From Desulfuromonadales bacterium (GTDB taxonomy: Bacteria > Desulfobacterota > Desulfuromonadia > Desulfuromonadales > Geopsychrobacteraceae), in assembly GCA_019429255.1 (NCBI GenBank), contig JAHYIY010000009.1, positions 1 through 64,000 on the forward strand: a DNA stretch of 64,000 nt, written 5' to 3'. The notes below the pieces were generated by a model. That model searched no databases and was not told the origin of the DNA. It was given only the letters and a program-made list of their open reading frames with translations. How positions within the stretch are numbered: position 1 is the stretch's first letter; every line of letters begins with the position of its first letter. Positions 1 through 64,000 of this stretch are shown here, piece after piece. A program made the position numbers and the translations under genes.

Positions 1-1538
1 GGCGGCTTGCTGGAGATATCATAGACCACCCGGTTTACCCCTTTCACCTCGTTGATGATTCGGTTGCTGATACGGGCGAGGTCGGCGTAGGGCATGGGGT
101 ACCAGCCGGCGGTCATGAAATCTTTGGTCTCGACCGCACGCAGGGCGATGACGTATTCGTAGGTACGGCCATCCCCCATCACCCCCACCGATTTGACCGG
201 CAGGAAGACAGCAAACGCCTGACTGATCTTGTGGTAGTGACCGCTCTCGTAGAGTTCGTCGATATAGATGGCATCGGCGCGGCGCAGAATATCGCAGTAT
301 TCTTCTTTAACCTCGCCCAGCACCCGCACTCCCAAACCCGGGCCGGGGAAAGGATGACGCCAGACCATCTGTTTTGGCAGACCGAGTTCTTCGCCGACGG
401 CGCGAACCTCATCCTTGAACAGTTCACGCAAGGGCTCGAGTAATTTGAGCTTCATATAGTCGGGCAGACCACCGACATTATGATGACTTTTGATGTTATG
501 GGCCTTACCGGTCTTGGCCCCGGCCGATTCAATGACATCAGGATAGATGGTCCCCTGGGCCAGCCACTGGGCATCCTCAACCTCGGCGGCCTGCTCTTCA
601 AAGATATCGACGAACAGGTTACCGATAATTTTGCGCTTTTTCTCCGGGTCGGCCTCCCCTTTCAAACCATCATAAAAACGCCGTTGGGCGTTAACCCGTG
701 TCACCTTGACACCGAGGTTGCCGGCGAAGGTGGCCATCACCTGATCACCTTCGTCAAGGCGCAACAGGCCGTTGTCGACAAAAACACAGTGGAGCTGATC
801 ACCGATGGCGCGATGGATCAGCGCCGCCGCCACCGAGGAATCCACGCCACCTGACAGACCGAGGATCACCTGCTCGGTGCCGACCTGTTCACGAATACGG
901 GCGACGGCATCATCAACAATCTTCCCTGGCGTCCACTGCCCGCTGCAGCGACAAATTTTACGGACAAAGGTGCTCAACATCAGCTCTCCCTGAGGGGTAT
1001 GATTCACCTCGGGGTGAAACTGCACACCATAGAGGTTGCGCTGGGGGTTCTGGATGGCGCACACCGGCGCGTTAGTCGTTCGGGCAACGACCTCAAAGCC
1101 GGTAGGCACATCCTCAACGTGATCACCGTGGCTCATCCACACCGAACTGGTGCCTTCGGTAAAAAATCCGTCAAAAAGGTCGCCCGGCCGGCCAACCGCC
1201 TCAAGCACGGCATGACCGTATTCCCTTTTTCCTGCCGCCACTACCTTGCCACCGAAATGCTGGCTCAGCAACTGCATGCCGTAGCAGATACCCAGAACCG
1301 GCACGCCAAGCTCAAACAGAGATTCCTCAACCGGCGGGGCATCAGCGTCGTACACTGATTTGGGGCCACCAGACAGGATAATGCCGCTGGGTTTGAAAGC
1401 ACGAATCTCAGCCATGGTCATATCATAGGGATGAAGCTCGCAATAAACCCGCGACTCGCGCACCCGGCGGGCAATCAATTGGGTGTACTGGGAACCAAAA
1501 TCAAGGATCAGAATCCGTTCGCTGTGGATAGTTGACAT
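1..1538 (-). CDS. guaA: GMP synthase (glutamine-hydrolysing), 3' end cut by window edge
   Basis: Converts XMP to GMP with glutamine as nitrogen donor in the cytoplasm. The minus-strand frame is open from the ATG at 1538 to the window edge, giving 512 visible codons. The last visible residues are DISSKPP, so only a few C-terminal residues should be missing. The N-terminal class I amidotransferase domain shows the nucleophile motif GICYGMQ and the downstream FHPEVNHT histidine/glutamate motif. The ATP pyrophosphatase P-loop [10 protein letters not shown] follows, and then the dimerisation domain with [11 protein letters not shown]. It starts one base after the guaB stop, so the two are almost certainly one transcript in the order guaB-guaA. 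Confidence 0.97.
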
Positions 1539-1539
1539 C

Positions 1540-3084
<1,545 letters not shown>

Positions 3085-3138
3085 TTACCAGCCATCAGAC
3101 ATCGAGAGGTAAAAAAAATGAAAAAACGGCACGACCTA

Positions 3139-4237
3139 TCAGGGCGATCCGCGCAATAAATAGGCTTCAATAAAAGCTTCTATGTCACCGTTGAGGACAG
3201 CATCGGTGTTGCCGGTTTCATAACCGGTGCGATGATCCTTGACCATACGATAAGGGTGCAAAACATAAGAACGAATCTGGCTCCCCCAGCCAATCTCCTT
3301 TTTATCTTCAGAAAAGGCCGCGGCCTCTTGTTCTTTTTTGCGGATTTCCATTTCGTACAACCGCGCCTTAAGCTGTTGCAGTGCCGTTGCCCGGTTGGCA
3401 TGCTGGGAACGCTGATTCTGACAGGCAACAACAATGCCGGTAGGCATGTGGGTGATCCGAATGGCTGAATCGGTCTTGTTGATATGCTGCCCACCGGCGC
3501 CACTGGCGCGATAGGTATCGACCTTGATATCCTTGTCTTCCACCACCACCTCAATAGACTCATCCAGCTCAGGAAACACAAACACCGAACAAAAGGAGGT
3601 ATGGCGGCGAGAATTGGCATCAAAAGGGGAAATACGCACGAGGCGATGGATACCACTCTCGGAGCGCAGATAACCGTAGGCGTAATCACCGCTGACGTTG
3701 ATGGTGGCACTTTTCAGACCGGCATCATCGCCGGGCTGATATTCGGTAAATTCGGTTTTAAACCCCTTATCCTCACAATAACGCAGATACATGCGCAGCA
3801 GCATGTCGGCCCAGTCCTGGGCTTCGGTGCCACCGGCACCGGCATTGATGCTCAAGGTCGCATCGCCGGCATCATGGGGGCCGGACAGCATGCGCGCAAA
3901 TTCCATGGCAGCGATCTTCTTTTCCAGGGCAGGGAGCATGGCATTTACCTCTTCGAGGGTTGCCTGGTCCTCCCCTTCCTCGCCCATTTCAATCAGTACC
4001 GTAGCGTCTTCAAGCTGCTGATTAACAGCAAGGCAGTCTTCAACAACCTTCTGCAGCCGGGTGCGTTCGCGCAGCAACTCCTGCGCCTGCTCCCCCTTAT
4101 TCCAGAAATCGGGACGGGCGATCTCCGCTTCTAACTCAGCGACCCGTTCCTGTTTGACTGGAACGTCAAAGATACCTCCAGAGCTCTTCAAATTTTGTCT
4201 GCAATCCCTTGACGATCTCTTTTGGTTCGCGAAACAT
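3139..4237 (-). CDS. prfB: Peptide chain release factor 2, expressed by programmed +1 frameshift
   Basis: Recognises UGA and UAA stop codons and triggers peptide release at the ribosome. A short first frame starts at the ATG at 4237 (AAGGAG about ten bases before it), runs 23 codons and stops at UGA (4168-4166). Shifting +1 at CTT TGA C joins it to the 342-codon second frame, giving about 365 aa, the normal RF2 length. The second frame carries the anticodon-like SPF motif (VRISPFDANS) and the hydrolysis motif GAGGQ. Without the shift the protein would lack its N-terminus. The GGAGG element just upstream of the slip site is what the known RF2 autoregulation needs. Confidence 0.96.
4165..4182 (-). 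promoter_or_regulatory. prfB +1 programmed frameshift site
   Basis: On the minus strand this reads CTGGAGGTATCTTTGAC: a Shine-Dalgarno-like GGAGG, then TAT, the slippery CTT, the in-frame stop TGA and a C. This is the classic RF2 autoregulatory arrangement. Low RF2 lets the ribosome pause at UGA and slip forward, whereas high RF2 terminates translation after 23 codons. Confidence 0.95.
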
Positions 4238-4359
4238 GATGATTTACTCCTTAAAAAAATGTCTCTCTAACGGGTGGTCTAACCAACGGGTTGGGCAGGA
4301 CAATCAACTATCTGGTCGATCAGGTCAAGGGCTAATTTGCCTGCTCAAATCGTGATAAA

Positions 4360-5007
4360 TTAACGCCGTATATGAATCTGGCGCGCCAGTGACTCATCCA
4401 CGGCGAATTGTGAATGTCCGACTTTGAAAATATAGCTGGGAAACTTCTGCATCAACAGAATATCGCTGCCGGGCAAAACCCCCATGCCCATCAGTTTCTG
4501 CATTTTTTTATCATCACTGGCCGCCAGATAGGCAATTCCTCCTGTTTCCCCCGCCTTGAGCTCAGTCAAAGGGACAATCCCCGGCGAACCGGAACGTCGC
4601 GCTTCGGAGCAGCAATCGCCCGGCGGAATAGGGTTGCCGTGGGGGCAGGTACTGGGATGATTAAGCAAGGTACAGAGTTTGGTGTCGACCCCCTGGCGCA
4701 GCAGATGTTCAAATATACAGGCCTGCTCGTTACCTTCCTCCCCTTCGATGCCAAGGATATCCATGGTCAGACGTTCGGCCAGGCGATGCCTGCGCACCGT
4801 CATGCGCGCTTCGGCCTCCCCTTCACGGCGCAGAAAAATCCGGTTATCACGAATTTCAACAAACGCGCGCTGGAGCAGATCCTGTATTTCTTCAGCATCA
4901 GCGGCAAGCTGCAGATCAGCCAGCAGGCAGCCAACCTGATCACCTTCTACCGTCAGGATCCACAGGGACTCAAGAACTTCTTCAGCCTTTTCTGACAATA
5001 GTTGCAT
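4360..5007 (-). CDS. DtxR/MntR-type metal regulator fused to a FeoA domain
   Basis: The protein is 215 aa. The N-terminal part resembles a DtxR-family winged helix followed by the dimerisation and metal-binding helices (RHRLAERLTMDILG, then EHLLRQG and HPSTCPHGNPIP). The C-terminal 75 residues are a FeoA/SH3-like domain (PLTELKAGETGGIAYL, then KKMQKLMGMGVLPG). It probably senses metal and may also supply the FeoA function for the adjacent FeoB. I chose the ATG at 5007, with GAGG upstream, rather than the longer open frame to 5154, which overlaps the preceding gene. It lies four bases after the small zinc-ribbon gene and so is in the feoB operon. The exact DNA target is unknown. Confidence 0.85.
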   Translation of the reverse strand: MQLLSEKAEEVLESLWILTVEGDQVGCLLADLQLAADAEEIQDLLQRAFVEIRDNRIFLRREGEAEARMTVRRHRLAERLTMDILGIEGEEGNEQACIFEHLLRQGVDTKLCTLLNHPSTCPHGNPIPPGDCCSEARRSGSPGIVPLTELKAGETGGIAYLAASDDKKMQKLMGMGVLPGSDILLMQKFPSYIFKVGHSQFAVDESLARQIHIRR

Positions 5008-5011
5008 TTGC

Positions 5012-5194
5012 TTAGCCTCTTTTCTTGGTTGAAGACAGTAATCGTCGCAGCATTTTACCGGGCAGGGGATTGGCGTAACCACACCAGGGGCAATGAATTT
5101 TCTTGCAGCCGCCGAAGCAACTGCCACAGGAAGGCCGTTTGGGATCAACCTCAAGGTTGTCCGGCAGCTCGCGATGACAAAAACCGCAGATCAT
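5012..5194 (-). CDS. Small cysteine-rich zinc-ribbon protein coupled to FeoB
   Basis: A 60-aa protein with seven cysteines: CGFC near the start, then CGSCFGGC and CPWCGY. The pattern suggests a zinc ribbon or rubredoxin-like knuckle. It has no membrane segment, so it is unlike the membrane-anchored FeoB-associated Cys-rich proteins of other bacteria. The start at 5194 overlaps the feoB stop as ATGA, a sign of translational coupling. Its position between feoB and the dtxR-feoA fusion suggests a role in ferrous iron uptake or its control, but I do not recognise a named family. Confidence 0.75.
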   Translation of the reverse strand: MICGFCHRELPDNLEVDPKRPSCGSCFGGCKKIHCPWCGYANPLPGKMLRRLLSSTKKRG

Positions 5195-7149
5195 AAAAGC
5201 AAGCCGGTCACCACCAGAATCCGGTTGAGCAACCATCCCGAGCTGAAGGCAAAAACGGTGACAAAGATAAAAATTGCCACAGCAATACGGAAACCACGCT
5301 CCTTGAACATCACCAGAAACTGGGCGACACAGGGAACAAAAAGGGTCAGGGTCACAGCGGCAACGGTCAGCTGGGTGACATTCAAGATACCGGCCATCTG
5401 CAGATCATACAACCCGGCAGCGCCAAAATCGCGGCGGAAAAACCCGAACACAAAGGCAGTGGTGGCCTCGGTGGGCAGACCTATCGCCCTGACCACCGGT
5501 GAAAGCCCGGCAATGACCGCATCCAGGGTATTGGTCATTTTCCCCGCCCAGAGAATCACCGAGGCGAGAATAAACAGGGGGAAAATTTCAAAGAAGTAGC
5601 TCTTCATGCGTGTCAGGGTCTTAACACCGACATTATACAACTGTGGTCGCCGTAGCGGTGGAATCTCCATATAGAAGACCGGCTTTTCCCCCGGCAGCAA
5701 GCGATCGGCAAGAACACCGACCAGCAAAAATGCAAAGAGCAGGAAGATGGTCCATACCGCCAGGGCCGATGGCGCTGAAGACAGCAATCCGAGAATCACA
5801 CCCAGCTGCGCACTACAGGGAATGACCAGGGCCAGCAGCAGGGTCGAAATCACCCGCTCGCGGGTCGTTTCCAGGGTGCGGGTTACCAGGGTGGCCATGG
5901 TGTCGCAGCCAAAACCCAGCACCATGGGGATAACCGCCCGACCGGAGAGTCCGATTTTCTTGAAGATGCGATCAAGCATCATCGCCAGACGCGGCAGATA
6001 GCCACTATCTTCAAGTACCGAAAAGACCAGAAAAAAGGAGCCGACAATCGGCAGCACCAAGGCGACGGCGTAGCGCACCCCCAGGGTCCAGACCCCGTAT
6101 TCCCCGGCGATCAGTTCAAACAGCCATTCCGGCGTGAGGTATTTTTGCGCAAAGGCAATGACCGGCGGATTGATGTACTCTTCAAACAGAAATCCTTCGA
6201 GAAAATCGACCAGGGTACCGGCCCCGAAAACGCCGACAAACTGGAATAGCCCGAAATAGATCACCAGCAACAACAACGGCACGCCGGTGTAAGGGTTCAT
6301 CATCCAAGCGGATAATTTTTCGCCAAAGGATTCTTGCGCTGCCTGTGTCTGTATGACGACGCCGTCGAGCATCTGTTTGCTGATATGACGCCGCTCCATA
6401 CCAATCTGCAAATGCAGATCAGCACGGCGCCGAAAACGGATTTCCCGTAACAGCTCAACCAATGCGTTATGCTGGTCGCTATCCTCCTGCTGCTCGACCA
6501 ACTGCTTGATATCCTCATCACCCTGAATCAGCAGCATCCCCAAAGCGCGTTTACTTAACCGATACTCCCCGTTCAGCAACCGGACAACGGCAGTAATATC
6601 CTGTTCAAGGTCATTGCGATAAACAAACACCTTATGCGGGCAGACGCAATAGTCTTTGATGGCGGCAAAGAGTTCTTCAAGGCCGACCTTGCGCTTCATC
6701 ACCGCGCCGATCACCGGGACCCCGAGACGCTGCTGCAACCGTTCCAGATCAAGCTTCATACCGAGGCGCTCGGCTTCATCAAGAATATTAACCACCAGAA
6801 CAATCGGCAGACCGGCCTCGACCAACTGCAAAGTCATGGGGAGCATGCGCTCAATATTGCGCGCATCAATCACGTGCACCACAACGTGAGGGTCTTTATG
6901 GAGCAGGATCTGTCTACCGACCCGCTCTTCTTCCGTGATCGGCATCAGAGAATACATACCGGGGGTGTCGAGAATCTCGTAGCGCTGTTCGTTGATAACA
7001 CAGTGCCCCGACGACACCTCAACCGAGGTACCGGGGTAATTGGAGACGGTGGCGTATGCCCCGGTCAGAGCATTAAAGAGAACACTTTTGCCGACATTCG
7101 GGTGGCCGACAAGAATAACTTTGGGCAATGGAGACACTGACTCAGACAT
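5191..7149 (-). CDS. feoB: Ferrous iron transport protein B
   Basis: A 652-aa inner-membrane Fe(II) transporter with an N-terminal GTPase. G1 is GHPNVGKS (residues 15-22), the G3 motif DTPGMYSL is near residue 60, and a four-helix regulatory segment follows. From about residue 280 there are two gate-like hydrophobic repeats. The C-terminal motif GFFRRDFGAAGLYDL is typical of the family. The start at 7149 has only a weak ribosome site. The gene lies 41 bases after fur and overlaps the next small gene by four bases, so fur-feoB-zinc ribbon-dtxR/feoA appears to be one operon. No separate feoA gene is present. Confidence 0.96.
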   Translation of the reverse strand: MSESVSPLPKVILVGHPNVGKSVLFNALTGAYATVSNYPGTSVEVSSGHCVINEQRYEILDTPGMYSLMPITEEERVGRQILLHKDPHVVVHVIDARNIERMLPMTLQLVEAGLPIVLVVNILDEAERLGMKLDLERLQQRLGVPVIGAVMKRKVGLEELFAAIKDYCVCPHKVFVYRNDLEQDITAVVRLLNGEYRLSKRALGMLLIQGDEDIKQLVEQQEDSDQHNALVELLREIRFRRRADLHLQIGMERRHISKQMLDGVVIQTQAAQESFGEKLSAWMMNPYTGVPLLLLVIYFGLFQFVGVFGAGTLVDFLEGFLFEEYINPPVIAFAQKYLTPEWLFELIAGEYGVWTLGVRYAVALVLPIVGSFFLVFSVLEDSGYLPRLAMMLDRIFKKIGLSGRAVIPMVLGFGCDTMATLVTRTLETTRERVISTLLLALVIPCSAQLGVILGLLSSAPSALAVWTIFLLFAFLLVGVLADRLLPGEKPVFYMEIPPLRRPQLYNVGVKTLTRMKSYFFEIFPLFILASVILWAGKMTNTLDAVIAGLSPVVRAIGLPTEATTAFVFGFFRRDFGAAGLYDLQMAGILNVTQLTVAAVTLTLFVPCVAQFLVMFKERGFRIAVAIFIFVTVFAFSSGWLLNRILVVTGLLL

Positions 7150-7190
7150 ACCGGTACGTTCTTTCGGTGTTCAGGCTAGAGAAAACATGG

Positions 7191-7622
7191 TCAGGAGGGC
7201 TGGCTGCACTTGATACAGCGACCATAAAGTTCATGACGATGACTTTCTACTGAAAAATCATAGCGTTCCGCCACCTCACGCTGCAACTGCTCGATGCGCG
7301 GTTCGACAAACTCAATAATTTTACCACAGCGGGTACAGACCAGATGATCGTGATGATGATCGCTGTAGAGCGGCTCAAAACGGGTCTGACCATCACCAAA
7401 ATTGAGCTCCACCGCGATGCCGCACTCAGTGAACAATTTCAGCGTGCGATGGACGGTGGCATAGCCGATACGTGGGTGGTCTTTGCGCAATACCTGATAA
7501 AGCTCTTCGGTGGAATAATGGAAAGAAGAATCAAGAAAGGTTTCGAGAATAATCAACCGCTGACGGGTATTTTTCAACCCTTTGTTACGCAGATGCTGAT
7601 TAAATACTAATGCTCGATTCAT
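7191..7622 (-). CDS. fur: Ferric uptake regulator family repressor
   Basis: A 143-aa Fur-family protein with an N-terminal winged helix (KNTRQRLIILETFL, then PRIGYATVHRTLKLF) and the metal-binding histidine cluster YSDHHHDHLVC. Two CxxC pairs, CTRC and CIKC, bind structural zinc. The start at 7622 was chosen over the longer frame to 7709 because GAGAGGAG precedes it and the product then has normal family length. It leads the feo operon and has a Fur-box-like palindrome upstream, so autoregulation is likely. PerR-like peroxide sensing cannot be fully excluded from sequence alone. Confidence 0.9.
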   Translation of the reverse strand: MNRALVFNQHLRNKGLKNTRQRLIILETFLDSSFHYSTEELYQVLRKDHPRIGYATVHRTLKLFTECGIAVELNFGDGQTRFEPLYSDHHHDHLVCTRCGKIIEFVEPRIEQLQREVAERYDFSVESHRHELYGRCIKCSQPS

Positions 7623-7710
7623 CGTTATCGCTCCTCTCGATACTACCCAGCCAACTGGTATCCATTCGGAAACTCCACAAGGAGTTAAGGCCTTAAAACC
7701 GGAAACCAAC

Positions 7711-7725
7711 TGAAATTGAGTTTCA
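7711..7725 (-). promoter_or_regulatory. Fur box upstream of fur-feoB operon
   Basis: TGAAATTGAGTTTCA is a 7-1-7 inverted repeat with one mismatch, close to the known TGAAAATNATTTTCA type Fur site. It lies 89 bases upstream of the fur start codon in the gap between ccdA and fur. It fits iron-dependent autoregulation of fur and the feo genes. Confidence 0.7.
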
Positions 7726-7776
7726 AAAACTAGAGCAAGAGGAACGAAAGATCAAGTAAAAAGACGAAGGAAAAAA

Positions 7777-8529
7777 TCAACCCAGTTCGGTGGGGAAAAC
7801 CTGGTACAGGAAAATAGCAATTCGACTGAACTGATCGAAAAACAGCAGGACACCAGCAACCATCAGCAACACCCCGGTGGCAATTTCTACAAAGCGGATA
7901 TAACGTTTGAAGCGATCGAAGAAATTGAGAAAAGAATGAAACAGCAGCCCCGATATGAGCAGCGGGATTCCCAGGCCGGCAGAATAAAAACTCAACAGTA
8001 ACACCCCTTGCCAAACGCCGCCGGTAGTGCCGGCAGCAATCGCCAGGATGGCTCCCAAAATCGGACCGATACAAGGGGTCCAGCCGGCGGCAAAGGCGAT
8101 ACCGACAACAAAGGTACCAACCAACCCGGCCGGTTTATGACGTACGTGTAGACGTTTTTCACCCAGCAAAGAGGTAAAACGGAACAAGCCGCTTAAATGG
8201 ACACCGAATAGAAAAATGACCACTCCGCCGACCTTCTGAATAACCCCCAGGCTTTCGCGCAGATAGTATTGAACCGACGCCGAGGCCAGACCGGCCATGG
8301 CCCCCAGGGCAATAAACACCACCGAGAAACCGGCAATAAAGATCAGGCTGTGAACAAACACCCGGGTTCTGGCCCTGGTATCGTGCTGAGACAGATCCAG
8401 TTCACTGAAGGACATACCGGTAATATAGGTCAGGTATGAAGGGACCAGAGGAATCACGCAGGGAGAAGCAAAAGAGAGAATTCCCGCCATGAAGGCGATC
8501 CAGATTGTAATATCGCTCCCGATATCCAC
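7777..8529 (-). CDS. ccdA: CcdA/DsbD-like thiol-disulfide transmembrane protein
   Basis: A 250-aa polytopic membrane protein with about six hydrophobic segments. It contains the conserved SFASPCVIPLVPSYL motif near the N-terminus and GWTPCIGPILGA in the fourth segment. The two cysteines in these PC motifs carry reducing electrons from cytoplasmic thioredoxin to the periplasm. The start is GTG (8529). The gene lies 15 bases downstream of a ResA-like thioredoxin lipoprotein gene. Together they form a cytochrome c maturation or envelope thiol-reduction pair. Confidence 0.92.
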   Translation of the reverse strand: MDIGSDITIWIAFMAGILSFASPCVIPLVPSYLTYITGMSFSELDLSQHDTRARTRVFVHSLIFIAGFSVVFIALGAMAGLASASVQYYLRESLGVIQKVGGVVIFLFGVHLSGLFRFTSLLGEKRLHVRHKPAGLVGTFVVGIAFAAGWTPCIGPILGAILAIAAGTTGGVWQGVLLLSFYSAGLGIPLLISGLLFHSFLNFFDRFKRYIRFVEIATGVLLMVAGVLLFFDQFSRIAIFLYQVFPTELG

Positions 8530-8544
8530 GTAATAAAAGCCTTG

Positions 8545-9066
8545 TCAGTTTTTCAGCAGAGATTCGATCATGCGGTAGGTCGGATTCTGCATCCAGTCCC
8601 GACCGCCGATAATATGTTCAACAACCGTACCGTCACGATCAATAATATAAGACTCCGGGTAGCGAAAAACACCATACATTCCCTGTACTACCGCCTTGCC
8701 ATCGAGGAGGATAGGGAAGCTGTAGGAGTTGCGCAGCAGATACTGGCTGACAACCTGATGGCCGTCTGCCTCCACATTGACCGCCAGAAACACCAGTCCT
8801 TCCTCCTTGAACTGCTGGTACAGGCTCTCCATTGTCGGTTTTTCTTCACGACAAGGGGGGCACCAGGTGGCCCAGAAATTGATCACCACAACTTGTCCAA
8901 GATAATCGGAGAGGGAGACCCTTTCCCCCTGCATATTCACCAGGGTGAAATCAGGAGCCGGTTTTCCCACGGCAACAGACGAGCGCGGCGGCCCCCCTGA
9001 ACACCCTGAGAGCAGCAGCAAACTGGTAACAACAAGCACCAGGGCCGATATTTTTTTTAACAACAC
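8545..9066 (-). CDS. ResA/TlpA-type thioredoxin lipoprotein
   Basis: A 173-aa envelope thiol-disulfide oxidoreductase. The N-terminus is a lipoprotein signal with lipobox LLSGC at about residues 18-22. The AhpC/TSA-like fold follows with the active site ATWCPPCRE. The start codon is GTG, with GAGGA seven bases upstream. It probably receives electrons from the CcdA-like protein encoded directly downstream and reduces apocytochrome CxxCH cysteines or other periplasmic disulfides. This would suit an organism that makes multiheme cytochromes. Confidence 0.9.
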   Translation of the reverse strand: MLLKKISALVLVVTSLLLLSGCSGGPPRSSVAVGKPAPDFTLVNMQGERVSLSDYLGQVVVINFWATWCPPCREEKPTMESLYQQFKEEGLVFLAVNVEADGHQVVSQYLLRNSYSFPILLDGKAVVQGMYGVFRYPESYIIDRDGTVVEHIIGGRDWMQNPTYRMIESLLKN

Positions 9067-9361
9067 GGTTATTCCTCTTTTTTGATATGCGCTTGCATCC
9101 TCAAACGACAGGCGCCAGTGTAGGGATGGATTACTGGATTTTCAATGTGCTTTGACACAGAAGCAGTATCAGCGCCACCAGACGCTGTAAAATTTTTCCA
9201 CAAGGATCAACCACAAAACATATAGAAACCTGAATATTGAATTGTAGGTTAAGCGATCTGTCCGGTCAACAACAATCTGTTGTCATATCAGCAGCGCGGA
9301 TGGACAATGGACAGCGGCCCCGTTTTTGATCTATTTTAGCGGCGCCCCCAGGAGAAGCCCG
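9067..9361. other. Intergenic gap between divergent resA and AEC transporter genes
   Basis: About 295 bases without a gene I can support. It should hold the divergent promoters. The only clear signal is AGGAGAA before the AEC transporter start at 9362. A minus-strand 84-aa frame over 9266-9520 overlaps the real AEC gene and is a shadow. Confidence 0.5.
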
Positions 9362-10309
9362 ATGCAGCCCTTTATTGAAACGATCATTATTGTCATGCCG
9401 GTCTTTCTGGTCATTGCCCTGGGCACCCTGCTGCGGCGTCTCGGGTTGATGGATGACAATTTTCTGAAACATACCAACAAACTGGTTTATGTGGTTTTTC
9501 TCCCTCTGCTGCTGTTTCATCGTATCGGCCAGGCGGATTTCAATGTTTTTTTTAATCCCGCGCTGGTCGTCGGCTCATCAATCGCCATCACTGCCGGCTT
9601 TTTTGTCTCGTACGGTTATGCCAGTCTGCGGCGCTATCCCGGCCCGGTCAAGGGGAGCTTCAGTCAGGGGTCCTTCCGTGGCAATCTGGCCTATGTCGGG
9701 CTGGCCATCTGCATGAACGCCTACGGTGAAGAGGGGTTGACCAGCGCTGGTATCCTGATGGGGTTTCTGGTACCGGTGCTGAACTTTTTTGCCATTCTGG
9801 CCCTGCTGCTGCCGCACCAGGGGCACCGGCAGGGAAATAAAACCAACTGGCTGCGCCAGCTGGCGCTGAACCCCCTGATTGTCGCCTCATTTCTCGGTCT
9901 ACTGTGGAGCTTTTTTGAACTGCCGCTACCGATCATCATCGACCGTGCTCTCGATATTTCCACTGGCTTGTCGCTACCGTTGGCACTATTGGCCATCGGT
10001 GGCACCTTTTCTTTAGGGCAACTCAAAGGGGATTTAAAAATTGCCGGGCTGGCGACCCTGATCAAGCTCGCCCTGCTCCCCCTGATCGCCACTGTTATTC
10101 TGATCCCCCTGGGGGTCAGCGGCCAGGATCTGGGGATCGGCATTCTCATGGCGGCAACCCCGGCAGCGACAGCCACCTACATCATGGCACACCAGATGAA
10201 GGGGGATGCTGAACTGGCCGGCTCAATCGTCATGCTCTCCACCCTGTTGTCGGCGCTCAGTTACACCATCGTCCTGCTGATTCTAAAAGGAACCGGACTT
10301 CTACCATGA
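9362..10309 (+). CDS. AEC (auxin efflux carrier) family transporter
   Basis: A 315-aa inner-membrane protein with about ten hydrophobic helices, typical of the AEC/malonate-permease family (bile/arsenite/riboflavin transporter fold). It opens with IIIVMPVFLVIALGTLLRR and ends with the characteristic MAATPAATATYIMAHQ region. The ATG at 9362 is preceded by AGGAGAA and was preferred over an upstream ATG at 9326. Its stop overlaps the start of the next gene by four bases (ATGA). The substrate is not predictable; relatives move malonate, malate or other small organic anions. Confidence 0.85.
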   Translation: MQPFIETIIIVMPVFLVIALGTLLRRLGLMDDNFLKHTNKLVYVVFLPLLLFHRIGQADFNVFFNPALVVGSSIAITAGFFVSYGYASLRRYPGPVKGSFSQGSFRGNLAYVGLAICMNAYGEEGLTSAGILMGFLVPVLNFFAILALLLPHQGHRQGNKTNWLRQLALNPLIVASFLGLLWSFFELPLPIIIDRALDISTGLSLPLALLAIGGTFSLGQLKGDLKIAGLATLIKLALLPLIATVILIPLGVSGQDLGIGILMAATPAATATYIMAHQMKGDAELAGSIVMLSTLLSALSYTIVLLILKGTGLLP

Positions 10310-10923
10310 CGACCCCAGCCCTAACCCCTGGCCCCCACACCGATTTCACCCCCCTGCTGATCGGCGAAAGCTTGATCATTGTTCCTCCCGACACAGCCGT
10401 TTCGGACCACAACCGCCGGACCATCTTCATGGCACGTGGTGCCTTCGGCTCGGGCGATCATGAAACCACCCGCAGCTGTCTCGAAATCATGGAGAATTGG
10501 AGTTTTTCCAGGCCACCAAAGATTCTTGATCTCGGCAGTGGTACCGCTATTCTCTCTATTGCCGCCCTGAAACTCTTTAGTGGTCACGCCTGGTGCGTTG
10601 ATGTTGCAGAATCGGCCGTTGCCAGCGCCCGCCACAACTGCAACCTGAATCAGATTAACAGCGTTACTCACCACTGCGGCACCCTTGACACCCTCACAGA
10701 GTCAGATTTTGACCTGATCCTGGCCAATATTTATGGTGATATTCTGCTCGATGTAGCGGAAGATCTGATTAACCGCGCAGCAGCAGGGGCAATCATTCTT
10801 CTTTCCGGCATCCTGTGGCAATACAACTTCGATATCCGCGAGCGCTATCAGAGCCTTGGCTGCACCCTGGTTAAAAACCGCCTGCTGGAAGAATTCAGCA
10901 CCCTGTTGTTGCGGAAAACATGA
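10306..10923 (+). CDS. Short PrmA-like class I methyltransferase
   Basis: A 205-aa SAM-dependent methyltransferase. The motif MARGAFGSGDHETTR resembles the AFGTGxHxTT loop of ribosomal protein L11 methyltransferase PrmA. SAM motif I is ILDLGSGTAILSIAA, and a later LILANIYGD matches the PrmA NI motif. It lacks the N-terminal substrate-binding domain of true PrmA (about 290 aa), so the target may not be L11. It overlaps the AEC gene by four bases and is followed seven bases later by a histidine kinase gene. Confidence 0.8.
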   Translation: MTTPALTPGPHTDFTPLLIGESLIIVPPDTAVSDHNRRTIFMARGAFGSGDHETTRSCLEIMENWSFSRPPKILDLGSGTAILSIAALKLFSGHAWCVDVAESAVASARHNCNLNQINSVTHHCGTLDTLTESDFDLILANIYGDILLDVAEDLINRAAAGAIILLSGILWQYNFDIRERYQSLGCTLVKNRLLEEFSTLLLRKT

Positions 10924-10930
10924 GGCCTTC

Positions 10931-12367
10931 ATGCAAATGACCCCAACCCAGATTTTTCTGGTTTTTCTCCCTTACGGAGCGGTTTTTTTTGCCATCGGCG
11001 TTGCCATCACATCGCGGCGCAAATCCTTCGCCAACCTCAAAATTGCCGGTCTGTTCTGGCTGCTGGCCATCTTTGCTTTTGTCCACGCCCTGCACGAGTG
11101 GATGGAGATGTACCGTCATTTGCGCCTGATCGACGACGGCACACTGTTGATTTATATCCGCCACAGCAGTTTGCTCTCGGCGCTGGTTTCTTTTCTGTTT
11201 TTATTCATGTTTGGCGTCACCCTGATAACCGCACTGGTAGAAAGGTCGAAAGCCTGGCCGCAGCTTTTTTTTATCATTATGCTGGTCACCTTAGTTGTCC
11301 ATTTGCTTTGGCAATATCCATGGGATGACCCAACATTGCTGCGCAAAATCGAATACGACATGCGCCTGTTGATCGCCCTGCCGGCAACCATTTTAACGGC
11401 TGCCGGTTTTTTTCTTTACGCCCGGCAACTTGCCAGACAGGGGTTGCGCGGAGCCTACAACGTTATCGGAACAGGCAGTGCCTTTGTCGCCTACGGCATC
11501 TTTACCGGTGCAATCCCCTCGGGGTCGGTACTGATTCTGCCCATTGAGGTCTGGCGGGCAACCAGTGCATTTATCATCCTGCATTTTCTCATGTACGCCC
11601 TTGATACCTTCATGGATCAGCGTGAAGAAATGATCACCGAACGTCTTCAGCTGGCGGCCAACAGTGAAAAACTCAGTGCCATCGGTCGTCTGGCTGCGGG
11701 CATCGCCCATGAAATCAACAACCCCCTGGCCAATGCCTCCCTGCAACTGGAAATGCTGCGCCAGCATAAAGAGGTCAAAGAACTTCCGGAAAAAATTACT
11801 GGGCGTCTGACGACGATCGAAAAGAGCATTGATAAATCTTCCCATATTGCCAAAGAACTACTCATCTTTGCCGGTGGCAAAACCTCTGAGACTGAATTTG
11901 CCCAGTTGTCGTTAAAACCCATTATCAAATCTGCGTGGGAAATGGCCGCATACCGTTCTTCTAATCATCGATTTATTGACAACATCACAGCCCTGCCGCC
12001 TATCGAAGGAAACCATATCAAGCTCGAAGAGCTGTTTTTAAATCTGTTTCTCAACGCCATCGATGCCATGCCGGAAGGAGGAACGCTTGAAATCAATGGC
12101 AGGGTCGATGCTGATGAGGTTATTATCCGGGTGACGGACACCGGCTCCGGCATTTCACCAGAAAATCTCGCCCGGGTGATGGAGCCTTTTTTCACCACCA
12201 AAGAAGTCGGTCAGGGCACCGGCCTGGGTCTCTCCATCTGCTACGGCATCATGAACCAGCACGGCGGCTCCATTGAGATCGCCCCGCGTTATGGGGTTTA
12301 TGGTGCCCAGGTCACCCTGAAGTTCCCCCTTCACGGTGAGGAAAAACCAGAAAAGGAAGCAAGCTGA
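10931..12367 (+). CDS. Membrane sensor histidine kinase
   Basis: A 478-aa sensor. The first 220 residues form several hydrophobic helices in a MASE-like membrane sensor with no clear periplasmic domain. The dimerisation helix carries the phospho-acceptor in GIAHEINNPLANASL. The ATPase domain shows an N box (LNLFLNAIDAMPEGG), DTGSGIS and GTGLGLSICYGIM. I start it at the ATG at 10931 with GAGG before it; the open frame extends upstream into the methyltransferase. Its stop overlaps the response-regulator start by one base, so the two form a cognate pair. Confidence 0.9.
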   Translation: MQMTPTQIFLVFLPYGAVFFAIGVAITSRRKSFANLKIAGLFWLLAIFAFVHALHEWMEMYRHLRLIDDGTLLIYIRHSSLLSALVSFLFLFMFGVTLITALVERSKAWPQLFFIIMLVTLVVHLLWQYPWDDPTLLRKIEYDMRLLIALPATILTAAGFFLYARQLARQGLRGAYNVIGTGSAFVAYGIFTGAIPSGSVLILPIEVWRATSAFIILHFLMYALDTFMDQREEMITERLQLAANSEKLSAIGRLAAGIAHEINNPLANASLQLEMLRQHKEVKELPEKITGRLTTIEKSIDKSSHIAKELLIFAGGKTSETEFAQLSLKPIIKSAWEMAAYRSSNHRFIDNITALPPIEGNHIKLEELFLNLFLNAIDAMPEGGTLEINGRVDADEVIIRVTDTGSGISPENLARVMEPFFTTKEVGQGTGLGLSICYGIMNQHGGSIEIAPRYGVYGAQVTLKFPLHGEEKPEKEAS

Positions 12368-13047
12368 TGAATCAAATTCTTGTCGTTGATGATGACCGGG
12401 AGCTGCGTACCACCCTGGTGGAAGTTCTGGAACAGGAAGGGTTGCAAGCAGTTATGGCCCGGAGCGCTGACGATGCCCTGGAGCGACTGCAGCAGGAGAC
12501 CTTCGATCTGATCCTGCTCGATCTGGTGATGCCCGGAACCGACGGCATGACCGCCATCCCGTTGATCAGAAGACAGGCCCCACGCACCCGCATCATCGTC
12601 ATGACCGCCTATGCGTCAGTGCAGAATGCTGTCCAGTCCCTGCAGCAGGGTGCTGACGATTACATTGTCAAACCGTTCAAAATTGACGGTCTGATGTTAA
12701 CCGTGCGGCTTAACCTGCAAAAAGCCCGTTTTTGTGAAGAAACCGAAGCCGCTGATCTGGACAAGATTTTCAATGGTCTCGCCAACGGCCTGCGCCGACA
12801 GACCCTGCAGCTGTTAAGTCGCCAGGGGCAGATGCGTTTTATGGATCTGGTCCGCGCCCTGGAGATTGAGGATCACACCAAGGTGAATTTTCATCTCAAA
12901 ACCCTGCGCGAGGCCGGCTTTATCGACCAGACGTCGGACAAATTCTACCAACTCACCACCAACGGTCAGCGCGCAGCTACCTGCCTATCCTACATCTGCA
13001 AGAGCCTGGAAGCTTCAGCTCAAGCGCGACCCCCGATCGTACCTTAA
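12367..13047 (+). CDS. Response regulator with ArsR-like winged-helix output
   Basis: A 226-aa protein. The receiver domain (1-120) has the acidic pair DDD near the start, phospho-acceptor D in LILLDLVMPG, a conserved T in IVMTAYA and K in YIVKPF. The C-terminal domain (about 140-210) reads NGLRRQTLQLLS, then HTKVNFHLKTLREAGFI, which matches an ArsR/HTH_20-type winged helix rather than an OmpR, NarL or NtrC output. It is translationally coupled to the upstream histidine kinase. The hexaheme cytochrome gene lies 170 bases downstream and is a possible but unproven target. Confidence 0.85.
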   Translation: MNQILVVDDDRELRTTLVEVLEQEGLQAVMARSADDALERLQQETFDLILLDLVMPGTDGMTAIPLIRRQAPRTRIIVMTAYASVQNAVQSLQQGADDYIVKPFKIDGLMLTVRLNLQKARFCEETEAADLDKIFNGLANGLRRQTLQLLSRQGQMRFMDLVRALEIEDHTKVNFHLKTLREAGFIDQTSDKFYQLTTNGQRAATCLSYICKSLEASAQARPPIVP

Positions 13048-13217
13048 AAACTCACCGTTTCAGCCAGTTACTCCCCTGTGAAGTTTTCTTCACAAGGCCA
13101 TCCGCTATTGGTGATTACTTTTATCTGGTTTTGCCGGCACCGCCCATCTAGGATAGGCATCATCACCGTTGACTATTCACCGCATCAACACAACAACTGC
13201 CACATGGAGGTAAGTAC

Positions 13218-14687
13218 ATGAGAAAATTGATTTTTTGTCTGACCCTGTTGTTTGTGGGTCTGACAGCAAACGCCTTTGCCAACCAGTATGAAGGCTGGAA
13301 AACCGAGGGCTACGCCGGTCCGGATACCTGTAAAATGTGCCACGCACAGGAGTACAAAGACTGGTCAACCAGCTGGCACACGATGAAGACAGAATGGGGC
13401 CCAGCCTTCCCGGAAATCTACAACAGCTATTCCGATGAGCGTTATCCCTGGGGCAAGGAAAAGATCTACCCGTGGATCGTCCGTGACTGGGACAAGCTTG
13501 ATACCTACGTGATCCTTGATCGCAAAGATGCCAATACCAACTACATCGACATTGAGAAGGTCGCCCTCAAGGATGTCGAATTGATCATCGGCAGCCAGCG
13601 CAAGCAGCGCTATGCCATGTACTATGACGGCGGCCCGCGCAAGGCCTGGCTGGCCACGACCCAGGATCGCGGTATCTCCTGGACCCTGGACAAATCCACC
13701 GTGGTTGATTACCCCGGCAACAAGGAGCGCGCCGGCTATAAATTCCTGTTCATTGAAGTCAGGCCAAAAGACGGCGATATCAACAAGAACAACTATGGCA
13801 CCTGGCGTTCCTGGCAGGAGCAGTGCATCGGTTGCCACACCACCGGTTTCGATGCGGATGCCTGGTATCAGGCTAAGGATGACTATATCGCCGGCAAGCG
13901 CGAGCACCTGCGCGATACGTTCGCAGTCACCACCAATATCTCCTGTGAAGCCTGTCACGGCCCGGGTGCAGCCCATGCCAAAAAACCCTCCAGTGCCAAT
14001 ATCGTTAACCCGGCCAAACTGACCGATCCGGCTGCGCGCATGGTTTCCTGTAACAACTGTCACACCCGCGCCCAGACCAACGTCAAATACGGCAAGGGCT
14101 CCAACGACAACCGTGGCTTCATCCAGGGGCAGCACACCTATGAAGACGTGATGCAATACACCCGTCCAGCCTGGGGCAAGGGCAACCGTCAGGTCTCCAT
14201 TGACGGCAAGGGGCGCCGTGACCATCAGCAGGATATGGACCTGATGCTTAGCTCTACCATTGTCGGTTCCCACAGCACCCACGCCCAGATGGCCTGCTTT
14301 GACTGCCATGCCACCCACAATGTCGGCAATAATCCGCAAAGCCCCTGGCTGTTTGACAAGACGGCTGTTGAAGTCTGCGCCAAGTGCCACGGCAACCAGG
14401 CTGAAGCTGTCCTCAAAGCCTTTGATGGTCGCACCGGCTGGGATCGCTACAAATACGGCAATTGGGATAACGAAGGTGGCCGCGTCGCCAACAAGCAGCA
14501 CATCTTCAACCTGGATGATCAGGGCCGCTCTTTTGGTTTGCCCCCGGAAAAATACCACTGGGCGCTGAAAAAAGATGGCAACGCCACTATCGAAGCAGAC
14601 TGGCTGGCGATCTGGCCCTGGGAAAAAGCGGAGTACGAAGGCAAGGGGATGACGGTTGCCATTGAAGCAACCCCCTGGAGTAAATAG
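13218..14687 (+). CDS. Hexaheme c-type cytochrome, secreted
   Basis: A 489-aa protein with a Sec signal peptide (MRKLIFCLTLLFVGL, cleavage after ANAFA). Six CxxCH heme sites are visible at about residues 38, 203, 243, 278, 360 and 387: CKMCH, CIGCH, CEACH, CNNCH, CFDCH and CAKCH. The 165-residue gap after the first heme and scattered histidines suggest a folded non-heme domain and bis-His ligation. GGAGG sits eight bases before the start. A strong intrinsic terminator follows, so it is a single-gene transcript or the end of one. It probably carries periplasmic or extracellular electrons; partner and substrate are unknown. Confidence 0.9.
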   Translation: MRKLIFCLTLLFVGLTANAFANQYEGWKTEGYAGPDTCKMCHAQEYKDWSTSWHTMKTEWGPAFPEIYNSYSDERYPWGKEKIYPWIVRDWDKLDTYVILDRKDANTNYIDIEKVALKDVELIIGSQRKQRYAMYYDGGPRKAWLATTQDRGISWTLDKSTVVDYPGNKERAGYKFLFIEVRPKDGDINKNNYGTWRSWQEQCIGCHTTGFDADAWYQAKDDYIAGKREHLRDTFAVTTNISCEACHGPGAAHAKKPSSANIVNPAKLTDPAARMVSCNNCHTRAQTNVKYGKGSNDNRGFIQGQHTYEDVMQYTRPAWGKGNRQVSIDGKGRRDHQQDMDLMLSSTIVGSHSTHAQMACFDCHATHNVGNNPQSPWLFDKTAVEVCAKCHGNQAEAVLKAFDGRTGWDRYKYGNWDNEGGRVANKQHIFNLDDQGRSFGLPPEKYHWALKKDGNATIEADWLAIWPWEKAEYEGKGMTVAIEATPWSK

Positions 14688-14723
14688 ACAACAGCTTTAG
14701 CATCACTCCGTAGCAACAAGGTC

Positions 14724-14765
14724 AACAGGGGATCTGTCAATCAGACGGATCCCCTGTTATTATTT
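14724..14765 (+). terminator. Intrinsic terminator after the hexaheme cytochrome
   Basis: The stem pairs 14724-14738 with 14744-14758 around a five-base loop, with one T-G wobble. The outer arms are AACAGGGGATC and GATCCCCTGTT. It is followed by ATTATTT. Confidence 0.85.
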
Positions 14766-14804
14766 GTGGTATGAAGACCGCTCATGTAGGCTTGCTAACC
14801 GATA

Positions 14805-15485
14805 ATGAACACACTCCCCCTGGCAGATAAGGATCCCGCTATCAAGGCCATCAATATTGAAAAGCTGGAGTTGAGGGCTGCAGGCTCCACCCTGTTCTCA
14901 AACTTGTCCCTGACCCTTGAACCCGGTGAGAAGCTCCTGATCAAAGCCCCTTCCGGCTTTGGTAAATCCACCCTGCTGCGCGCCCTGCTCGGCTTTGTCC
15001 CCATCAGTGCAGGATCTATCAGCATATTCGGTAACGAATTGACATCTCGGTCTGCCTGGCAATTACGCTCCCGCATGGCCTACGTCGACCAGGAACCGGA
15101 TCTGGGTGATGATTCTGTTGAAACGGTCTTTTCGCGCCCGTTCAGCTATAAAAGAAACCGCCATCTGCAACTGAATTCCCGGCGCATTACCGAACTGATG
15201 GGCCAACTAGGTCTGCCCGACTCATTGCGATCAAAAAAGATAACCGCCCTGTCCGGCGGTGAAAAACAACGTATCGCCCTGATCAGTGCCCTGCTCCTTG
15301 AGCGTGATATTTTATTACTCGATGAGCCAACCTCCGCCCTGGATGAAGAAACGACCTTTAGCGTCGCTCGGCTGCTGAGGGAGAGGAAAGAACTGACAAT
15401 TCTGGCGATATCCCATGATCCATCTCTGGCCGGCGCCCTTGACCGGACGGTTGACCTGCGACAACGCACCCGGAAACCATCATGA
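14805..15485 (+). CDS. ABC transporter ATPase, FetA-like
   Basis: A 226-aa ABC ATPase with Walker A APSGFGKST (about residue 49), signature LSGGEKQR and Walker B ILLLDEPTSALD. Its four-base overlap with a UPF0014/FetB-type permease gene makes it the ATPase of a FetAB-like exporter. That system is implicated in iron export and oxidative stress resistance in E. coli. The ribosome site is weak. It follows the cytochrome terminator, so it needs its own promoter. Confidence 0.85.
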   Translation: MNTLPLADKDPAIKAINIEKLELRAAGSTLFSNLSLTLEPGEKLLIKAPSGFGKSTLLRALLGFVPISAGSISIFGNELTSRSAWQLRSRMAYVDQEPDLGDDSVETVFSRPFSYKRNRHLQLNSRRITELMGQLGLPDSLRSKKITALSGGEKQRIALISALLLERDILLLDEPTSALDEETTFSVARLLRERKELTILAISHDPSLAGALDRTVDLRQRTRKPS

Positions 15486-16276
15486 CCATTATTGATATCA
15501 GCTTTTTAAATCTGGCCCTGGCCTATCTGATGTTTGTTGTCCCACTGGCGATTATGATGTGGCTGCGGCTGCCGATGATCAGCGACACCCTGATCGCCAT
15601 GGTGCGCATGACCCTGCAGCTGCTGTTTGTCGGTTTTTACCTGCAGGTTGTTTTCAAACTCAACAGCGTCCTGCTGACCGGTTTATGGCTGTTGATCATG
15701 ATTGTCATAGCTGATCTCTCCATTGTCCGCAGTTGCGGCCTGCGTTTGCGCGCTGTCGCCGGCGGGGTCTTTATATCTCTGCTGATCGGCACCCTGACGC
15801 CCTTGATGTTTTTTGTTTTCTTTGTATTTCAGGACTCCGCAGCCCTGGGTGCCCAATATGTCATCCCGATCAGCGGGATGATCCTGGGAAACTGTCTGCG
15901 TGCTGATATCGTTGGCATGCAAACCTTCTATGAAAGTCTGCGGCGCCAGGAAAAAACCTATATTCATACCCTGGCCCAGGGCGCCGGACTGATGGAAGCG
16001 CTACTTCCTTTCGTGCGCAAAGCCTTTCATGCCGCTCTGGCTCCAACCGTTGCGGCAATGGCAACCATTGGACTGGTGGCCCTGCCGGGGATGATGACGG
16101 GGGTGATTCTGGCCGGAGGTGACCCGATGACAGCCATCAAATATCAGATTGCTATCATGATCGCGATTTTTAGCGGCACGGCACTGACGGTCCTGCTTGC
16201 CATTTTTCTGACCACCAGGGGCAATATCGGCATAGACGGACTATTAAAACAGAAAATTTTTGCAGACCAGAAGTAA
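15482..16276 (+). CDS. FetB/UPF0014-type ABC permease
   Basis: A 264-aa membrane protein with about seven helices. Family-typical segments include VRMTLQLLFVGFYLQ, VIPISGMILGNCL and ALPGMMTGVILAGGDP. It is the partner permease of the upstream ATPase (ATGA overlap). Metal, possibly iron, export is inferred from E. coli FetAB. An R1 repeat element is inserted right after its stop codon. Confidence 0.87.
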   Translation: MTIIDISFLNLALAYLMFVVPLAIMMWLRLPMISDTLIAMVRMTLQLLFVGFYLQVVFKLNSVLLTGLWLLIMIVIADLSIVRSCGLRLRAVAGGVFISLLIGTLTPLMFFVFFVFQDSAALGAQYVIPISGMILGNCLRADIVGMQTFYESLRRQEKTYIHTLAQGAGLMEALLPFVRKAFHAALAPTVAAMATIGLVALPGMMTGVILAGGDPMTAIKYQIAIMIAIFSGTALTVLLAIFLTTRGNIGIDGLLKQKIFADQK

Positions 16277-16284
16277 ATCCTGTT

Positions 16285-16439
16285 GTATCTGTTCAGCACC
16301 GGATCTTCGGATCCTATGTCAAGGGACGCGATTGTTTGCTATTGGGTCATCCCTGACCGCTTGTTGTCGCCGGCCAAGGCGACAAACACCCTTGCCACAG
16401 GAACCCCGACCCTGCGCAAGGACAGTGCTGAATAGTTAC
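16285..16439 (+). mobile_element. R1 element copy A: 155-bp non-autonomous element with 8-bp target duplication
   Basis: It is bounded by the inverted repeats GTATCTGTTCAGCAC (16285-16299) and GTGCTGAATAGTTAC (16425-16439). A perfect 8-bp duplication, ATCCTGTT, lies immediately outside (16277-16284 and 16440-16447). Inside are a GGATC-TTCG-GATCC hairpin and a GTCGCC/GGCGAC inverted repeat. It encodes no transposase; a 121-aa frame over it is not a gene. GTAA-type ends with 8-bp duplications are typical of the IS66 family, so this may be an IS66-mobilised MITE. It lies between the convergent fetB and kef genes. Confidence 0.88.
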
Positions 16440-16462
16440 ATCCTGTTAAGGGGGCCGGTTTT

Positions 16463-18430
16463 CTATCCGTGCAACGGCTCCATTCTCTCCCTGACCGCTT
16501 GGTACTGCTGGGGGCTGCCGATCAGTGCCACCAGATCGCCGACCGCAAATACCAGATCAGCTGATGGGTTACTGATAAAGTTCCCTTCTCGCAACACCCC
16601 GACCACCGATGCACCGGTGTGCTGACGCAGGTTGATTTCACGCAGACTTTTTCCCACCAGCAAACTTTCTTCCTGAATTTCTTCCCAGGTCAGCTCAATC
16701 AGATCACGGGCGTGTTTGAGCAGATGAAGATCCTGCTCCAGGGTCTGCTGACCACGGTCGCCATAATAGCGTTCGCGCCGCGCATCATCGGTAAATTTCT
16801 GGATCAACGGTACCGGAATATGTAGATTCAACAGAGCCTGCCGGGCGATTTCCAGCCCTGCTTCCAATTCCGGATTAATAACCATATAGACCCCATCTTC
16901 ATAAAGGGCCTTCATCTGTTCTGCCCCCACAGCCCTGACCACCATACTCAGGTCAGGATAATTCAGGTGGACATGACGAACGATCGCCTCGGTAGTGACA
17001 ATATTGGGAACAGTGATCAACAGCTGTTTTGCCGCGGCTATATTGGCCGCTTCCAGCACTACCGGTGAGCCGGCATCGCCGAAGATGACCGGGTACCCCA
17101 GTTTCTTACTCTCCTTGATGGAATTCTGGGCAAGCTCGACCAGGACAAAAGGCACGTCAAGTTTGGTCAGGATGTGAGCCACGCTCTGTCCCACCTGCCC
17201 GCTCCCGGCAATCACCACATGGCCGTGCAACCCTCCAGGGGGGAGGTTGAAAGATTCCAGTTTTTCACGCTTGAACAGGCGCTGCTGCAAACGATACAAG
17301 GGGGAGGTAAAACCGGAGACCAAGGGGGTCATCAACATGCTGATGATGGTTGCAGAGAGCAAAAATGAATGCTGCTCCATACTCAGAAAACCACCTCCAT
17401 AACCAACCTGCCCGAGAACGAAGGAAAATTCACCGACCTGGAACATCCCCAGAGCCACCGCCAGCGGCACAATATTGCCATAACCGAAAGCGCGGGCGAT
17501 GATGGCCATAATCACGGCTTTACCAACCGATACCAGCATCACCAGCTTAAAAACCCCGAACCAGTTTTCAATCAGAAACTGGGGATTGAGCAGCATACCA
17601 ACCGAGGTAAAAAACAGCAGGCCAAACAGATCGCGCAACGGAATAATGTCGCTTAACGCTTGATGACCATAATCCGATTCACTCAGGACCATGCCGGCGA
17701 CAAAGGCACCGAAGGCAAAGGACAGCCCGACCATATAGGTGGCATAGCCGATGCCCAGACCGATGGCGGTAATCGTCAGCAAAAACAGTTCTCGCGAATT
17801 CCAGCGCGCCACCCGCGTCAGCAGAAACGGCAATAATCGGGTTCCAAGCAACAACATGATGGCCAGAAAAACCACGGATTTAACCACCGCTACACCAAGC
17901 AGGGGCAATCCGGCAGCCGGGTTGGTGATTTGCGGCAGCAGGATCAACAGCGGAACAACAGCCAGATCCTGAACAATCAGAATCCCGATCATCACCCGAC
18001 TCGACAGGGTCCCCATCATCCCCTGGGCCATCAGGGTTTTGAGGATCACCATGGTGCTGGAAATGGAAATCAGTCCCCCCATCCATAAAGAAGGCCCCGG
18101 TTCCCAGCCGAACCAGCGACCGATCAGGTAACCGTAACCGATGGTCGTCAGGATCTGAATCGGGCCGCCGATCAAAGCCACATATTTGACCGGCTTGAGC
18201 TCCTTCAGAGAAAATTCCAGCCCGAGAGCAAAGAGCAACAGGGCCACTCCAATTTCCGCGAGCTTCTCAATTTCATTGACTTCCGACATGGATAAACCAC
18301 CGGCAAAAGGGCCGATTGCCACCCCTGCGAGGATGTACCCGAGAATCAGCGGTTGACGCAAACGCTGGGCAACCAGTCCACCCACCAGTGCAGCAACAAC
18401 AATAATGACAATATCAGCGGCAATTCCCAT
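16463..18430 (-). CDS. Kef-type monovalent cation:proton antiporter with TrkA domains
   Basis: A 655-aa inner-membrane CPA2 antiporter. The first 390 residues have about twelve hydrophobic helices, starting with [16 protein letters not shown] and [16 protein letters not shown] TrkA-N Rossmann domain follows ([18 protein letters not shown], about 410-530). A TrkA-C domain closes the protein ([15 protein letters not shown] and onward). K+ or Na+ efflux gated by nucleotide is inferred from the family. The start at 18430 has GAAGGGAAG upstream. It is convergent with fetB across the R1 element and divergent from the DUF3750 gene. Confidence 0.92.
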
Positions 18431-18476
18431 AAAGCTTCCCTTCTATGTGATCCATTCCATTGCTTAGGTTTTTCGT

Positions 18477-18520
18477 TGTCAAAGATAGTCTGACCATCAG
18501 GCGCTGTCAAAGTCAGTCTG
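18477..18520. repeat. Pair of 16-bp direct repeats between kef and DUF3750 genes
   Basis: TGTCAAAGATAGTCTG (18477-18492) and TGTCAAAGTCAGTCTG (18505-18520) match at 14 of 16 positions and start 28 bases apart. They lie in the divergent intergenic region, so they could be tandem binding sites for a regulator of either gene. Confidence 0.5.
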
Positions 18521-18619
18521 TAATTACACCATCCCAACCCTTGCCAGCAAAACCTTCAGCATGCGAGAGTATAATTTATTCAACCCGTTTTTGTTGGAAT
18601 AAGTAAGGACATTATTATC

Positions 18620-19153
18620 ATGAAGAAGCTCATTCTTTTGTCAATACTGGCACTGTTCATGATACAGACTGGCTGCTCCGATGGCGATTGGCGCACTGCC
18701 AGTCGAGAACCGGCAGGAATAGCTCCGGACCCGGCACGCAGCCGGGAAGCGGTGGTTCAAGTCTATGCAGCGCGCGCCTGGGGCTGGCGGGGCTGGTTTG
18801 CCGTCCATACCTGGATTGCGACAAAAGGTACCGACGAACCCTATTATACCGTCTATGAAGTGATTGGCTGGCGCGGCAACCGTGGTCTGCCGGTGTTACG
18901 GGTCGAAGCTGACGTCCCCGATCGTTACTGGTTTGGCAAAAAACCACGCTTGCTTGCTGACTTCCGTGGCAGCGGGGTTGATGAACTGATTGAGCAGATT
19001 AAAACAGCCGCCCATAACTATCCGTGGCCGGACGAGTATCGCGTTTTTCCCGGTCCCAACAGCAACACCTTCACTGGCTGGGTTGTCGGCCAGGTTCCTG
19101 CCCTTGATGTACGCCTCCCCTTTTCTGCCATTGGCAGCGGCTACAGCAGGTAA
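18620..19153 (+). CDS. DUF3750 family lipoprotein
   Basis: A 177-aa predicted lipoprotein with signal MKKLILLSILALFMIQTGC and the lipobox cysteine at residue 19. The rest matches the DUF3750 pattern: FAVHTWIATK, YYTVYEVIGWR, VPDRYWFGKKP, YPWPDEYRVFPGPNSNTF and a C-terminal LPFSAIG. The conserved Asn-Ser-Asn-Thr-Phe and histidine residues suggest a catalytic fold, but the function is unknown. It is divergent from the kef gene and upstream of a P-type ATPase gene on the same strand. Confidence 0.85.
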   Translation: MKKLILLSILALFMIQTGCSDGDWRTASREPAGIAPDPARSREAVVQVYAARAWGWRGWFAVHTWIATKGTDEPYYTVYEVIGWRGNRGLPVLRVEADVPDRYWFGKKPRLLADFRGSGVDELIEQIKTAAHNYPWPDEYRVFPGPNSNTFTGWVVGQVPALDVRLPFSAIGSGYSR

Positions 19154-19293
19154 CCAAACCTATCCTGCTACCCCACATCCAACTTGTACAGGCTGATCTC
19201 TCCTGTTAGAATTTCCAACTGACGCCAGCAGTTTAACCGGCTTTTTGCCGACTCTGCCGACAGCAAAATGCTTTACCAGGAGAAATACACCCG

Positions 19294-21996
19294 ATGACAT
19301 CTTCGCAAGACTCCCCCTATCAGATAAACAATCCCCACAGTATCGACACGGATGAGATCATCAAGCAACTTGCAAGTCCGGCTAAAGGGCTGACCCACGC
19401 CGAAGCGCGGAAAAGGCTCGAAGATGTCGGTCACAACCGTCTGCCGGCTGCGCCAAAAGAAGGGATTTTCAGACGTTTTTTCAAACACTTTCATAATCTG
19501 CTGATCTACGTATTGTTGGCTGCTGCACTATTGACGGCAATCCTCGGACACTGGATCGATACCGGTGTTATTCTCGCCGTGGTCATTATCAATGCGGTCA
19601 TCGGCTTTATTCAGGAAGGCAAAGCTGAAGAAGCCCTTGAGGGGATTCGCAAGATGCTGTCGCTTCAGGCCCTGGTCTTGCGCGACGGTCGCTGGCTGGA
19701 GATCAATGCCGAGGAGCTGGTTCCGGGTGACCGCGTCAAGCTGCGTTCCGGCAATCGCGTTCCTGCCGATATGCGCCTGATTGAAACGACGCACCTGCAG
19801 ATTGAAGAATCGGCCCTGACCGGTGAGTCGCTGGCGGCTGACAAATCCACTGCGGCCGTTGATGCTGACGCCGGCATCGGCGATCGCTACGGCATGGCTT
19901 TTTCCGGCACCCTGGTCACCACCGGCCGTGGTATCGGTGTCGTCTCCGCAACCGGCATTCACACCGAAATCGGCCGCATCAATACGATGATTGCCGAGGT
20001 CGAAAAAATCGCCACCCCCCTGACCCGCCAGATGAATATCTTTGGCAAACGCCTGTCAGTATTGATTGTCGGCACGGCCGTCGTCATGTGGTTTATCGGT
20101 TGGTTCTTCCACGAATACACAGTGGGGGAACTCTTTCTGTCGGCCATCGGCTTCGCTGTTGCTGCCATTCCTGAAGGACTACCCGCCATTTTCACCATTA
20201 CCCTGGCGTTGGGAGTGCAACGCATGGCAAGGCGCAACGCCATTACCCGCAAACTCAATGCCATCGAAACCTTAGGCTCGGTAACGGTAATCTGCTCGGA
20301 CAAAACCGGTACCCTGACCCGCAACGAAATGACGGTGCGCCATCTGGTCACCAGCGGCAACAGCTATGAAGTCAGCGGTACCGGCCATGCTCCGGAAGGG
20401 CAAATCAAGCACCACACCCTTGGCGATAAAACCCTGGACCTCAAAGAGCATCTGGAAGCTTTTAATCTGATTGAAACCATGTCCGTCTGTAACGACTCGG
20501 AGATCGTCCAGGTGAACCAGCAGTGGCGGGTCACCGGCGAGCCGACAGAGGGCGCCTTGCGCACCCTGGCAGCCAAGGCCGATTTTGATGACAGTCGCTA
20601 TGAGCGCGTTGCCACCGTCCCCTTCGAATCACACAACAAGTTCATGGCAACCCTCAACCGGACGCCTGACGGCGAGCTGATGATCTTCGTTAAAGGGGCT
20701 CCGGATCAACTGCTCGACCGTTCAAGTTTTCAGCACAGCGCGGCCAACGGCGAAGAGCCCCTTGATCGCAGCTTCTGGGAAGATCACGTTGAGCAACTCA
20801 GCAGCCAGGGATTACGGGTGCTGGCGGCGGCAGCGCGCCCGGCCAAGGACGGCCAGGACATTCTGAAAATCAGTGACATTGACAATGATCTCACCTTTTT
20901 GGGACTGGTCGGCATTATTGACCCGCCACGGCCGGAAGCGATCGACTCCATTGCCATCTGTCATCAGGCCGGCATCCAGGTCAAAATGATCACCGGCGAC
21001 CACGCCGGAACCGCTGTGGCCATCGGCCGCGAAATGGGGATTAAAAACGCTGATCAGGTTATTACCGGGGGCGAACTGGAAAAAACCTCGGATGATGATT
21101 TACGCCAGTTGGCCCGCGACAATAATATTTTTGCCCGCACCAGCCCGGAACACAAACTACGCCTGGTTAAAGCGTTGCAGGCCAATGGTGAGGTGGTCGC
21201 CATGACCGGCGATGGGGTTAACGATGCCCCGGCCTTAAAGCGCGCTGATGTCGGCATCGCCATGGGAATCAAGGGGACTGAAGCCACCAAGGAAGCCGCC
21301 GAAGTGGTGCTCGCCGATGACAACTTTACCTCCATCGAACGAGCGATTGAAGAGGGACGTACCATCTATGACAACCTGCGCAAAGCGATCCTCTTCATTC
21401 TACCGACCAACGGTGCCGAAGGACTGGTTATCCTGACCGCGATCATCCTGGGCACTGCCCTGCCCCTGACCCCGGTTCAGATCCTCTGGGTCAATATGGT
21501 GACTGCAATCACCCTGGCCCTGGCCCTGGCGTTCGAACCGGCAGAACCTGGAGTCATGGAACGCCCACCGCGCCAGCCCGGAACATCAATTCTTGGGCCA
21601 ATCTTTGTCTGGCGCATTATCTTTGTTTCCATTCTGATTGGTGGTGCTACTATCGGTATCTTCCTCTATGAGAGAAATATCGGCCTTCCCCTCGATCTGG
21701 CCCGGACCCTGGCCGTCAATACCCTGGTATGCGGCCAGGCCTTTTACCTGTTCAACAGCCGCTACCTGAAACGTACCAGCCTGAAAATCAGTCGACTGAC
21801 TGCTAACCCTGCGGCATGGGTGGCCGTCGCCGTGCTCGCCTTTTTTCAACTGTTATTCGTTTACGCCCCCTTTATGCAGTTGTGGTTCGGCTCGGCACCC
21901 CTGGAAGCTCGGCACTGGTTGATCCCGCTGGGTATCGGTGCAGCGGTTTTCTTAATCGTCGAGGTAGAAAAAATTCTCACGCGCCGGCTGCTATAA
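19294..21996 (+). CDS. P-type (P2) cation-transporting ATPase
   Basis: A 900-aa membrane pump. The actuator motif is ALTGESLAADK, the M4 ion site is AAIPEGLPAIF, the phosphorylation site is VICSDKTGTLTRNE and the hinge is MTGDGVNDAPALKRADVG. The N-terminal cation ATPase domain and six C-terminal helices are complete. The IPEGLPA motif places it with the Ca2+ or Na+/K+-type P2 pumps rather than the heavy-metal P1B group, since there is no CPC motif. CAGGAG lies about eleven bases before the ATG. The exact ion is not predictable. Confidence 0.93.
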   Translation: MTSSQDSPYQINNPHSIDTDEIIKQLASPAKGLTHAEARKRLEDVGHNRLPAAPKEGIFRRFFKHFHNLLIYVLLAAALLTAILGHWIDTGVILAVVIINAVIGFIQEGKAEEALEGIRKMLSLQALVLRDGRWLEINAEELVPGDRVKLRSGNRVPADMRLIETTHLQIEESALTGESLAADKSTAAVDADAGIGDRYGMAFSGTLVTTGRGIGVVSATGIHTEIGRINTMIAEVEKIATPLTRQMNIFGKRLSVLIVGTAVVMWFIGWFFHEYTVGELFLSAIGFAVAAIPEGLPAIFTITLALGVQRMARRNAITRKLNAIETLGSVTVICSDKTGTLTRNEMTVRHLVTSGNSYEVSGTGHAPEGQIKHHTLGDKTLDLKEHLEAFNLIETMSVCNDSEIVQVNQQWRVTGEPTEGALRTLAAKADFDDSRYERVATVPFESHNKFMATLNRTPDGELMIFVKGAPDQLLDRSSFQHSAANGEEPLDRSFWEDHVEQLSSQGLRVLAAAARPAKDGQDILKISDIDNDLTFLGLVGIIDPPRPEAIDSIAICHQAGIQVKMITGDHAGTAVAIGREMGIKNADQVITGGELEKTSDDDLRQLARDNNIFARTSPEHKLRLVKALQANGEVVAMTGDGVNDAPALKRADVGIAMGIKGTEATKEAAEVVLADDNFTSIERAIEEGRTIYDNLRKAILFILPTNGAEGLVILTAIILGTALPLTPVQILWVNMVTAITLALALAFEPAEPGVMERPPRQPGTSILGPIFVWRIIFVSILIGGATIGIFLYERNIGLPLDLARTLAVNTLVCGQAFYLFNSRYLKRTSLKISRLTANPAAWVAVAVLAFFQLLFVYAPFMQLWFGSAPLEARHWLIPLGIGAAVFLIVEVEKILTRRLL

Positions 21997-22098
21997 CCTT
22001 TGTACAAACGACAACGATGGTTACTTGAAATCCGCCTTCATTGGCGCTAGTATCAGCCACCATCTTTATTGGCACCCATATTTCAAGAGGATCACTCG

Positions 22099-22770
22099 AT
22101 GCGACTGAAAACTATACTTGTGACAGGCTTGCTGAGTGCAGGACTCGTCACCACGGCGATTGCTGACACCCGCTATATTTCTGACTCCCTGGTCGTCACG
22201 CTGCGCAACAACACCAGCAATGACCACCAGGTGCTCGAGCGCCTATCATCAAACACCCCGGTCACTTTTCTTGCTGAACAGGGGAATTTTTATCAAGTTC
22301 GCACCCCCAAGGGAAATGAAGGTTTTATACTTAAACAGTATGTTACTGCGGATGTCCCCAAAACCCTTATCATCGAGCAGCTGCAGGCCCGCATCGCGGC
22401 ACTTGAAGCAGACTATAATCAACTGCAGGCCCGCTATAACCGACTGCAGCAGGGCAATGAAGACTCAACGCAAAACACCGATCTGGTCCTTCAGCTTGAA
22501 GAGGCACGCACAAACCTGAAACAATTAACCGAGCAATATGAAAGCTTACGTGAAAGTTCTGCCGATGTTCTGACCCTCTACGAAAACAACCAATTGCTGG
22601 AGGAACAAAACCAATCACTGACCCGCGAAGTACTGATCTTACGTGAGGAAAACAGCAGCTTTCACCGCTCCAACATGATCCAGTGGTTTCTCGCCGGCGC
22701 CGGTGTCTTTTTGGGCGGCTGGTTTATCGGCAAAGTCTCGCGACAAAAACCACGCGGCTTTTCACGCTGA
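22099..22770 (+). CDS. SH3-domain protein with coiled coil and C-terminal anchor (TIGR04211-like)
   Basis: A 223-aa protein with a signal peptide (MRLKTILVTGLLSAGLVTTAIA). A bacterial SH3-like domain spans about residues 24-85 (RYISDSLVVTLRNNTSNDHQVL, where D-LVVTLR is typical). A long coiled coil follows at about 90-195. One transmembrane helix, WFLAGAGVFLGGWFIG, precedes a short basic tail. This matches the conserved SH3 family of proteobacteria (E. coli YgiM-like). It probably sits in the inner membrane facing the periplasm. AAGAGGA precedes the ATG at 22099. Confidence 0.85.
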   Translation: MRLKTILVTGLLSAGLVTTAIADTRYISDSLVVTLRNNTSNDHQVLERLSSNTPVTFLAEQGNFYQVRTPKGNEGFILKQYVTADVPKTLIIEQLQARIAALEADYNQLQARYNRLQQGNEDSTQNTDLVLQLEEARTNLKQLTEQYESLRESSADVLTLYENNQLLEEQNQSLTREVLILREENSSFHRSNMIQWFLAGAGVFLGGWFIGKVSRQKPRGFSR

Positions 22771-23099
22771 CTTTTGCCTTCCTGTCGTTTATCCACATCT
22801 GGACGTAGACACCCTGTTGCGTCCAGATCTATCCTCACAAAACTAATCTTTATTTTATTCTAATATCTGTTTTTATCCTTGATTTGTCGGTTTCTTCGAT
22901 CGCAATGATGACATGAGTCAATTAAGCCCTGGAAGTACCTTCCGAGCTCCCCGCCTGGCCAACTCTCGTCACCGTTTCTCATCAACCACCTTTGTGCTTT
23001 TGACTTTCGCCGGCACCTTCGGCCATAGTAGTGAATAATTTGTCCTGAAACTTCAAGCCACTAGCCCATGCTACCTTTTCCGCACATAAAGAGTGTGTT
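22771..23099. other. Intergenic region before the MoxR operon, with one hairpin
   Basis: 329 bases without a supported gene. A hairpin pairs ATCTGGACG (22797-22805) with CGTCCAGAT (22820-22828) shortly after the SH3 gene. It could terminate that transcript, although no strong U-run follows. The rest should hold the promoter of the MoxR operon. I see no further structure. Confidence 0.5.
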
Positions 23100-24161
23100 A
23101 TGAACATTGAACAGATGAAAGTCGTACTCAAAGAAATTCTGACGACGACCGACCTGACCCCCTGTGTGGTTGGTCACCGCGGGGTCGGCAAAACAGCCGG
23201 CATTATTCAGGTATGTCGGGACATCAATCGCAGCTATATTCCTTTACGCCTGGGGCAGATGGAAGTTGGCGACCTGGTCGGCATTCCCTACCGCATCGAT
23301 GAGACGATGCACTGGTCCCGTCCCGCCTGGTGGCCCGCCGACAATGCTCCGCCGACTATCATCCATTGTGATGAACTCAATCGTGCCCAGCAGGAAGATA
23401 CCCTGCAGGCGATCTTTCAATTTGTCGAGCCACCATCACAGGGACAACAACGCGCGCTACACACCCACAAACTGGCTCCACAGCACCGGGTCGTGGTTGC
23501 CATCAATCCTCCCGATGGCAGTTACCAGGTCACCCCGCTGGACCGGGCTCTGCTCGATCGCATGGTCGTCATTCAAGTCGAAACGGACGCTGACTGCTGG
23601 TCTCAGTATGCCCAGCAGTCAGATTTTGATCTAGCGGTACGCCAATTTATCGGTGCCCACCAGCACCTCCTGTCACTTAACAACGTCAGCTTTGATATGA
23701 ACGTCGAGCCTTCGGAACGTGCCTGGGAAATGGTCAGTATCCTCCGGCGCCATTGTCACTTCCCGAAACAACTGGAGATGGAGGTCTACAGTGGCGTCAT
23801 CGGCAAGGAAGCGGCGGTTGCCTTTCTGCAATGGCGCAACGAACAGCGCCTGCGCCCGTTGACGGCGGCAGATATTCTGCAGCGTTGGCCAATGGTCGCC
23901 GAGCAAGCTGAAAAACAACGTGATGACATTCAGGCGGCAACTATCCATGAATTAACCACTCGACTCCAACAGCAGACTCATCTGGATAAAATCGAGCAGG
24001 ACCATCTGGTGGCCTATATCGATATTCTGCCACGCGACATGCGTTTTGCACTGGTCAAAAGTCTACTGCGGATTCCGCCGATCGCAGCGATCTTGTGTCA
24101 GGACAAATACGACGCCGCGATTCTCGACATTATCCGTAACATCAGCCGGGACACCTTGTAA
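23100..24161 (+). CDS. MoxR-type AAA+ ATPase
   Basis: A 353-aa AAA+ protein with Walker A VGHRGVGKT (about residue 24) and Walker B-like IIHCDELNRA (about 90). RALLDRM probably contributes the sensor/arginine region. MoxR ATPases act as chaperones that activate partner complexes and usually pair with VWA proteins. Exactly such a gene follows four bases downstream. The ATG at 23100 was taken from the first in-frame start; the AAAGAG upstream is a weak ribosome site. Confidence 0.85.
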   Translation: MNIEQMKVVLKEILTTTDLTPCVVGHRGVGKTAGIIQVCRDINRSYIPLRLGQMEVGDLVGIPYRIDETMHWSRPAWWPADNAPPTIIHCDELNRAQQEDTLQAIFQFVEPPSQGQQRALHTHKLAPQHRVVVAINPPDGSYQVTPLDRALLDRMVVIQVETDADCWSQYAQQSDFDLAVRQFIGAHQHLLSLNNVSFDMNVEPSERAWEMVSILRRHCHFPKQLEMEVYSGVIGKEAAVAFLQWRNEQRLRPLTAADILQRWPMVAEQAEKQRDDIQAATIHELTTRLQQQTHLDKIEQDHLVAYIDILPRDMRFALVKSLLRIPPIAAILCQDKYDAAILDIIRNISRDTL

Positions 24162-24165
24162 TCCG

Positions 24166-25359
24166 ATGCGCCTGCTTGAAGATGCAATTATCCGGCTGTT
24201 GAAACATCGCCCATTTTATGGTCATTTTCTGCTGCAATTTCGCCGCCGGCCCTACCGGGGACGCAAAGCGGTTGCTGTCACCCTGATTGATGCCTTGCCA
24301 ACCCTGATGGTTTCGCCACAGTTATTTGCTCTTTTTTCCACCGAAGAGCAGCAGGCGCTACTTGAGCATCTGATCAAACATATTCTCCACCTGCACCCTT
24401 GTCGACGCCGCGATCGTCACCCCGGACTCTGGGATCTGGCCTGCGATTTCGCCATCAATCCCGGCATCGACCATCTGCCCGCCGCGGCACCCCGACCCGA
24501 ACGGCTCAAGCTGGCGGCCGGCCTTGCCGCTGAAGAATATTACGATCAGTTACTGCACATACCGCTCCCTGGTGATCACCTCGGTGATGGCTATGGCGAC
24601 AGCGCTGCCGACGCTAGCGGTGAGCAAGCGCATGACGAGGCAGCATCAACCCCCGATATTCATCAGCTGCAGCCGTTGGACGATCACCAGCACTGGCAGG
24701 AGGCTGAGCGCACCCCAGGTTCCCTGAGCGAACAGGTGGTCCGGCAGATGGTGCAAGTGGCCTGGAAAAAAAGTGCGAACGAAATTGACGGCGAATTGCG
24801 CACGCTGATCAATTGCTACCTCGCGCCACCAAGCATTCCCTGGCAACAGATTCTCAGGCAGTTTATCGGTACTGCCGGGCGGGTGGGCAAAATCTCGACC
24901 TGGAAACGTGCCCATCGCCGATTTGATCAGACCACGCCGGGCCTGCGCAAGAAACAGTATCTGAACCTGGTGGTCGGCATAGATGTCAGTGATTCCACCG
25001 ACACGCAACCCCTGCGTGAAATCTTTGCCAAAGAACTGCTACGGATTGCCCAGGCCCGCCAGAGCAGGATAACCGTTCTTTATGCCGGCAGCCGCATTCA
25101 GAAAATTTCTTCTTTTAGTGGTCATCCTGCAGTTGTCGATGTCTTTCATGGCGGTGGATTTACCGACCTGCGCCCGGTATTTGACCATGCCCGTACCATG
25201 CAACCCCGCCCTGCTGCTATCATCTACCTGACCGACGGTTTTGGCCCTGCGCCGGAATCATCAGACATTCCCACCTTATGGGTGCTCTCGCCCGATGGCC
25301 AAAAACCTGTAACCTGGGGACTTGAATTACGACTTGATCACCTCATGGAGGCATCATGA
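24166..25359 (+). CDS. VWA-like protein with DUF2201-type N-terminal domain
   Basis: A 397-aa protein. The N-terminal 150 residues resemble the putative metallopeptidase DUF2201_N, but the usual HExxH is degenerate here (HLIKHILHLH), so it is probably not catalytic. The C-terminal VWA-like domain (about 265-390) retains a MIDAS: DVSDST, the threonine in GGGFTDL and YLTDG. It starts at the ATG at 24166, four bases after the MoxR stop; the open frame extends back inside that gene. It overlaps the next gene by four bases. It probably works as a partner of the MoxR ATPase. Confidence 0.82.
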   Translation: MRLLEDAIIRLLKHRPFYGHFLLQFRRRPYRGRKAVAVTLIDALPTLMVSPQLFALFSTEEQQALLEHLIKHILHLHPCRRRDRHPGLWDLACDFAINPGIDHLPAAAPRPERLKLAAGLAAEEYYDQLLHIPLPGDHLGDGYGDSAADASGEQAHDEAASTPDIHQLQPLDDHQHWQEAERTPGSLSEQVVRQMVQVAWKKSANEIDGELRTLINCYLAPPSIPWQQILRQFIGTAGRVGKISTWKRAHRRFDQTTPGLRKKQYLNLVVGIDVSDSTDTQPLREIFAKELLRIAQARQSRITVLYAGSRIQKISSFSGHPAVVDVFHGGGFTDLRPVFDHARTMQPRPAAIIYLTDGFGPAPESSDIPTLWVLSPDGQKPVTWGLELRLDHLMEAS

Positions 25360-25766
25360 CCTACACCCAACCAACCCCCATGTCGGAAGACAGCATTACC
25401 GCGATGCTGCTAGCAGCTGGAGCCTGCGTCAAAGGACGATCCGGGCGCAGCGCTCACTACGGTTCGCCACGGGATTTTTCCTTTGAAGTTAAAGCGGTGT
25501 TCCCCAACAAACTGGCTCTGCAGATCACCGCGCGCCAGTACAACTATCGTGATCCCTGGGAAGCAAGCGGCAGAGTCAATGACCTGATTGACGCGACCCT
25601 GCTATTTGACGGGAATTACAGCCAACTTCCCAAAGGCTACAGCTACTTTCAAGATACGGATACAGAAGAAAACCTCGATTCAGATCAACTAAAAGAATTG
25701 ATTCAGGCAATTGCTGCCATCAACCCAAAGCTCTTCACCCTGCAGAGCCTGACTGGTGACCTGTAA
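25356..25766 (+). CDS. Hypothetical protein of MoxR-VWA operon
   Basis: A 136-aa soluble protein with no signal peptide and no motif that I recognise. The first 80 residues are mixed alpha/beta (SAHYGSPRDFSFEVKAVFPN) and the C-terminus is acidic and helical. Its start overlaps the VWA gene stop (ATGA), so it is co-translated with that protein and may be a subunit or client of the MoxR-VWA pair. No function is assigned. Confidence 0.75.
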   Translation: MTYTQPTPMSEDSITAMLLAAGACVKGRSGRSAHYGSPRDFSFEVKAVFPNKLALQITARQYNYRDPWEASGRVNDLIDATLLFDGNYSQLPKGYSYFQDTDTEENLDSDQLKELIQAIAAINPKLFTLQSLTGDL

Positions 25767-25878
25767 CGGATAAGGAATAAAAAAACGGAAACGGCGGCTA
25801 ATATTTTTACTGATTTAGACCGAAAAAGTGCTACAATAGTAAATTGTCATGAATATTTTCATATAAAGGCCGGCAACT

Positions 25879-28071
25879 ATGGGGCGTCAGAAAAACCCAT
25901 TAATCCTCACCATTGATGATGAAGAGCAGATCCGTAACAGTTTTCGCCTGTTTCTTGAAGATCATGATTTTGACGTTGTTGAAGCGAAGAACGGCCGTGA
26001 AGGTCTGGATGTCTTTCGCCGTAGAAAACCGGATCTGGTTCTGTGTGATCTGCGCATGCCGGAAATGAACGGACTGGAGGTTCTGCAGACGATCAAGGCG
26101 GAATCTCCTGACACACCGATCGTTGTCGTCTCCGGCACCGGAATCATTGGTGATGCCATTGAGGCGATCCGCCGTGGGGCCTGGAATTACCTGCTCAAAC
26201 CGATTCAGGACATGTCCGTACTGCTGCACGCCATCAATCAGGAACTTGAACGCGCCCGTTTGATTATTGAAAACCGTGCCTATCAGGAACACCTCGAAGA
26301 AGAAGTCACGCGCCGCACCGCTGCCCTGCAAAAAGCCATCAACGAGCTCAATGATTCCCACTTTAAGCTGCGTAAAAGCGAAGAAACCTACCGCTCAATT
26401 TTTGAAAACCTGCAGGATGTCTATATAGAATTTGTCAGCCACGACGTCATTCTCGAAATCAGTTCTTCCATCTCGCAGATATCGTCATTTAAACGGGAAG
26501 AACTCCTTGGTACCAAAATCGAGAGTCTCTTCCCCCGCCATGAAGAACGCGACAAGCTATTTCAGCAACTGGACCAAAAAGACCATATCCGCGATTTCGA
26601 GATCCACCTGCGTGACAAAAACAACCAGGAGATCCCTTGTTCTCTCAACGCCAGTTATCAGGGTGGTGAACGACAGAACGCCGATAAAGTCTGCGCCACC
26701 TTGCGCGATATCACCGAACGCAAACAGGCAGAAGCGCACATCGAATACCTGGCTTACTATGACCCGCTGACGGAGCTGCCAAATCGCCGTCTGCTGCTCA
26801 ATCGCCTCGAACAGAACATCTCCCGTGCCCGGCGCTACGGCCACTATGGAGCCATGCTCTTTCTTGATCTGGATCGGTTTAAAAACATCAATGACTCCCT
26901 CGGTCACCTGATAGGCGATAATTTGCTTAAGCAGGTTGCCGAGCGCCTGACAGCTGATATGCGCGCCGAGGATACGGCTTCACGCCTGGGAGGCGATGAA
27001 TTTGTTTTTCTTCTGTCTGATCTTGGCAAAGACTCCGGCACTGCAGCGGTGGCAGCACAGCATAAGGCGGAAATGATCAAGGATCGGCTGACTGCACCTT
27101 TTGTTGTTCAGGAAAATGTTCTGCACATCACTCCCAGTATCGGGGTCGCTATGTTTCCCTCGGCCAGCGACGCCAACGAGACAGGCAGTGATATCCTGCG
27201 CTATGCCGATACCGCCATGTACCAGGCCAAAGATGATGGTCGTGACACAATCCGTTTCTTCTTGCCAAGTATGCAGACGGCTGCTGACTATCGCCTCGCT
27301 CTGGAAAAAGAACTGCGCCACGCCATTGAACGCAACGAACTGTCACTCTATTTTCAGCCGCAGGTCGATTATCATGGAAACATCCTTGGTGCCGAAGCAC
27401 TTATCCGCTGGATCCACCCAACCAAGGGATTTATCTCTCCAGACGTCTTTATTCCCATTGCTGAAGCCAGCGGCCTGATTCTGTCGATTGGTGAATGGGT
27501 GCTGCGCACCGCCTGTCAACACCTGAAAAAATGGAATCATCAGGGGCTTGGTCTGACTCATCTTGCGATTAACGTAAGTCCCCGCCAATTTCGCCAACCT
27601 GAGTTTGTCGACCAGGTTGAATCGATACTCAAGGAAACCGGGGCTGACCCGACAATGGTCTGTTTTGAAATAACGGAAGGTCTGGTTATTGACAATATTG
27701 TCGACACCATTAATAAAATGCAGGGACTAAAAAAACTTGGGCTGCAACTCTCTATCGACGATTTTGGCACCGGCTATTCTTCTTTGACGTACCTGAAAAA
27801 AATGCCCCTGGACATTCTCAAAATCGACCAGTCCTTTGTCCGTGACATTGAAACCGATGCTAATGATGCCGCTATCGTCGCTACCATCATTGCCATGGCT
27901 GAACACCTTTATCTTAAAGTGATTGCCGAAGGCGTAGAAACCAGATCTGAACTCGACTTCCTCAAACAGAATGGTTGTGCTATTTTCCAGGGCTATCTTT
28001 TCAGTAAGCCCTTGCCGGATCTTCAATTCATCGAGTTATTGCAGAAGGGTATTTCGCCGACCGACAGTTGA
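25879..28071 (+). CDS. REC-PAS-GGDEF-EAL cyclic di-GMP signalling protein
   Basis: A 730-aa protein. The receiver domain (about 8-125) has phospho-acceptor D in LVLCDLRMPEMNG. A coiled coil leads to a PAS domain (about 160-285). The GGDEF domain has an intact RLGGDEF and an inhibitory RxxD site (RAED) five residues earlier. The EAL domain has AEALIRW and DDFGTGYSSL, so both synthesis and hydrolysis could occur. No histidine kinase is adjacent. It makes or breaks c-di-GMP, which is relevant to the riboswitch elsewhere in the window. Confidence 0.93.
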   Translation: MGRQKNPLILTIDDEEQIRNSFRLFLEDHDFDVVEAKNGREGLDVFRRRKPDLVLCDLRMPEMNGLEVLQTIKAESPDTPIVVVSGTGIIGDAIEAIRRGAWNYLLKPIQDMSVLLHAINQELERARLIIENRAYQEHLEEEVTRRTAALQKAINELNDSHFKLRKSEETYRSIFENLQDVYIEFVSHDVILEISSSISQISSFKREELLGTKIESLFPRHEERDKLFQQLDQKDHIRDFEIHLRDKNNQEIPCSLNASYQGGERQNADKVCATLRDITERKQAEAHIEYLAYYDPLTELPNRRLLLNRLEQNISRARRYGHYGAMLFLDLDRFKNINDSLGHLIGDNLLKQVAERLTADMRAEDTASRLGGDEFVFLLSDLGKDSGTAAVAAQHKAEMIKDRLTAPFVVQENVLHITPSIGVAMFPSASDANETGSDILRYADTAMYQAKDDGRDTIRFFLPSMQTAADYRLALEKELRHAIERNELSLYFQPQVDYHGNILGAEALIRWIHPTKGFISPDVFIPIAEASGLILSIGEWVLRTACQHLKKWNHQGLGLTHLAINVSPRQFRQPEFVDQVESILKETGADPTMVCFEITEGLVIDNIVDTINKMQGLKKLGLQLSIDDFGTGYSSLTYLKKMPLDILKIDQSFVRDIETDANDAAIVATIIAMAEHLYLKVIAEGVETRSELDFLKQNGCAIFQGYLFSKPLPDLQFIELLQKGISPTDS

Positions 28072-28178
28072 TTCACATCAACGTCTGATCATTTCAATCA
28101 ATATCTTTTCGCACCAAGCGACCACCTGACATGGGATGATCTCTGTCAACAATATCACCATTTCACAGGAGAGAATAA

Positions 28179-28688
28179 ATGAGCCAGCAGCCACGTGTCA
28201 TTATCGCAACCAACAAGGGGTCGATCACCATTACCCTGAATCAGGAAAGAGCCCCCATCTCAACCAAGAATTTTCTAAGCTATGTCCGGGAAGGATTTTA
28301 CGACCTGACGGTTTTTCACCGGGTTATCCCTAATTTTATGATCCAGGGTGGCGGTTTTACCGCTGACATGAAACAGAAAGGGACAAACCAGCAGATTAAA
28401 AACGAGGCTGATAATGGCCTGAAAAATGTGCGTGGCTCCATTGCCATGGCCCGTACCCAGGTGGTTGACAGTGCCACCAGTCAGTTTTTCATCAACCTGG
28501 TCGACAACAGTTTCCTCGACCATCAGGGCAAGGCTCCCAATGCTTATGGCTACGCTGTTTTCGGTCAGGTCACCGACGGCATGGAAATCGTTGACGCTAT
28601 AGCCAAAGTAGCAACCGGCAATTCTGGTCCCCATCAGGATGTTCCCAAAGATGCCGTCATCATAACCAAAGCCACCATCGTCGAATAA
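28179..28688 (+). CDS. Cyclophilin-type peptidyl-prolyl cis-trans isomerase
   Basis: A 169-aa cytoplasmic cyclophilin, the size of E. coli PpiB. Typical motifs are visible: [40 protein letters not shown] and [19 protein letters not shown] lies before the ATG at 28179. It stands alone between the GGDEF-EAL gene and a convergent sensor kinase gene. The tandem heptamer array begins 43 bases after its stop. Confidence 0.94.
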
Positions 28689-28727
28689 AAAAACACCGGC
28701 TGCGAATTTTGTTCTTTTCGCAGCCGG
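28687..28727 (-). terminator. Intrinsic terminator for the minus-strand sensor kinase gene
   Basis: CCGGCTGCGAA (28696-28706) pairs with TTCGCAGCCGG (28717-28727). On the minus strand the hairpin is followed by seven Ts (28693-28687). On the plus strand no U-run follows, so it mainly serves the minus-strand gene. Confidence 0.8.
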
Positions 28728-28730
28728 CAT

Positions 28731-28804
28731 CCTACTCCCTACTCCCTACTCCCTACTCCCTACTCCCTACTCCCTACTCCCTACTCCCTACTCCCTACTC
28801 CCTA
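28731..28804. repeat. Perfect 7-bp tandem array, 10.6 copies
   Basis: The unit CCTACTC is repeated ten times without a mismatch, followed by a partial CCTA. On the minus strand it reads GGGAGTA repeated, a G3N4 pattern able to form G-quadruplexes. The array covers the last codons and the TAG stop of the sensor kinase and lies between two convergent genes. Confidence 0.95.
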
Positions 28805-30303
28805 TTAACCGCCAACGGCAGAACCAGTCTGAAACTGCTCCCATGGTGCAGGCAAGACTCGACCTGCAAATACCCGCCGGCTTCATCAGCAATCCGGTGA
28901 CAGATAGTTAATCCCAGCCCGGTACCCTCTCCTGGCGCCTTGGTCGTATAAAAAGGGTCGAATATCTGGGTCAGATCGCTGGCCGCAATACCACAGCCAT
29001 CATCTTTGATCTGCAGCCATAGCGCTTCCTGCGCGGTGCCGGCAGTCAGTTCAATCACCCCTTTTTTTCCACAGGCATGTGTGGCATTGATCAATAGGTT
29101 GATAAACACCTGATGAAGCTTTTGTCGATTGATCCGCACCATGGCAAAATCAACAGGTAACATGTCGACAATGCGTACCTGCCCGAACGTTCCCTGGTGA
29201 GCAAGCAAATCACAACACACACGTAATTCAGCAACTGGATCAACATGATCAATGCTGATCTTATCAGCCGGGCGCGAAAAATTGAGAAGCTCACGCACCA
29301 GATAATCAATGCGCGCGGCCTCGACCAGGGCGCGTTCAGCAACATCTTTGTCGGCTGAATGCAAGCGCTTTTTAAGTAATTCAAGATAGCCGATCAGTGC
29401 TGCCAACGGATTGCCAAGCTCATGGGCGAGCCCTGCAGCGAGCTGCCCGACGGAAGCCATTTTTTCACTGCGGATCAACTCATCACGCGCCTGCTGCAAT
29501 TGCCGATTGGTATTTTGAAGTTCATCGATGTGAATGTGCGTTTGCGCCTGACTCTTTTGCAACGCAATCACCATCTCGTTGTAGGCCGTAGCCAACTGCG
29601 CCAGTTCCGTCGGTCCGCCAATCGGCAGACGCGTATTTAAATCCCCGCGGCCGACATCCTGGGTGGCCCGCAGCAACAGTTTGGCCGGCTTGATGATATT
29701 ACGTTGCAGCAGATAGTAGCCGGCCGCAATCAGAACCAGTCCGTAAAGTACCACATAAATCAGCAGCAACTGCAGGGCGTCCATCAACTGCAGACGGATA
29801 TCGTCCAGACTGAAGTGCATTTCAAGCACACCGGCGAAGCGCTGATCAGCAAACAAGGGGAACGCCAACTGAACACCGGCGCTGCCTGCAGTGAAGCGGT
29901 TCAGCAATGTGGGGAAATCGACCCGCCGCTCAAACTCACCCGTGAGCCGGACCTGCTGACGCCGGGCGGCACTTAAAGGCTGCCGACCTGCGGCACTAAA
30001 GGACTCAAGCAGGGTGAGATGCTGATCGAACAACCACCAGCCGTCGCAATAACCGGTTTCATCCAGCTTGCCCAGCAGCAGCTGGCTCGATGAGCCGGGG
30101 GTAGCCGTAGCAGCAGGATACAGCTGCGCAGACAGGGCAACTGTGACAATGCGGGCGATGTCCTCGAGATGACGCAAGCGTTCCGCCAACAACCGTTGCT
30201 CCGTCAGGCGCAGCATCAACATTCCCCCCAACAACAGGGCGGCCACCAGCAGAAACGTTAGAGTAACGAGGATTTCGGTGCGCAATCCGACACTTTTTTT
30301 CAC
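28795..30303 (-). CDS. Orphan HAMP-containing sensor histidine kinase
   Basis: A protein of about 502 aa. A first transmembrane helix (about 10-35) is followed by a periplasmic sensor region, then a second helix (about 185-205). A HAMP domain and coiled coil come next. The phospho-acceptor is in AAGLAHELGNPLAALIG; the N box is INLLINATHACG and later ATPase motifs are DDGCGI and GTGLGLTICHRI. I chose GTG at 30303, with GAGG about 12 bases upstream; TTG at 30321 is an alternative. No response-regulator gene is adjacent. Its last codons and stop lie in the heptamer array, so array length changes leave the protein intact. Confidence 0.88.
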   Translation of the reverse strand: MKKSVGLRTEILVTLTFLLVAALLLGGMLMLRLTEQRLLAERLRHLEDIARIVTVALSAQLYPAATATPGSSSQLLLGKLDETGYCDGWWLFDQHLTLLESFSAAGRQPLSAARRQQVRLTGEFERRVDFPTLLNRFTAGSAGVQLAFPLFADQRFAGVLEMHFSLDDIRLQLMDALQLLLIYVVLYGLVLIAAGYYLLQRNIIKPAKLLLRATQDVGRGDLNTRLPIGGPTELAQLATAYNEMVIALQKSQAQTHIHIDELQNTNRQLQQARDELIRSEKMASVGQLAAGLAHELGNPLAALIGYLELLKKRLHSADKDVAERALVEAARIDYLVRELLNFSRPADKISIDHVDPVAELRVCCDLLAHQGTFGQVRIVDMLPVDFAMVRINRQKLHQVFINLLINATHACGKKGVIELTAGTAQEALWLQIKDDGCGIAASDLTQIFDPFYTTKAPGEGTGLGLTICHRIADEAGGYLQVESCLHHGSSFRLVLPLAVNRE

Positions 30304-30465
30304 GACGATAGGGATCCTCAATAGTTATGACAATTCCTGCTTGACTACCATATTTCACCGCCAAATTGAATCATGTTTGTCATAACGGCCCTGAACAGGT
30401 AATAATGCAGAGACAGATCCTGTTCTTATCATCGTTTCAGTAATCATCATAAAAAGGATTTCCTT

Positions 30466-30660
30466 ATGACAAAAATTCTCTATCTGGATGCAGACGCTTG
30501 TATCGGTTGCGAAACATGCACTCGAATCAGTCCCAACGTTTTCCATATGGTATCTGAACATATGGCCGGCATTCTTGACCCGACGGGAGATAGTGTGGAA
30601 AAGATTGAAGAAGCGATGGATAACTGCCCGGTTGCCTGCATCACCTGGGAAGACCAGTAA
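30466..30660 (+). CDS. Single-cluster ferredoxin
   Basis: A 64-aa acidic ferredoxin with one [4Fe-4S] site: CIGCETC at residues 12-18 and a distal CPVAC near the C-terminus. It resembles the monocluster ferredoxins of sulfate and iron reducers. AAGGA precedes the ATG. An HD-domain gene and a DedA gene follow closely, so the three are probably one transcript. It is a candidate electron carrier for the korDABC enzyme, but no link is shown. Confidence 0.92.
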   Translation: MTKILYLDADACIGCETCTRISPNVFHMVSEHMAGILDPTGDSVEKIEEAMDNCPVACITWEDQ

Positions 30661-30672
30661 ATTCTGCCGGTG

Positions 30673-31242
30673 ATGACAACCAGGCTGAAACCGGCAGATC
30701 TGATCGATCGCTATTATCTCGCTTACCCAGTGGCGCGAAGGATTCTTCTCGAACATAGTCGCCAGGTGTCGCGCCGGGCACTGGCTATCGCCCGCGCCCT
30801 GATTCTGCGGGGAGCAAATCCCGATCTTCAGTTTGTTGGCGAAGCGGCCATGCTCCATGATATTGGCATGATCTTCACCGACGCGCCAGATATCGGCTGC
30901 CATGGCGATGCTCCCTACCTGCAGCACGGTGTAATCGGTGCCAGGCTGCTTGACAACCTGGGGCTACCCGCACATGCGCGGGTTTGCGAACGTCACACTG
31001 GCGTGGGGCTGACGGCGAGAGAAATCGAGCAAAACAAGCTGCCATTGCCCAGACGCGATCTACTTCCGGAAACCCTGGAAGAGAGGATCATCTGTTATGC
31101 CGATCTCTTCTATTCAAAAGATCCGAACAGCCTGCACAAGAGCAAAAACAGCAAAAAAGTGCGACTCCAGCTTGAGCGCTATGGTAAGGATAAACCCCTG
31201 ATTTTTGAGCGTTGGCTGGCCGAATTTGAGCCGGAACTCTGA
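30673..31242 (+). CDS. HD-domain phosphohydrolase
   Basis: A 189-aa protein with the HD motif in AAMLHDIGMIF and a downstream ERHTGVGL histidine. This is a metal-dependent phosphohydrolase fold of the TIGR00295-like kind. The start could be ATG at 30673 or the adjoining GTG at 30670. It lies 12 bases after the ferredoxin and five bases before the DedA gene. The substrate is unknown; relatives act on nucleotides or phosphorylated metabolites. Confidence 0.85.
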   Translation: MTTRLKPADLIDRYYLAYPVARRILLEHSRQVSRRALAIARALILRGANPDLQFVGEAAMLHDIGMIFTDAPDIGCHGDAPYLQHGVIGARLLDNLGLPAHARVCERHTGVGLTAREIEQNKLPLPRRDLLPETLEERIICYADLFYSKDPNSLHKSKNSKKVRLQLERYGKDKPLIFERWLAEFEPEL

Positions 31243-31247
31243 CTCTG

Positions 31248-31850
31248 ATGGAAACCTGGACACAATACATACTTCTGTATCTTCCTGAAGGCAGTAAGTA
31301 CTATTCACTGCTTTTTCTTGTCGCCTTCGCTGAATCACTGCCGATAGTGGGTTTGCTCGTCCCTGGCAGTACTGTCATCGTCCTGGCCGGTTTTCTCATT
31401 GTAGCCGGCAAGGGCAACCTTGCCGCGCTGATCATGGTAGCTACCGTTGGTGCTCTGTTCGGCGACCTGCTCAGCATGTGGCTGGGCAAACGCTATGGTG
31501 GTATCTTTTTACGTATGCGTTTTTTTCGCCGCCGGCGCAAGATGATCCGCTACGCCCAGAAATTCTTCGTCACCCATGGTGGCAAAAGCCTGTTTTTTGC
31601 ACGCTTTTTAGGTCCGATCCGCGGGATCGTTCCTTTTATCGCCGGCCTGTCACAGATACCGCGCGGCGCTGGTGCTATCTATATCCTGATCAGTTCGATC
31701 CTTTGGGGTATTTGCTATCCGGGGATTGGCTATCTTGGTGGCAGCAGCCTGCAGCAAGCGCAAAATCTTGGTGTGCGGCTGGGACTTGCGATCATAGTCC
31801 TATTACTGATTGTCATCGTTCATTATCAGGTGAAAAAACTGTTCAAATAG
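31248..31850 (+). CDS. DedA family membrane protein
   Basis: A 200-aa inner-membrane protein with four to five hydrophobic segments. The family signatures are present: FAESLPIVGLLVPGST near the N-terminus and FFARFLGPIRGIVPFIAGLS in the middle. DedA proteins are implicated in lipid scrambling or undecaprenyl-phosphate recycling. It is the last gene of the ferredoxin-HD-DedA group. A set of hairpins ending in a strong terminator lies downstream. Confidence 0.92.
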   Translation: METWTQYILLYLPEGSKYYSLLFLVAFAESLPIVGLLVPGSTVIVLAGFLIVAGKGNLAALIMVATVGALFGDLLSMWLGKRYGGIFLRMRFFRRRRKMIRYAQKFFVTHGGKSLFFARFLGPIRGIVPFIAGLSQIPRGAGAIYILISSILWGICYPGIGYLGGSSLQQAQNLGVRLGLAIIVLLLIVIVHYQVKKLFK

Positions 31851-31859
31851 GAACGTCAC

Positions 31860-32068
31860 TAATGAACTACCCCACTGCAGGCAGCGGGGTAGCAGAATAA
31901 CCAATTCACAAGTCAGAACTTAGAAGAAAGTTCGATGATTCAGCAGGCTTCCTTCAGGATTCCAGATTCTGCCTGCTGGATTCTCAGACATGCAACGCAG
32001 CAAGCTGCGGAGAACTTAACTCCTAGATGATTAAAAAAGGCCACTCTTAAGCAGAGTGGCCTTTTTTT
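31860..32068 (+). ncRNA. Candidate structured RNA or 3' UTR after dedA
   Basis: Four hairpins occur in about 210 bases. CTACCCC (31867-31873) pairs with GGGGTAG (31886-31892). CAGCAGGC (31941-31948) pairs with GCCTGCTG (31971-31978). CGCAGC (31996-32001) pairs with GCTGCG (32004-32009). The last is the terminator at 32033-32068. No ORF is supported. It could be a stable 3' UTR or an independent small RNA; I cannot see a clear promoter. Confidence 0.35.
32033..32068. terminator. Bidirectional terminator between dedA and acnB
   Basis: GGCCACTCT (32039-32047) pairs with AGAGTGGCC (32053-32061), flanked by six As on the left and seven Ts on the right. It can terminate transcription from both directions: the plus-strand dedA group and minus-strand acnB. 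Confidence 0.92.
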
Positions 32069-32094
32069 GGCTAACAACTTGTCACATCAATGGA

Positions 32095-34629
32095 TCAGGC
32101 GCCGTAGCCTTCCATCTCATCAAACTGCAGATACTGGTAGATCTGCTCAGCCTTGGGCGCAATGCGCTCTTTGTAAACGGCAAAGTATTCAGCCGGAGTC
32201 GGCAATTTGCCGATATTGGCAACAACGGCACCAAGTTCAGCCGAACCCAGATAGACCCTGGCACCATCACCGATACGATCATCGAAGTTCCGGGTACTGG
32301 TTGAGTACATATTGACCTTGTCCGGCACCCGCGCCTGATTGCCCATGCACAGCGAACAGCCGGCGATTTCAAGACGTGCACCTTTGGCACTGAAGACGGA
32401 AAAAACCGCTTCTTCCTTGAGTTTTCCCTGATCCATCCGGGTCGGCGGGCAAACCCAGGTACGCACCTCGGGATTGAACTTCTCACCGCGCCAGATTTCA
32501 GCAGCAGCGCGGAAGTGACCAATATTGGTCATACAGGAGCCAATAAACACATCCTGGATCGAGGTTCCCTGCACTTCGGAGAGCAGTTTGACATCATCCG
32601 GATCATTCGGGCAGGCGAGAATCGGTTCGGTAATCTCAGCCAGATCGATCTCAATCACTGCGGCGTATTCAGCGTTGGCGTCGGCTCTGATCAGCTTGGG
32701 ATCCTTGAGCCATTCCTTGACCGCGTCAATCCGGTTGCGCAGCGTCTGGGCATCCTGGTAGCCATCCTTGATCATCTGCTCCATCAGGGCCACATTTGAG
32801 CGCAAGTAGGTGCAGACACTCTCTTCAGACAGCTGGATACACCCGGCTGCAGCAGAACGTTCAGCGGCCGCGTCAGTTAATTCAAAAGCCTGCTCGACGG
32901 ACAGGTCGGGAAGCCCTTCCATTTCAAGGATTCGGCCATTAAAGACGTTGACTTTGTTCTTCTTGGGAACGGTCAACAACCCTTGCTTGATCGCCCAGTA
33001 GGGGATCGCATTGACCGCATCACGTAAGGTGATCCCCTCGTTTAATTTCCCCTTAAAACGCACCAGTACCGACTCCGGCATATCGAGTGGCATAAAGCCG
33101 AGGGCGCCGGCAAAGGCAATCAAACCCGATCCCGCAGGGAAACTGATACCGATGGGGAAGCGGGTGTGAGAATCGCCACCGGTACCGACCGTGTCGGGAA
33201 CCAGCAGTCGATTGAGCCAGCTATGAATAACTCCGTCACCGGGACGCAATGGAACACCGCCACGCTCGGCAATAAAGGTTGGCAAGGTCTTGTGCATTTT
33301 GATGTCAGCCGGCTTGGGATAAGCGGCAGTATGGCAGAACGACTGCATCACCATGGGTGACAAGAAGCGCAGACAGGCCAGTTCTTTCCACTCATCGGCA
33401 GTCATTGGTCCGGTCGTATCCTGGGAGCCGACGGTGGTCATTGCTGGTTCACAGGAACTGCCCGGCAGCACCCCGGCAACACCGCAGGCACGGCCAACCA
33501 TCTTCTGCGCCTGGGTGTAGCCCTGATCTGCTTTAGATTCAGGATTCTGAACTTTTGCAAACAAGTCTGAAGCCCCCAGACCCAGAGCACTACGAGCCAC
33601 ACCGGTCAGGGCACGGCCAATAATCAATGGAACCCGGCCGCCGGCACGGTATTCATCCGGAACCGTTGAGGGTTTGATCTCAAAGGTGGTGATCACCTCC
33701 CCTGCTGCATTGGTCACCTCCCCTTTGCTGGTATTGATGGTAATAACATCACCCATATTCAGATTGCTGACGTCCATCCGTAACGGCAGAGCACCGGAAT
33801 CCTGGGCCGTGTTGAAGAAGATCGGGGCGATAACACCACCAATGATCACGCCGCCACGGCGTTTGTTCGGTACGGCAGGGATATCATCACCAATACACCA
33901 CAAAACGCTGTTACAGGCCGATTTACGGGAAGATCCGGTTCCCACAACATCACCAACAAAGGCAACTTGATGTCCTTCAGCACGCCACTTGGCAATTTCC
34001 TGGATGCCTCCCGGAAAACGGGTTTTGCCCATGGCTAATGCATGAAGGGGAATATCGGGGCGACTCCAGGCGTCACCGGCAGGTGAAAAATCATCGGTAT
34101 TAATCTCCCCCTCAACCTTAAACACCTTAACTCGAATCACCTCAGGCATGGCAGGTTTGGCGGTAAACCACTCAGCGTCAGCCCAACTCTGAACAACCTT
34201 TTTCGCCGCCGCATGTGATTTGGACAATTGAATCACCTGCTCAGCAGCATCATAAACATAGGTCAACCCGGACAAGGCTTTAGCTGCATGATCCGCAAGT
34301 TCATTATCCTTGAGAGCCTTAATCAGGGGATCTACGTTGTAACCACCAATCATGGTACCAAGAATCTGTACAGCCTTGACGCGATCAATTAGAGGTGTAG
34401 ATTTAGCTCCATCAATGACCTCTGCCAGAAAACCCGCTTTTACTTCAGCAGCTGGATCAACCCCGGGAGAAACACGGTCAGTCAGTAATTGTAATAAAAA
34501 ATCTTCTTTTCCCGCCGGAGGATTCTGCAGCAATAGGCATAGGTCGCGGGTCTGTTCAGGGGTCAAAGGCAGGGCAGGGATTCCTTGGGCATGTCTTTCC
34601 TCTTGATGTTTCAGATAAGCGTCGATCAT
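32095..34629 (-). CDS. acnB: Aconitase B
   Basis: An 844-aa bifunctional aconitate hydratase/2-methylisocitrate dehydratase of the TCA cycle. The cluster-binding cysteines appear in GSCMTNIGHFRAAAEIW and GCSLCMGNQARV. The HEAT-like N-terminal domain and swivel domain of AcnB precede the catalytic core. The ATG at 34629, with GGAGG eight bases upstream and protein start MIDAYLKHQEER, fits AcnB better than the longer frame to 34647. An operator-like palindrome shared with icd lies 100 bases upstream. Confidence 0.96.
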   Translation of the reverse strand: MIDAYLKHQEERHAQGIPALPLTPEQTRDLCLLLQNPPAGKEDFLLQLLTDRVSPGVDPAAEVKAGFLAEVIDGAKSTPLIDRVKAVQILGTMIGGYNVDPLIKALKDNELADHAAKALSGLTYVYDAAEQVIQLSKSHAAAKKVVQSWADAEWFTAKPAMPEVIRVKVFKVEGEINTDDFSPAGDAWSRPDIPLHALAMGKTRFPGGIQEIAKWRAEGHQVAFVGDVVGTGSSRKSACNSVLWCIGDDIPAVPNKRRGGVIIGGVIAPIFFNTAQDSGALPLRMDVSNLNMGDVITINTSKGEVTNAAGEVITTFEIKPSTVPDEYRAGGRVPLIIGRALTGVARSALGLGASDLFAKVQNPESKADQGYTQAQKMVGRACGVAGVLPGSSCEPAMTTVGSQDTTGPMTADEWKELACLRFLSPMVMQSFCHTAAYPKPADIKMHKTLPTFIAERGGVPLRPGDGVIHSWLNRLLVPDTVGTGGDSHTRFPIGISFPAGSGLIAFAGALGFMPLDMPESVLVRFKGKLNEGITLRDAVNAIPYWAIKQGLLTVPKKNKVNVFNGRILEMEGLPDLSVEQAFELTDAAAERSAAAGCIQLSEESVCTYLRSNVALMEQMIKDGYQDAQTLRNRIDAVKEWLKDPKLIRADANAEYAAVIEIDLAEITEPILACPNDPDDVKLLSEVQGTSIQDVFIGSCMTNIGHFRAAAEIWRGEKFNPEVRTWVCPPTRMDQGKLKEEAVFSVFSAKGARLEIAGCSLCMGNQARVPDKVNMYSTSTRNFDDRIGDGARVYLGSAELGAVVANIGKLPTPAEYFAVYKERIAPKAEQIYQYLQFDEMEGYGA

Positions 34630-34729
34630 TCTCTCTCCTCCAGTCATCTAGTTAGCAACGTTAGCTACAAGTCCTGATTTGTTGATCCTTAAAATCAGCA
34701 TTAAATAAGTGTTTTAGTGTGCGACAACT

Positions 34730-34742
34730 GCATACTGTATAC
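34730..34742 (-). promoter_or_regulatory. Operator-like palindrome upstream of acnB
   Basis: On the minus strand this reads GTATACAGTATGC, which is GTATAC-A-GTATAC with one mismatch. The same 13-bp core occurs as a perfect palindrome upstream of icd. The site is 100 bases before the acnB start codon. Confidence 0.55.
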
Positions 34743-34793
34743 GATTTTTTAAATTGAAGTCAACGTGCAGATCCTCTTTATCCAAAAACAAAC

Positions 34794-34938
34794 GTAACTA
34801 TTCAGCACCGCGCCGGGGATCCTCGGCCAAGAGACGCTTTTCGTCGTCCGTGGCCGCTTGATTGTCGCCGTCCCTGGCGACAGACACCCTTGTCACAGCA
34901 CCCCCGACCCGGTGGCAACGAAGGAACCGAATAGCAAC
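34794..34938 (+). mobile_element. R1 element copy B, diverged
   Basis: The left end GTAACTATTCAGCAC (34794-34808) is intact. The right end GAACCGAATAGCAAC (34924-34938) is degenerate. The interior keeps ATTGTCGCCGTCC and GACACCCTTGTCACAG-like blocks shared with copy A. No target duplication remains, so this is an older copy. Confidence 0.75.
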
Positions 34939-35136
34939 GCACGCCGCGCTGCGCCGTCTTGTCATAAACTAAGTTAGTCAGAAGCTACAAACACACAACT
35001 GCGATGATATCCCGCAATTATTTCAATAATTCGATTTCAGTAATCCTACTGGTGTGAATTATTATGTCACACATAAGGACAATCATGATTCGAGAGGGGA
35101 TGGTGTTTATGGACTAACTACGAGGAGGCAACCGTC

Positions 35137-35223
35137 ATGTTCGAATCATTGCTGTTACTGTGTGTTGTACTCATTCTCATCGGACAACTTCTGCCCGACG
35201 AGAATGAAACAGGGATGGACTAA
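35137..35223 (+). CDS. Candidate 28-aa single-helix membrane peptide
   Basis: The ATG at 35137 is preceded by a strong ribosome site (GAGGAGG, seven bases away). The 28-residue product begins MFESLLLLCVVLILIGQLL and ends with the acidic tail PDENETGMD, so it looks like a small membrane protein with one helix. Its 3' end overlaps the end of the convergent FKBP gene by four bases. I know of no homologue. The strong ribosome site and typical helix-plus-polar-tail layout support it, but expression is not shown. Confidence 0.5.
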   Translation: MFESLLLLCVVLILIGQLLPDENETGMD

Positions 35224-35900
35224 TGAACCTTCAACAGTTCTACTTCGAAAACAAGGGCAGCGTTTGGTGGTATCACCGGTGGTGCTCCCTGATCAGCGTA
35301 AGCCAGTTCAGCAGGAATAGTAAGTTCCCACTTATCTCCCTCCTGCATCAGTTGCAGAGCTTCAGTCCAGCCGGGGATAACATTGGCAACCGGAAAACGG
35401 GCAGGCTCGCCACGCGTATAAGAACTGTCAAACTCAGTTCCATCTATCAGGGTTCCACGATAGTGAACTTCTACCGATGAGTTAACCTTAGGTGATATTC
35501 CTTTCCCCTTGGACAGTACACGGTACTGCAACCCACTTTTTGTTGTCACAACCCCCGCCTTTTTACTGTTCTGTTCGAGATACGTTGCAGATTCTGCGAC
35601 ATTTTTTTCTGCTTCCGCAGCCATCATCGCCATTTCCCGCATCTGCATCTGCTGTTGAAAAGCCATCAAGGTCTGGGCCATCTGATCTTCATCCATCAAT
35701 GTTAGCTCCCCCTTAAACGCAGCAACAAGACCTGCTGAAACCATTTCAGGATCGATGTCCAGTTGTTGCATCTTCATGCTCAGACCAATATTCATGCCGA
35801 TGGCATAACCTACCTGTTCAGCTTCTGTTTCAAACGTTGCAGAATAACTGACCGTCGCAGCGACCACTACAACCAACAAGGCAGTAAATAGTTTTTTCAT
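35220..35900 (-). CDS. FKBP-type peptidyl-prolyl isomerase, exported
   Basis: A 226-aa Mip/FkpA-like protein. A signal peptide (MKKLFTALLVVVVAATVSYSA) is followed by the helical dimerisation domain (about 25-110). The C-terminal FKBP domain carries VEVHYRGTLIDGTEFDSSY and PGWTEALQLMQEGDKWEL. It assists folding of envelope proteins. ATG at 35900 was chosen over 35906 because AGGA then has better spacing. The kor operon terminator lies just upstream, so it has its own promoter. Confidence 0.93.
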   Translation of the reverse strand: MKKLFTALLVVVVAATVSYSATFETEAEQVGYAIGMNIGLSMKMQQLDIDPEMVSAGLVAAFKGELTLMDEDQMAQTLMAFQQQMQMREMAMMAAEAEKNVAESATYLEQNSKKAGVVTTKSGLQYRVLSKGKGISPKVNSSVEVHYRGTLIDGTEFDSSYTRGEPARFPVANVIPGWTEALQLMQEGDKWELTIPAELAYADQGAPPVIPPNAALVFEVELLKVH

Positions 35901-35984
35901 CTTCATTGTCCTTTCTTATGAAATTTAGGCATCGTTAACTATACGAGAAAGACCTGGACACACCATGTCTCCCTGATGTCACCA

Positions 35985-36028
35985 ACAAAAAAAGCAAGGC
36001 CCGGAGTTGCTACGCCGGGCCTTGCTTT
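35985..36028 (-). terminator. Terminator of the korDABC operon
   Basis: AAAGCAAGGCCCGG (35991-36004) pairs with CCGGGCCTTGCTTT (36015-36028) around a ten-base loop. On the minus strand it ends in a run of Ts. Confidence 0.92.
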
Positions 36029-36048
36029 ATCTATAATAGTCCAACTGA

Positions 36049-36600
36049 TTAACCAGCCAGAACTTCTTTCATTTTATCAAAACCAAGACTATAGGCCTTT
36101 TTGTTCAGGTCCTTGAAGGCTTCCGGCACCTTAGCCAGAACCGCCTGCTCACCGGACTCGCGCTTAACAACGCCGGTCAGGGCGATCATTGCACCCAGAG
36201 CAATAACGTTGGCAACAATTTCACGACCAACATCGACCTTTGCGGTGCGCATGATCGGCAGACTGTAAACCTTGTAATTACCCTGTGGCGGGTTTTTAAC
36301 AAAATCACTGTCGACCAGTAGAACACCACCGTCCTTAATACCAACTGCATATTTATCAGCAGCTTCCTGGGTCATTGCCAGACAGGCATCAACAACGGTT
36401 GCCTTAGGGTAATCGATCGGCTCATCGCCAATGATAACTTCCGACTTGGAAGCTCCACCACGGGCTTCCGGCCCATAACTTTGTGACTGTACGGCATGAC
36501 GCCCTTCGATGATCGAAGCGGCTTCTGCCAGGATAATTCCGGCAGTGATCAGACCCTGACCACCCGCACCGGAAAAGCGAAGTTCATATCTTTCTGCCAT
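36049..36600 (-). CDS. korC: 2-oxoacid:ferredoxin oxidoreductase gamma subunit
   Basis: A 183-aa gamma domain subunit (pyruvate/ketoisovalerate oxidoreductase, catalytic domain) with RFSGAGGQGLITAGIILAEA and SYGPEARGGASKSEVII. It completes the 2-oxoglutarate:ferredoxin oxidoreductase that turns 2-oxoglutarate, CoA and oxidised ferredoxin into succinyl-CoA and CO2. ATG at 36600 has AAGGAG nine bases upstream. It is the last gene of korDABC and is followed by a strong terminator. Confidence 0.93.
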   Translation of the reverse strand: MAERYELRFSGAGGQGLITAGIILAEAASIIEGRHAVQSQSYGPEARGGASKSEVIIGDEPIDYPKATVVDACLAMTQEAADKYAVGIKDGGVLLVDSDFVKNPPQGNYKVYSLPIMRTAKVDVGREIVANVIALGAMIALTGVVKRESGEQAVLAKVPEAFKDLNKKAYSLGFDKMKEVLAG

Positions 36601-36625
36601 GATTCTCGTCTCCTTATGGATGTGA

Positions 36626-37441
36626 TCAGGCGCCTTGTACACGCGCAATGATTTTTGCGTAGTTTTCGCAGTATTCCGGACGGTCTTCCTTGTGGAGAAC
36701 ACCGGTCAAGGTCTTCCCTTCGAGCTGCTCGGGTGTCATTTTTGCCGCTGCAGTCACCGGAACCGCGATTTCCTTGAGACGCTTCATCATATCCACGACA
36801 CTGCGGAACTTGTTACGCCGCCCGTAAGTAGTGGGGCAGTCGTCCAGAACTTCGATAATAGCCATGCCTTTGTGCTTGATTCCCTCAGCGATCAATTTGT
36901 CAATCTGGTTCGCATGGAAAGCCGTCGTCCGGGCAACAAAGGTCGCACCGGCACCGATCGCCAGTTTTGCCAGATCAAAACATGGATCAGGATTGCCGTA
37001 GGGAGTTGTCGAGGCCAAATGTCCGGTCGGAGTAGATGAAGAGAACTGTCCACCGGTCATGCCGTAGATGTAGTTATTCATCAAAACGTAGGTCATATCA
37101 ATATTACGCCGGCAGGCATGAATAAAGTGATTGCCCCCGATCGCGGCACCATCCCCATCGCCGCCACAGCAGATGACCGTCATTTCCGGCTTTGCCATTT
37201 TTATACCGGTAGCAAAAGCTGCTGCACGACCATGAGCGGTATGCAGGGTATTAAAATCCAGGTACCCGGGCATCCGGCTGGCACAGCCGATACCAGAGAC
37301 AATGGCTGTATTCTTTTTTTCAAGACCACAAGCATCCATTGCCCGAATCAGACCCTTCATGACAATGCCATGGCCACAACCGGGACACCAGATGTGAGGC
37401 AGCTTTCCCGGACGGATTGATTTTTCGTAATCGTAAGCCAT
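36626..37441 (-). CDS. korB: 2-oxoacid:ferredoxin oxidoreductase beta subunit (TPP-binding)
   Basis: A 271-aa thiamine diphosphate subunit. Cofactor and cluster motifs include WCPGCGHGIVMKGL, GIGCASRMPGY, the TPP motif GGDGDGAAIGGNH and NNYIYGMTGGQ. Its start directly abuts the korA stop (TAAATG), so the two are co-translated. Confidence 0.95.
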   Translation of the reverse strand: MAYDYEKSIRPGKLPHIWCPGCGHGIVMKGLIRAMDACGLEKKNTAIVSGIGCASRMPGYLDFNTLHTAHGRAAAFATGIKMAKPEMTVICCGGDGDGAAIGGNHFIHACRRNIDMTYVLMNNYIYGMTGGQFSSSTPTGHLASTTPYGNPDPCFDLAKLAIGAGATFVARTTAFHANQIDKLIAEGIKHKGMAIIEVLDDCPTTYGRRNKFRSVVDMMKRLKEIAVPVTAAAKMTPEQLEGKTLTGVLHKEDRPEYCENYAKIIARVQGA

Positions 37442-38581
37442 TTAGAGAACCTCCTTAACCTGGTCGATGATTTGGCTTGGGGTGAGCGGATCGCCGTCAA
37501 CCCGGTGGACGCCTGCGAGCTTACAGGAATTTTTCACAACCCGCTCCACCTCAAAGATCATCTGGCCAAGGTTCATTTCAGGGACAACTATCGCTTTGAC
37601 CTGTTCGCCAATCTGAGCAACACGCTTTTCCGGGAACGGCCAGAGGGTAATGGGACGGAACATGCCTGCCTTAATGCCCTGCTCGCGCAGTTCATTGACA
37701 GCATACCGGGCTGAGCGAGAAGTAGAGCCGTAAGCCAGGACAACGACCTCGGCATCATCAATCAGATATTCCTCATTTGACTCTATATCTGCACGGGCTT
37801 CCGGGCACTCAACCTTGCGGATCTGACGGCGCTCTTCAGCATCGACCAATTCGGCCTTGGTAGTTGGAAAACCATCCTCGGCCTTGTTTAACCCAGTAAC
37901 ATGGAAACGGTAGTCTGAGCCGTAAGCAGCCAGCGGCGGGACATCACCGAAAGAGGTGTCAAAAGGCTTATATTTCTCGGGCGGAACCGATGGCGCCGGG
38001 CGATCGATCACTTCGAGTTCACCTGGTTCCGGAAAGACAATACGCTCACGCATGTGACCGACGATTTCATCATACAGAACCTGTACCGGCATGCGATACT
38101 TTTCCGCCAGATTGAAGGCACGAACAGTCTCGGTAAAAATTTCCTGACAGGAAGCCGGACACAGCGCAATAGCCGCATGGTCACCATGGGTACCCCAACG
38201 CGCCTGCATCACATCAGACTGTCCGGGGCCGGTGGGCATACCGGTTGAAGGACCACCACGCATGACGTTGATGATAACGCAGGGAACTTCAGCGATACAG
38301 GCATAACCGATCAATTCCTGTTTCAGGGAAATACCGGGGCCTGACGAGGCGGTCAGCACTTTGGAACCGGCTAACGAAGCACCGATTATAGATGCTATAG
38401 CACCGATTTCGTCTTCCATCTGAATAAACTTACCACCTATTTTGGGAAGTTCACCTGCCATAACTTCCGCAATTTCAGTGGAGGGAGTAATTGGGTAGCC
38501 GCCGAAGAAGTTACATCCGGCATAAAGTGCGCCCTGGGCGCAAGCCTCATTCCCCTGTAAAAGAGCAATTTTCTTTGCCAC
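37442..38581 (-). CDS. korA: 2-oxoacid:ferredoxin oxidoreductase alpha subunit
   Basis: A 379-aa alpha subunit with the pyrimidine-binding domain (GNEACAQGALYAGCNFFGGYPITPSTE, residues 10-36). The conserved SSGPGISLKQELIG and MRGGPSTGMPTGPGQSD motifs follow. The C-terminal domain II shows YGSTSRSARYAV. The 2-oxoglutarate preference is inferred from the neighbouring acnB, icd and mdh genes; other 2-oxoacids are possible. Confidence 0.94.
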   Translation of the reverse strand: MAKKIALLQGNEACAQGALYAGCNFFGGYPITPSTEIAEVMAGELPKIGGKFIQMEDEIGAIASIIGASLAGSKVLTASSGPGISLKQELIGYACIAEVPCVIINVMRGGPSTGMPTGPGQSDVMQARWGTHGDHAAIALCPASCQEIFTETVRAFNLAEKYRMPVQVLYDEIVGHMRERIVFPEPGELEVIDRPAPSVPPEKYKPFDTSFGDVPPLAAYGSDYRFHVTGLNKAEDGFPTTKAELVDAEERRQIRKVECPEARADIESNEEYLIDDAEVVVLAYGSTSRSARYAVNELREQGIKAGMFRPITLWPFPEKRVAQIGEQVKAIVVPEMNLGQMIFEVERVVKNSCKLAGVHRVDGDPLTPSQIIDQVKEVL

Positions 38582-38601
38582 GAACTGACCTCCTCTAGCT
38601 A

Positions 38602-38796
38602 TTACAGCTTGTGAACTTTAATGGCGAAGTCAGGGCAACGCAACTCACACTGATTACATGCAATACAGGCATCAGCGTTTGCAACCTTGACAACAAATGC
38701 ATCCATCTCCAGGACCTTTGTAGGACAGAACTCTACGCAAATGCTGCATCCCTTACAATAGGCTTCGATGATTTCAATTTCCGCTTTCGCGCTCAT
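38602..38796 (-). CDS. korD: Two-cluster ferredoxin-like delta subunit of the 2-oxoacid oxidoreductase
   Basis: A 64-aa 2x[4Fe-4S] ferredoxin subunit with CKGCSICVEFCP and CIACNQCELRCP. It passes electrons from the catalytic subunits to soluble ferredoxin. It is the first gene of korDABC. AAAGGAG lies nine bases before the ATG, and the palindromes ACTATATAGT and TGTCGACA lie close upstream. Confidence 0.94.
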   Translation of the reverse strand: MSAKAEIEIIEAYCKGCSICVEFCPTKVLEMDAFVVKVANADACIACNQCELRCPDFAIKVHKL

Positions 38797-39153
38797 GAAC
38801 GATTATCTCCTTTACTATATAGTGACTGTCGACAAACAGCTTTTCAAAGCGGCGAAATGCTAACATAAGCGACAACTCTACGCCAGCAAAAACATCCATC
38901 CCTGAAGCACCTGGAACAATGGTGCTTTCCTTATAAAAGCAGCGGGTTAAGCTCAACCCTGGGAATCGAATAAAAAATTTTCACAACAAAAAAAAGGCCG
39001 CAACAGGTTTTTACAGGCATCTACTCCCATACCCGAACAACCACTACCCTGTTTGCAGCACCCCTGCATTATCGTTATTGAATTACCAGAGCGGAGCCAA
39101 AAACAGAAGGGCAGTCAAACGACTGCCCTTCTGAATCAAGAGCAACAATCCTG
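38797..39153. other. Intergenic region between mdh and korDABC
   Basis: 357 bases. It contains the mdh terminator near the mdh end and the kor promoter region at the other end. ACTATATAGT (38814-38823) and TGTCGACA (38827-38834) are perfect palindromes close to the korD ribosome site. They could be operator or leader elements. A 60-aa minus-strand frame covering 38774-38956 overlaps korD and has no supporting features. Confidence 0.5.
39099..39133 (-). terminator. Terminator after mdh
   Basis: CAGAAGGGCAGTC (39104-39116) pairs perfectly with GACTGCCCTTCTG (39121-39133) around a four-base loop. Five Ts follow on the minus strand. Confidence 0.92.
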
Positions 39154-40134
<981 letters not shown>

Positions 40135-40147
40135 TTATATTTAATTA

Positions 40148-40173
40148 AACCGGGACGACCGTTCGCCCCGGTT
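40148..40173 (-). terminator. Hairpin between icd and mdh
   Basis: AACCGGG (40148-40154) pairs with CCCGGTT (40167-40173). On the minus strand it is followed by TAATTAAAT, a weak U-tract. It may attenuate read-through from icd into mdh. Confidence 0.55.
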
Positions 40174-40194
40174 CGGCTGATTTACTAAAGACCA

Positions 40195-42420
40195 CTACAT
40201 GTTGTCGATAATAGCATTCAGGGTTGCACTTGGACGCATTTCCTTTTCGGTTTTGACTCGATCCGGACGGAAGTAACCACCGATATCAATCGGCCTACCT
40301 TGCGCCGCAATCAATTCAGCATCGATTTTGTCAGCGTTGTCAGTCATTTCCTTGGCAATCGGGGTGAAACGAGTCTTGAGATCCTGATCCTGACTCTGAG
40401 CGGCCAATGCCTGAGCCCAGTACAGCGTCAGGTAGAAAGTGCTGCCGCGATTATCCAGTTCATTAACTTTACGAGACGGCAGTTTCTGATTCTCAAGGTA
40501 CGTACCAATAGCCGTATCAAGAGTCTCAGCAAGCACCTTGGCTTTGTTGTTATTGAAGTTTTTAGCTACCAGTTCCAACGATGGAACCAGCGCACAATAT
40601 TCGCCTAAAGAATCCCAGCGGGTGTGCCCTTCTTTCAGGAACTGCTGGACATGCTTGGGAGCAGAACCGCCGGCACCTGTTTCAAACAGACCACCACCGG
40701 CAAGCAACGGTACGATAGACAGCATCCGTGCACTGGTACCCAGTTCCAGAATCGGGAACAGGTCGGTCAGGTAGTCCCGCAGCACGTTACCGGTTGCTGA
40801 AATGGTGTTAAGCCCTTTACGAATCCGCTCCAGTGAGAACTTCATCGCTTCACGGGGAGCCATCACCTTGATCTCGAGACCGGCGGTATCATAGTCGGGA
40901 AGATATTTGTTGACCTTGGCAATGATCTGGGCATCGTGACCGCGCTTTTCATCCAGCCAGAACACCACCGGCTCACCCGACTCACGGCACCGCTCAACCG
41001 CAAGACGAACCCAGTCTTTGATGGCGATATCTTTAGCCTGGCAGGAGCGATAGACATCCCCCTTTTCTACCTTCTGCTCCATCAAGAGCTGACCGGCTGA
41101 GTTGACAACCTGGAAGGTTCCGTTGCTCGGCGCTTCAAAGGTTTTGTCATGGGAGCCGTATTCTTCAGCTTTCTGCGCCATCAGACCAACGTTAGAAACA
41201 CTGCCCATGGTCGAAGGATCGAACTGACCATTGTCACGAGCATTATCAATGATCTCTGCGTACATGGTGGCATAGCAACGGTCAGGAACCATGGCGATAG
41301 TGTCCTGCAACTGATCCTGCAGATTCCACATTTTGCCGCCATCCCGGACAACGTTAGGCATGGAAGCATCAACAATCACGTCGTTGGGCACATGCAGGTT
41401 GGTGATATTCTTGCGGGAGTCAACTATGGCGAGCGCCGGGCCGCTTTCGTAGCACTTATTGATGTCGGCTTCAATTTCGGCCTTTTTGTCCGCCGGCAAT
41501 TTGTTCAGCTTGGCCAGGATATCGCCCATACCATAATTGGGGCTGGCACCGATCTCTTTGAGGGTCGCAGCATGCTTATCAAGGGCATCCTTGAAATACA
41601 CCGATACACAGTGGCCGAACAAAATCGGATCAGAGATCTTCATCATAGTGGCCTTGAGGTGCAGTGACAACAGCACACCCTTTTCTTTTGCCTCGGCGGC
41701 GGTGGCAGCATAGAACTCACGCAGTTTACGCACATTCATAGTAGAACTGTCAAAAACCTCACCGGCCAGCAACTTGACTTCTTTAAGGACCTTGCTATGG
41801 CCACCCTCATCCACAAACTGGATCTTGACGGTATCAGCGGCATCCATCGTCACGGATTTTTCTGACGCATAGAAATCGCCGCTATCCATGAAAGCGACAC
41901 GGCATTTTGATTCGCCGGGAGCCGGCCAGGGCTGCATCATCTTGTGGGGATTTTTCTGGGCAAACTTTTTAACCGACGCTGCAGCACGACGATCCGAGTT
42001 GCCCTCGCGCAACACCGGATTTACCGCGGAACCGAGCACCTTGGAAAAACGCTCCTGCAGCTTGCGGTCCTCGTCGTTTTTCGCTTCTTCCGGATAACTG
42101 GGAATATCATAACCCTGTTGCTGAAGTTCCTTGATGCAGGCCTGCAGCTGGGGAACCGAGGCACTGATATTCGGCAGTTTGATCACGTTGGCTTCAGGGG
42201 ACTTGACCAACTGACCCAACTCTGCCAGATGGTCAGCGACCCGTTGTGCTTCGGTCAGGCGCTCCGGGAAGAGTGTCAGCACACGACCGGGCAGGGAAAT
42301 ATCACGGGTTTCTACCTCAATGTCGCAGCCTTTGGTAAAGGCTCGAACAACGGGCAAAAAGGCATAGGTGGCCAAAGCCGGTGCTTCATCAATTTCAGAC
42401 CAGATAATCTTTGCTGCCAT
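40195..42420 (-). CDS. icd: Monomeric NADP-dependent isocitrate dehydrogenase
   Basis: A 741-aa type II IDH, the normal length for the monomeric family, which is unrelated in size to the 45-kDa dimeric enzyme. Recognisable blocks include [17 protein letters not shown] at the start, [34 protein letters not shown] and [16 protein letters not shown]. It makes 2-oxoglutarate and NADPH, upstream of the Kor enzyme encoded nearby. A perfect 17-bp palindrome lies 85 bases upstream and is shared with acnB. Confidence 0.96.
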
Positions 42421-42504
42421 TCGTCTCTCTCCTTGATTAATGTAGTGTCAAAATAATGCAGTCCATAACAAGGTTACAAACTGAGAATCCCGCATGGGAA
42501 AGCG

Positions 42505-42521
42505 TTGTATACAGTATACAA
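42505..42521 (-). promoter_or_regulatory. Perfect palindromic operator upstream of icd
   Basis: TTGTATACAGTATACAA is an 8-1-8 perfect palindrome 85 bases before the icd start. Its 13-bp core recurs with one mismatch 100 bases before acnB. This suggests a common regulator of the citrate-to-2-oxoglutarate branch. Its identity cannot be read from this window. Confidence 0.65.
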
Positions 42522-42684
42522 GTGAGAGGGGCATGTCAAGAGGCTTCACGGTCAACCGGCGATTAAAACTCTCCATAAAAAGACAGCTTATCTTCATTGC
42601 CGGGGGTCGCGACCTTCTGCCGTGAAGCGGCGAAGAAACACCAACCAAAGCGACAACAAAATTCCTTTGCTGCGTCCAATAAAA

Positions 42685-43416
42685 TCAGAACAGATTCAAC
42701 TCCTGGGCCTCCTGGCGCGCGGCCTCAATCTCTTCAATATTTTTGTCACGGGGGATATCCAGCAGCTGGCCGGGCGCAATCTCCCTGGGTGTTTTGATCT
42801 GATCACGGTTGGCACGGTAAATCAACGGCCACAGCAACCCATCGCCATAGACTTCAGGCAAACCGGCAATCTCGGCCAGGTTCTGCCCAGCCCTGACTTC
42901 ATAACGCTCTACCTTGGCGGTCGTGACCGGTGGAGGCGGGGGCGGTGGTGGGGTTTTTGCCACACTGGCGGCACTTGCTGCGCGCGCCGCTGCCTGTTGG
43001 GCTTCCAGTTGGCGACGCCGTTCCAGCTCTTGTTGACGTTGGGCTGCTTCCTGTTCGGCCAGTTCGCGCTGACGTAGTTCTTCCTGTCGGCGGGCCTTTT
43101 CTATGCGCTGACGTTCCAACTCAGCCAACCGCGCAACAGCAATTTCCGCTTCGATACGAGCAGCTTCAGCGTAACGCTGCGCCAGACTGATGGTCCGCGC
43201 TGCTGCACGATATTTCTGCCTCTCCATCTGCTCTTCGGCTGCGTCCAGGGCAGCCCGTGCCAGCTGGTATTCACCCGGGGACCAGTCAGCGGCGCCGACT
43301 TCAGCAGCATGGCGAACCAGATTACGTGCGGTTTCCAACTCTGCAACCGGCGGTTTTGCACAACCCGCCAGGACAGCGACACAAACACCTATGATAAATA
43401 AAAATCTGATCTTCAT
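42685..43416 (-). CDS. DUF4398 and LysM domain lipoprotein
   Basis: A 243-aa lipoprotein with lipobox LAGC at residues 16-19. The N-terminal helical repeat (about 25-95) matches DUF4398. A long charged coiled coil follows (about 95-145), then a run of eight prolines. A LysM domain (about 165-215; RYEVRAGQNLAEIAGLPEVYG) probably binds peptidoglycan. It is likely an outer-membrane-anchored cell-wall-binding protein, 22 bases after aspS on the same strand. Confidence 0.85.
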   Translation of the reverse strand: MKIRFLFIIGVCVAVLAGCAKPPVAELETARNLVRHAAEVGAADWSPGEYQLARAALDAAEEQMERQKYRAAARTISLAQRYAEAARIEAEIAVARLAELERQRIEKARRQEELRQRELAEQEAAQRQQELERRRQLEAQQAAARAASAASVAKTPPPPPPPPVTTAKVERYEVRAGQNLAEIAGLPEVYGDGLLWPLIYRANRDQIKTPREIAPGQLLDIPRDKNIEEIEAARQEAQELNLF

Positions 43417-43438
43417 TTAAAATCTTTTTTTAGAGTCA

Positions 43439-45229
43439 TTACTCCTGCTTTTTCCGCAACCGGATACCCAATTCCTGCAACTGCTTTTCGTCCACGGCAT
43501 TTGGCGCATCCGACAGCATACAGGTTGCTTTCTGGGTTTTCGGGAAGGCGATCACGTCGCGGATCGAATCGGCTGCGGTAAGGATCATCATCAGCCGATC
43601 GAGACCAAAAGCAATACCACCATGGGGTGGTGCTCCATAGCTTAAGGCATCAAGCAGGAAACCGAACTTCAATTGTGCCTCCTCTTCGCCAATACCCAGA
43701 AGCTCGAACAGGCGCGACTGCACGGACGGGTCATGGATCCGGACGCTGCCGCCGCCGACCTCCGACCCGTTGAGAACCAGATCGTAGGCCTGGGCACGCG
43801 CCTTGCCCGGATCACTGTCAAGAAGCGGGATATCTTCCTCCAGCGGCGAGGTAAAGGGGTGATGGACGGCAACATGGCGCTTGGCTTCGGCATCCCACTC
43901 AAGCAGCGGAAAGTCAGTCACCCAGACAAAGCGATAGTCATCCTTACTTGCCAGCCCCAGACGCTGACCAAGATGCCCCCTCAGACGCCCCAGCGCCTCA
44001 TTGGTAATCCCCGCCGTATCGGCAACAAACAGCAACAGGTCACCAACCTCACTAGACAATTCCTGATTGAGACGGATCAACTCCGCAGCGGTAAAAAATT
44101 TGGCAATGGGAGACTGCCACCCTTCTTCAGTGACCTTGACCCAGGCTAGCCCTTTGGCACCGTAAATCTTGACAAAATCGGTAAAACCATCCAGGTCCTT
44201 GCGGGAGAAATCCGCACCACCCTTGACGTTGATAGCCTTAACCAGCCCTCCGGCTGCCGCCACCTCAGCAAACACCTTGAACTGCGAATCAGCCACCAAT
44301 GCAGTCAGGTCTACCAGTTCAAGGGCAAAGCGCAGATCGGGGTTGTCAACACCAAAGCGCCGCAAGGCCTCTGCATAGGTCAGGCGCTCCATGGGCAATT
44401 GAACCTCGAGGCCGATAGCCTCTTTAAAAATGGCGGCGATCAACCCCTCCATGGTAGCAATAACATCATCACGATTGACAAAGCTCATTTCACAGTCAAT
44501 CTGGGTGAACTCCGGTTGACGATCGGCGCGCAGATCCTCGTCGCGGAAACATTTGACGATCTGAAAATAGCGATCAAAACCGGACACCATGAGCAGCTGC
44601 TTGAATAATTGGGGGGACTGCGGCAGAGCATAAAAATTGCCGACATTGACGCGGCTCGGAACCAGATAGTCGCGTGCTCCTTCCGGTGTGCTCTTGGTCA
44701 GAACCGGGGTTTCAACCTCAATAAAACCTTGACCGTCAAGATAGGTCCTAACCGTTCTGGCAACCAGATGACGCATCATCAGATTGCGCTGCAGCGCTGG
44801 ACGCCGCAGGTCAAGATAGCGATACTTCAAACGGATATTTTCTGCTACCTCGGTGTATTCATCAATCATGAAGGGGGGGGTCTCAGAACGGTTAAGGATC
44901 CGTAACTCGGTTACCTCAATTTCAACCTCACCGGTTTTCATGCGCGGGTTGACGGTTCCTTGCGGGCGTGCCGAAACTCTTCCCCGGGCAGCGATCACAT
45001 ATTCAGTGCGCACCTGTTCTGCCTTCCGGTGCGAGGTGACATCGCGGTCCGGATCGAGAGCCAACTGAACGATCCCCTCTCGATCGCGCAGATCGATAAA
45101 AATCAGACCGCCATGATCACGGCGCCTCTGTACCCACCCCATGACACAAATTTCCTGACCGATCAGTACTGCCGTCGGTTCACCACATCGATGTGTCCGT
45201 TTCCAGTTTCCCAGCTTATCGTTTTGCAC
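43439..45229 (-). CDS. aspS: Aspartyl-tRNA synthetase
   Basis: A 596-aa bacterial-type class II synthetase. It has the OB-fold anticodon domain ([22 protein letters not shown]), motif 2 [16 protein letters not shown], the GAD insertion, and motif 3 [11 protein letters not shown]. The start is GTG at 45229 with GGAGG five bases upstream. Whether it also charges tRNA-Asn depends on whether the genome has GatCAB, which lies outside this window. Confidence 0.96.
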
Positions 45230-45339
45230 GGTGCCTCCAAATGCGCCAGCAGACGCCCAAATAGTGATTGTTAAACGGTTTATTATATGGATCGCAGCAA
45301 GTGTCGGTCAAGTAATAGCAAATAGCTGCAAAAAGATTT

Positions 45340-46584
45340 TTACGTCAGCATTTCCACCAGTGCATCAAGGCGCACGCTTGACTGTGTGCCGTCTGCCATT
45401 TTTTTGAGCTGAGCCTGGCCACTGCGCAATTCCTCATCACCAATAATCAAGGTATGTATTGCACCGGATTTGTCGGCACGGCGCATCTGTGCTTTTAAGC
45501 TTTTGCCGTGGAAATCCATTTCAGCTCGCACTCCCTGCATCTGCAACTGCGACATCAGAACAAATGCCTGTTCGGCCGCGGCGTCCCCAAGGGCGGCAAT
45601 AAACAAATCCGGCACAGCCAAACTGCCGGCATCTTGGTCCAGCATGAGCACCAGGCGTTCCAGACCAATGGCAAAACCGATTCCTGGCAGGGGCGGCCCA
45701 CCGAGACTTTCGATCAGGCCGTCATAGCGGCCACCTGCCGCCACAGCGTTTTGTGACCCTAACTGATCGGTCACCAGTTCAAAGGTGGTGCGCACATAAT
45801 AATCAAGACCGCGTACCATGCGCGCGTTCACACTATATGGCACCTTGAGCAGGTCAAGATAGCGCCGCACCTGAGTGAAGTGCTGATCGCAAGCGCCGCA
45901 CAGATGATCGATCATCGCCGGGGCGTCGACCGTAGCAGTCCGGCAGGCTTCGACCTTGCAATCAAGGACTCGCAGGGGGTTGGTCTGATAACGCCGTTGG
46001 CATTCGCTGCAAAGCGGCTCCAGGCGCTGCTCAAGATATTGGATCAGTTGCCGGCGATAATCGGGGCGGCAGACCGGGCAGCCGAGGGAATTAATTTCGA
46101 GGGAGACCGCATTAATACCGATTCGGTTGAAAAAATGATGGAGCATCAGCAGCACCTGGGCGTCAATCTTGGGATCTTCGACCCCGATCGCCTCGGCACC
46201 AATCTGATGAAATTGGCGGTAACGCCCTTTTTGCGGGCGTTCATAACGAAACATGGGGCCGATATAGCAGAGCTTGGAAACCGTATCCTGAGCGACCAAA
46301 CGATTCTGAATAATTGAGCGCATGACTGGGGCTGTCCCTTCCGGGCGCAAGGTCATGGAGTTCCCGCTCTTATCGGCGAAAGTATACATTTCTTTTTCGA
46401 CGATGTCGGTGGATTCACCAATGGAACGACAGAAGAGCTCAGTTTTTTCAAGGACCGGCGTTCTAATCTCAGTAAATCCATAGGTGCTAAAAATTTCGCG
46501 CGCGCTTTGTTCGAGAAACTGCCAGACGCCGACCACGTCCGGCAAGACATCGTTCATTCCCTTGATTCCTGAAATACTCACCAT
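45340..46584 (-). CDS. hisS: Histidyl-tRNA synthetase
   Basis: A 414-aa class II synthetase. Motif 2 appears in GPMFRYERPQKGRYRQFHQ, the HisRS-specific region is LDYYVRTTFE, and motif 3 is GIGFAIGLERLVLML. The C-terminal anticodon domain is complete. AAAGGA precedes the ATG at 46584. aspS follows 110 bases downstream. The leader contains a nested inverted repeat. Confidence 0.96.
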   Translation of the reverse strand: MVSISGIKGMNDVLPDVVGVWQFLEQSAREIFSTYGFTEIRTPVLEKTELFCRSIGESTDIVEKEMYTFADKSGNSMTLRPEGTAPVMRSIIQNRLVAQDTVSKLCYIGPMFRYERPQKGRYRQFHQIGAEAIGVEDPKIDAQVLLMLHHFFNRIGINAVSLEINSLGCPVCRPDYRRQLIQYLEQRLEPLCSECQRRYQTNPLRVLDCKVEACRTATVDAPAMIDHLCGACDQHFTQVRRYLDLLKVPYSVNARMVRGLDYYVRTTFELVTDQLGSQNAVAAGGRYDGLIESLGGPPLPGIGFAIGLERLVLMLDQDAGSLAVPDLFIAALGDAAAEQAFVLMSQLQMQGVRAEMDFHGKSLKAQMRRADKSGAIHTLIIGDEELRSGQAQLKKMADGTQSSVRLDALVEMLT

Positions 46585-46605
46585 TCTATCCTTTCAAGCT
46601 CACGT

Positions 46606-46696
46606 TTGCGATCGCAATGAAGAGTGCTGACTCTCCTCTGTCTCATCAGAAACCAGAAGGGAAAAAACTATCTGCTGATGGAAAATGAAGAGAGTC
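46606..46696 (-). promoter_or_regulatory. Structured leader upstream of hisS
   Basis: GACTCTC (46629-46635) pairs with GAGAGTC (46690-46696). Nested within it, CATCAG (46644-46649) pairs with CTGATG (46675-46680). A 12-bp palindrome TTGCGATCGCAA (46606-46617) lies closer to the start. It is not a recognisable T-box. The structure could be regulatory or part of the promoter region. Confidence 0.35.
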
Positions 46697-46796
46697 CGCC
46701 GATGTTATAAAGCAAAGGTGGGGGAACAGCAAGATTTAGCTTGGCGGAACGATTAAAATTGATGGCGGCGCAAAAACTCACCAACGGCTGGGGTAC

Positions 46797-46917
46797 CGCC
46801 ATCGTCCACTGCTTCGACGTACGTAAGTACTCCTCATTGTTCAACAATGGCGCGCCTTACAGGTGGCGCTTTGAGCTTAGCCGTCCAACCTGATGCTTTT
46901 TGCGCAAGCATCAAAGT
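46797..46917 (+). repeat. R2 dispersed repeat, copy 1
   Basis: About 120 bases closely matching the reverse complement of 61646-61764. Shared blocks include CTTCGACGTA, GTAAGTAC, ATGGCGCGCCTT, GTGGCGCTTTGAGCTTAGCC and CCAACCTGATGCTTTT. The right end forms a hairpin with GATGC and GCATC arms. GATGGCGG (46761-46768) and CCGCCATC (46796-46803) form a flanking inverted repeat. No ORF. The rest of the 339-base hisS upstream gap has no gene. Confidence 0.85.
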
Positions 46918-46923
46918 TAGAAA

Positions 46924-48300
46924 CTAGCGCGGACCGTTGATTTCGCCGGCGCTGCAAATACTGTTACGCGACGACTTACCGATGTACATCGCCTGGTCAG
47001 CAAGATCGAGAAGGCGCTCCTGAGTGGTCGCATCATCGGGAAAGGTCGAAATGCCGATAGAGACCGTTACCTGTGATGGTGTGTTGTCGTTTTTCAGAAA
47101 AATATGTTTGGCAATCAGCCCGCGAATACGCTCGGCAACAACACGCGCCGCGCGCAGATCCGTTTCAACCAGCAGAGCAGCAAACTCATCGCCACCGAAA
47201 CGGAACAGGGTATCAACATCGCGCACGCACCCTCGCATCAGACGTCCAACCTCCTGCAGAGCTGCGCTGCCGGCCAGGTGTCCGTGCTGATCGTTGATTT
47301 CTTTGAAGCGATCAAGATCCATAAACAACAGAGAAAACTTCAGCCCATAACGCTGCGAGCGCATCATCTCCTGATTGAGAGCAATCTGCAGATAACGATG
47401 ATTGTAGAGACCGGTCAGATCGTCTGAGTACATAAGCTGCTGGGCATTGCGATAACGCGAGGCATTGGCAAAACCCAGAGCAATCTGATCACACAGATAA
47501 CGCAAATCTGCCAGAGAAAAATCGGTATCATGACAAACAGCATCACTGATCAGAAGGCCACCCTTTAGCACATCACCGTCGCGTAACGGCAGCATCCAGA
47601 TCTGCTCCCGGGTTTTGTTGAGACTGTGCAACCTCTGCGCACACTGCGTTGACGGCTGAACCACGCCACCGGCCTGGTAAAATTCCGGCAGCAGTAGCTC
47701 AATCAACTGTTCCGCATGGTCGGCGTGAATTTTTTTCAGCCCGGTCAGGTAGGTTGCCTCGTCTTCGGCCAGGGTAAATGAAAAACCCGAATCGGATCCC
47801 AACTCGCGCATTAAGGCTTCGAGGGATTGTGGAACTAGGCATTCCAGATCGATGAGGGATGAAAGGGTTTGACCGGCTTGAAACAGGGTGATCTGACGTT
47901 TAAGGTGGGCATTTTCAGCAAGCAGTCGCCGCTGTTCCAGGCAGGTTGCAATCAAATGCTTGAGTTCTTCCGGATTGAAGGGTTTCACGAGATAATCGCG
48001 GGCACCGTTCTTAAGAGATTCGATAGCCGAATCGAGGCTGGCACAACCGGTCACCATGACCACGTCGGGCGGCGACGGCATGCCTTTAGCAAAACGCAGA
48101 ACGTCGATACCGCTGCGGCCGGGCATCACTATATCGCTTAAGACCAGATCAAAGGGTTCTGACTCCAGCAATCTGACCGCTTCGTCGCCATTGGTACAGA
48201 CCACCACAGAATAGCCGGCATCTTCGAGTAGATCACGGTAGAGATGACGAAAGAAAAGCTCATCATCAACAACCAGTATTTTAGCTTGTTGGACCATCAT
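46924..48300 (-). CDS. Response regulator with GGDEF output (diguanylate cyclase)
   Basis: A 458-aa protein. The receiver (about 5-120) has phospho-acceptor D in LVLSDIVMPG and K in YLVKPFNPEEL. A GAF-like middle region follows (about 145-290). The GGDEF domain has FGGDEFAALLV and an inhibitory RxxD site (RDVD) five residues earlier. It makes c-di-GMP when phosphorylated. ATG ATG at 48300/48297 leaves the exact start open; AAGGGG lies just upstream. No cognate kinase is adjacent. Confidence 0.92.
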   Translation of the reverse strand: MMVQQAKILVVDDELFFRHLYRDLLEDAGYSVVVCTNGDEAVRLLESEPFDLVLSDIVMPGRSGIDVLRFAKGMPSPPDVVMVTGCASLDSAIESLKNGARDYLVKPFNPEELKHLIATCLEQRRLLAENAHLKRQITLFQAGQTLSSLIDLECLVPQSLEALMRELGSDSGFSFTLAEDEATYLTGLKKIHADHAEQLIELLLPEFYQAGGVVQPSTQCAQRLHSLNKTREQIWMLPLRDGDVLKGGLLISDAVCHDTDFSLADLRYLCDQIALGFANASRYRNAQQLMYSDDLTGLYNHRYLQIALNQEMMRSQRYGLKFSLLFMDLDRFKEINDQHGHLAGSAALQEVGRLMRGCVRDVDTLFRFGGDEFAALLVETDLRAARVVAERIRGLIAKHIFLKNDNTPSQVTVSIGISTFPDDATTQERLLDLADQAMYIGKSSRNSICSAGEINGPR

Positions 48301-48349
48301 AACCCCTTAGCAATATTGCCATTTAAGTACCAGCCTTTAGCTCGCAAAG

Positions 48350-50755
48350 TCAACGGAAAAGCCCATTCTGCCACTTTTGCAGGTGCCAACCGTCAGCACG
48401 TAACTGAGCACGCACCGTTCCATCACGATCGGTTCGATAAACCACGACATTCTGTTCATCCAGATGATCCAGAAGGGCCCGTGCCGGCAAGCGATAGATG
48501 TTCTGATAACCGACCGACACCAACCCCACCTCGGGACGCAGCAAACGTACCAGTTGCTCTGTTTCCGACTTGCCACTACCGTGATGGGGCAGCTTGAGCA
48601 ATGTTATCGGTGACCGAATTCCGGCACCGATCAAGTGTTGCACTCCTCGCGCTTCCAGATCACCTGCCAGCAATAAACCCTGTTCATCGGCGGTTTGATC
48701 ACCGTAGCGCAGAGCGAGGACAAGAGAAGCGTCATTCGCATTAGCGGCAGCAGCACTGCCATTGTATAGCGACAAATCGCCGGACCGCCAGTCGCCAAAA
48801 AGACTCCACCCCTGCTCTACCACCCGCACCGGAATATTACGACCGCGAGTCACAGCGACAATGGCCGGATGATAGTTGGCAAGAGGTTCGCCCAGCACCA
48901 ATTCAGCGACGGGGTAGTGGCTGAGGACATACACCAACCCCTTCCAGTGATCGGCATGGTTGTGAGTCAAAACAATCCGGTCAAAATGCCTGACACCCAG
49001 TTCTCCAAAGGCCGGTGCCAGCAAGCGTTGGCCAACATCAAAGCGATCACCATAGAGCCCGCCACCGTCAATCAGGATATTCTGCCCGTTGTTGTTCTGT
49101 AACAATAATGACTCCCCCTGCCCGACGCTGAACATGGTCAAGGTTACCGGCGCGCGCGACACGACAGGCAACTGCCACAGGAGCAACACCAGCAGAGCAC
49201 AACCGACAGTCATTTTAAACCATGACCGGCCCGCTAGCCGCGGCCACAGCAGCACCGGCAATACCAGCAAGGCAAGCGCAAGATACTGGCTACGCGACCA
49301 GTACAGGTACATGCCGGCCAGCACTGGAATATCAGTCAGCCATAAGGAGAAAAGATAGAGCTGCTCAAGAAAAAACCCGCAGCAACGAAACATCAGAGCA
49401 GCCGCTGGTGGCCACCAGGGGAACAAAAGCAGACCGATAAACCCGATCGGCAGGGCAACCAGGGTAACAAACGGCACGCAAATCAGGTTTGCCGGCAGGG
49501 CGGCCGGAGCGAGCAGATGAAAATTAAACAGTACGAGAGGCAAGGTAGCGAGTGTCGCCGCGCAACTGACCAGAAAAATCTGCAGCAGATAGCGCAATAC
49601 CCGGTAGGGCAATGCCGAGATGTGCCGATGCTGCCACAGTGGTCGCCACAGCAGAATGCCGGCCGCACCACTGAACGACAGTTGCCAGCCGGCCGACCAC
49701 AACAGCAGCGGATTACAGAGTAAAAAGATCAAGGCAACAGCGGCCAGCAGGTGCAGTGGATTAACCGGATAACGCAACAGCAATAGCATTGCCCCAGTGC
49801 CGGCCAGGACAAAGGCGCGCCGGGTTGACACGGCATCCCCGGTTAACAGTAGATATAAAAACAACAATGGCAATAGCACCAGCGGCAGCACCCGTTGTGG
49901 CGGCTGCCACAGGAGCAATCGTGTTGAGCGCCGATAGATCAACAGCAGTAACCGATAGCCAAACATCCCCAACAAACCAAGATGCAATCCGGAAATGGCA
50001 AACAGATGACTGATACCGGCACTGGCCAGGATATTGCGCGTCTCCTGTGATAATTGCCGCCCCTCACCCAACACCAGCGCGCGCACCAGTACCGCTCTTT
50101 TTTCCGGCACATGGGTCACAATAAAGGCGGCAATCTGGTTTCGCCACTGAACTATCTGCCGTTGCAGACCGCCCTTACCTGTAGCAAGCAACTCGATCTG
50201 ATCCATGTCCTTCACCCAGCTGGTCATTTCAATTTTCTGGCTGGCGACATAACGCGGCCAGTGAAATTCACCCGGGGTACCGAACAAGCGTGGCTGTCGT
50301 AGCCTGCCGTTGAAGCTGATGCGATCTTGCGGCAGCAGGTCATTAGCTCCCGCTTCGACACTTAAACGCAACCACAGGGGGCGCGCCAGATTCAGCATCA
50401 CCCCCTTATCCCATACCTCATCAACGAGCATATCAACCCGGCTACGACCCTCTGCCAATTGCCGTACATCGGTTATCACACCAACGGCCGTGGTTCGGCG
50501 GGACAACTGATCAATCCGCGTGACATCGTCAGCAAACTGTAACAAGGTGGGGTAACGAAGATTAAAAGACAGGGACAGAGCAAGGCAGAAAAAAAGCAGG
50601 GAGAATCGCGAGTAGCGGGGAAAACAGCGGCAACAAAGAGTCAGACAGAGACAGAGCAGGATAGCGATCCAGCCAGTTGTCGCCCCAACCGAAACAAAGC
50701 TGGCGGCGGCCAGACCAGCAATGGCCGCCGCCAACAAGCAAAATAATAACGGCAA
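48350..50755 (-). CDS. comEC: ComEC/Rec2 DNA uptake channel
   Basis: An 801-aa polytopic membrane protein. An N-terminal DUF4131-like region is followed by the Competence domain with multiple helices (GISHLFAISGLHLGLLG). A C-terminal metallo-beta-lactamase domain has THNHADHWKGL and LKLPHHGSGKSET. It is predicted to move single-stranded DNA across the inner membrane during natural transformation. The start is TTG (50755) with GGAGG upstream. The other competence genes are not in this window. Confidence 0.93.
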   Translation of the reverse strand: MPLLFCLLAAAIAGLAAASFVSVGATTGWIAILLCLCLTLCCRCFPRYSRFSLLFFCLALSLSFNLRYPTLLQFADDVTRIDQLSRRTTAVGVITDVRQLAEGRSRVDMLVDEVWDKGVMLNLARPLWLRLSVEAGANDLLPQDRISFNGRLRQPRLFGTPGEFHWPRYVASQKIEMTSWVKDMDQIELLATGKGGLQRQIVQWRNQIAAFIVTHVPEKRAVLVRALVLGEGRQLSQETRNILASAGISHLFAISGLHLGLLGMFGYRLLLLIYRRSTRLLLWQPPQRVLPLVLLPLLFLYLLLTGDAVSTRRAFVLAGTGAMLLLLRYPVNPLHLLAAVALIFLLCNPLLLWSAGWQLSFSGAAGILLWRPLWQHRHISALPYRVLRYLLQIFLVSCAATLATLPLVLFNFHLLAPAALPANLICVPFVTLVALPIGFIGLLLFPWWPPAAALMFRCCGFFLEQLYLFSLWLTDIPVLAGMYLYWSRSQYLALALLVLPVLLWPRLAGRSWFKMTVGCALLVLLLWQLPVVSRAPVTLTMFSVGQGESLLLQNNNGQNILIDGGGLYGDRFDVGQRLLAPAFGELGVRHFDRIVLTHNHADHWKGLVYVLSHYPVAELVLGEPLANYHPAIVAVTRGRNIPVRVVEQGWSLFGDWRSGDLSLYNGSAAAANANDASLVLALRYGDQTADEQGLLLAGDLEARGVQHLIGAGIRSPITLLKLPHHGSGKSETEQLVRLLRPEVGLVSVGYQNIYRLPARALLDHLDEQNVVVYRTDRDGTVRAQLRADGWHLQKWQNGLFR

Positions 50756-50824
50756 GTCCCCCTCCCCCCCGTTAGCTTTGCGCTAAACCCGACGGGCCTC
50801 CAGAAGGAAACCCCGGCCAAGCAA

Positions 50825-51817
50825 TTATGCTGATGTCTTCGCTGTACGCCCCTTTTGTGCAGGAGCGTCTATTCCCCCTTCGTGGCTACGCAGCGTTTTC
50901 TCTGCCAGAGCGACATCTTCCTTGCAACCGATGAAGACCGGTGCGCGCTCGTGGATATGGCTCGGCACCAGATCAAGGATCGGTTGGTGGCCGTCGGAAG
51001 CCGCTCCGCCGGCCTGCTCAATCAGATACGCCATCGGACTGAGTTCGAACAGCAGGCGCAGCTTGCCGCGCGGCAGGTCCTTAAGATGGGGGTAGAGAAA
51101 AATGCCCTCCCCTTTGAGCAGAACCTGATTGATATCCGGCACAAAACCGCCACTGTAGCGCAACTTTACACCACGCTTCTCCAGGGCGGAAACATAAGCC
51201 TCGACCCCTGGGGTGTACTGATTACGCAAACCACCGGGAGAATAGAGCTTGCCTTCAGGCTTTAAGGTGATGTTCTCGCGCAACAGGGTGTACTCCATCA
51301 GACTGTTCATTCCGAATTCATAGACGCCATCACCAACGCTGTAAACCAGGGTCGTGCGCGGACCATAGAGGATATACATTGCTGCCACCTGTTCGCGACC
51401 GGGGCGCATTAGATCGTAGCCGGGAAAAATGGCAACAATGGTCCCTACCGCCAGGTTGACGTCAACCAACGAAGAACCATCCAGCGGGTCAAAGGCAACC
51501 GAATATTTACCCTCCCAGTCCGGGGAAACGGGGATGATCTGATCCATTTCCTCCGACATCATGTTAGCGACTACCCCGGAATGATCAAGACGTTTGCGCA
51601 GGATCCGATCCGCCAGAACGTCCAGAGCCAGCTGCTTCTCACCATAGAGATTGGAAGTACCGGCAACACCAAGATCACCGGTTCGAATGGAATGGATAAT
51701 GTATTTGGATGCTTCGGCAATCTCACAAATAAGATGGATCAGGTTCTCCTCAACACCAGTTTCGCGCAAATGGCGGCGCAGATCGATCTGAAACTTGGTT
51801 TTTCCCGGTTCACTCAT
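50825..51817 (-). CDS. fbp: Fructose-1,6-bisphosphatase class I
   Basis: A 330-aa gluconeogenic enzyme. The metal/phosphate site is FDPLDGSSLVDVNLAVGTI, and YSGGFVPDINQVLLKG and ARAALIEQAGG-like segments follow. ATG at 51817 is preceded by AGGGAG and gives normal family length; the open frame extends to 51850. It suits an organism that builds sugars from acetate and other small acids. Confidence 0.95.
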   Translation of the reverse strand: MSEPGKTKFQIDLRRHLRETGVEENLIHLICEIAEASKYIIHSIRTGDLGVAGTSNLYGEKQLALDVLADRILRKRLDHSGVVANMMSEEMDQIIPVSPDWEGKYSVAFDPLDGSSLVDVNLAVGTIVAIFPGYDLMRPGREQVAAMYILYGPRTTLVYSVGDGVYEFGMNSLMEYTLLRENITLKPEGKLYSPGGLRNQYTPGVEAYVSALEKRGVKLRYSGGFVPDINQVLLKGEGIFLYPHLKDLPRGKLRLLFELSPMAYLIEQAGGAASDGHQPILDLVPSHIHERAPVFIGCKEDVALAEKTLRSHEGGIDAPAQKGRTAKTSA

Positions 51818-51958
51818 GAGATATGCTCCCTTTATCCTTGATGGTATCAATCGACGTGAAAAGTCAGCTTTAAGATCTCGGCTCGAACTGTCACTTTAGC
51901 CCACTACAAGATTTCCAGCAACCGTTGACTGACGTTAATAACACAAAAACGCCAGCCA

Positions 51959-52867
51959 TCACTCCGACGTGACCGTTATTGCCGCAGCCTGTTCCTCATC
52001 GAGTAGGCGGCAGACCGTCAACCCCTCCTCGAGGGTCGGATACAGCAGCTCGATGCCAAGCTTTCCCAGCATCTTGCGATTGGTCATACGCCGCGATTCT
52101 TGCAGAAACGACAACGTCAGGGGATTCATGATCTGTTGCGCTTCGTCCCAGCTTAACTGCTGTGGTCGCGGAAGATTATACAGATCAGCGACCGCAGTAA
52201 AATATTCACTCATACTACTGTGCTGACCATCGCAGACATTAAAAATGTCCCCCGCCTCGCCACGCTCCATAGCGACCAGGCAGATACGCACCAGATCGAG
52301 GCTGTGAATGCGATTGGTAACCGGTGAGTCCTCCGGGCGCAACACCTGATGCCCTTTATGCAGTTGTGCCAATGGCAGGCGACCAGGACCATAGATGCCG
52401 GTCACGCGCAGAATGATCAGGTCAAAACCCAACTCTCCGGCTTTGTCACGCAACTGGTTTTCGGCACTGACGCGGCGTTTGGCGCGGCTGGTCTGCGGGT
52501 TGACCGGCGTTTCCTCGGTGACCAGCTCAGCGCCGCAGTCACCATAAACGCCACTGGTACTCACATAGACAATCCGCTGCGGGCAGTTATCGGAACTCAG
52601 CATGCGACAGAAGTTTGCCATGCGCGCATCGCTGGTTCCGCCTCCTTGCGGTGGCATAAAATAAAAGACCCGGTGGCAATGGACTGCCAGGACCGGCAGG
52701 TCCTCCCGATAATCGAAATTGGCAACGACCGGCACAACTCCTGTTTCTGCGAGTTGAGCTACCCCATCGGCCTTATGGGCCGTCGCCTGCACCCTGTGTC
52801 CCTGACCAAGCAACTCTCCGGCAACCCGTTTACCGATATCACCACACCCAATAATTGTATAATCCAT
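51959..52867 (-). CDS. SDR-type NAD(P)-dependent epimerase/dehydratase
   Basis: A 302-aa Rossmann-fold protein of the YeeZ-like SDR group. It begins YTIIGCGDIGKRVAGELL, a cofactor-binding GxGxxG variant. VYVSTSGVYGDCG is present, but the usual YxxxK is replaced (SRAKRRVSAE), so classical SDR catalysis is doubtful. It is 20 bases downstream of pepN on the same strand. The substrate is unknown. Confidence 0.8.
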   Translation of the reverse strand: MDYTIIGCGDIGKRVAGELLGQGHRVQATAHKADGVAQLAETGVVPVVANFDYREDLPVLAVHCHRVFYFMPPQGGGTSDARMANFCRMLSSDNCPQRIVYVSTSGVYGDCGAELVTEETPVNPQTSRAKRRVSAENQLRDKAGELGFDLIILRVTGIYGPGRLPLAQLHKGHQVLRPEDSPVTNRIHSLDLVRICLVAMERGEAGDIFNVCDGQHSSMSEYFTAVADLYNLPRPQQLSWDEAQQIMNPLTLSFLQESRRMTNRKMLGKLGIELLYPTLEEGLTVCRLLDEEQAAAITVTSE

Positions 52868-52887
52868 CAGCTTTCATTACTCCCGTC

Positions 52888-55530
52888 TCAGGCCAGACTT
52901 TTATTGACGATTTCGTATAAATCACGTGACAGGTTTCCCTGCTGCAAAGCCACCAACTCTTCGCGCAGCAGCGCACGCCGCTTCGGCTCCAGGCGTTGCC
53001 AACGCGTCAGGGGGGTTGCCATACGCGCCGCCACCTGTGGATTACGCTTGTCCAGACGCCTGATCTGCTCGGTGAGCAAGCGGTAACCAGTGCCGTCGCT
53101 GCGGTGAAAAACCGCCAGATTCTGGGCAAAGGCACCAAGCAGTGCACGCACACGATTAGGGTTGTTCAGGGTAAAATCGGGGTGCAGCAGCAAACGCTCT
53201 ATGTCAAAAAAAGTGTTTTCGTGACGCCTCGACGCCAGAACAGAAAACCACTTATCGAGCAACAATGGATAGTGTTTCCACTGCCGATAGAAGTCCTCCT
53301 TGACCTGATCACGCAGCGGATTATCGTTATCTACCAGGGCAGTAAAGGCTGCCAGCCGATCGGTCATGTTATCGGCCTGCTGATATTGCCGCAAACAACG
53401 ATCAAGTTGCGCCTGCTGTGGCTCCAGCATCAGCAGCGCCAGACAGCCATGGGCAAGACGGCGGCGACCAACCGCAACCGGACTAAGGGAATAGTCTCCC
53501 GTGCTGGTATAGCTGGCATAACGCCGTGCCAGTTGGTCACGATGGGCAGCCAGTAACTGGCGGAGGGCCTGTTCACGCACCACCCTGATCAACTGCGGAT
53601 CAACCTCTGTCAACTGATCCGCCAGATACTGTTCACTGGGCAATTGCAGCATGCGCGCCAGCAGGCTTTCATCAGCCGTGTTATCCGCCAAAGCAACGCC
53701 CCAGGCATCAACAAACACCTTGCTCAGCCCGCTAGACACCTCGGTTTGTTGTTTCTGACGGTAGAGCTGCAGCAGTTCGGTAACGGCCAGCTGCTGACCG
53801 GCTTCCCAGCGATTGAAGGAATCGCGGTCATACGCCATGCGAAAAGCCAGATCTTCTGCCCGATCTTGCATTTTCAATCGTACCGGCGCGGAAAAGCCTC
53901 GCAGCACCGACAGTACCGGTTGTTCCTGAACGCCAACAAAAGTGAATTGCTCGCGCGCCTGTTTCAGCACGAGAACTCGACTACCGGCAGCGGGGGATTC
54001 ATCCGTGACCAACTGCAGCGGCAGATCCGTGCCGGTGCTGCCGAGCAAGCCGACAACCAGCGGCAGATGAAACGGCTCCTTTTCGGGCTGCCCGGGGGTC
54101 GGCGGACAGTTTTGCTGACAGTCGAGGGTGAAGGTTTGAGCGTCAGGGTCATAGCGGCCGGCAATCTGCACTTCAGGGGTGCCGGCCTGGGTATACCAGC
54201 GCCGGAACTGGGTCAGGTCAACCTGACCGGCTTCCTCCAGGGCCGCGACAAAATCTTCACAGGTCGCCGCCTGCCCGTCATGGCGGGCCAGATACAGGCG
54301 TACACCTTCGATGAACTTTTCGCGCCCGAGCAAAGTCTCGATCATACGGATGACTTCAGCGCCCTTGTTGTAGATGGTTGTGGTGTAGAAGTTGTTGATC
54401 TCAACGTAAGACTCCGGCCGCACCGGATGGGCCATCGGTCCGGCGTCTTCGGGGAACTGAAACTGGCGCAGCAAGGCGACATCATCGATTCGCTTGACTG
54501 CGGCAGACTGCATATCAGCAGAAAACTGCTGATCACGCAGCACCGTCAACCCCTCCTTTAAGCTCAGCTGGAACCAGTCACGGCAGGTGACCCGGTTACC
54601 GGTCCAGTTGTGGAAATATTCATGGGCGATAACCGCTTCAATTCCCAGATAATCGCTATCGGTTGCTATTTCCGGTCGGGCAAGCACGTATTTTGAGTTA
54701 AATACATTAAGCCCCTTGTTCTCCATCGCGCCCATATTGAAATCATCGACGGCAACGATCATGTAGCGATCGAGATCGTACTCGAGCCCATAGACATCCT
54801 CTTCCCACTTCATCGATTTTTTCAGCGACTCCATAGCAAAGTCACAGTCGTTGCGGTTACGCTCCTCCACATAAATCTGCAACAGCACCTGCCGCCCGGA
54901 CAGGGTGGTGTAATAATCTTCGAGACAAACCAGATTACCGGCCACCAGGGCGAACAGATAGCTCGGCTTGGGAAACGGGTCTTCCCAACGTGCAAAGTGG
55001 CGACCGTTATCCAGCACCCCCTGGTCCAACAGATTGCCGTTACTCAGCAACACCGGACAGTCGGTCCGCTCCCCTTCGATCCGTACCCGGAAAGGTGCCA
55101 GGACATCGGGGCGATCGGGATAATAAGTGATCTTGCGAAAACCTTCGGCCTCACACTGGGTACAGAAAATATCGTTGGATTGATAAAGTCCCTCCAGCGC
55201 CGTGTTGTTGAGCGGATCAATACGGGTGACAACTTCCAGAACGAACCGTGCAGGCGGGGCAACAATCGTCAGACTGACGTCATCACACCGATAGTCGACC
55301 GGGGACAGGGGAATACCATCCACCTTGACTCCCAGCAAGTGCAGATTTTCGCCGTCCAGCACCAGCGGTTCGATGACCCCGTTGCGATCAGGGTTCAGTT
55401 GCAGTTTAAGGATCGAGGTGACCTGGGTCGCTGTCGGGTTCAGATAAAAATCGAGGTCAACCTGCTCAACCAGATAGGCTGGAGAACGATAATCCTGCAG
55501 ATAGTTAGTTAGCGGCGATTGCGTTGACAT
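52888..55530 (-). CDS. pepN: Aminopeptidase N (M1 family)
   Basis: An 880-aa zinc aminopeptidase of E. coli PepN type. It has the exopeptidase motif GAMENKGLN and the zinc motif VIAHEYFHNWTGNRVTC, with the distal glutamate in LKEGLTVLRD. The ARM-like C-terminal domain is complete. It removes N-terminal residues from peptides in the cytoplasm. Confidence 0.95.
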   Translation of the reverse strand: MSTQSPLTNYLQDYRSPAYLVEQVDLDFYLNPTATQVTSILKLQLNPDRNGVIEPLVLDGENLHLLGVKVDGIPLSPVDYRCDDVSLTIVAPPARFVLEVVTRIDPLNNTALEGLYQSNDIFCTQCEAEGFRKITYYPDRPDVLAPFRVRIEGERTDCPVLLSNGNLLDQGVLDNGRHFARWEDPFPKPSYLFALVAGNLVCLEDYYTTLSGRQVLLQIYVEERNRNDCDFAMESLKKSMKWEEDVYGLEYDLDRYMIVAVDDFNMGAMENKGLNVFNSKYVLARPEIATDSDYLGIEAVIAHEYFHNWTGNRVTCRDWFQLSLKEGLTVLRDQQFSADMQSAAVKRIDDVALLRQFQFPEDAGPMAHPVRPESYVEINNFYTTTIYNKGAEVIRMIETLLGREKFIEGVRLYLARHDGQAATCEDFVAALEEAGQVDLTQFRRWYTQAGTPEVQIAGRYDPDAQTFTLDCQQNCPPTPGQPEKEPFHLPLVVGLLGSTGTDLPLQLVTDESPAAGSRVLVLKQAREQFTFVGVQEQPVLSVLRGFSAPVRLKMQDRAEDLAFRMAYDRDSFNRWEAGQQLAVTELLQLYRQKQQTEVSSGLSKVFVDAWGVALADNTADESLLARMLQLPSEQYLADQLTEVDPQLIRVVREQALRQLLAAHRDQLARRYASYTSTGDYSLSPVAVGRRRLAHGCLALLMLEPQQAQLDRCLRQYQQADNMTDRLAAFTALVDNDNPLRDQVKEDFYRQWKHYPLLLDKWFSVLASRRHENTFFDIERLLLHPDFTLNNPNRVRALLGAFAQNLAVFHRSDGTGYRLLTEQIRRLDKRNPQVAARMATPLTRWQRLEPKRRALLREELVALQQGNLSRDLYEIVNKSLA

Positions 55531-55579
55531 AAAACTCCAAAGTTAAAATGCACGTTGTAAAGATGATGGAACAATCAAG

Positions 55580-56101
55580 TTAATCGATATAGTCGCAATA
55601 CAGCAGACTCGGTTGAATTCCCCGGTTATCCTGATATTTACCGCTGCTGTAGGGATCACTTTCCCCCTGCAGGGCGTGGTAATATATCTGGCATATCTCT
55701 ACTCCGGCATAAATTCGGATTGGCTGCACGCTGAACATTTCCAGGGTCCAGAAGCCGCGAAAGCCAACATCCCCAAACCCTGCCGTCACGTGAACGAACA
55801 ACCCCAGGCGCCCCACTGATGAGCGCCCCTCCAGCATCGGCACCAGATTGAGGGTCTCAGTATATTCCACTGTCCGACCAAGATACAGCCGGTTCGGCTC
55901 CAGCACAAAACCTTCCGGCGGAATGGTGAGGGTGGTCCAGGGATTGTTCTTTTTCATATCGAGCTGCTTCTCCGTGTAAATCAGCAACTCGTCATGCAAT
56001 GCCAGATTATAACTGTTGGGGTTAAGACGCGATTTATCGTAGGGTTGGATAACAATATCCTGACCCATGCGAGCGTCGATTTCCCGGCCGGAGAGTATCA
56101 T
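55580..56101 (-). CDS. dcd: dCTP deaminase
   Basis: A 173-aa dUTPase-fold enzyme. The motif EGRSSVGRLGLFVHVTAG contains the catalytic glutamate and phosphate-binding residues, and GFRGFWTLEM follows. It makes dUTP from dCTP for thymidylate synthesis. The GRSSVGRLGL core does not by itself tell whether it is the bifunctional dCTP deaminase/dUTPase form. Confidence 0.93.
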   Translation of the reverse strand: MILSGREIDARMGQDIVIQPYDKSRLNPNSYNLALHDELLIYTEKQLDMKKNNPWTTLTIPPEGFVLEPNRLYLGRTVEYTETLNLVPMLEGRSSVGRLGLFVHVTAGFGDVGFRGFWTLEMFSVQPIRIYAGVEICQIYYHALQGESDPYSSGKYQDNRGIQPSLLYCDYID

Positions 56102-56144
56102 CTGTCTATTCCTTTCTTTTGATCCTCTTTAGCGAAAAACGCTA

Positions 56145-56299
56145 GTAACTATTCAGCACTATCCTTGTGCAGGATCGGGGCTCCGGTGGCAGGGGTGTTT
56201 GTCGCCATGGACGGCGACAACAAGCGGTCATGGATGACCCAACGGGAAACAATCGCGTCCCTTGACATAGGATCCGAAGATCCGGTGCTGAACAGTTAC
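56145..56299 (-). mobile_element. R1 element copy C, intact with 8-bp target duplication
   Basis: Inverted repeats are GTAACTATTCAGCAC (56145-56159) and GTGCTGAACAGTTAC (56285-56299). A perfect 8-bp duplication, AAACGCTA, flanks it (56137-56144 and 56300-56307). In opposite orientation it is nearly identical to copy A over 155 bases, including the GGATC-TTCG-GATCC hairpin. A 66-aa frame over it is not a gene. It fills most of the 323-base gap between dcd and the DUF2007 gene. Confidence 0.92.
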
Positions 56300-56424
56300 A
56301 AACGCTAAAAGAACAGCCTGTGTCGATCTTTAGACCAGACAACCCTGTTCACCGCCTCAGCGATATGTTATCTAGCGGACAGAAACTTGCCGGTTGATTT
56401 CCAGGGCTGCCGGATGGAGAATAT

Positions 56425-56745
56425 CTATCCTTCAGCGCGAATAGTGCCACAGCGCCAGCAGGCGCCGAAGTGCCCTTCGAGGGCCTCCCGACATTGCGGA
56501 CAGGTCCATGACGGTGCAACGGCGTCTTTTTTAAACCAGGCGTCAACAAACATTTTCGCCCGGGGCCAGGCTTCATTATCTATAACCCAGAGTTCCGGAC
56601 AACACTCAACAAAAGGAATCTCACCGACGGCGGCGGTCAACTGAACATTGCGCAAAACGCAGTTTATCCCCTCGCGAGCGAGAATATCCCGCAGCAGCTC
56701 GGCCTGGTATCCTTCATAAAAGTTGAAGACATGAAGTTTTTTCAT
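56425..56745 (-). CDS. DUF2007 protein with C-terminal zinc ribbon
   Basis: A 106-aa protein. The N-terminal DUF2007-like domain (MKKLHVFNFYEGYQAELLRDILAREGINC) is a small ferredoxin-like fold related to PII-type signalling proteins. The C-terminal zinc ribbon has CPQC and CWRC. ATG at 56745 has only a weak ribosome site. It is convergent with dcd across an R1 element. Function unknown. Confidence 0.78.
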   Translation of the reverse strand: MKKLHVFNFYEGYQAELLRDILAREGINCVLRNVQLTAAVGEIPFVECCPELWVIDNEAWPRAKMFVDAWFKKDAVAPSWTCPQCREALEGHFGACWRCGTIRAEG

Positions 56746-56837
56746 AGGCCGTAAGTATAACCACACCGGCACGCATAAAGAAACAGGCCTGACACAATTG
56801 AGGCCAACAACAATGGCACTGATCAACGGAGGCGACG

Positions 56838-57923
56838 ATGATCGACCTGTCCACTAACTATATGGGGCTCTCCCTGAAAAATCCACTGGTTGTCGCCAGT
56901 TGCTGTCTTACCGGCACCCTCGACGGGGTGCGTCAATGTGCCGAGGCCGGTGCCGGTGCCGTGGTTTTGCGCTCCCTGTTCGAGGAGCAGATCAAGGGAG
57001 AAATTTCGTCCTTAAGCCTTCACGCTGAAGAATACTCAGGCTACGGCGAAGCCTTCCAGTATTTGCAGAGTTACGGGACTGCATTCGGCCCCTCGCAGTA
57101 CCTCAAGCTGGTCAGGGAAGCCAAAAAGGCGGTGACCATCCCCATTATTGCCAGCCTCAATTGCGTCAGTGCTGATTCGTGGGCCGGCTACGCCCATCAG
57201 CTCCAGGAAGCCGGAGCCGATGCCATCGAACTCAATATCAGCATTCTGCCAACCGATTCGTCACCTCCCTGTGATCACATTGTCGCTGATTATCTAGGCA
57301 TTCTGCGTGAAGTCAAACACCAGGCAAACATTCCAGTGGCGCTGAAAATCGGTCCTTACTTCACCTCTTTTGCCCATGTTGCCAAACGCCTGACCAGCAA
57401 CCAGGCCGAAGCACCGGCCTACAGCGTTGGCTGGATGGGGAAGGATCGTCAACCCGGCAAGGTTATCCATAGAGGAGCCGATGCCCTGGTTCTTTTCAAT
57501 CGCTTTTACCGTTTTGATATCGATATTGACAAGCAACAACTGACCCACGGTTCGCCCTACAGTTCCCCCCATGATATGGCCGATACATTGCGCTGGATTT
57601 CCCTGCTCTACGGCACCGTCAACTGTGATTTTGGTGCCACGACAGGTATCCACGATAGCGCCGGGGTCATCAAAGCGCTGCTCGCCGGCGCCAGCGTCAC
57701 GCAGCTCTGCTCGACCCTTTACCTGCACGGGTTAGGTCAGCTGGGCGTAATCGAAAAAGAGCTACGGCAGTGGATGGAAAACAATGGCTATAGGTCGCTA
57801 GCAGGATTTCGCGGACAGCTGAGCCGCCATACCAGCCACACCCCCAAAGATTATGAACGGCTGCAATACATGAAGATGTTTATTGAACGGGATGGCCAAT
57901 CGGCCGACCTGCGCAGCGAATAA
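56838..57923 (+). CDS. Dihydroorotate dehydrogenase-like protein with an unusual insertion
   Basis: A 361-aa FMN-binding TIM-barrel protein of the dihydroorotate dehydrogenase-like family. Visible blocks are LKNPLVVASCCLTGTLDGV, ASLNCVSADSW and ALVLFNRFY. It lacks the features of a pyrimidine-pathway PyrD and no pyr genes are nearby, so pyrimidine synthesis is not assured. Residues about 187-212 look like an extra segment of about 24 residues between AKRL and GADALVLFNRF, compared with relatives as I remember them. ilvA follows 27 bases downstream. Confidence 0.82.
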   Translation: MIDLSTNYMGLSLKNPLVVASCCLTGTLDGVRQCAEAGAGAVVLRSLFEEQIKGEISSLSLHAEEYSGYGEAFQYLQSYGTAFGPSQYLKLVREAKKAVTIPIIASLNCVSADSWAGYAHQLQEAGADAIELNISILPTDSSPPCDHIVADYLGILREVKHQANIPVALKIGPYFTSFAHVAKRLTSNQAEAPAYSVGWMGKDRQPGKVIHRGADALVLFNRFYRFDIDIDKQQLTHGSPYSSPHDMADTLRWISLLYGTVNCDFGATTGIHDSAGVIKALLAGASVTQLCSTLYLHGLGQLGVIEKELRQWMENNGYRSLAGFRGQLSRHTSHTPKDYERLQYMKMFIERDGQSADLRSE

Positions 57924-57950
57924 CACCATAGCTAAAAGGAAGCAACCACC

Positions 57951-59459
57951 ATGCAGGACATGATACGCAAAATCCTTACTTCGCGGGTCTACGAGGCGGC
58001 TATCGAAACCCCTCTCGAAGATGCGACAGAACTCTCGCTGCAACTGAATAACCGGATACTGATTAAAAGAGAAGATCTGCAGCCGGTTTTTTCGTTTAAA
58101 ATTCGTGGTGCTTACAACAAGATTGCCCACCTTTACGAAACCGAACAGATCAGCGGCGTTATCTGTGCCTCGGCCGGCAATCATGCTCAAGGGGTGGCCT
58201 TTTCCGCCAAAAAACTCGGCATTAAGGCGTTGATCGTAATGCCGGTAACCACCCCGAAAATAAAAATTGACGCGGTCAAAAGGCTCGGTGCCGAGGTTGT
58301 TCTCCATGGCGACAACTACTCCGAAGCCGCGGACCATTGCGATCTGCTGCAGAAGCAGCGTGACCTGACCTTTATCCACCCTTTTGATGATGAACTGATT
58401 ATTGCCGGGCAGGGAACCGTAGCGGATGAAATCCTGCGTCAGAGCGCCGGCAAGCTCGACGCGATTTTTGTGCCGGTGGGCGGTGGCGGCCTGATTGCCG
58501 GCATTGCTACCTATTTCAAGGCGCTGGCACCGCAGGTCCGGATTATTGGTGTCGAACCCCTCGACAGTGACGCCATGTTCCAGTCTCTGGCCGCCGACAG
58601 ACGTGTCACCCTGGAGACTGTCGGCATTTTTGCCGATGGCGTGGCGGTGCGCCAGGTCGGCAAAAAAACCTTCGACCTGTGCCGTAAACATGTCGATGAT
58701 ATTATTCGCGTCTCAACCGATGAGATCTGCAGTGCTATCAAGAGTGTCTACCAGGCCAGTCGCTCCATCGTTGAACCTGCCGGCGCCCTGGCAATGGCCG
58801 GTCTTAAACAGTATGTCAAGTACCAGGGGATCACCGGACAAACCCTGGTTGCCATTAACTCCGGTGCCAACATGAACTTTGAGCGCCTGCGCTATGTCTC
58901 GGAGCGCACCCAGATCGGTGAAGGACTGGAATCTCTGTTTGCCGTCACCATTCCGGAAGAACCTGGAGCATTACGCCACTTCTGTAGTGACCTGCTGGTC
59001 GGGATCAGCATCACCGAGTTCAGCTATCGCCTTGCTGATCGCGAACAAGCCCATTTGTTCCTTGGCGTTGCCGTTGGGGGGGAGCAAGCGCGTCAAGCCT
59101 TTTGTACCCAACTCACTCAAAGCGGTTACCCGACTATCGATTTGACCGCCAATGAATTGGCTAAAACTCATTTGCGTTACATGGTTGGCGGGCGCTCGTC
59201 AACCGCCACCAGCGAGCGCCTGTTCCGCTTCTGGTTCCCGGAACGCGCCGGTGCCCTGACCCGCTTTCTGGCCGATATGGGAACCAACTGGAATATTTCC
59301 CTGTTTCACTACCGCAACCAGGGGGGAGAATTTGGCCGCGTGCTGATCGGTCTGGAATTGCCGCACGGGGATGAAAGCAAACTGATGCAGTTTCTTGACC
59401 GTATCGGCTACCGCTATCTGGAGCAGACAGATGATCCAGCCTACAGGCTGTTTCTTTGA
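57951..59459 (+). CDS. ilvA: Threonine dehydratase, biosynthetic
   Basis: A 502-aa PLP enzyme that makes 2-oxobutanoate for isoleucine synthesis. The PLP lysine lies in FSFKIRGAYNKIAHL, and the phosphate loop is PVGGGGLIAGIA. Two ACT-like regulatory segments occupy the C-terminal third (ESLFAVTIPEEPGALRHF and ERLFRFWFPERAGALTRF), so allosteric isoleucine feedback is likely. It follows the dihydroorotate dehydrogenase-like gene by 27 bases. Confidence 0.95.
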   Translation: MQDMIRKILTSRVYEAAIETPLEDATELSLQLNNRILIKREDLQPVFSFKIRGAYNKIAHLYETEQISGVICASAGNHAQGVAFSAKKLGIKALIVMPVTTPKIKIDAVKRLGAEVVLHGDNYSEAADHCDLLQKQRDLTFIHPFDDELIIAGQGTVADEILRQSAGKLDAIFVPVGGGGLIAGIATYFKALAPQVRIIGVEPLDSDAMFQSLAADRRVTLETVGIFADGVAVRQVGKKTFDLCRKHVDDIIRVSTDEICSAIKSVYQASRSIVEPAGALAMAGLKQYVKYQGITGQTLVAINSGANMNFERLRYVSERTQIGEGLESLFAVTIPEEPGALRHFCSDLLVGISITEFSYRLADREQAHLFLGVAVGGEQARQAFCTQLTQSGYPTIDLTANELAKTHLRYMVGGRSSTATSERLFRFWFPERAGALTRFLADMGTNWNISLFHYRNQGGEFGRVLIGLELPHGDESKLMQFLDRIGYRYLEQTDDPAYRLFL

Positions 59460-59601
59460 CAGCCGTCAGCCTGCGGCAATGAAACTGGCGATCCATTCAC
59501 CTGGAGTTGACGGTAGACAACTGATTCTTCGTCTCTGTTACGATTATCCCACCCTTGCTGCGCAGACATCAAACGGCTTAACGGTTCTTTCCATTGGAAG
59601 C

Positions 59602-61311
59602 TCAGATTATTGAAGCTACTGTGCCGCGCTTCTTATGCTTGACCCGGTACATCTTCTGATCTGCCCGATTGAGCACATCCTGGGGAACATCACCGGGAAA
59701 AAGCCTGACCGCGCCAATACTGCAACCGACGCTAATGACCTGATCCTTGATGGTCATCGGCAGGGTTATCTGCTCTTCAACCCGCTTCGCAACCATGTCT
59801 GGATCGAGGATGTGGCTAGTACTCTTCATCAGTAACAGAGCAAACTCATCACCACCCAGGCGAGCGGCTATGTCTCCTTCACGCAACAGATGGCGGATCC
59901 GTCCGGCTACGACCTGCAGCACCAGATCTCCCGCTTCGTGCCCCATCCGGTCATTGATCGGTTTGAAATCATCAAGATCCAGATATAAAAGAGCGGCGGG
60001 CTGACGCTCTCGGCCCGGCGAGCTGAGTGTCTCGCGCAATTTTTCCATAAAAAAACGGCGATTGATTAAACCAGTCAGGGTATCGGTATTGGCCAGGTCA
60101 ATCAGTTTTTCCTGTGATCGGCGCCGTGCTTCAATTTCCCGGTTCAACTCCCGGGTACGGCGTGAAAGCATCCGCATGGCACGATTGAAAGACCGTGTCA
60201 ACTCAGCAAACTCACCCCAGAAGCGTTCCTTGATCCGCACATCGGTTGAACCATAGTGCATAATCGCTGTTGCCTTGATCAGTTCCCTGACGGGTCGCAC
60301 GATCATCTTGGTCAAGGCAAAGGCCATTGACAGGACAAGAACCAGCGAAAGCAGGGTCATCAGCACCAGATAGCGTATCTGGCTCCAGAAGATATCCACC
60401 AGAAAAGTCGGTGAACCATGGACAAAAACATCACCAAAGCCGTGATTAAGTTGGCGCACCATCGTTATCTGTCCACGGTGGTAGGCAGTAACCGGATCGC
60501 CCCGGTTAACGGCCGCGCTATAGAGATCTGTCGACTCCAGGAAATGGTAAAAACCCTGATGATCTTCAAAATGGTCAGGACAATCAGGGGCCAAAACCTT
60601 TACTTGCTGATTTGCAGCAGGCAGCAACAGAGCGGTTTTCCGGCCCAACTCTTTGCAGCCGAAATCTTTAAGCACAGCGTATATGTCTGCCATTGATACC
60701 AGCAAATGAAGACTGCCGATGTTTTCATCGGCGCGATAAAGGGGGCCACTTACCCAGATGTATGGAAGTTCCCCTTCTCCCCAATGCAACTGTAATTGCT
60801 CCACTGCTGTTTTCAACACCGGCGGAACCAAGGAAGGAAGAACATCAGAATCCCTGTCAAAAACTCCCGTCACCAGAACGTCATCAGGATCACGAACCCA
60901 AATGCCGACAAAATGTTCCATTGATAAAAGAGTATCGTTCAAAATCCGGTTCAACAGCTCAAGCTGGTCTGAATCCCGCGTCTGACTGTAAGCCTTCAGG
61001 CTGGTGCGCAGCTGGGTCCGGCTGGTCACCAGTTTCAATTGCTCCAAAAGACGCTGCAATTCATGATTAAGGTGCCGCTGCTGCCCTTCAACCAGCTGGG
61101 CCATGCTTACCTCAATCAAATCAAGGGTATTGCGCTTGGTAGTATGGTATTGAACACTAGAGAGAAGGATCAATGGGATCAAAGAGACGAGAAAAAATGC
61201 GGATAAAAGACGAGGTCTCAGACCAATGGCGGCAGTGAATTTTGCAAATCGCGATCGTTTTTGACGCAATACGCGACGCTGCTGATAGATGTTTTCTCGC
61301 GGTGCGTCCAT
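59602..61311 (-). CDS. Membrane diguanylate cyclase with sensor, HAMP and GGDEF domains
   Basis: A 569-aa protein. A first transmembrane helix (LLSAFFLVSLIPLILLSS) is followed by a periplasmic sensor of about 230 residues, a second helix (LVLMTLLSLVLVLSMAFALT) and a HAMP domain. The GGDEF domain has RLGGDEFALLLM and an inhibitory RxxD site (REGD) five residues earlier. ATG at 61311 has GGAGG nine bases upstream. A c-di-GMP-I-like riboswitch and terminator lie about 160-280 bases upstream on the same strand, so expression probably responds to the product of the enzyme. Confidence 0.92.
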   Translation of the reverse strand: MDAPRENIYQQRRVLRQKRSRFAKFTAAIGLRPRLLSAFFLVSLIPLILLSSVQYHTTKRNTLDLIEVSMAQLVEGQQRHLNHELQRLLEQLKLVTSRTQLRTSLKAYSQTRDSDQLELLNRILNDTLLSMEHFVGIWVRDPDDVLVTGVFDRDSDVLPSLVPPVLKTAVEQLQLHWGEGELPYIWVSGPLYRADENIGSLHLLVSMADIYAVLKDFGCKELGRKTALLLPAANQQVKVLAPDCPDHFEDHQGFYHFLESTDLYSAAVNRGDPVTAYHRGQITMVRQLNHGFGDVFVHGSPTFLVDIFWSQIRYLVLMTLLSLVLVLSMAFALTKMIVRPVRELIKATAIMHYGSTDVRIKERFWGEFAELTRSFNRAMRMLSRRTRELNREIEARRRSQEKLIDLANTDTLTGLINRRFFMEKLRETLSSPGRERQPAALLYLDLDDFKPINDRMGHEAGDLVLQVVAGRIRHLLREGDIAARLGGDEFALLLMKSTSHILDPDMVAKRVEEQITLPMTIKDQVISVGCSIGAVRLFPGDVPQDVLNRADQKMYRVKHKKRGTVASII

Positions 61312-61472
61312 CAAAGCCGACCTCCAGTGGTTGCAATCATCCAACCCCGTCCGAACAGCGACTAAATACTATTTTTCCGGGCACCCTGCGTTCACCTTTT
61401 TATCATCAGATCACATCTAGACACGAGCTCTGATCATCGTCAATACACGCTTTTTCCGCTACGACGGTCAGC

Positions 61473-61505
61473 AAAAAAAGAGCCCAGCTTCATCCCGAAG
61501 TGGGC
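61473..61505 (-). terminator. Expression-platform terminator of the riboswitch
   Basis: GCCCA and CTTC arms pair with GAAG and TGGGC arms between 61482 and 61505. On the minus strand seven Ts follow (61479-61473). It lies directly after the aptamer, and the aptamer tail GAAGAGCC can pair alternatively with the GGGCTC arm, as expected for a transcriptional switch. Confidence 0.85.
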
Positions 61506-61515
61506 CCGACCACTG

Positions 61516-61596
61516 GCTCTTCGGCAACCCGGCTGTCCGCATGGGACCCGTGGCTTTGCGTCCCCGGATCTCTCCGGGTTTGCTGTTATCGGAAGC
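61516..61596 (-). promoter_or_regulatory. Cyclic di-GMP-I (GEMM) riboswitch
   Basis: The minus strand shows the GEMM core in order. GCAAACC is followed by a CCGGA-GAGA-TCCGG hairpin with a GNRA loop. GGGACGCAAAGCC follows, then a GTCC/GGAC hairpin, then GGGTTGCC and GAAG. The base before CAAACC is G (61583), as in c-di-GMP-I riboswitches; the cGAMP-preferring GEMM-Ib variants have A at this position. A terminator follows. The downstream gene is the membrane diguanylate cyclase at 61311. Confidence 0.9.
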
Positions 61597-61645
61597 TTAT
61601 TAAAAGTCATATAACTGTAGCCTAAATTTACCTGTTGTCAAACCT

Positions 61646-61764
61646 TGATACTTGCGCCAAAAGCATCAGGTTGGATGGCTAAGCTCAAAGCGCCACATGC
61701 AAGGCGCGCCATGGTTGAATAATAAGGCGTACTTACCTACGTCGAAACCGTGAGACGATGGCGA
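61646..61764 (-). repeat. R2 dispersed repeat, copy 2
   Basis: On the minus strand it matches copy 1 over about 115 bases, including GTAAGTAC, CATGGCGCGCCTT, GTGGCGCTTTGAGCTTAGCC and CCAACCTGATGCTTTT. The terminal hairpin is kept, with AACCTGATGC pairing GTATCAAGGTT by one wobble. It lies between the riboswitch and an R1 copy. Confidence 0.85.
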
Positions 61765-61772
61765 CTGTTTTT

Positions 61773-61867
61773 GTAACTATTCACCACTATCCTTGTGAAG
61801 GGCCTTTGGGTCCTGTGGCAGGGGTGTTTGTCGCCATGGATGGCGACAACAAGCGGTCATGGATGAC
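61773..61867 (-). mobile_element. R1 element copy D, truncated
   Basis: It begins with GTAACTATTCACCAC and shares GGCAGGGGTGTTTGTCGCCA and AAGCGGTCATGGATGAC with copy C. The match then stops at about 61867, so only one terminal repeat and about 95 bases remain. It lies eight bases from R2 copy 2. With the riboswitch these fill the 592-base gap between the GGDEF and enoyl-CoA hydratase genes. Confidence 0.82.
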
Positions 61868-61903
61868 GTTCCCAGCATACCTGACCAGATGACCATTATA
61901 AAT

Positions 61904-62680
61904 TCAACATTCTTGCCACTGTGGTGGTCGCTTTTCCAGAAAGGCGCTAATCCCTTCTTCAGCATCACTGCAAGTGGTCAGGGCGGCAAAAAGATCGTCC
62001 ATATTTTCCAACGCCTGATGGTAAGGCACATCCTGCAACCGTCGCAACCCTTCTTTACCGGCACGCAGAGCCAGTGGACTTTTAGCTGTCAGGGTCTGCG
62101 CCAGCTTCAGGGTTTCGACCGCCAGCGCATCGTCAGCCACAACCCGATTGACCAACCCCAGGCGGTGCGCTTCGGTAGCACTTAAGGTCTCACCAGTGAG
62201 AATCATTTCCAGCGCTTTTTTACGCCCGACCAGGCGCAGCAGGGGCACTGCCGGACCAAGACAGATCAGTCCGACATTGATGGCGGTGGTACCGAATACT
62301 GCACTTTGGGTCGCAACCGTCATATCACAGGCAAAAGAGAGGCCGGCACCATTGGCAGCTGCATACCCCTGGACGGCGGCAATGGTTGGTTTGTTCAAGC
62401 GATTCAGGGTGTGATAAAAGGCATCGATCCGATGGAGAAAGCGCCGCGCTTCGAGGGGCGACTTGCCACGAAACTCCTCAAGGGAAATACCAACGCTGAA
62501 GTGTTTCCCTTTCGCTTCAACGACAATGACCCGAACCTCTTCATTTTTCTCCAGCGCCCACAAGCTCTGATCGAGCAGATCAGCAAATTCGGGGGTAAAG
62601 GTGTTAAAGGCCTGGGGGCGATTGAGGGTGATGTAACCGATATAATCCTCTACACGACTCAAAACAGGTATTTCCGTCAT
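61904..62680 (-). CDS. Enoyl-CoA hydratase/isomerase family protein
   Basis: A 258-aa crotonase-fold protein. The first oxyanion-hole segment is KGKHFSVGISLEEF, and the second is AAVQGYAAANGAGLSFACDM. The catalytic glutamates of classical hydratases are not clearly placed, so it could be an isomerase or another crotonase. GAGGAGG precedes the ATG at 62680. It stands alone, divergent from the FmdB-selenoprotein genes. Confidence 0.88.
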   Translation of the reverse strand: MTEIPVLSRVEDYIGYITLNRPQAFNTFTPEFADLLDQSLWALEKNEEVRVIVVEAKGKHFSVGISLEEFRGKSPLEARRFLHRIDAFYHTLNRLNKPTIAAVQGYAAANGAGLSFACDMTVATQSAVFGTTAINVGLICLGPAVPLLRLVGRKKALEMILTGETLSATEAHRLGLVNRVVADDALAVETLKLAQTLTAKSPLALRAGKEGLRRLQDVPYHQALENMDDLFAALTTCSDAEEGISAFLEKRPPQWQEC

Positions 62681-62718
62681 AATGACCTCCTCGTAAAGAA
62701 TAAAGTAAAACAGCGTTA

Positions 62719-62811
62719 GTATATATTATAATGATCGCCAGTCTATGATCGAATGATCACCTTTCGGTAACAGAAAAAAATGTTGCAAATTGTCTGTTCT
62801 GTATATATTAT
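62719..62811. promoter_or_regulatory. AT-rich 11-bp direct repeat in divergent promoter region
   Basis: GTATATATTAT occurs at 62719-62729 and again at 62801-62811. The region separates the divergent enoyl-CoA hydratase and FmdB genes. The copies may be -10-like elements or regulator sites. Confidence 0.35.
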
Positions 62812-62839
62812 TATCCGCATATTTAGATGTGGAGGAGTT

Positions 62840-63022
62840 ATGCCGATCTTTGAATACCAATGCCACCAATGTGAAAAAGTTACCGAAAAGATTCAATCAA
62901 AACCGCTAGCCGATATCCCCTGCCCGCTCTGTGCAACCCCGGCCGTACGCAGGATATCACGTACGGCACTCAGCAGGTCCGGCAGTCCATGTCGTCCAAA
63001 TAGCGGAACCGGTTTTACCTGA
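62840..63022 (+). CDS. FmdB-family zinc ribbon protein
   Basis: A 60-aa protein beginning MPIFEYQCHQCEKVTEKIQ, the usual FmdB start. It has two CxxC pairs, CHQC and CPLC, for one zinc. GGAGGAG precedes the ATG closely. The same-strand HesB-like selenoprotein gene starts 78 bases downstream, so they may share a transcript. FmdB proteins are small regulatory or assembly factors of unclear role. Confidence 0.88.
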   Translation: MPIFEYQCHQCEKVTEKIQSKPLADIPCPLCATPAVRRISRTALSRSGSPCRPNSGTGFT

Positions 63023-63100
63023 GGGTAACCATCAAGGTGGCGTGCCCACTTTGCATCCAGAATCGACGACGAACCAATAACCATCACCAGGAGATGCATG

Positions 63101-63388
63101 ATGCTGAAAATCACCGATCTCGCTCGCGACAAGATCAAGGAATTGATGCAGGAACATCCCGACAGATACCTGCGGGTTGTTTTTGAAGGCTTTGGCTGAG
63201 GCGGCCCCCGCTTGGGGTTGGCTCTGGATGAGCTGAAAAATGACCTGCAGCTTCACACCGTTAATGACATTGATCTACTGATTGAAGAATCGATCCTGCC
63301 CTTTACCCGGGATCGCCAGGTCAACTATATCGACAATCAATACGGTAAAGGATTTTCCATCGGTACTGTCAGCACTGCTAACTGCTGA
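63101..63388 (+). CDS. HesB/IscA-like selenoprotein (in-frame UGA as selenocysteine)
   Basis: A 95-aa protein, if the UGA at 63197-63199 is read as selenocysteine (residue 33). Without recoding the frame stops after 32 codons. The context FEGFG-U-GGPRLGLALDE is the conserved active-site region of HesB-like proteins, where the first cluster cysteine normally sits. The fold continues in frame (LLIEESILPFTRDRQVNYID) to a normal stop. The C-terminal CxC of ordinary IscA is absent and only one cysteine remains (NC). AGGAG precedes ATG ATG (63098/63101). HesB-like selenoproteins are known in deltaproteobacteria. Its target cofactor is unknown. Confidence 0.88.
63197..63225 (+). promoter_or_regulatory. 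Candidate bacterial SECIS element
   Basis: Directly after the UGA (63197-63199), CCCC (63205-63208) can pair with GGGG (63214-63217) around a short loop CGCTT that contains a G. A compact stem-loop immediately 3' of UGA is what SelB requires in bacteria. Confidence 0.7.
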
Positions 63389-63864
63389 TTGAATGACACC
63401 TTGAAGGCTGCGCGCTCTCCGGTTGCGCGGGCTCGCAGCTTTTTCTCACTATACTCGGCACTGTCCGTCCAACGAATCGGTTTGCACGCAAATTGCCCAT
63501 TGGCAAACAGGTAACGTTGGAAATCAAGGGTCGGCGTTCTCAAGCAAGACCGATTCGTACGTCGCTCACACTAGCTGGCTGACCTATCGTTTCTCTCACA
63601 ATGACCTTCTGCAGATTATCTTTACTCACCAACACCCACATTGTTGTGTTATCTAAGATCCTTACAACCTCCCTGCCTCTTGGCAACTACAATATACTGA
63701 CAGCTTGCGGGGCTACAGCAATGATCACAAAAGTGGTAATATCCACAGTGCATGCAGAGTAGAATCCAGGACAACTTAACGCAAATCGACCAGGGGTCAA
63801 TTTATTCTCGGGCAAAAACGACTCGTTACACCATCAACCTCAGCTTAAAGGTAAAAATTTCCCC
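63389..63864. other. Intergenic region between the selenoprotein and ygiQ-like genes
   Basis: 476 bases. It begins with a terminator at 63405-63444. The remainder has no supported gene; small frames here lack ribosome sites and recognisable content. No tRNA or repeat copy is visible. It should include the promoter of the radical SAM gene. Confidence 0.5.
63405..63444 (+). terminator. Intrinsic terminator after the selenoprotein gene
   Basis: GCTGCG (63407-63412) pairs with CGCAGC (63434-63439), with inner CGCGC/GCGCG-like pairing, followed by a run of five Ts. Confidence 0.8.
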
Positions 63865-64000
63865 ATGATCATCCACCCCCAAGGCTACAATTCACAGCCG
63901 TTACCAACCTGCCGGGAGGAAATGTCCAGGCGCGGCTGGGAGCAGCTTGATGTGCTGTTTATCAGTGGCGATGCCTATGTTGATCATCCGGCGTTCGGGG
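63865..64000 (+). CDS. YgiQ-type radical SAM protein, 5' end only
   Basis: The frame is open from the ATG at 63865 to the window edge (45 codons). It reads [19 protein letters not shown] followed by DHPAFG, which matches the conserved N-terminus of the YgiQ family of uncharacterised radical SAM proteins. The CxxxCxxC cluster motif would lie beyond the window. The function of the family is unknown. Confidence 0.85.

Follow-up and report, generated by a model that had tools for sequence, protein, structure and literature searches.

The window analysed here, a stretch of 64,000 nucleotides from a Desulfuromonadales bacterium (contig JAHYIY010000009.1), carries two short adjoining genes on the forward strand. 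The first, fmdB (62840-63028), encodes a zinc ribbon of the FmdB family, with 60 codons followed by a UGA (63020-63022) that is read here as a putative Sec61, a GGG codon (Gly62) and a TAA stop. The second, hesB (63101-63388), encodes a protein of the HesB/IscA fold with 95 residues, in which a UGA at 63197-63199 is read as Sec33 and the TGA at 63386-63388 is the stop. Three hairpins accompany the two UGA codons on the same strand: a bSECIS-like one in the gap between the genes (63033-63053), and two behind the UGA of hesB, named SL1 (63204-63218) and SL2 (63219-63235). An intrinsic-terminator-like stem-loop with a T tract (63421-63440, forward strand) follows hesB and probably closes the two-gene unit; over both strands of 62600-63700, two terminator-like structures were found against 0.8 expected in shuffles.

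A gene at 61904-62680, divergent from fmdB-hesB and by eye presumably enoyl-CoA-hydratase-like, stays close to the two genes in 15 loci. Among the flanking genes of the hesB loci, no neighbour cluster spans more than 15 loci, and the larger clusters are confined to part of them. The comparison with plasmids gave zero matches, PADLOC found nothing, and Rfam returned zero matches for 62800-63500.

HesB and its C-terminus

A preliminary description of this DNA had proposed a HesB/IscA-like selenoprotein at the second gene, and the letters bear this out. The 95-codon frame (MLKITDLARDK...FEGFG-U-GGPRLGLALDE...STANC-stop) contains a sole internal TGA at codon 33, and HesB family sequence lies on both sides of it, since NF038090 covers residues 1-90 and TIGR01911 residues 4-87. 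With the TGA translated as Sec, NF038090 (IscA_HesB_Se) matches with an E value of 5e-17 and 62.1 bits, below its curated cut-off of 85, and TIGR01911 (HesB_rel_seleno) with 1.2e-9 and 38.6 bits, below its curated cut-off of 66.35; PF01521 matches weakly, at 15.3-16.8 bits under a cut-off of 26.3. Judged by these profiles, the protein is clearly a homologue of the HesB selenoproteins, but of a divergent branch. The UxGP motif is present as UGGP, with the UGA at the cluster-Cys site.

Within the order, HesB matches were obtained in 57 of 136 genomes. A copy with TGA at the site of codon 33 occurs in 53 of these, a recurrence that chance would not produce, and the remaining four have Cys forms or a cut-off match. 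Homologues that lack the TGA show Cys at this position (L066, L074, L076, L079 and seven tandem copies), while two further rows end before the site, and the duplicate loci L050, L051-L053 and L086 were left out of the reading of sites and tails. The earlier placing of Sec at the cluster-cysteine position of HesB is thereby upheld, the residue in homologues being Cys and not an unrelated one. Records with the same gene were found in Pelovirga terrestris M08fum (76% identity), which has the fmdB-hesB pair too (L052), in two uncultured relatives (identities of 80 and 81%) and in Clostridium magnum (40%). Two loci (L057 and L059) hold two adjoining hesB genes with UGA in both.

The AlphaFold model of HesB has a pLDDT of 86.6, falling below 50 at residues 93-95. 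Foldseek gave 1r94 as the best match (E 7.2e-6, TM 0.77), and the nearest solved structures were E. coli IscA, HI1723, another IscA and SufA, with which the profile search was concordant; by model and structure search, the protein has the IscA/HesB fold. A survey of the order with PF01521 at E <=0.1 found matches in 34 of 136 genomes, comprising 32 with the TGA protein, one with a strong Cys protein (G076) and one with a weak match (G109), although the survey was loose and missed some Cys homologues that the HesB search had found. Classical A-type carriers of PF01521 seem to be rare in the order.

The A-type Fe-S carriers (IscA, SufA and ErpA) have three conserved Cys, including a C-terminal CxC. 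The HesB of the window has only Sec33 and a terminal Cys95 in their place. The preliminary description had remarked on the missing CxC and had suggested a role other than standard scaffolding: the CxC is indeed absent, but its absence alone does not imply another role. One to three Cys lie within the last 16 residues in 55 of the 56 hesB-Sec genes, the exception ending at a contig edge, and the tails range from one terminal Cys through CC to Cys-rich forms; in the genus of the window, three complete tails each end in a single terminal Cys. All complete HesB-Sec tails keep a Cys, and the missing CxC is a matter of tail variation.

A credible reading, at somewhat less than even odds, makes HesB-Sec an A-type Fe-S carrier of the ordinary sort, with Sec a simple substitute for Cys and with FmdB unrelated to it. 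Such a reading draws on the IscA fold and on HesB-Sec (15.3 bits) having no second PF01521 match beside it in the genome, whereas the loss of the CxC pair, the position of fmdB-Sec just upstream of 17 of 56 hesB-Sec genes and the co-occurrence of the two Sec forms weigh against it. A further point against it comes from an unpublished observation mentioned in the available part of PMC11097638, according to which disruption in Methanococcus maripaludis left nitrogen fixation unimpaired.

FmdB, a second putative selenoprotein

Under the ordinary code fmdB ends at the TGA at 63020, in the context ...GFT-TGA-GGG-TAA. Its product scores 38.7 bits with TIGR02605 (cut-off 31.3) and 42.5 bits with PF09723 (cut-off 34.4), above both thresholds. 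In its predicted structure (mean pLDDT 70.9, below 50 at residues 42-58), strands are formed by residues 3-8, 14-18, 25-27 and 34-38.

The gene lies directly upstream of hesB-Sec in 17 of 56 cases, at 78-113 nt. Every one of these operon fmdB genes reads GFT-TGA, then a single codon, for Gly in 16 and for Ala in one, and then another stop (TAA, TAG or TGA); the adjoining hesB genes stop with TAA in nine, TAG in two and TGA in five, one being cut off. In the alignment of the 17 proteins, the two CxxC of the ribbon (Cys 8, 11, 28 and 31), Cys51 and the G-F-T-U tail are invariant, and the stretch between Cys51 and the tail is variable. The preliminary description had listed FmdB as a neighbour of HesB. 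It does adjoin hesB upstream, but it is more than that: the TGA of fmdB itself bears the marks of a second Sec codon.

One such mark is the hairpin in the fmdB-hesB gap, CAAGGTGG-CGTGC-CCACTTTG, with its loop at 63041-63045. The bSECIS model, as excerpted from PMC13188914, has a loop of 3-9 nt, a stem of 4-16 bp, a distance of 16-37 nt from the UGA, a G in the first two loop positions and a minimum free energy of -7.5 kcal/mol or lower. The gap hairpin agrees with it in shape and spacing, having a loop of 5 nt with G at position 2, 8 bp and a distance of 18 nt from the TGA, and its -8.3 kcal/mol lies beyond the threshold. Each of the 17 operon loci forms five or six of the six pairs, 15-21 nt past the TGA (the single spacing of 15 nt being below the 16 of the model), and the stem letters change in concert; these hairpins were placed at the best-pairing [CA]GT site, so that the G-U loop letters are given by construction and pairing is somewhat favoured. 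The hairpin was also considered as a terminator, which was rejected as, by eye, no T tract stands behind it in the window or in the 17 operon loci.

Putative FmdB-Sec across the order and phylum

For the order, the best-scoring fmdB locus was taken from each of 53 genomes after a profile search with up to 45 candidates per genome; since the search profile contained the tail, these loci are partly selected for it. All 53 have the TGA, followed by a second in-frame stop within two codons, and they end in GF[T/G/S]-U or similar with the tails G, A, RA, AV, AF, GP, K and NP. A CGTG lies 12-30 nt past the TGA in 44 of the 53 loci, against a background of 0.033 per 18-nt window, and all six hairpin pairs form in 39 of these 44 as compared with 1 of the 419 CGTG sites found elsewhere in these loci. 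When the alignment was anchored on the first CGTG and pairing was ignored, pairs 2-5 were each formed in 43 of 44 loci, as compared with 19-29 in shuffles; for pair 6 the count was 40 of 44 (20.9 in shuffles).

The phylum was searched with up to 15 candidates per genome, from which 30 loci and 40 further regions were taken. Over all 123 distinct FmdB loci examined, 91 have Phe two positions before the first stop, and in 91 of 91 that stop is TGA with a short tail behind it. The short tail is present in 102 of the 123, which is no unbiased rate because the further regions were chosen mainly for matches reaching the C-terminus. A hairpin test, which requires five or more stem pairs and a G[G/U] loop, was positive in 95 of the 102 short-tail loci, with 9.2 expected in mononucleotide shuffles; the passes comprise 52 of 53 order-level and 43 of 49 other short-tail loci, as against 2 of 21 other FmdB loci. 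The seven short-tail loci that fail are L126, L174, L178, L182, L221, L238 and L241, and L126, of the operon clade, does so because of one mismatch. A single hairpin reaches -7.5 kcal/mol in 61 of the 102. Many more fmdB loci of the phylum share this end with a GGU-type loop. Since most loci have one or two residues after the Sec, no long coding stretch supports it.

Some loci depart from the common form. L214 and L215 read GGGFT-TGA-GTSGC-stop, a longer tail with an extra Cys after the putative Sec. L178 belongs to a different FmdB subgroup and ends SCGG-TGA-GPA-stop with CGTG in a short stem; it may be another Sec form. One FmdB-Sec locus, L141, lies on contig G135:C1.

Five FmdB proteins carry Cys at the site (L212, L213, L228, L239 and L240). 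They end in C-[S/A]-T-C-[G/H], two of them with one residue more, and their stops are TAA, TAG or TGA, so that a Sec/Cys pair of T-U-G and T-C-G emerges. The hairpin test fails in four of the five. L213 passes it with 6 pairs and the loop TGGAC, 16 nt past its TAG (-6.1 kcal/mol), and L212 has a four-pair CCGG stem after its TAA stop; both may be relics of a SECIS after a change from Sec to Cys. Among six further FmdB paralogues (L173-L177 and L179), five are without such a hairpin and L179 has a weak one of -2.5 kcal/mol. Because of L213 and L179, the non-Sec FmdB loci are not all hairpin-free. The paralogue L174, from the genome of the window, has a TGA, one codon and a stop with no hairpin, which indicates that chance can produce a short tail by itself.

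Given these data, it is unlikely that HesB is the only selenoprotein of the locus, with the TGA of fmdB a plain stop backed up by a second one and the hairpin regulating hesB through attenuation or translation. A tandem stop with a regulatory hairpin is conceivable, the hairpin of the window does sit between fmdB and hesB, and the Cys form L213 and the paralogue L179 have one too. Against this, fmdB genes that lie away from hesB (L136-L138 and L140-L172) keep the TGA, the short tail and the hairpin; the loci with Phe at -2 never use TAA or TAG; the T tract is missing as described; and the distance and loop of the hairpin in the 17 loci are close to the bSECIS model. The two-selenoprotein reading of the pair is preferred, and FmdB-Sec is, on sequence evidence, very probably real.

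The hairpins of hesB

The CCCC/GGGG stem-loop that the preliminary description had seen immediately after the hesB TGA exists as SL1, but as a SECIS it is badly placed, its loop starting 9 nt past the UGA. SL2 (TGGCTC-TGGAT-GAGCTG, loop 63225-63229) stands 25 nt past the UGA and conforms to the bSECIS shape with a loop of 5 nt, a stem of 6 bp and G at loop position 2. In the window SL2 alone folds with -5.6 kcal/mol, SL1 alone with -7.0 and both together with -16.1. SL2 alone is thus short of the -7.5 kcal/mol of the model, a threshold for which the available passage gives no length. Folding of the single sequence was uninformative: with the UGA included, it prefers an extended SL1 and breaks SL2, at a z of only -1.48.

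The comparison of sequences was based on 54 distinct sequences from 56 genes, one of them from Clostridium, which align without gaps 3' of the UGA. Two abutting hairpins were obtained, SL1 at alignment positions 8-12/18-22 and SL2 at 23-28/34-39. In SL2, pair 26/36 is formed in 54 of 54 sequences and pair 25/37 in 51 of 54, with compensatory changes, and the Ala, Thr or Val codon at positions 25-27 has T as its third base in all 56 genes, whereas this holds for 234 of 892 such codons in the rest of these genes. In SL1 the outer pair 9/21, which links two Gly codons at their third bases, is formed in 44 of 54 against 25.2 in shuffles. When both hairpins were scored over the 26 less similar sequences, 24 cells had both sides changed (7.6 in shuffles) and 97.2% of cells were paired (90.2% in shuffles).

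A wider sample comprised 30 distant Sec copies from the phylum, after five regex matches that are not HesB had been removed by eye (the third row of L092, the second of L106 and the C rows of L095, L097 and L113). Counted by eye, SL2 keeps six of six pairs in 28 copies and five in the other two, whereas SL1 has fewer than four of its five pairs in six copies. The seven tandem Cys copies of hesB form, again by eye, 5, 5, 2, 3, 3, 3 and 3 of the six SL2 pairs. Seven loci (L092, L093, L094, L101, L114, L118 and L119) hold close hesB pairs in which a copy with UGA and SL2 stands beside a Cys copy, and these are natural Sec/Cys experiments. The hesB-Sec of Clostridium magnum (L054 3001-3297) keeps both hairpins, so that the double hairpin is either old or transferred.

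That SL1 is the SECIS of hesB is quite improbable. The covariation between two wobble positions in its outer pair and its greater stability in the window speak for it, yet its distance of 9 nt is outside the 16-37 nt of the model, and the distant copies that lose it retain SL2. SL2 is therefore preferred as the probable SECIS of hesB, while SL1, with its loop too near the UGA and its stem degraded in 6 of 30 distant copies, would be accessory at most.

Selenium machinery

The preliminary description had asked for selA, selB, selC and selD in the genome, and all four were found: selA with 594 bits, selB with 359, selD with 354 and selC with 68.5, ARAGORN likewise reporting a tRNA-SeC. The genes selA, selB and selD stand together on one contig (C23:51912-56219) and the tRNA-Sec elsewhere in the genome. 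The selD gene has a UGA of its own, with a GUA-loop hairpin 33 nt on as counted by eye. In a genome search, a covariance model built on the hesB element hit hesB alone and left the selD loci L018 and L087 unmatched at E values up to 10; the element is therefore not shared with selD in that form. In the order selA is present in 116 of 136 genomes and, being so common, is of no discriminating use. Among the 53 genomes with FmdB-Sec, G015, G055, G056, G092 and G106 are without a selA match and G074 has a fragment only. As to selB, the gene is complete in G055, and much of it stands at the start of a contig in G074; G015 and G106 may have just short pieces close to the ends of contigs, and nothing convincing was seen in G056 and G092.

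A pseudogene mutation or a sequencing error for TGC or TGT in hesB, for which nothing speaks except the family scores below cut-off, is barely tenable, since three same-genus homologues of 76-81% identity keep the TGA, 53 of 136 genomes share it at the same codon, the hairpins covary at silent sites included, and the full Sec machinery is present in the genome.

A probable two-selenoprotein operon

In our assessment fmdB-hesB forms, with a probability of roughly 0.9, a two-gene operon in which both genes encode selenoproteins. Both UGA codons are conserved, both hairpins covary, the machinery is present, and Cys forms are present. From these patterns we infer the actual insertion of Sec, the co-transcription of the genes and the function of their products. 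HesB-Sec is taken to be real and of a kind already known, and this half of the finding is ordinary, given that HesB-like selenoproteins are known, in Desulfuromonas among others. It is also highly likely that a family hitherto unlisted extends through the phylum, made up of FmdB zinc ribbons whose typical end is -[G/R/K/P]F[T/S/G]-Sec and then Gly, Ala or a handful of residues. Its SECIS would lie past the true stop, and in one clade its gene would share an operon with hesB-Sec.

In the proposed mechanism, SelB with Sec-tRNA-Sec, held by the gap hairpin, would insert Sec at codon 61 of fmdB, after which Gly would be added and translation would terminate at the TAA at 63026. As the element lies past the true stop, the ribosome would add Sec and Gly and terminate a few bases before the hairpin. 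For hesB, SelB and Sec-tRNA-Sec held by SL2 would insert Sec at codon 33, the site at which the IscA fold has its first cluster-ligand Cys. FmdB would then be a zinc ribbon carrying a flexible redox or metal-binding tail (Cys51...Sec61), and HesB would offer a site like that of an A-type carrier, formed by Sec33 in the loop of the IscA fold and the mobile terminal Cys95.

A functional link between the two proteins is supported by the co-occurrence of their Sec forms: across the 136 genomes, 38 have both, 15 have each alone and 68 have neither (Fisher p 7e-10, with genomes counted regardless of kinship). This could suggest, tentatively, that FmdB and HesB jointly handle electrons, chalcogen, a soft metal or an Fe-S intermediate.

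If the proposal is correct, fmdB genes would have been ended wrongly at the UGA and many gene ends would have to be corrected. With the C-terminal Sec of FmdB, anaerobes such as the relatives of Desulfuromonas would gain a common selenoprotein family, and the adjacent, co-conserved second selenoprotein would provide a concrete partner for testing the HesB-like selenoproteins. It would also follow that a bacterial SECIS past the stop is easily overlooked where methods need conserved protein downstream of the UGA. The most interesting feature of the locus would then lie about 80 bases upstream of the hesB coordinates first reported.

Comparison with known systems

That HesB-like selenoproteins were already known in deltaproteobacteria, as the preliminary description stated, is confirmed by the part of PMC1794560 (2006) that holds Table 3, where 11 HesB-like selenoproteins are given with Desulfuromonas acetoxidans and Geobacter sulfurreducens among their holders. 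Another was found in Methanococcus maripaludis by mutagenesis and 75Se labelling, as an extract of PMC11097638 relates. The HesB of the window shares with the TIGR01911/NF038090 proteins the UxGP motif, the Sec at the first cluster-Cys site and the IscA fold, but its branch stays below both cut-offs and ends in one Cys. It also differs from many HesB members of the phylum, which read QGG-U-[A/S]GP where the window has FGFG-U-GGP.

For FmdB, the 119 prokaryotic selenoprotein families or subfamilies counted in PMC13188914 include, in its table, a single FmdB entry, given as 'UxxU' with two Sec under TIGR02605. Two FmdB-family selenoproteins with a CxxU motif appear in the Global Ocean Sampling study, as excerpted from PMC2398784. 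The family name and TIGR02605 are shared with these, but the FmdB of the window retains the four ribbon Cys, has no Cys three residues from the Sec, and places the Sec penultimate or nearly last, in many genomes. An FmdB with C-terminal Sec was found neither in that 119-family inventory nor among the 25 best-matched NCBIfam families. The FmdB of PMC11227280 and PMC4807772 was set aside because, in the excerpts of both, the name denotes another protein, subunit B of formylmethanofuran dehydrogenase. A deep-learning survey (PMC12013277) gives, in its available part, 13 known and no new selenoproteins for Desulfuromonas soudanensis WTL (3,958,620 bases). As far as these sources show, within the openly licensed PMC literature and NCBIfam, FmdB-Sec appears to be undescribed.

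When the 17 FmdB-Sec proteins were compared with NCBIfam, TIGR02605 matched 17 of 17 and NF053663 also 17 of 17, though far below its cut-off in the member inspected. There are no selenoprotein models among the best 25 families matched. UXX-star, KCU-star and Cys-Cys-COOH SaoC have, by their names, Sec at or near the C-terminus, and their genes would seem to stop at the UGA; they are different models (NF041114, NF041211, NF033934 and NF040734), and none is among those best 25. Mammalian thioredoxin reductase has a flexible -GCUG tail with a penultimate Sec and then Gly. FmdB-Sec is alike in its penultimate Sec and Gly but has its nearest Cys ten residues before the Sec, and the likeness is drawn with no claim of homology.
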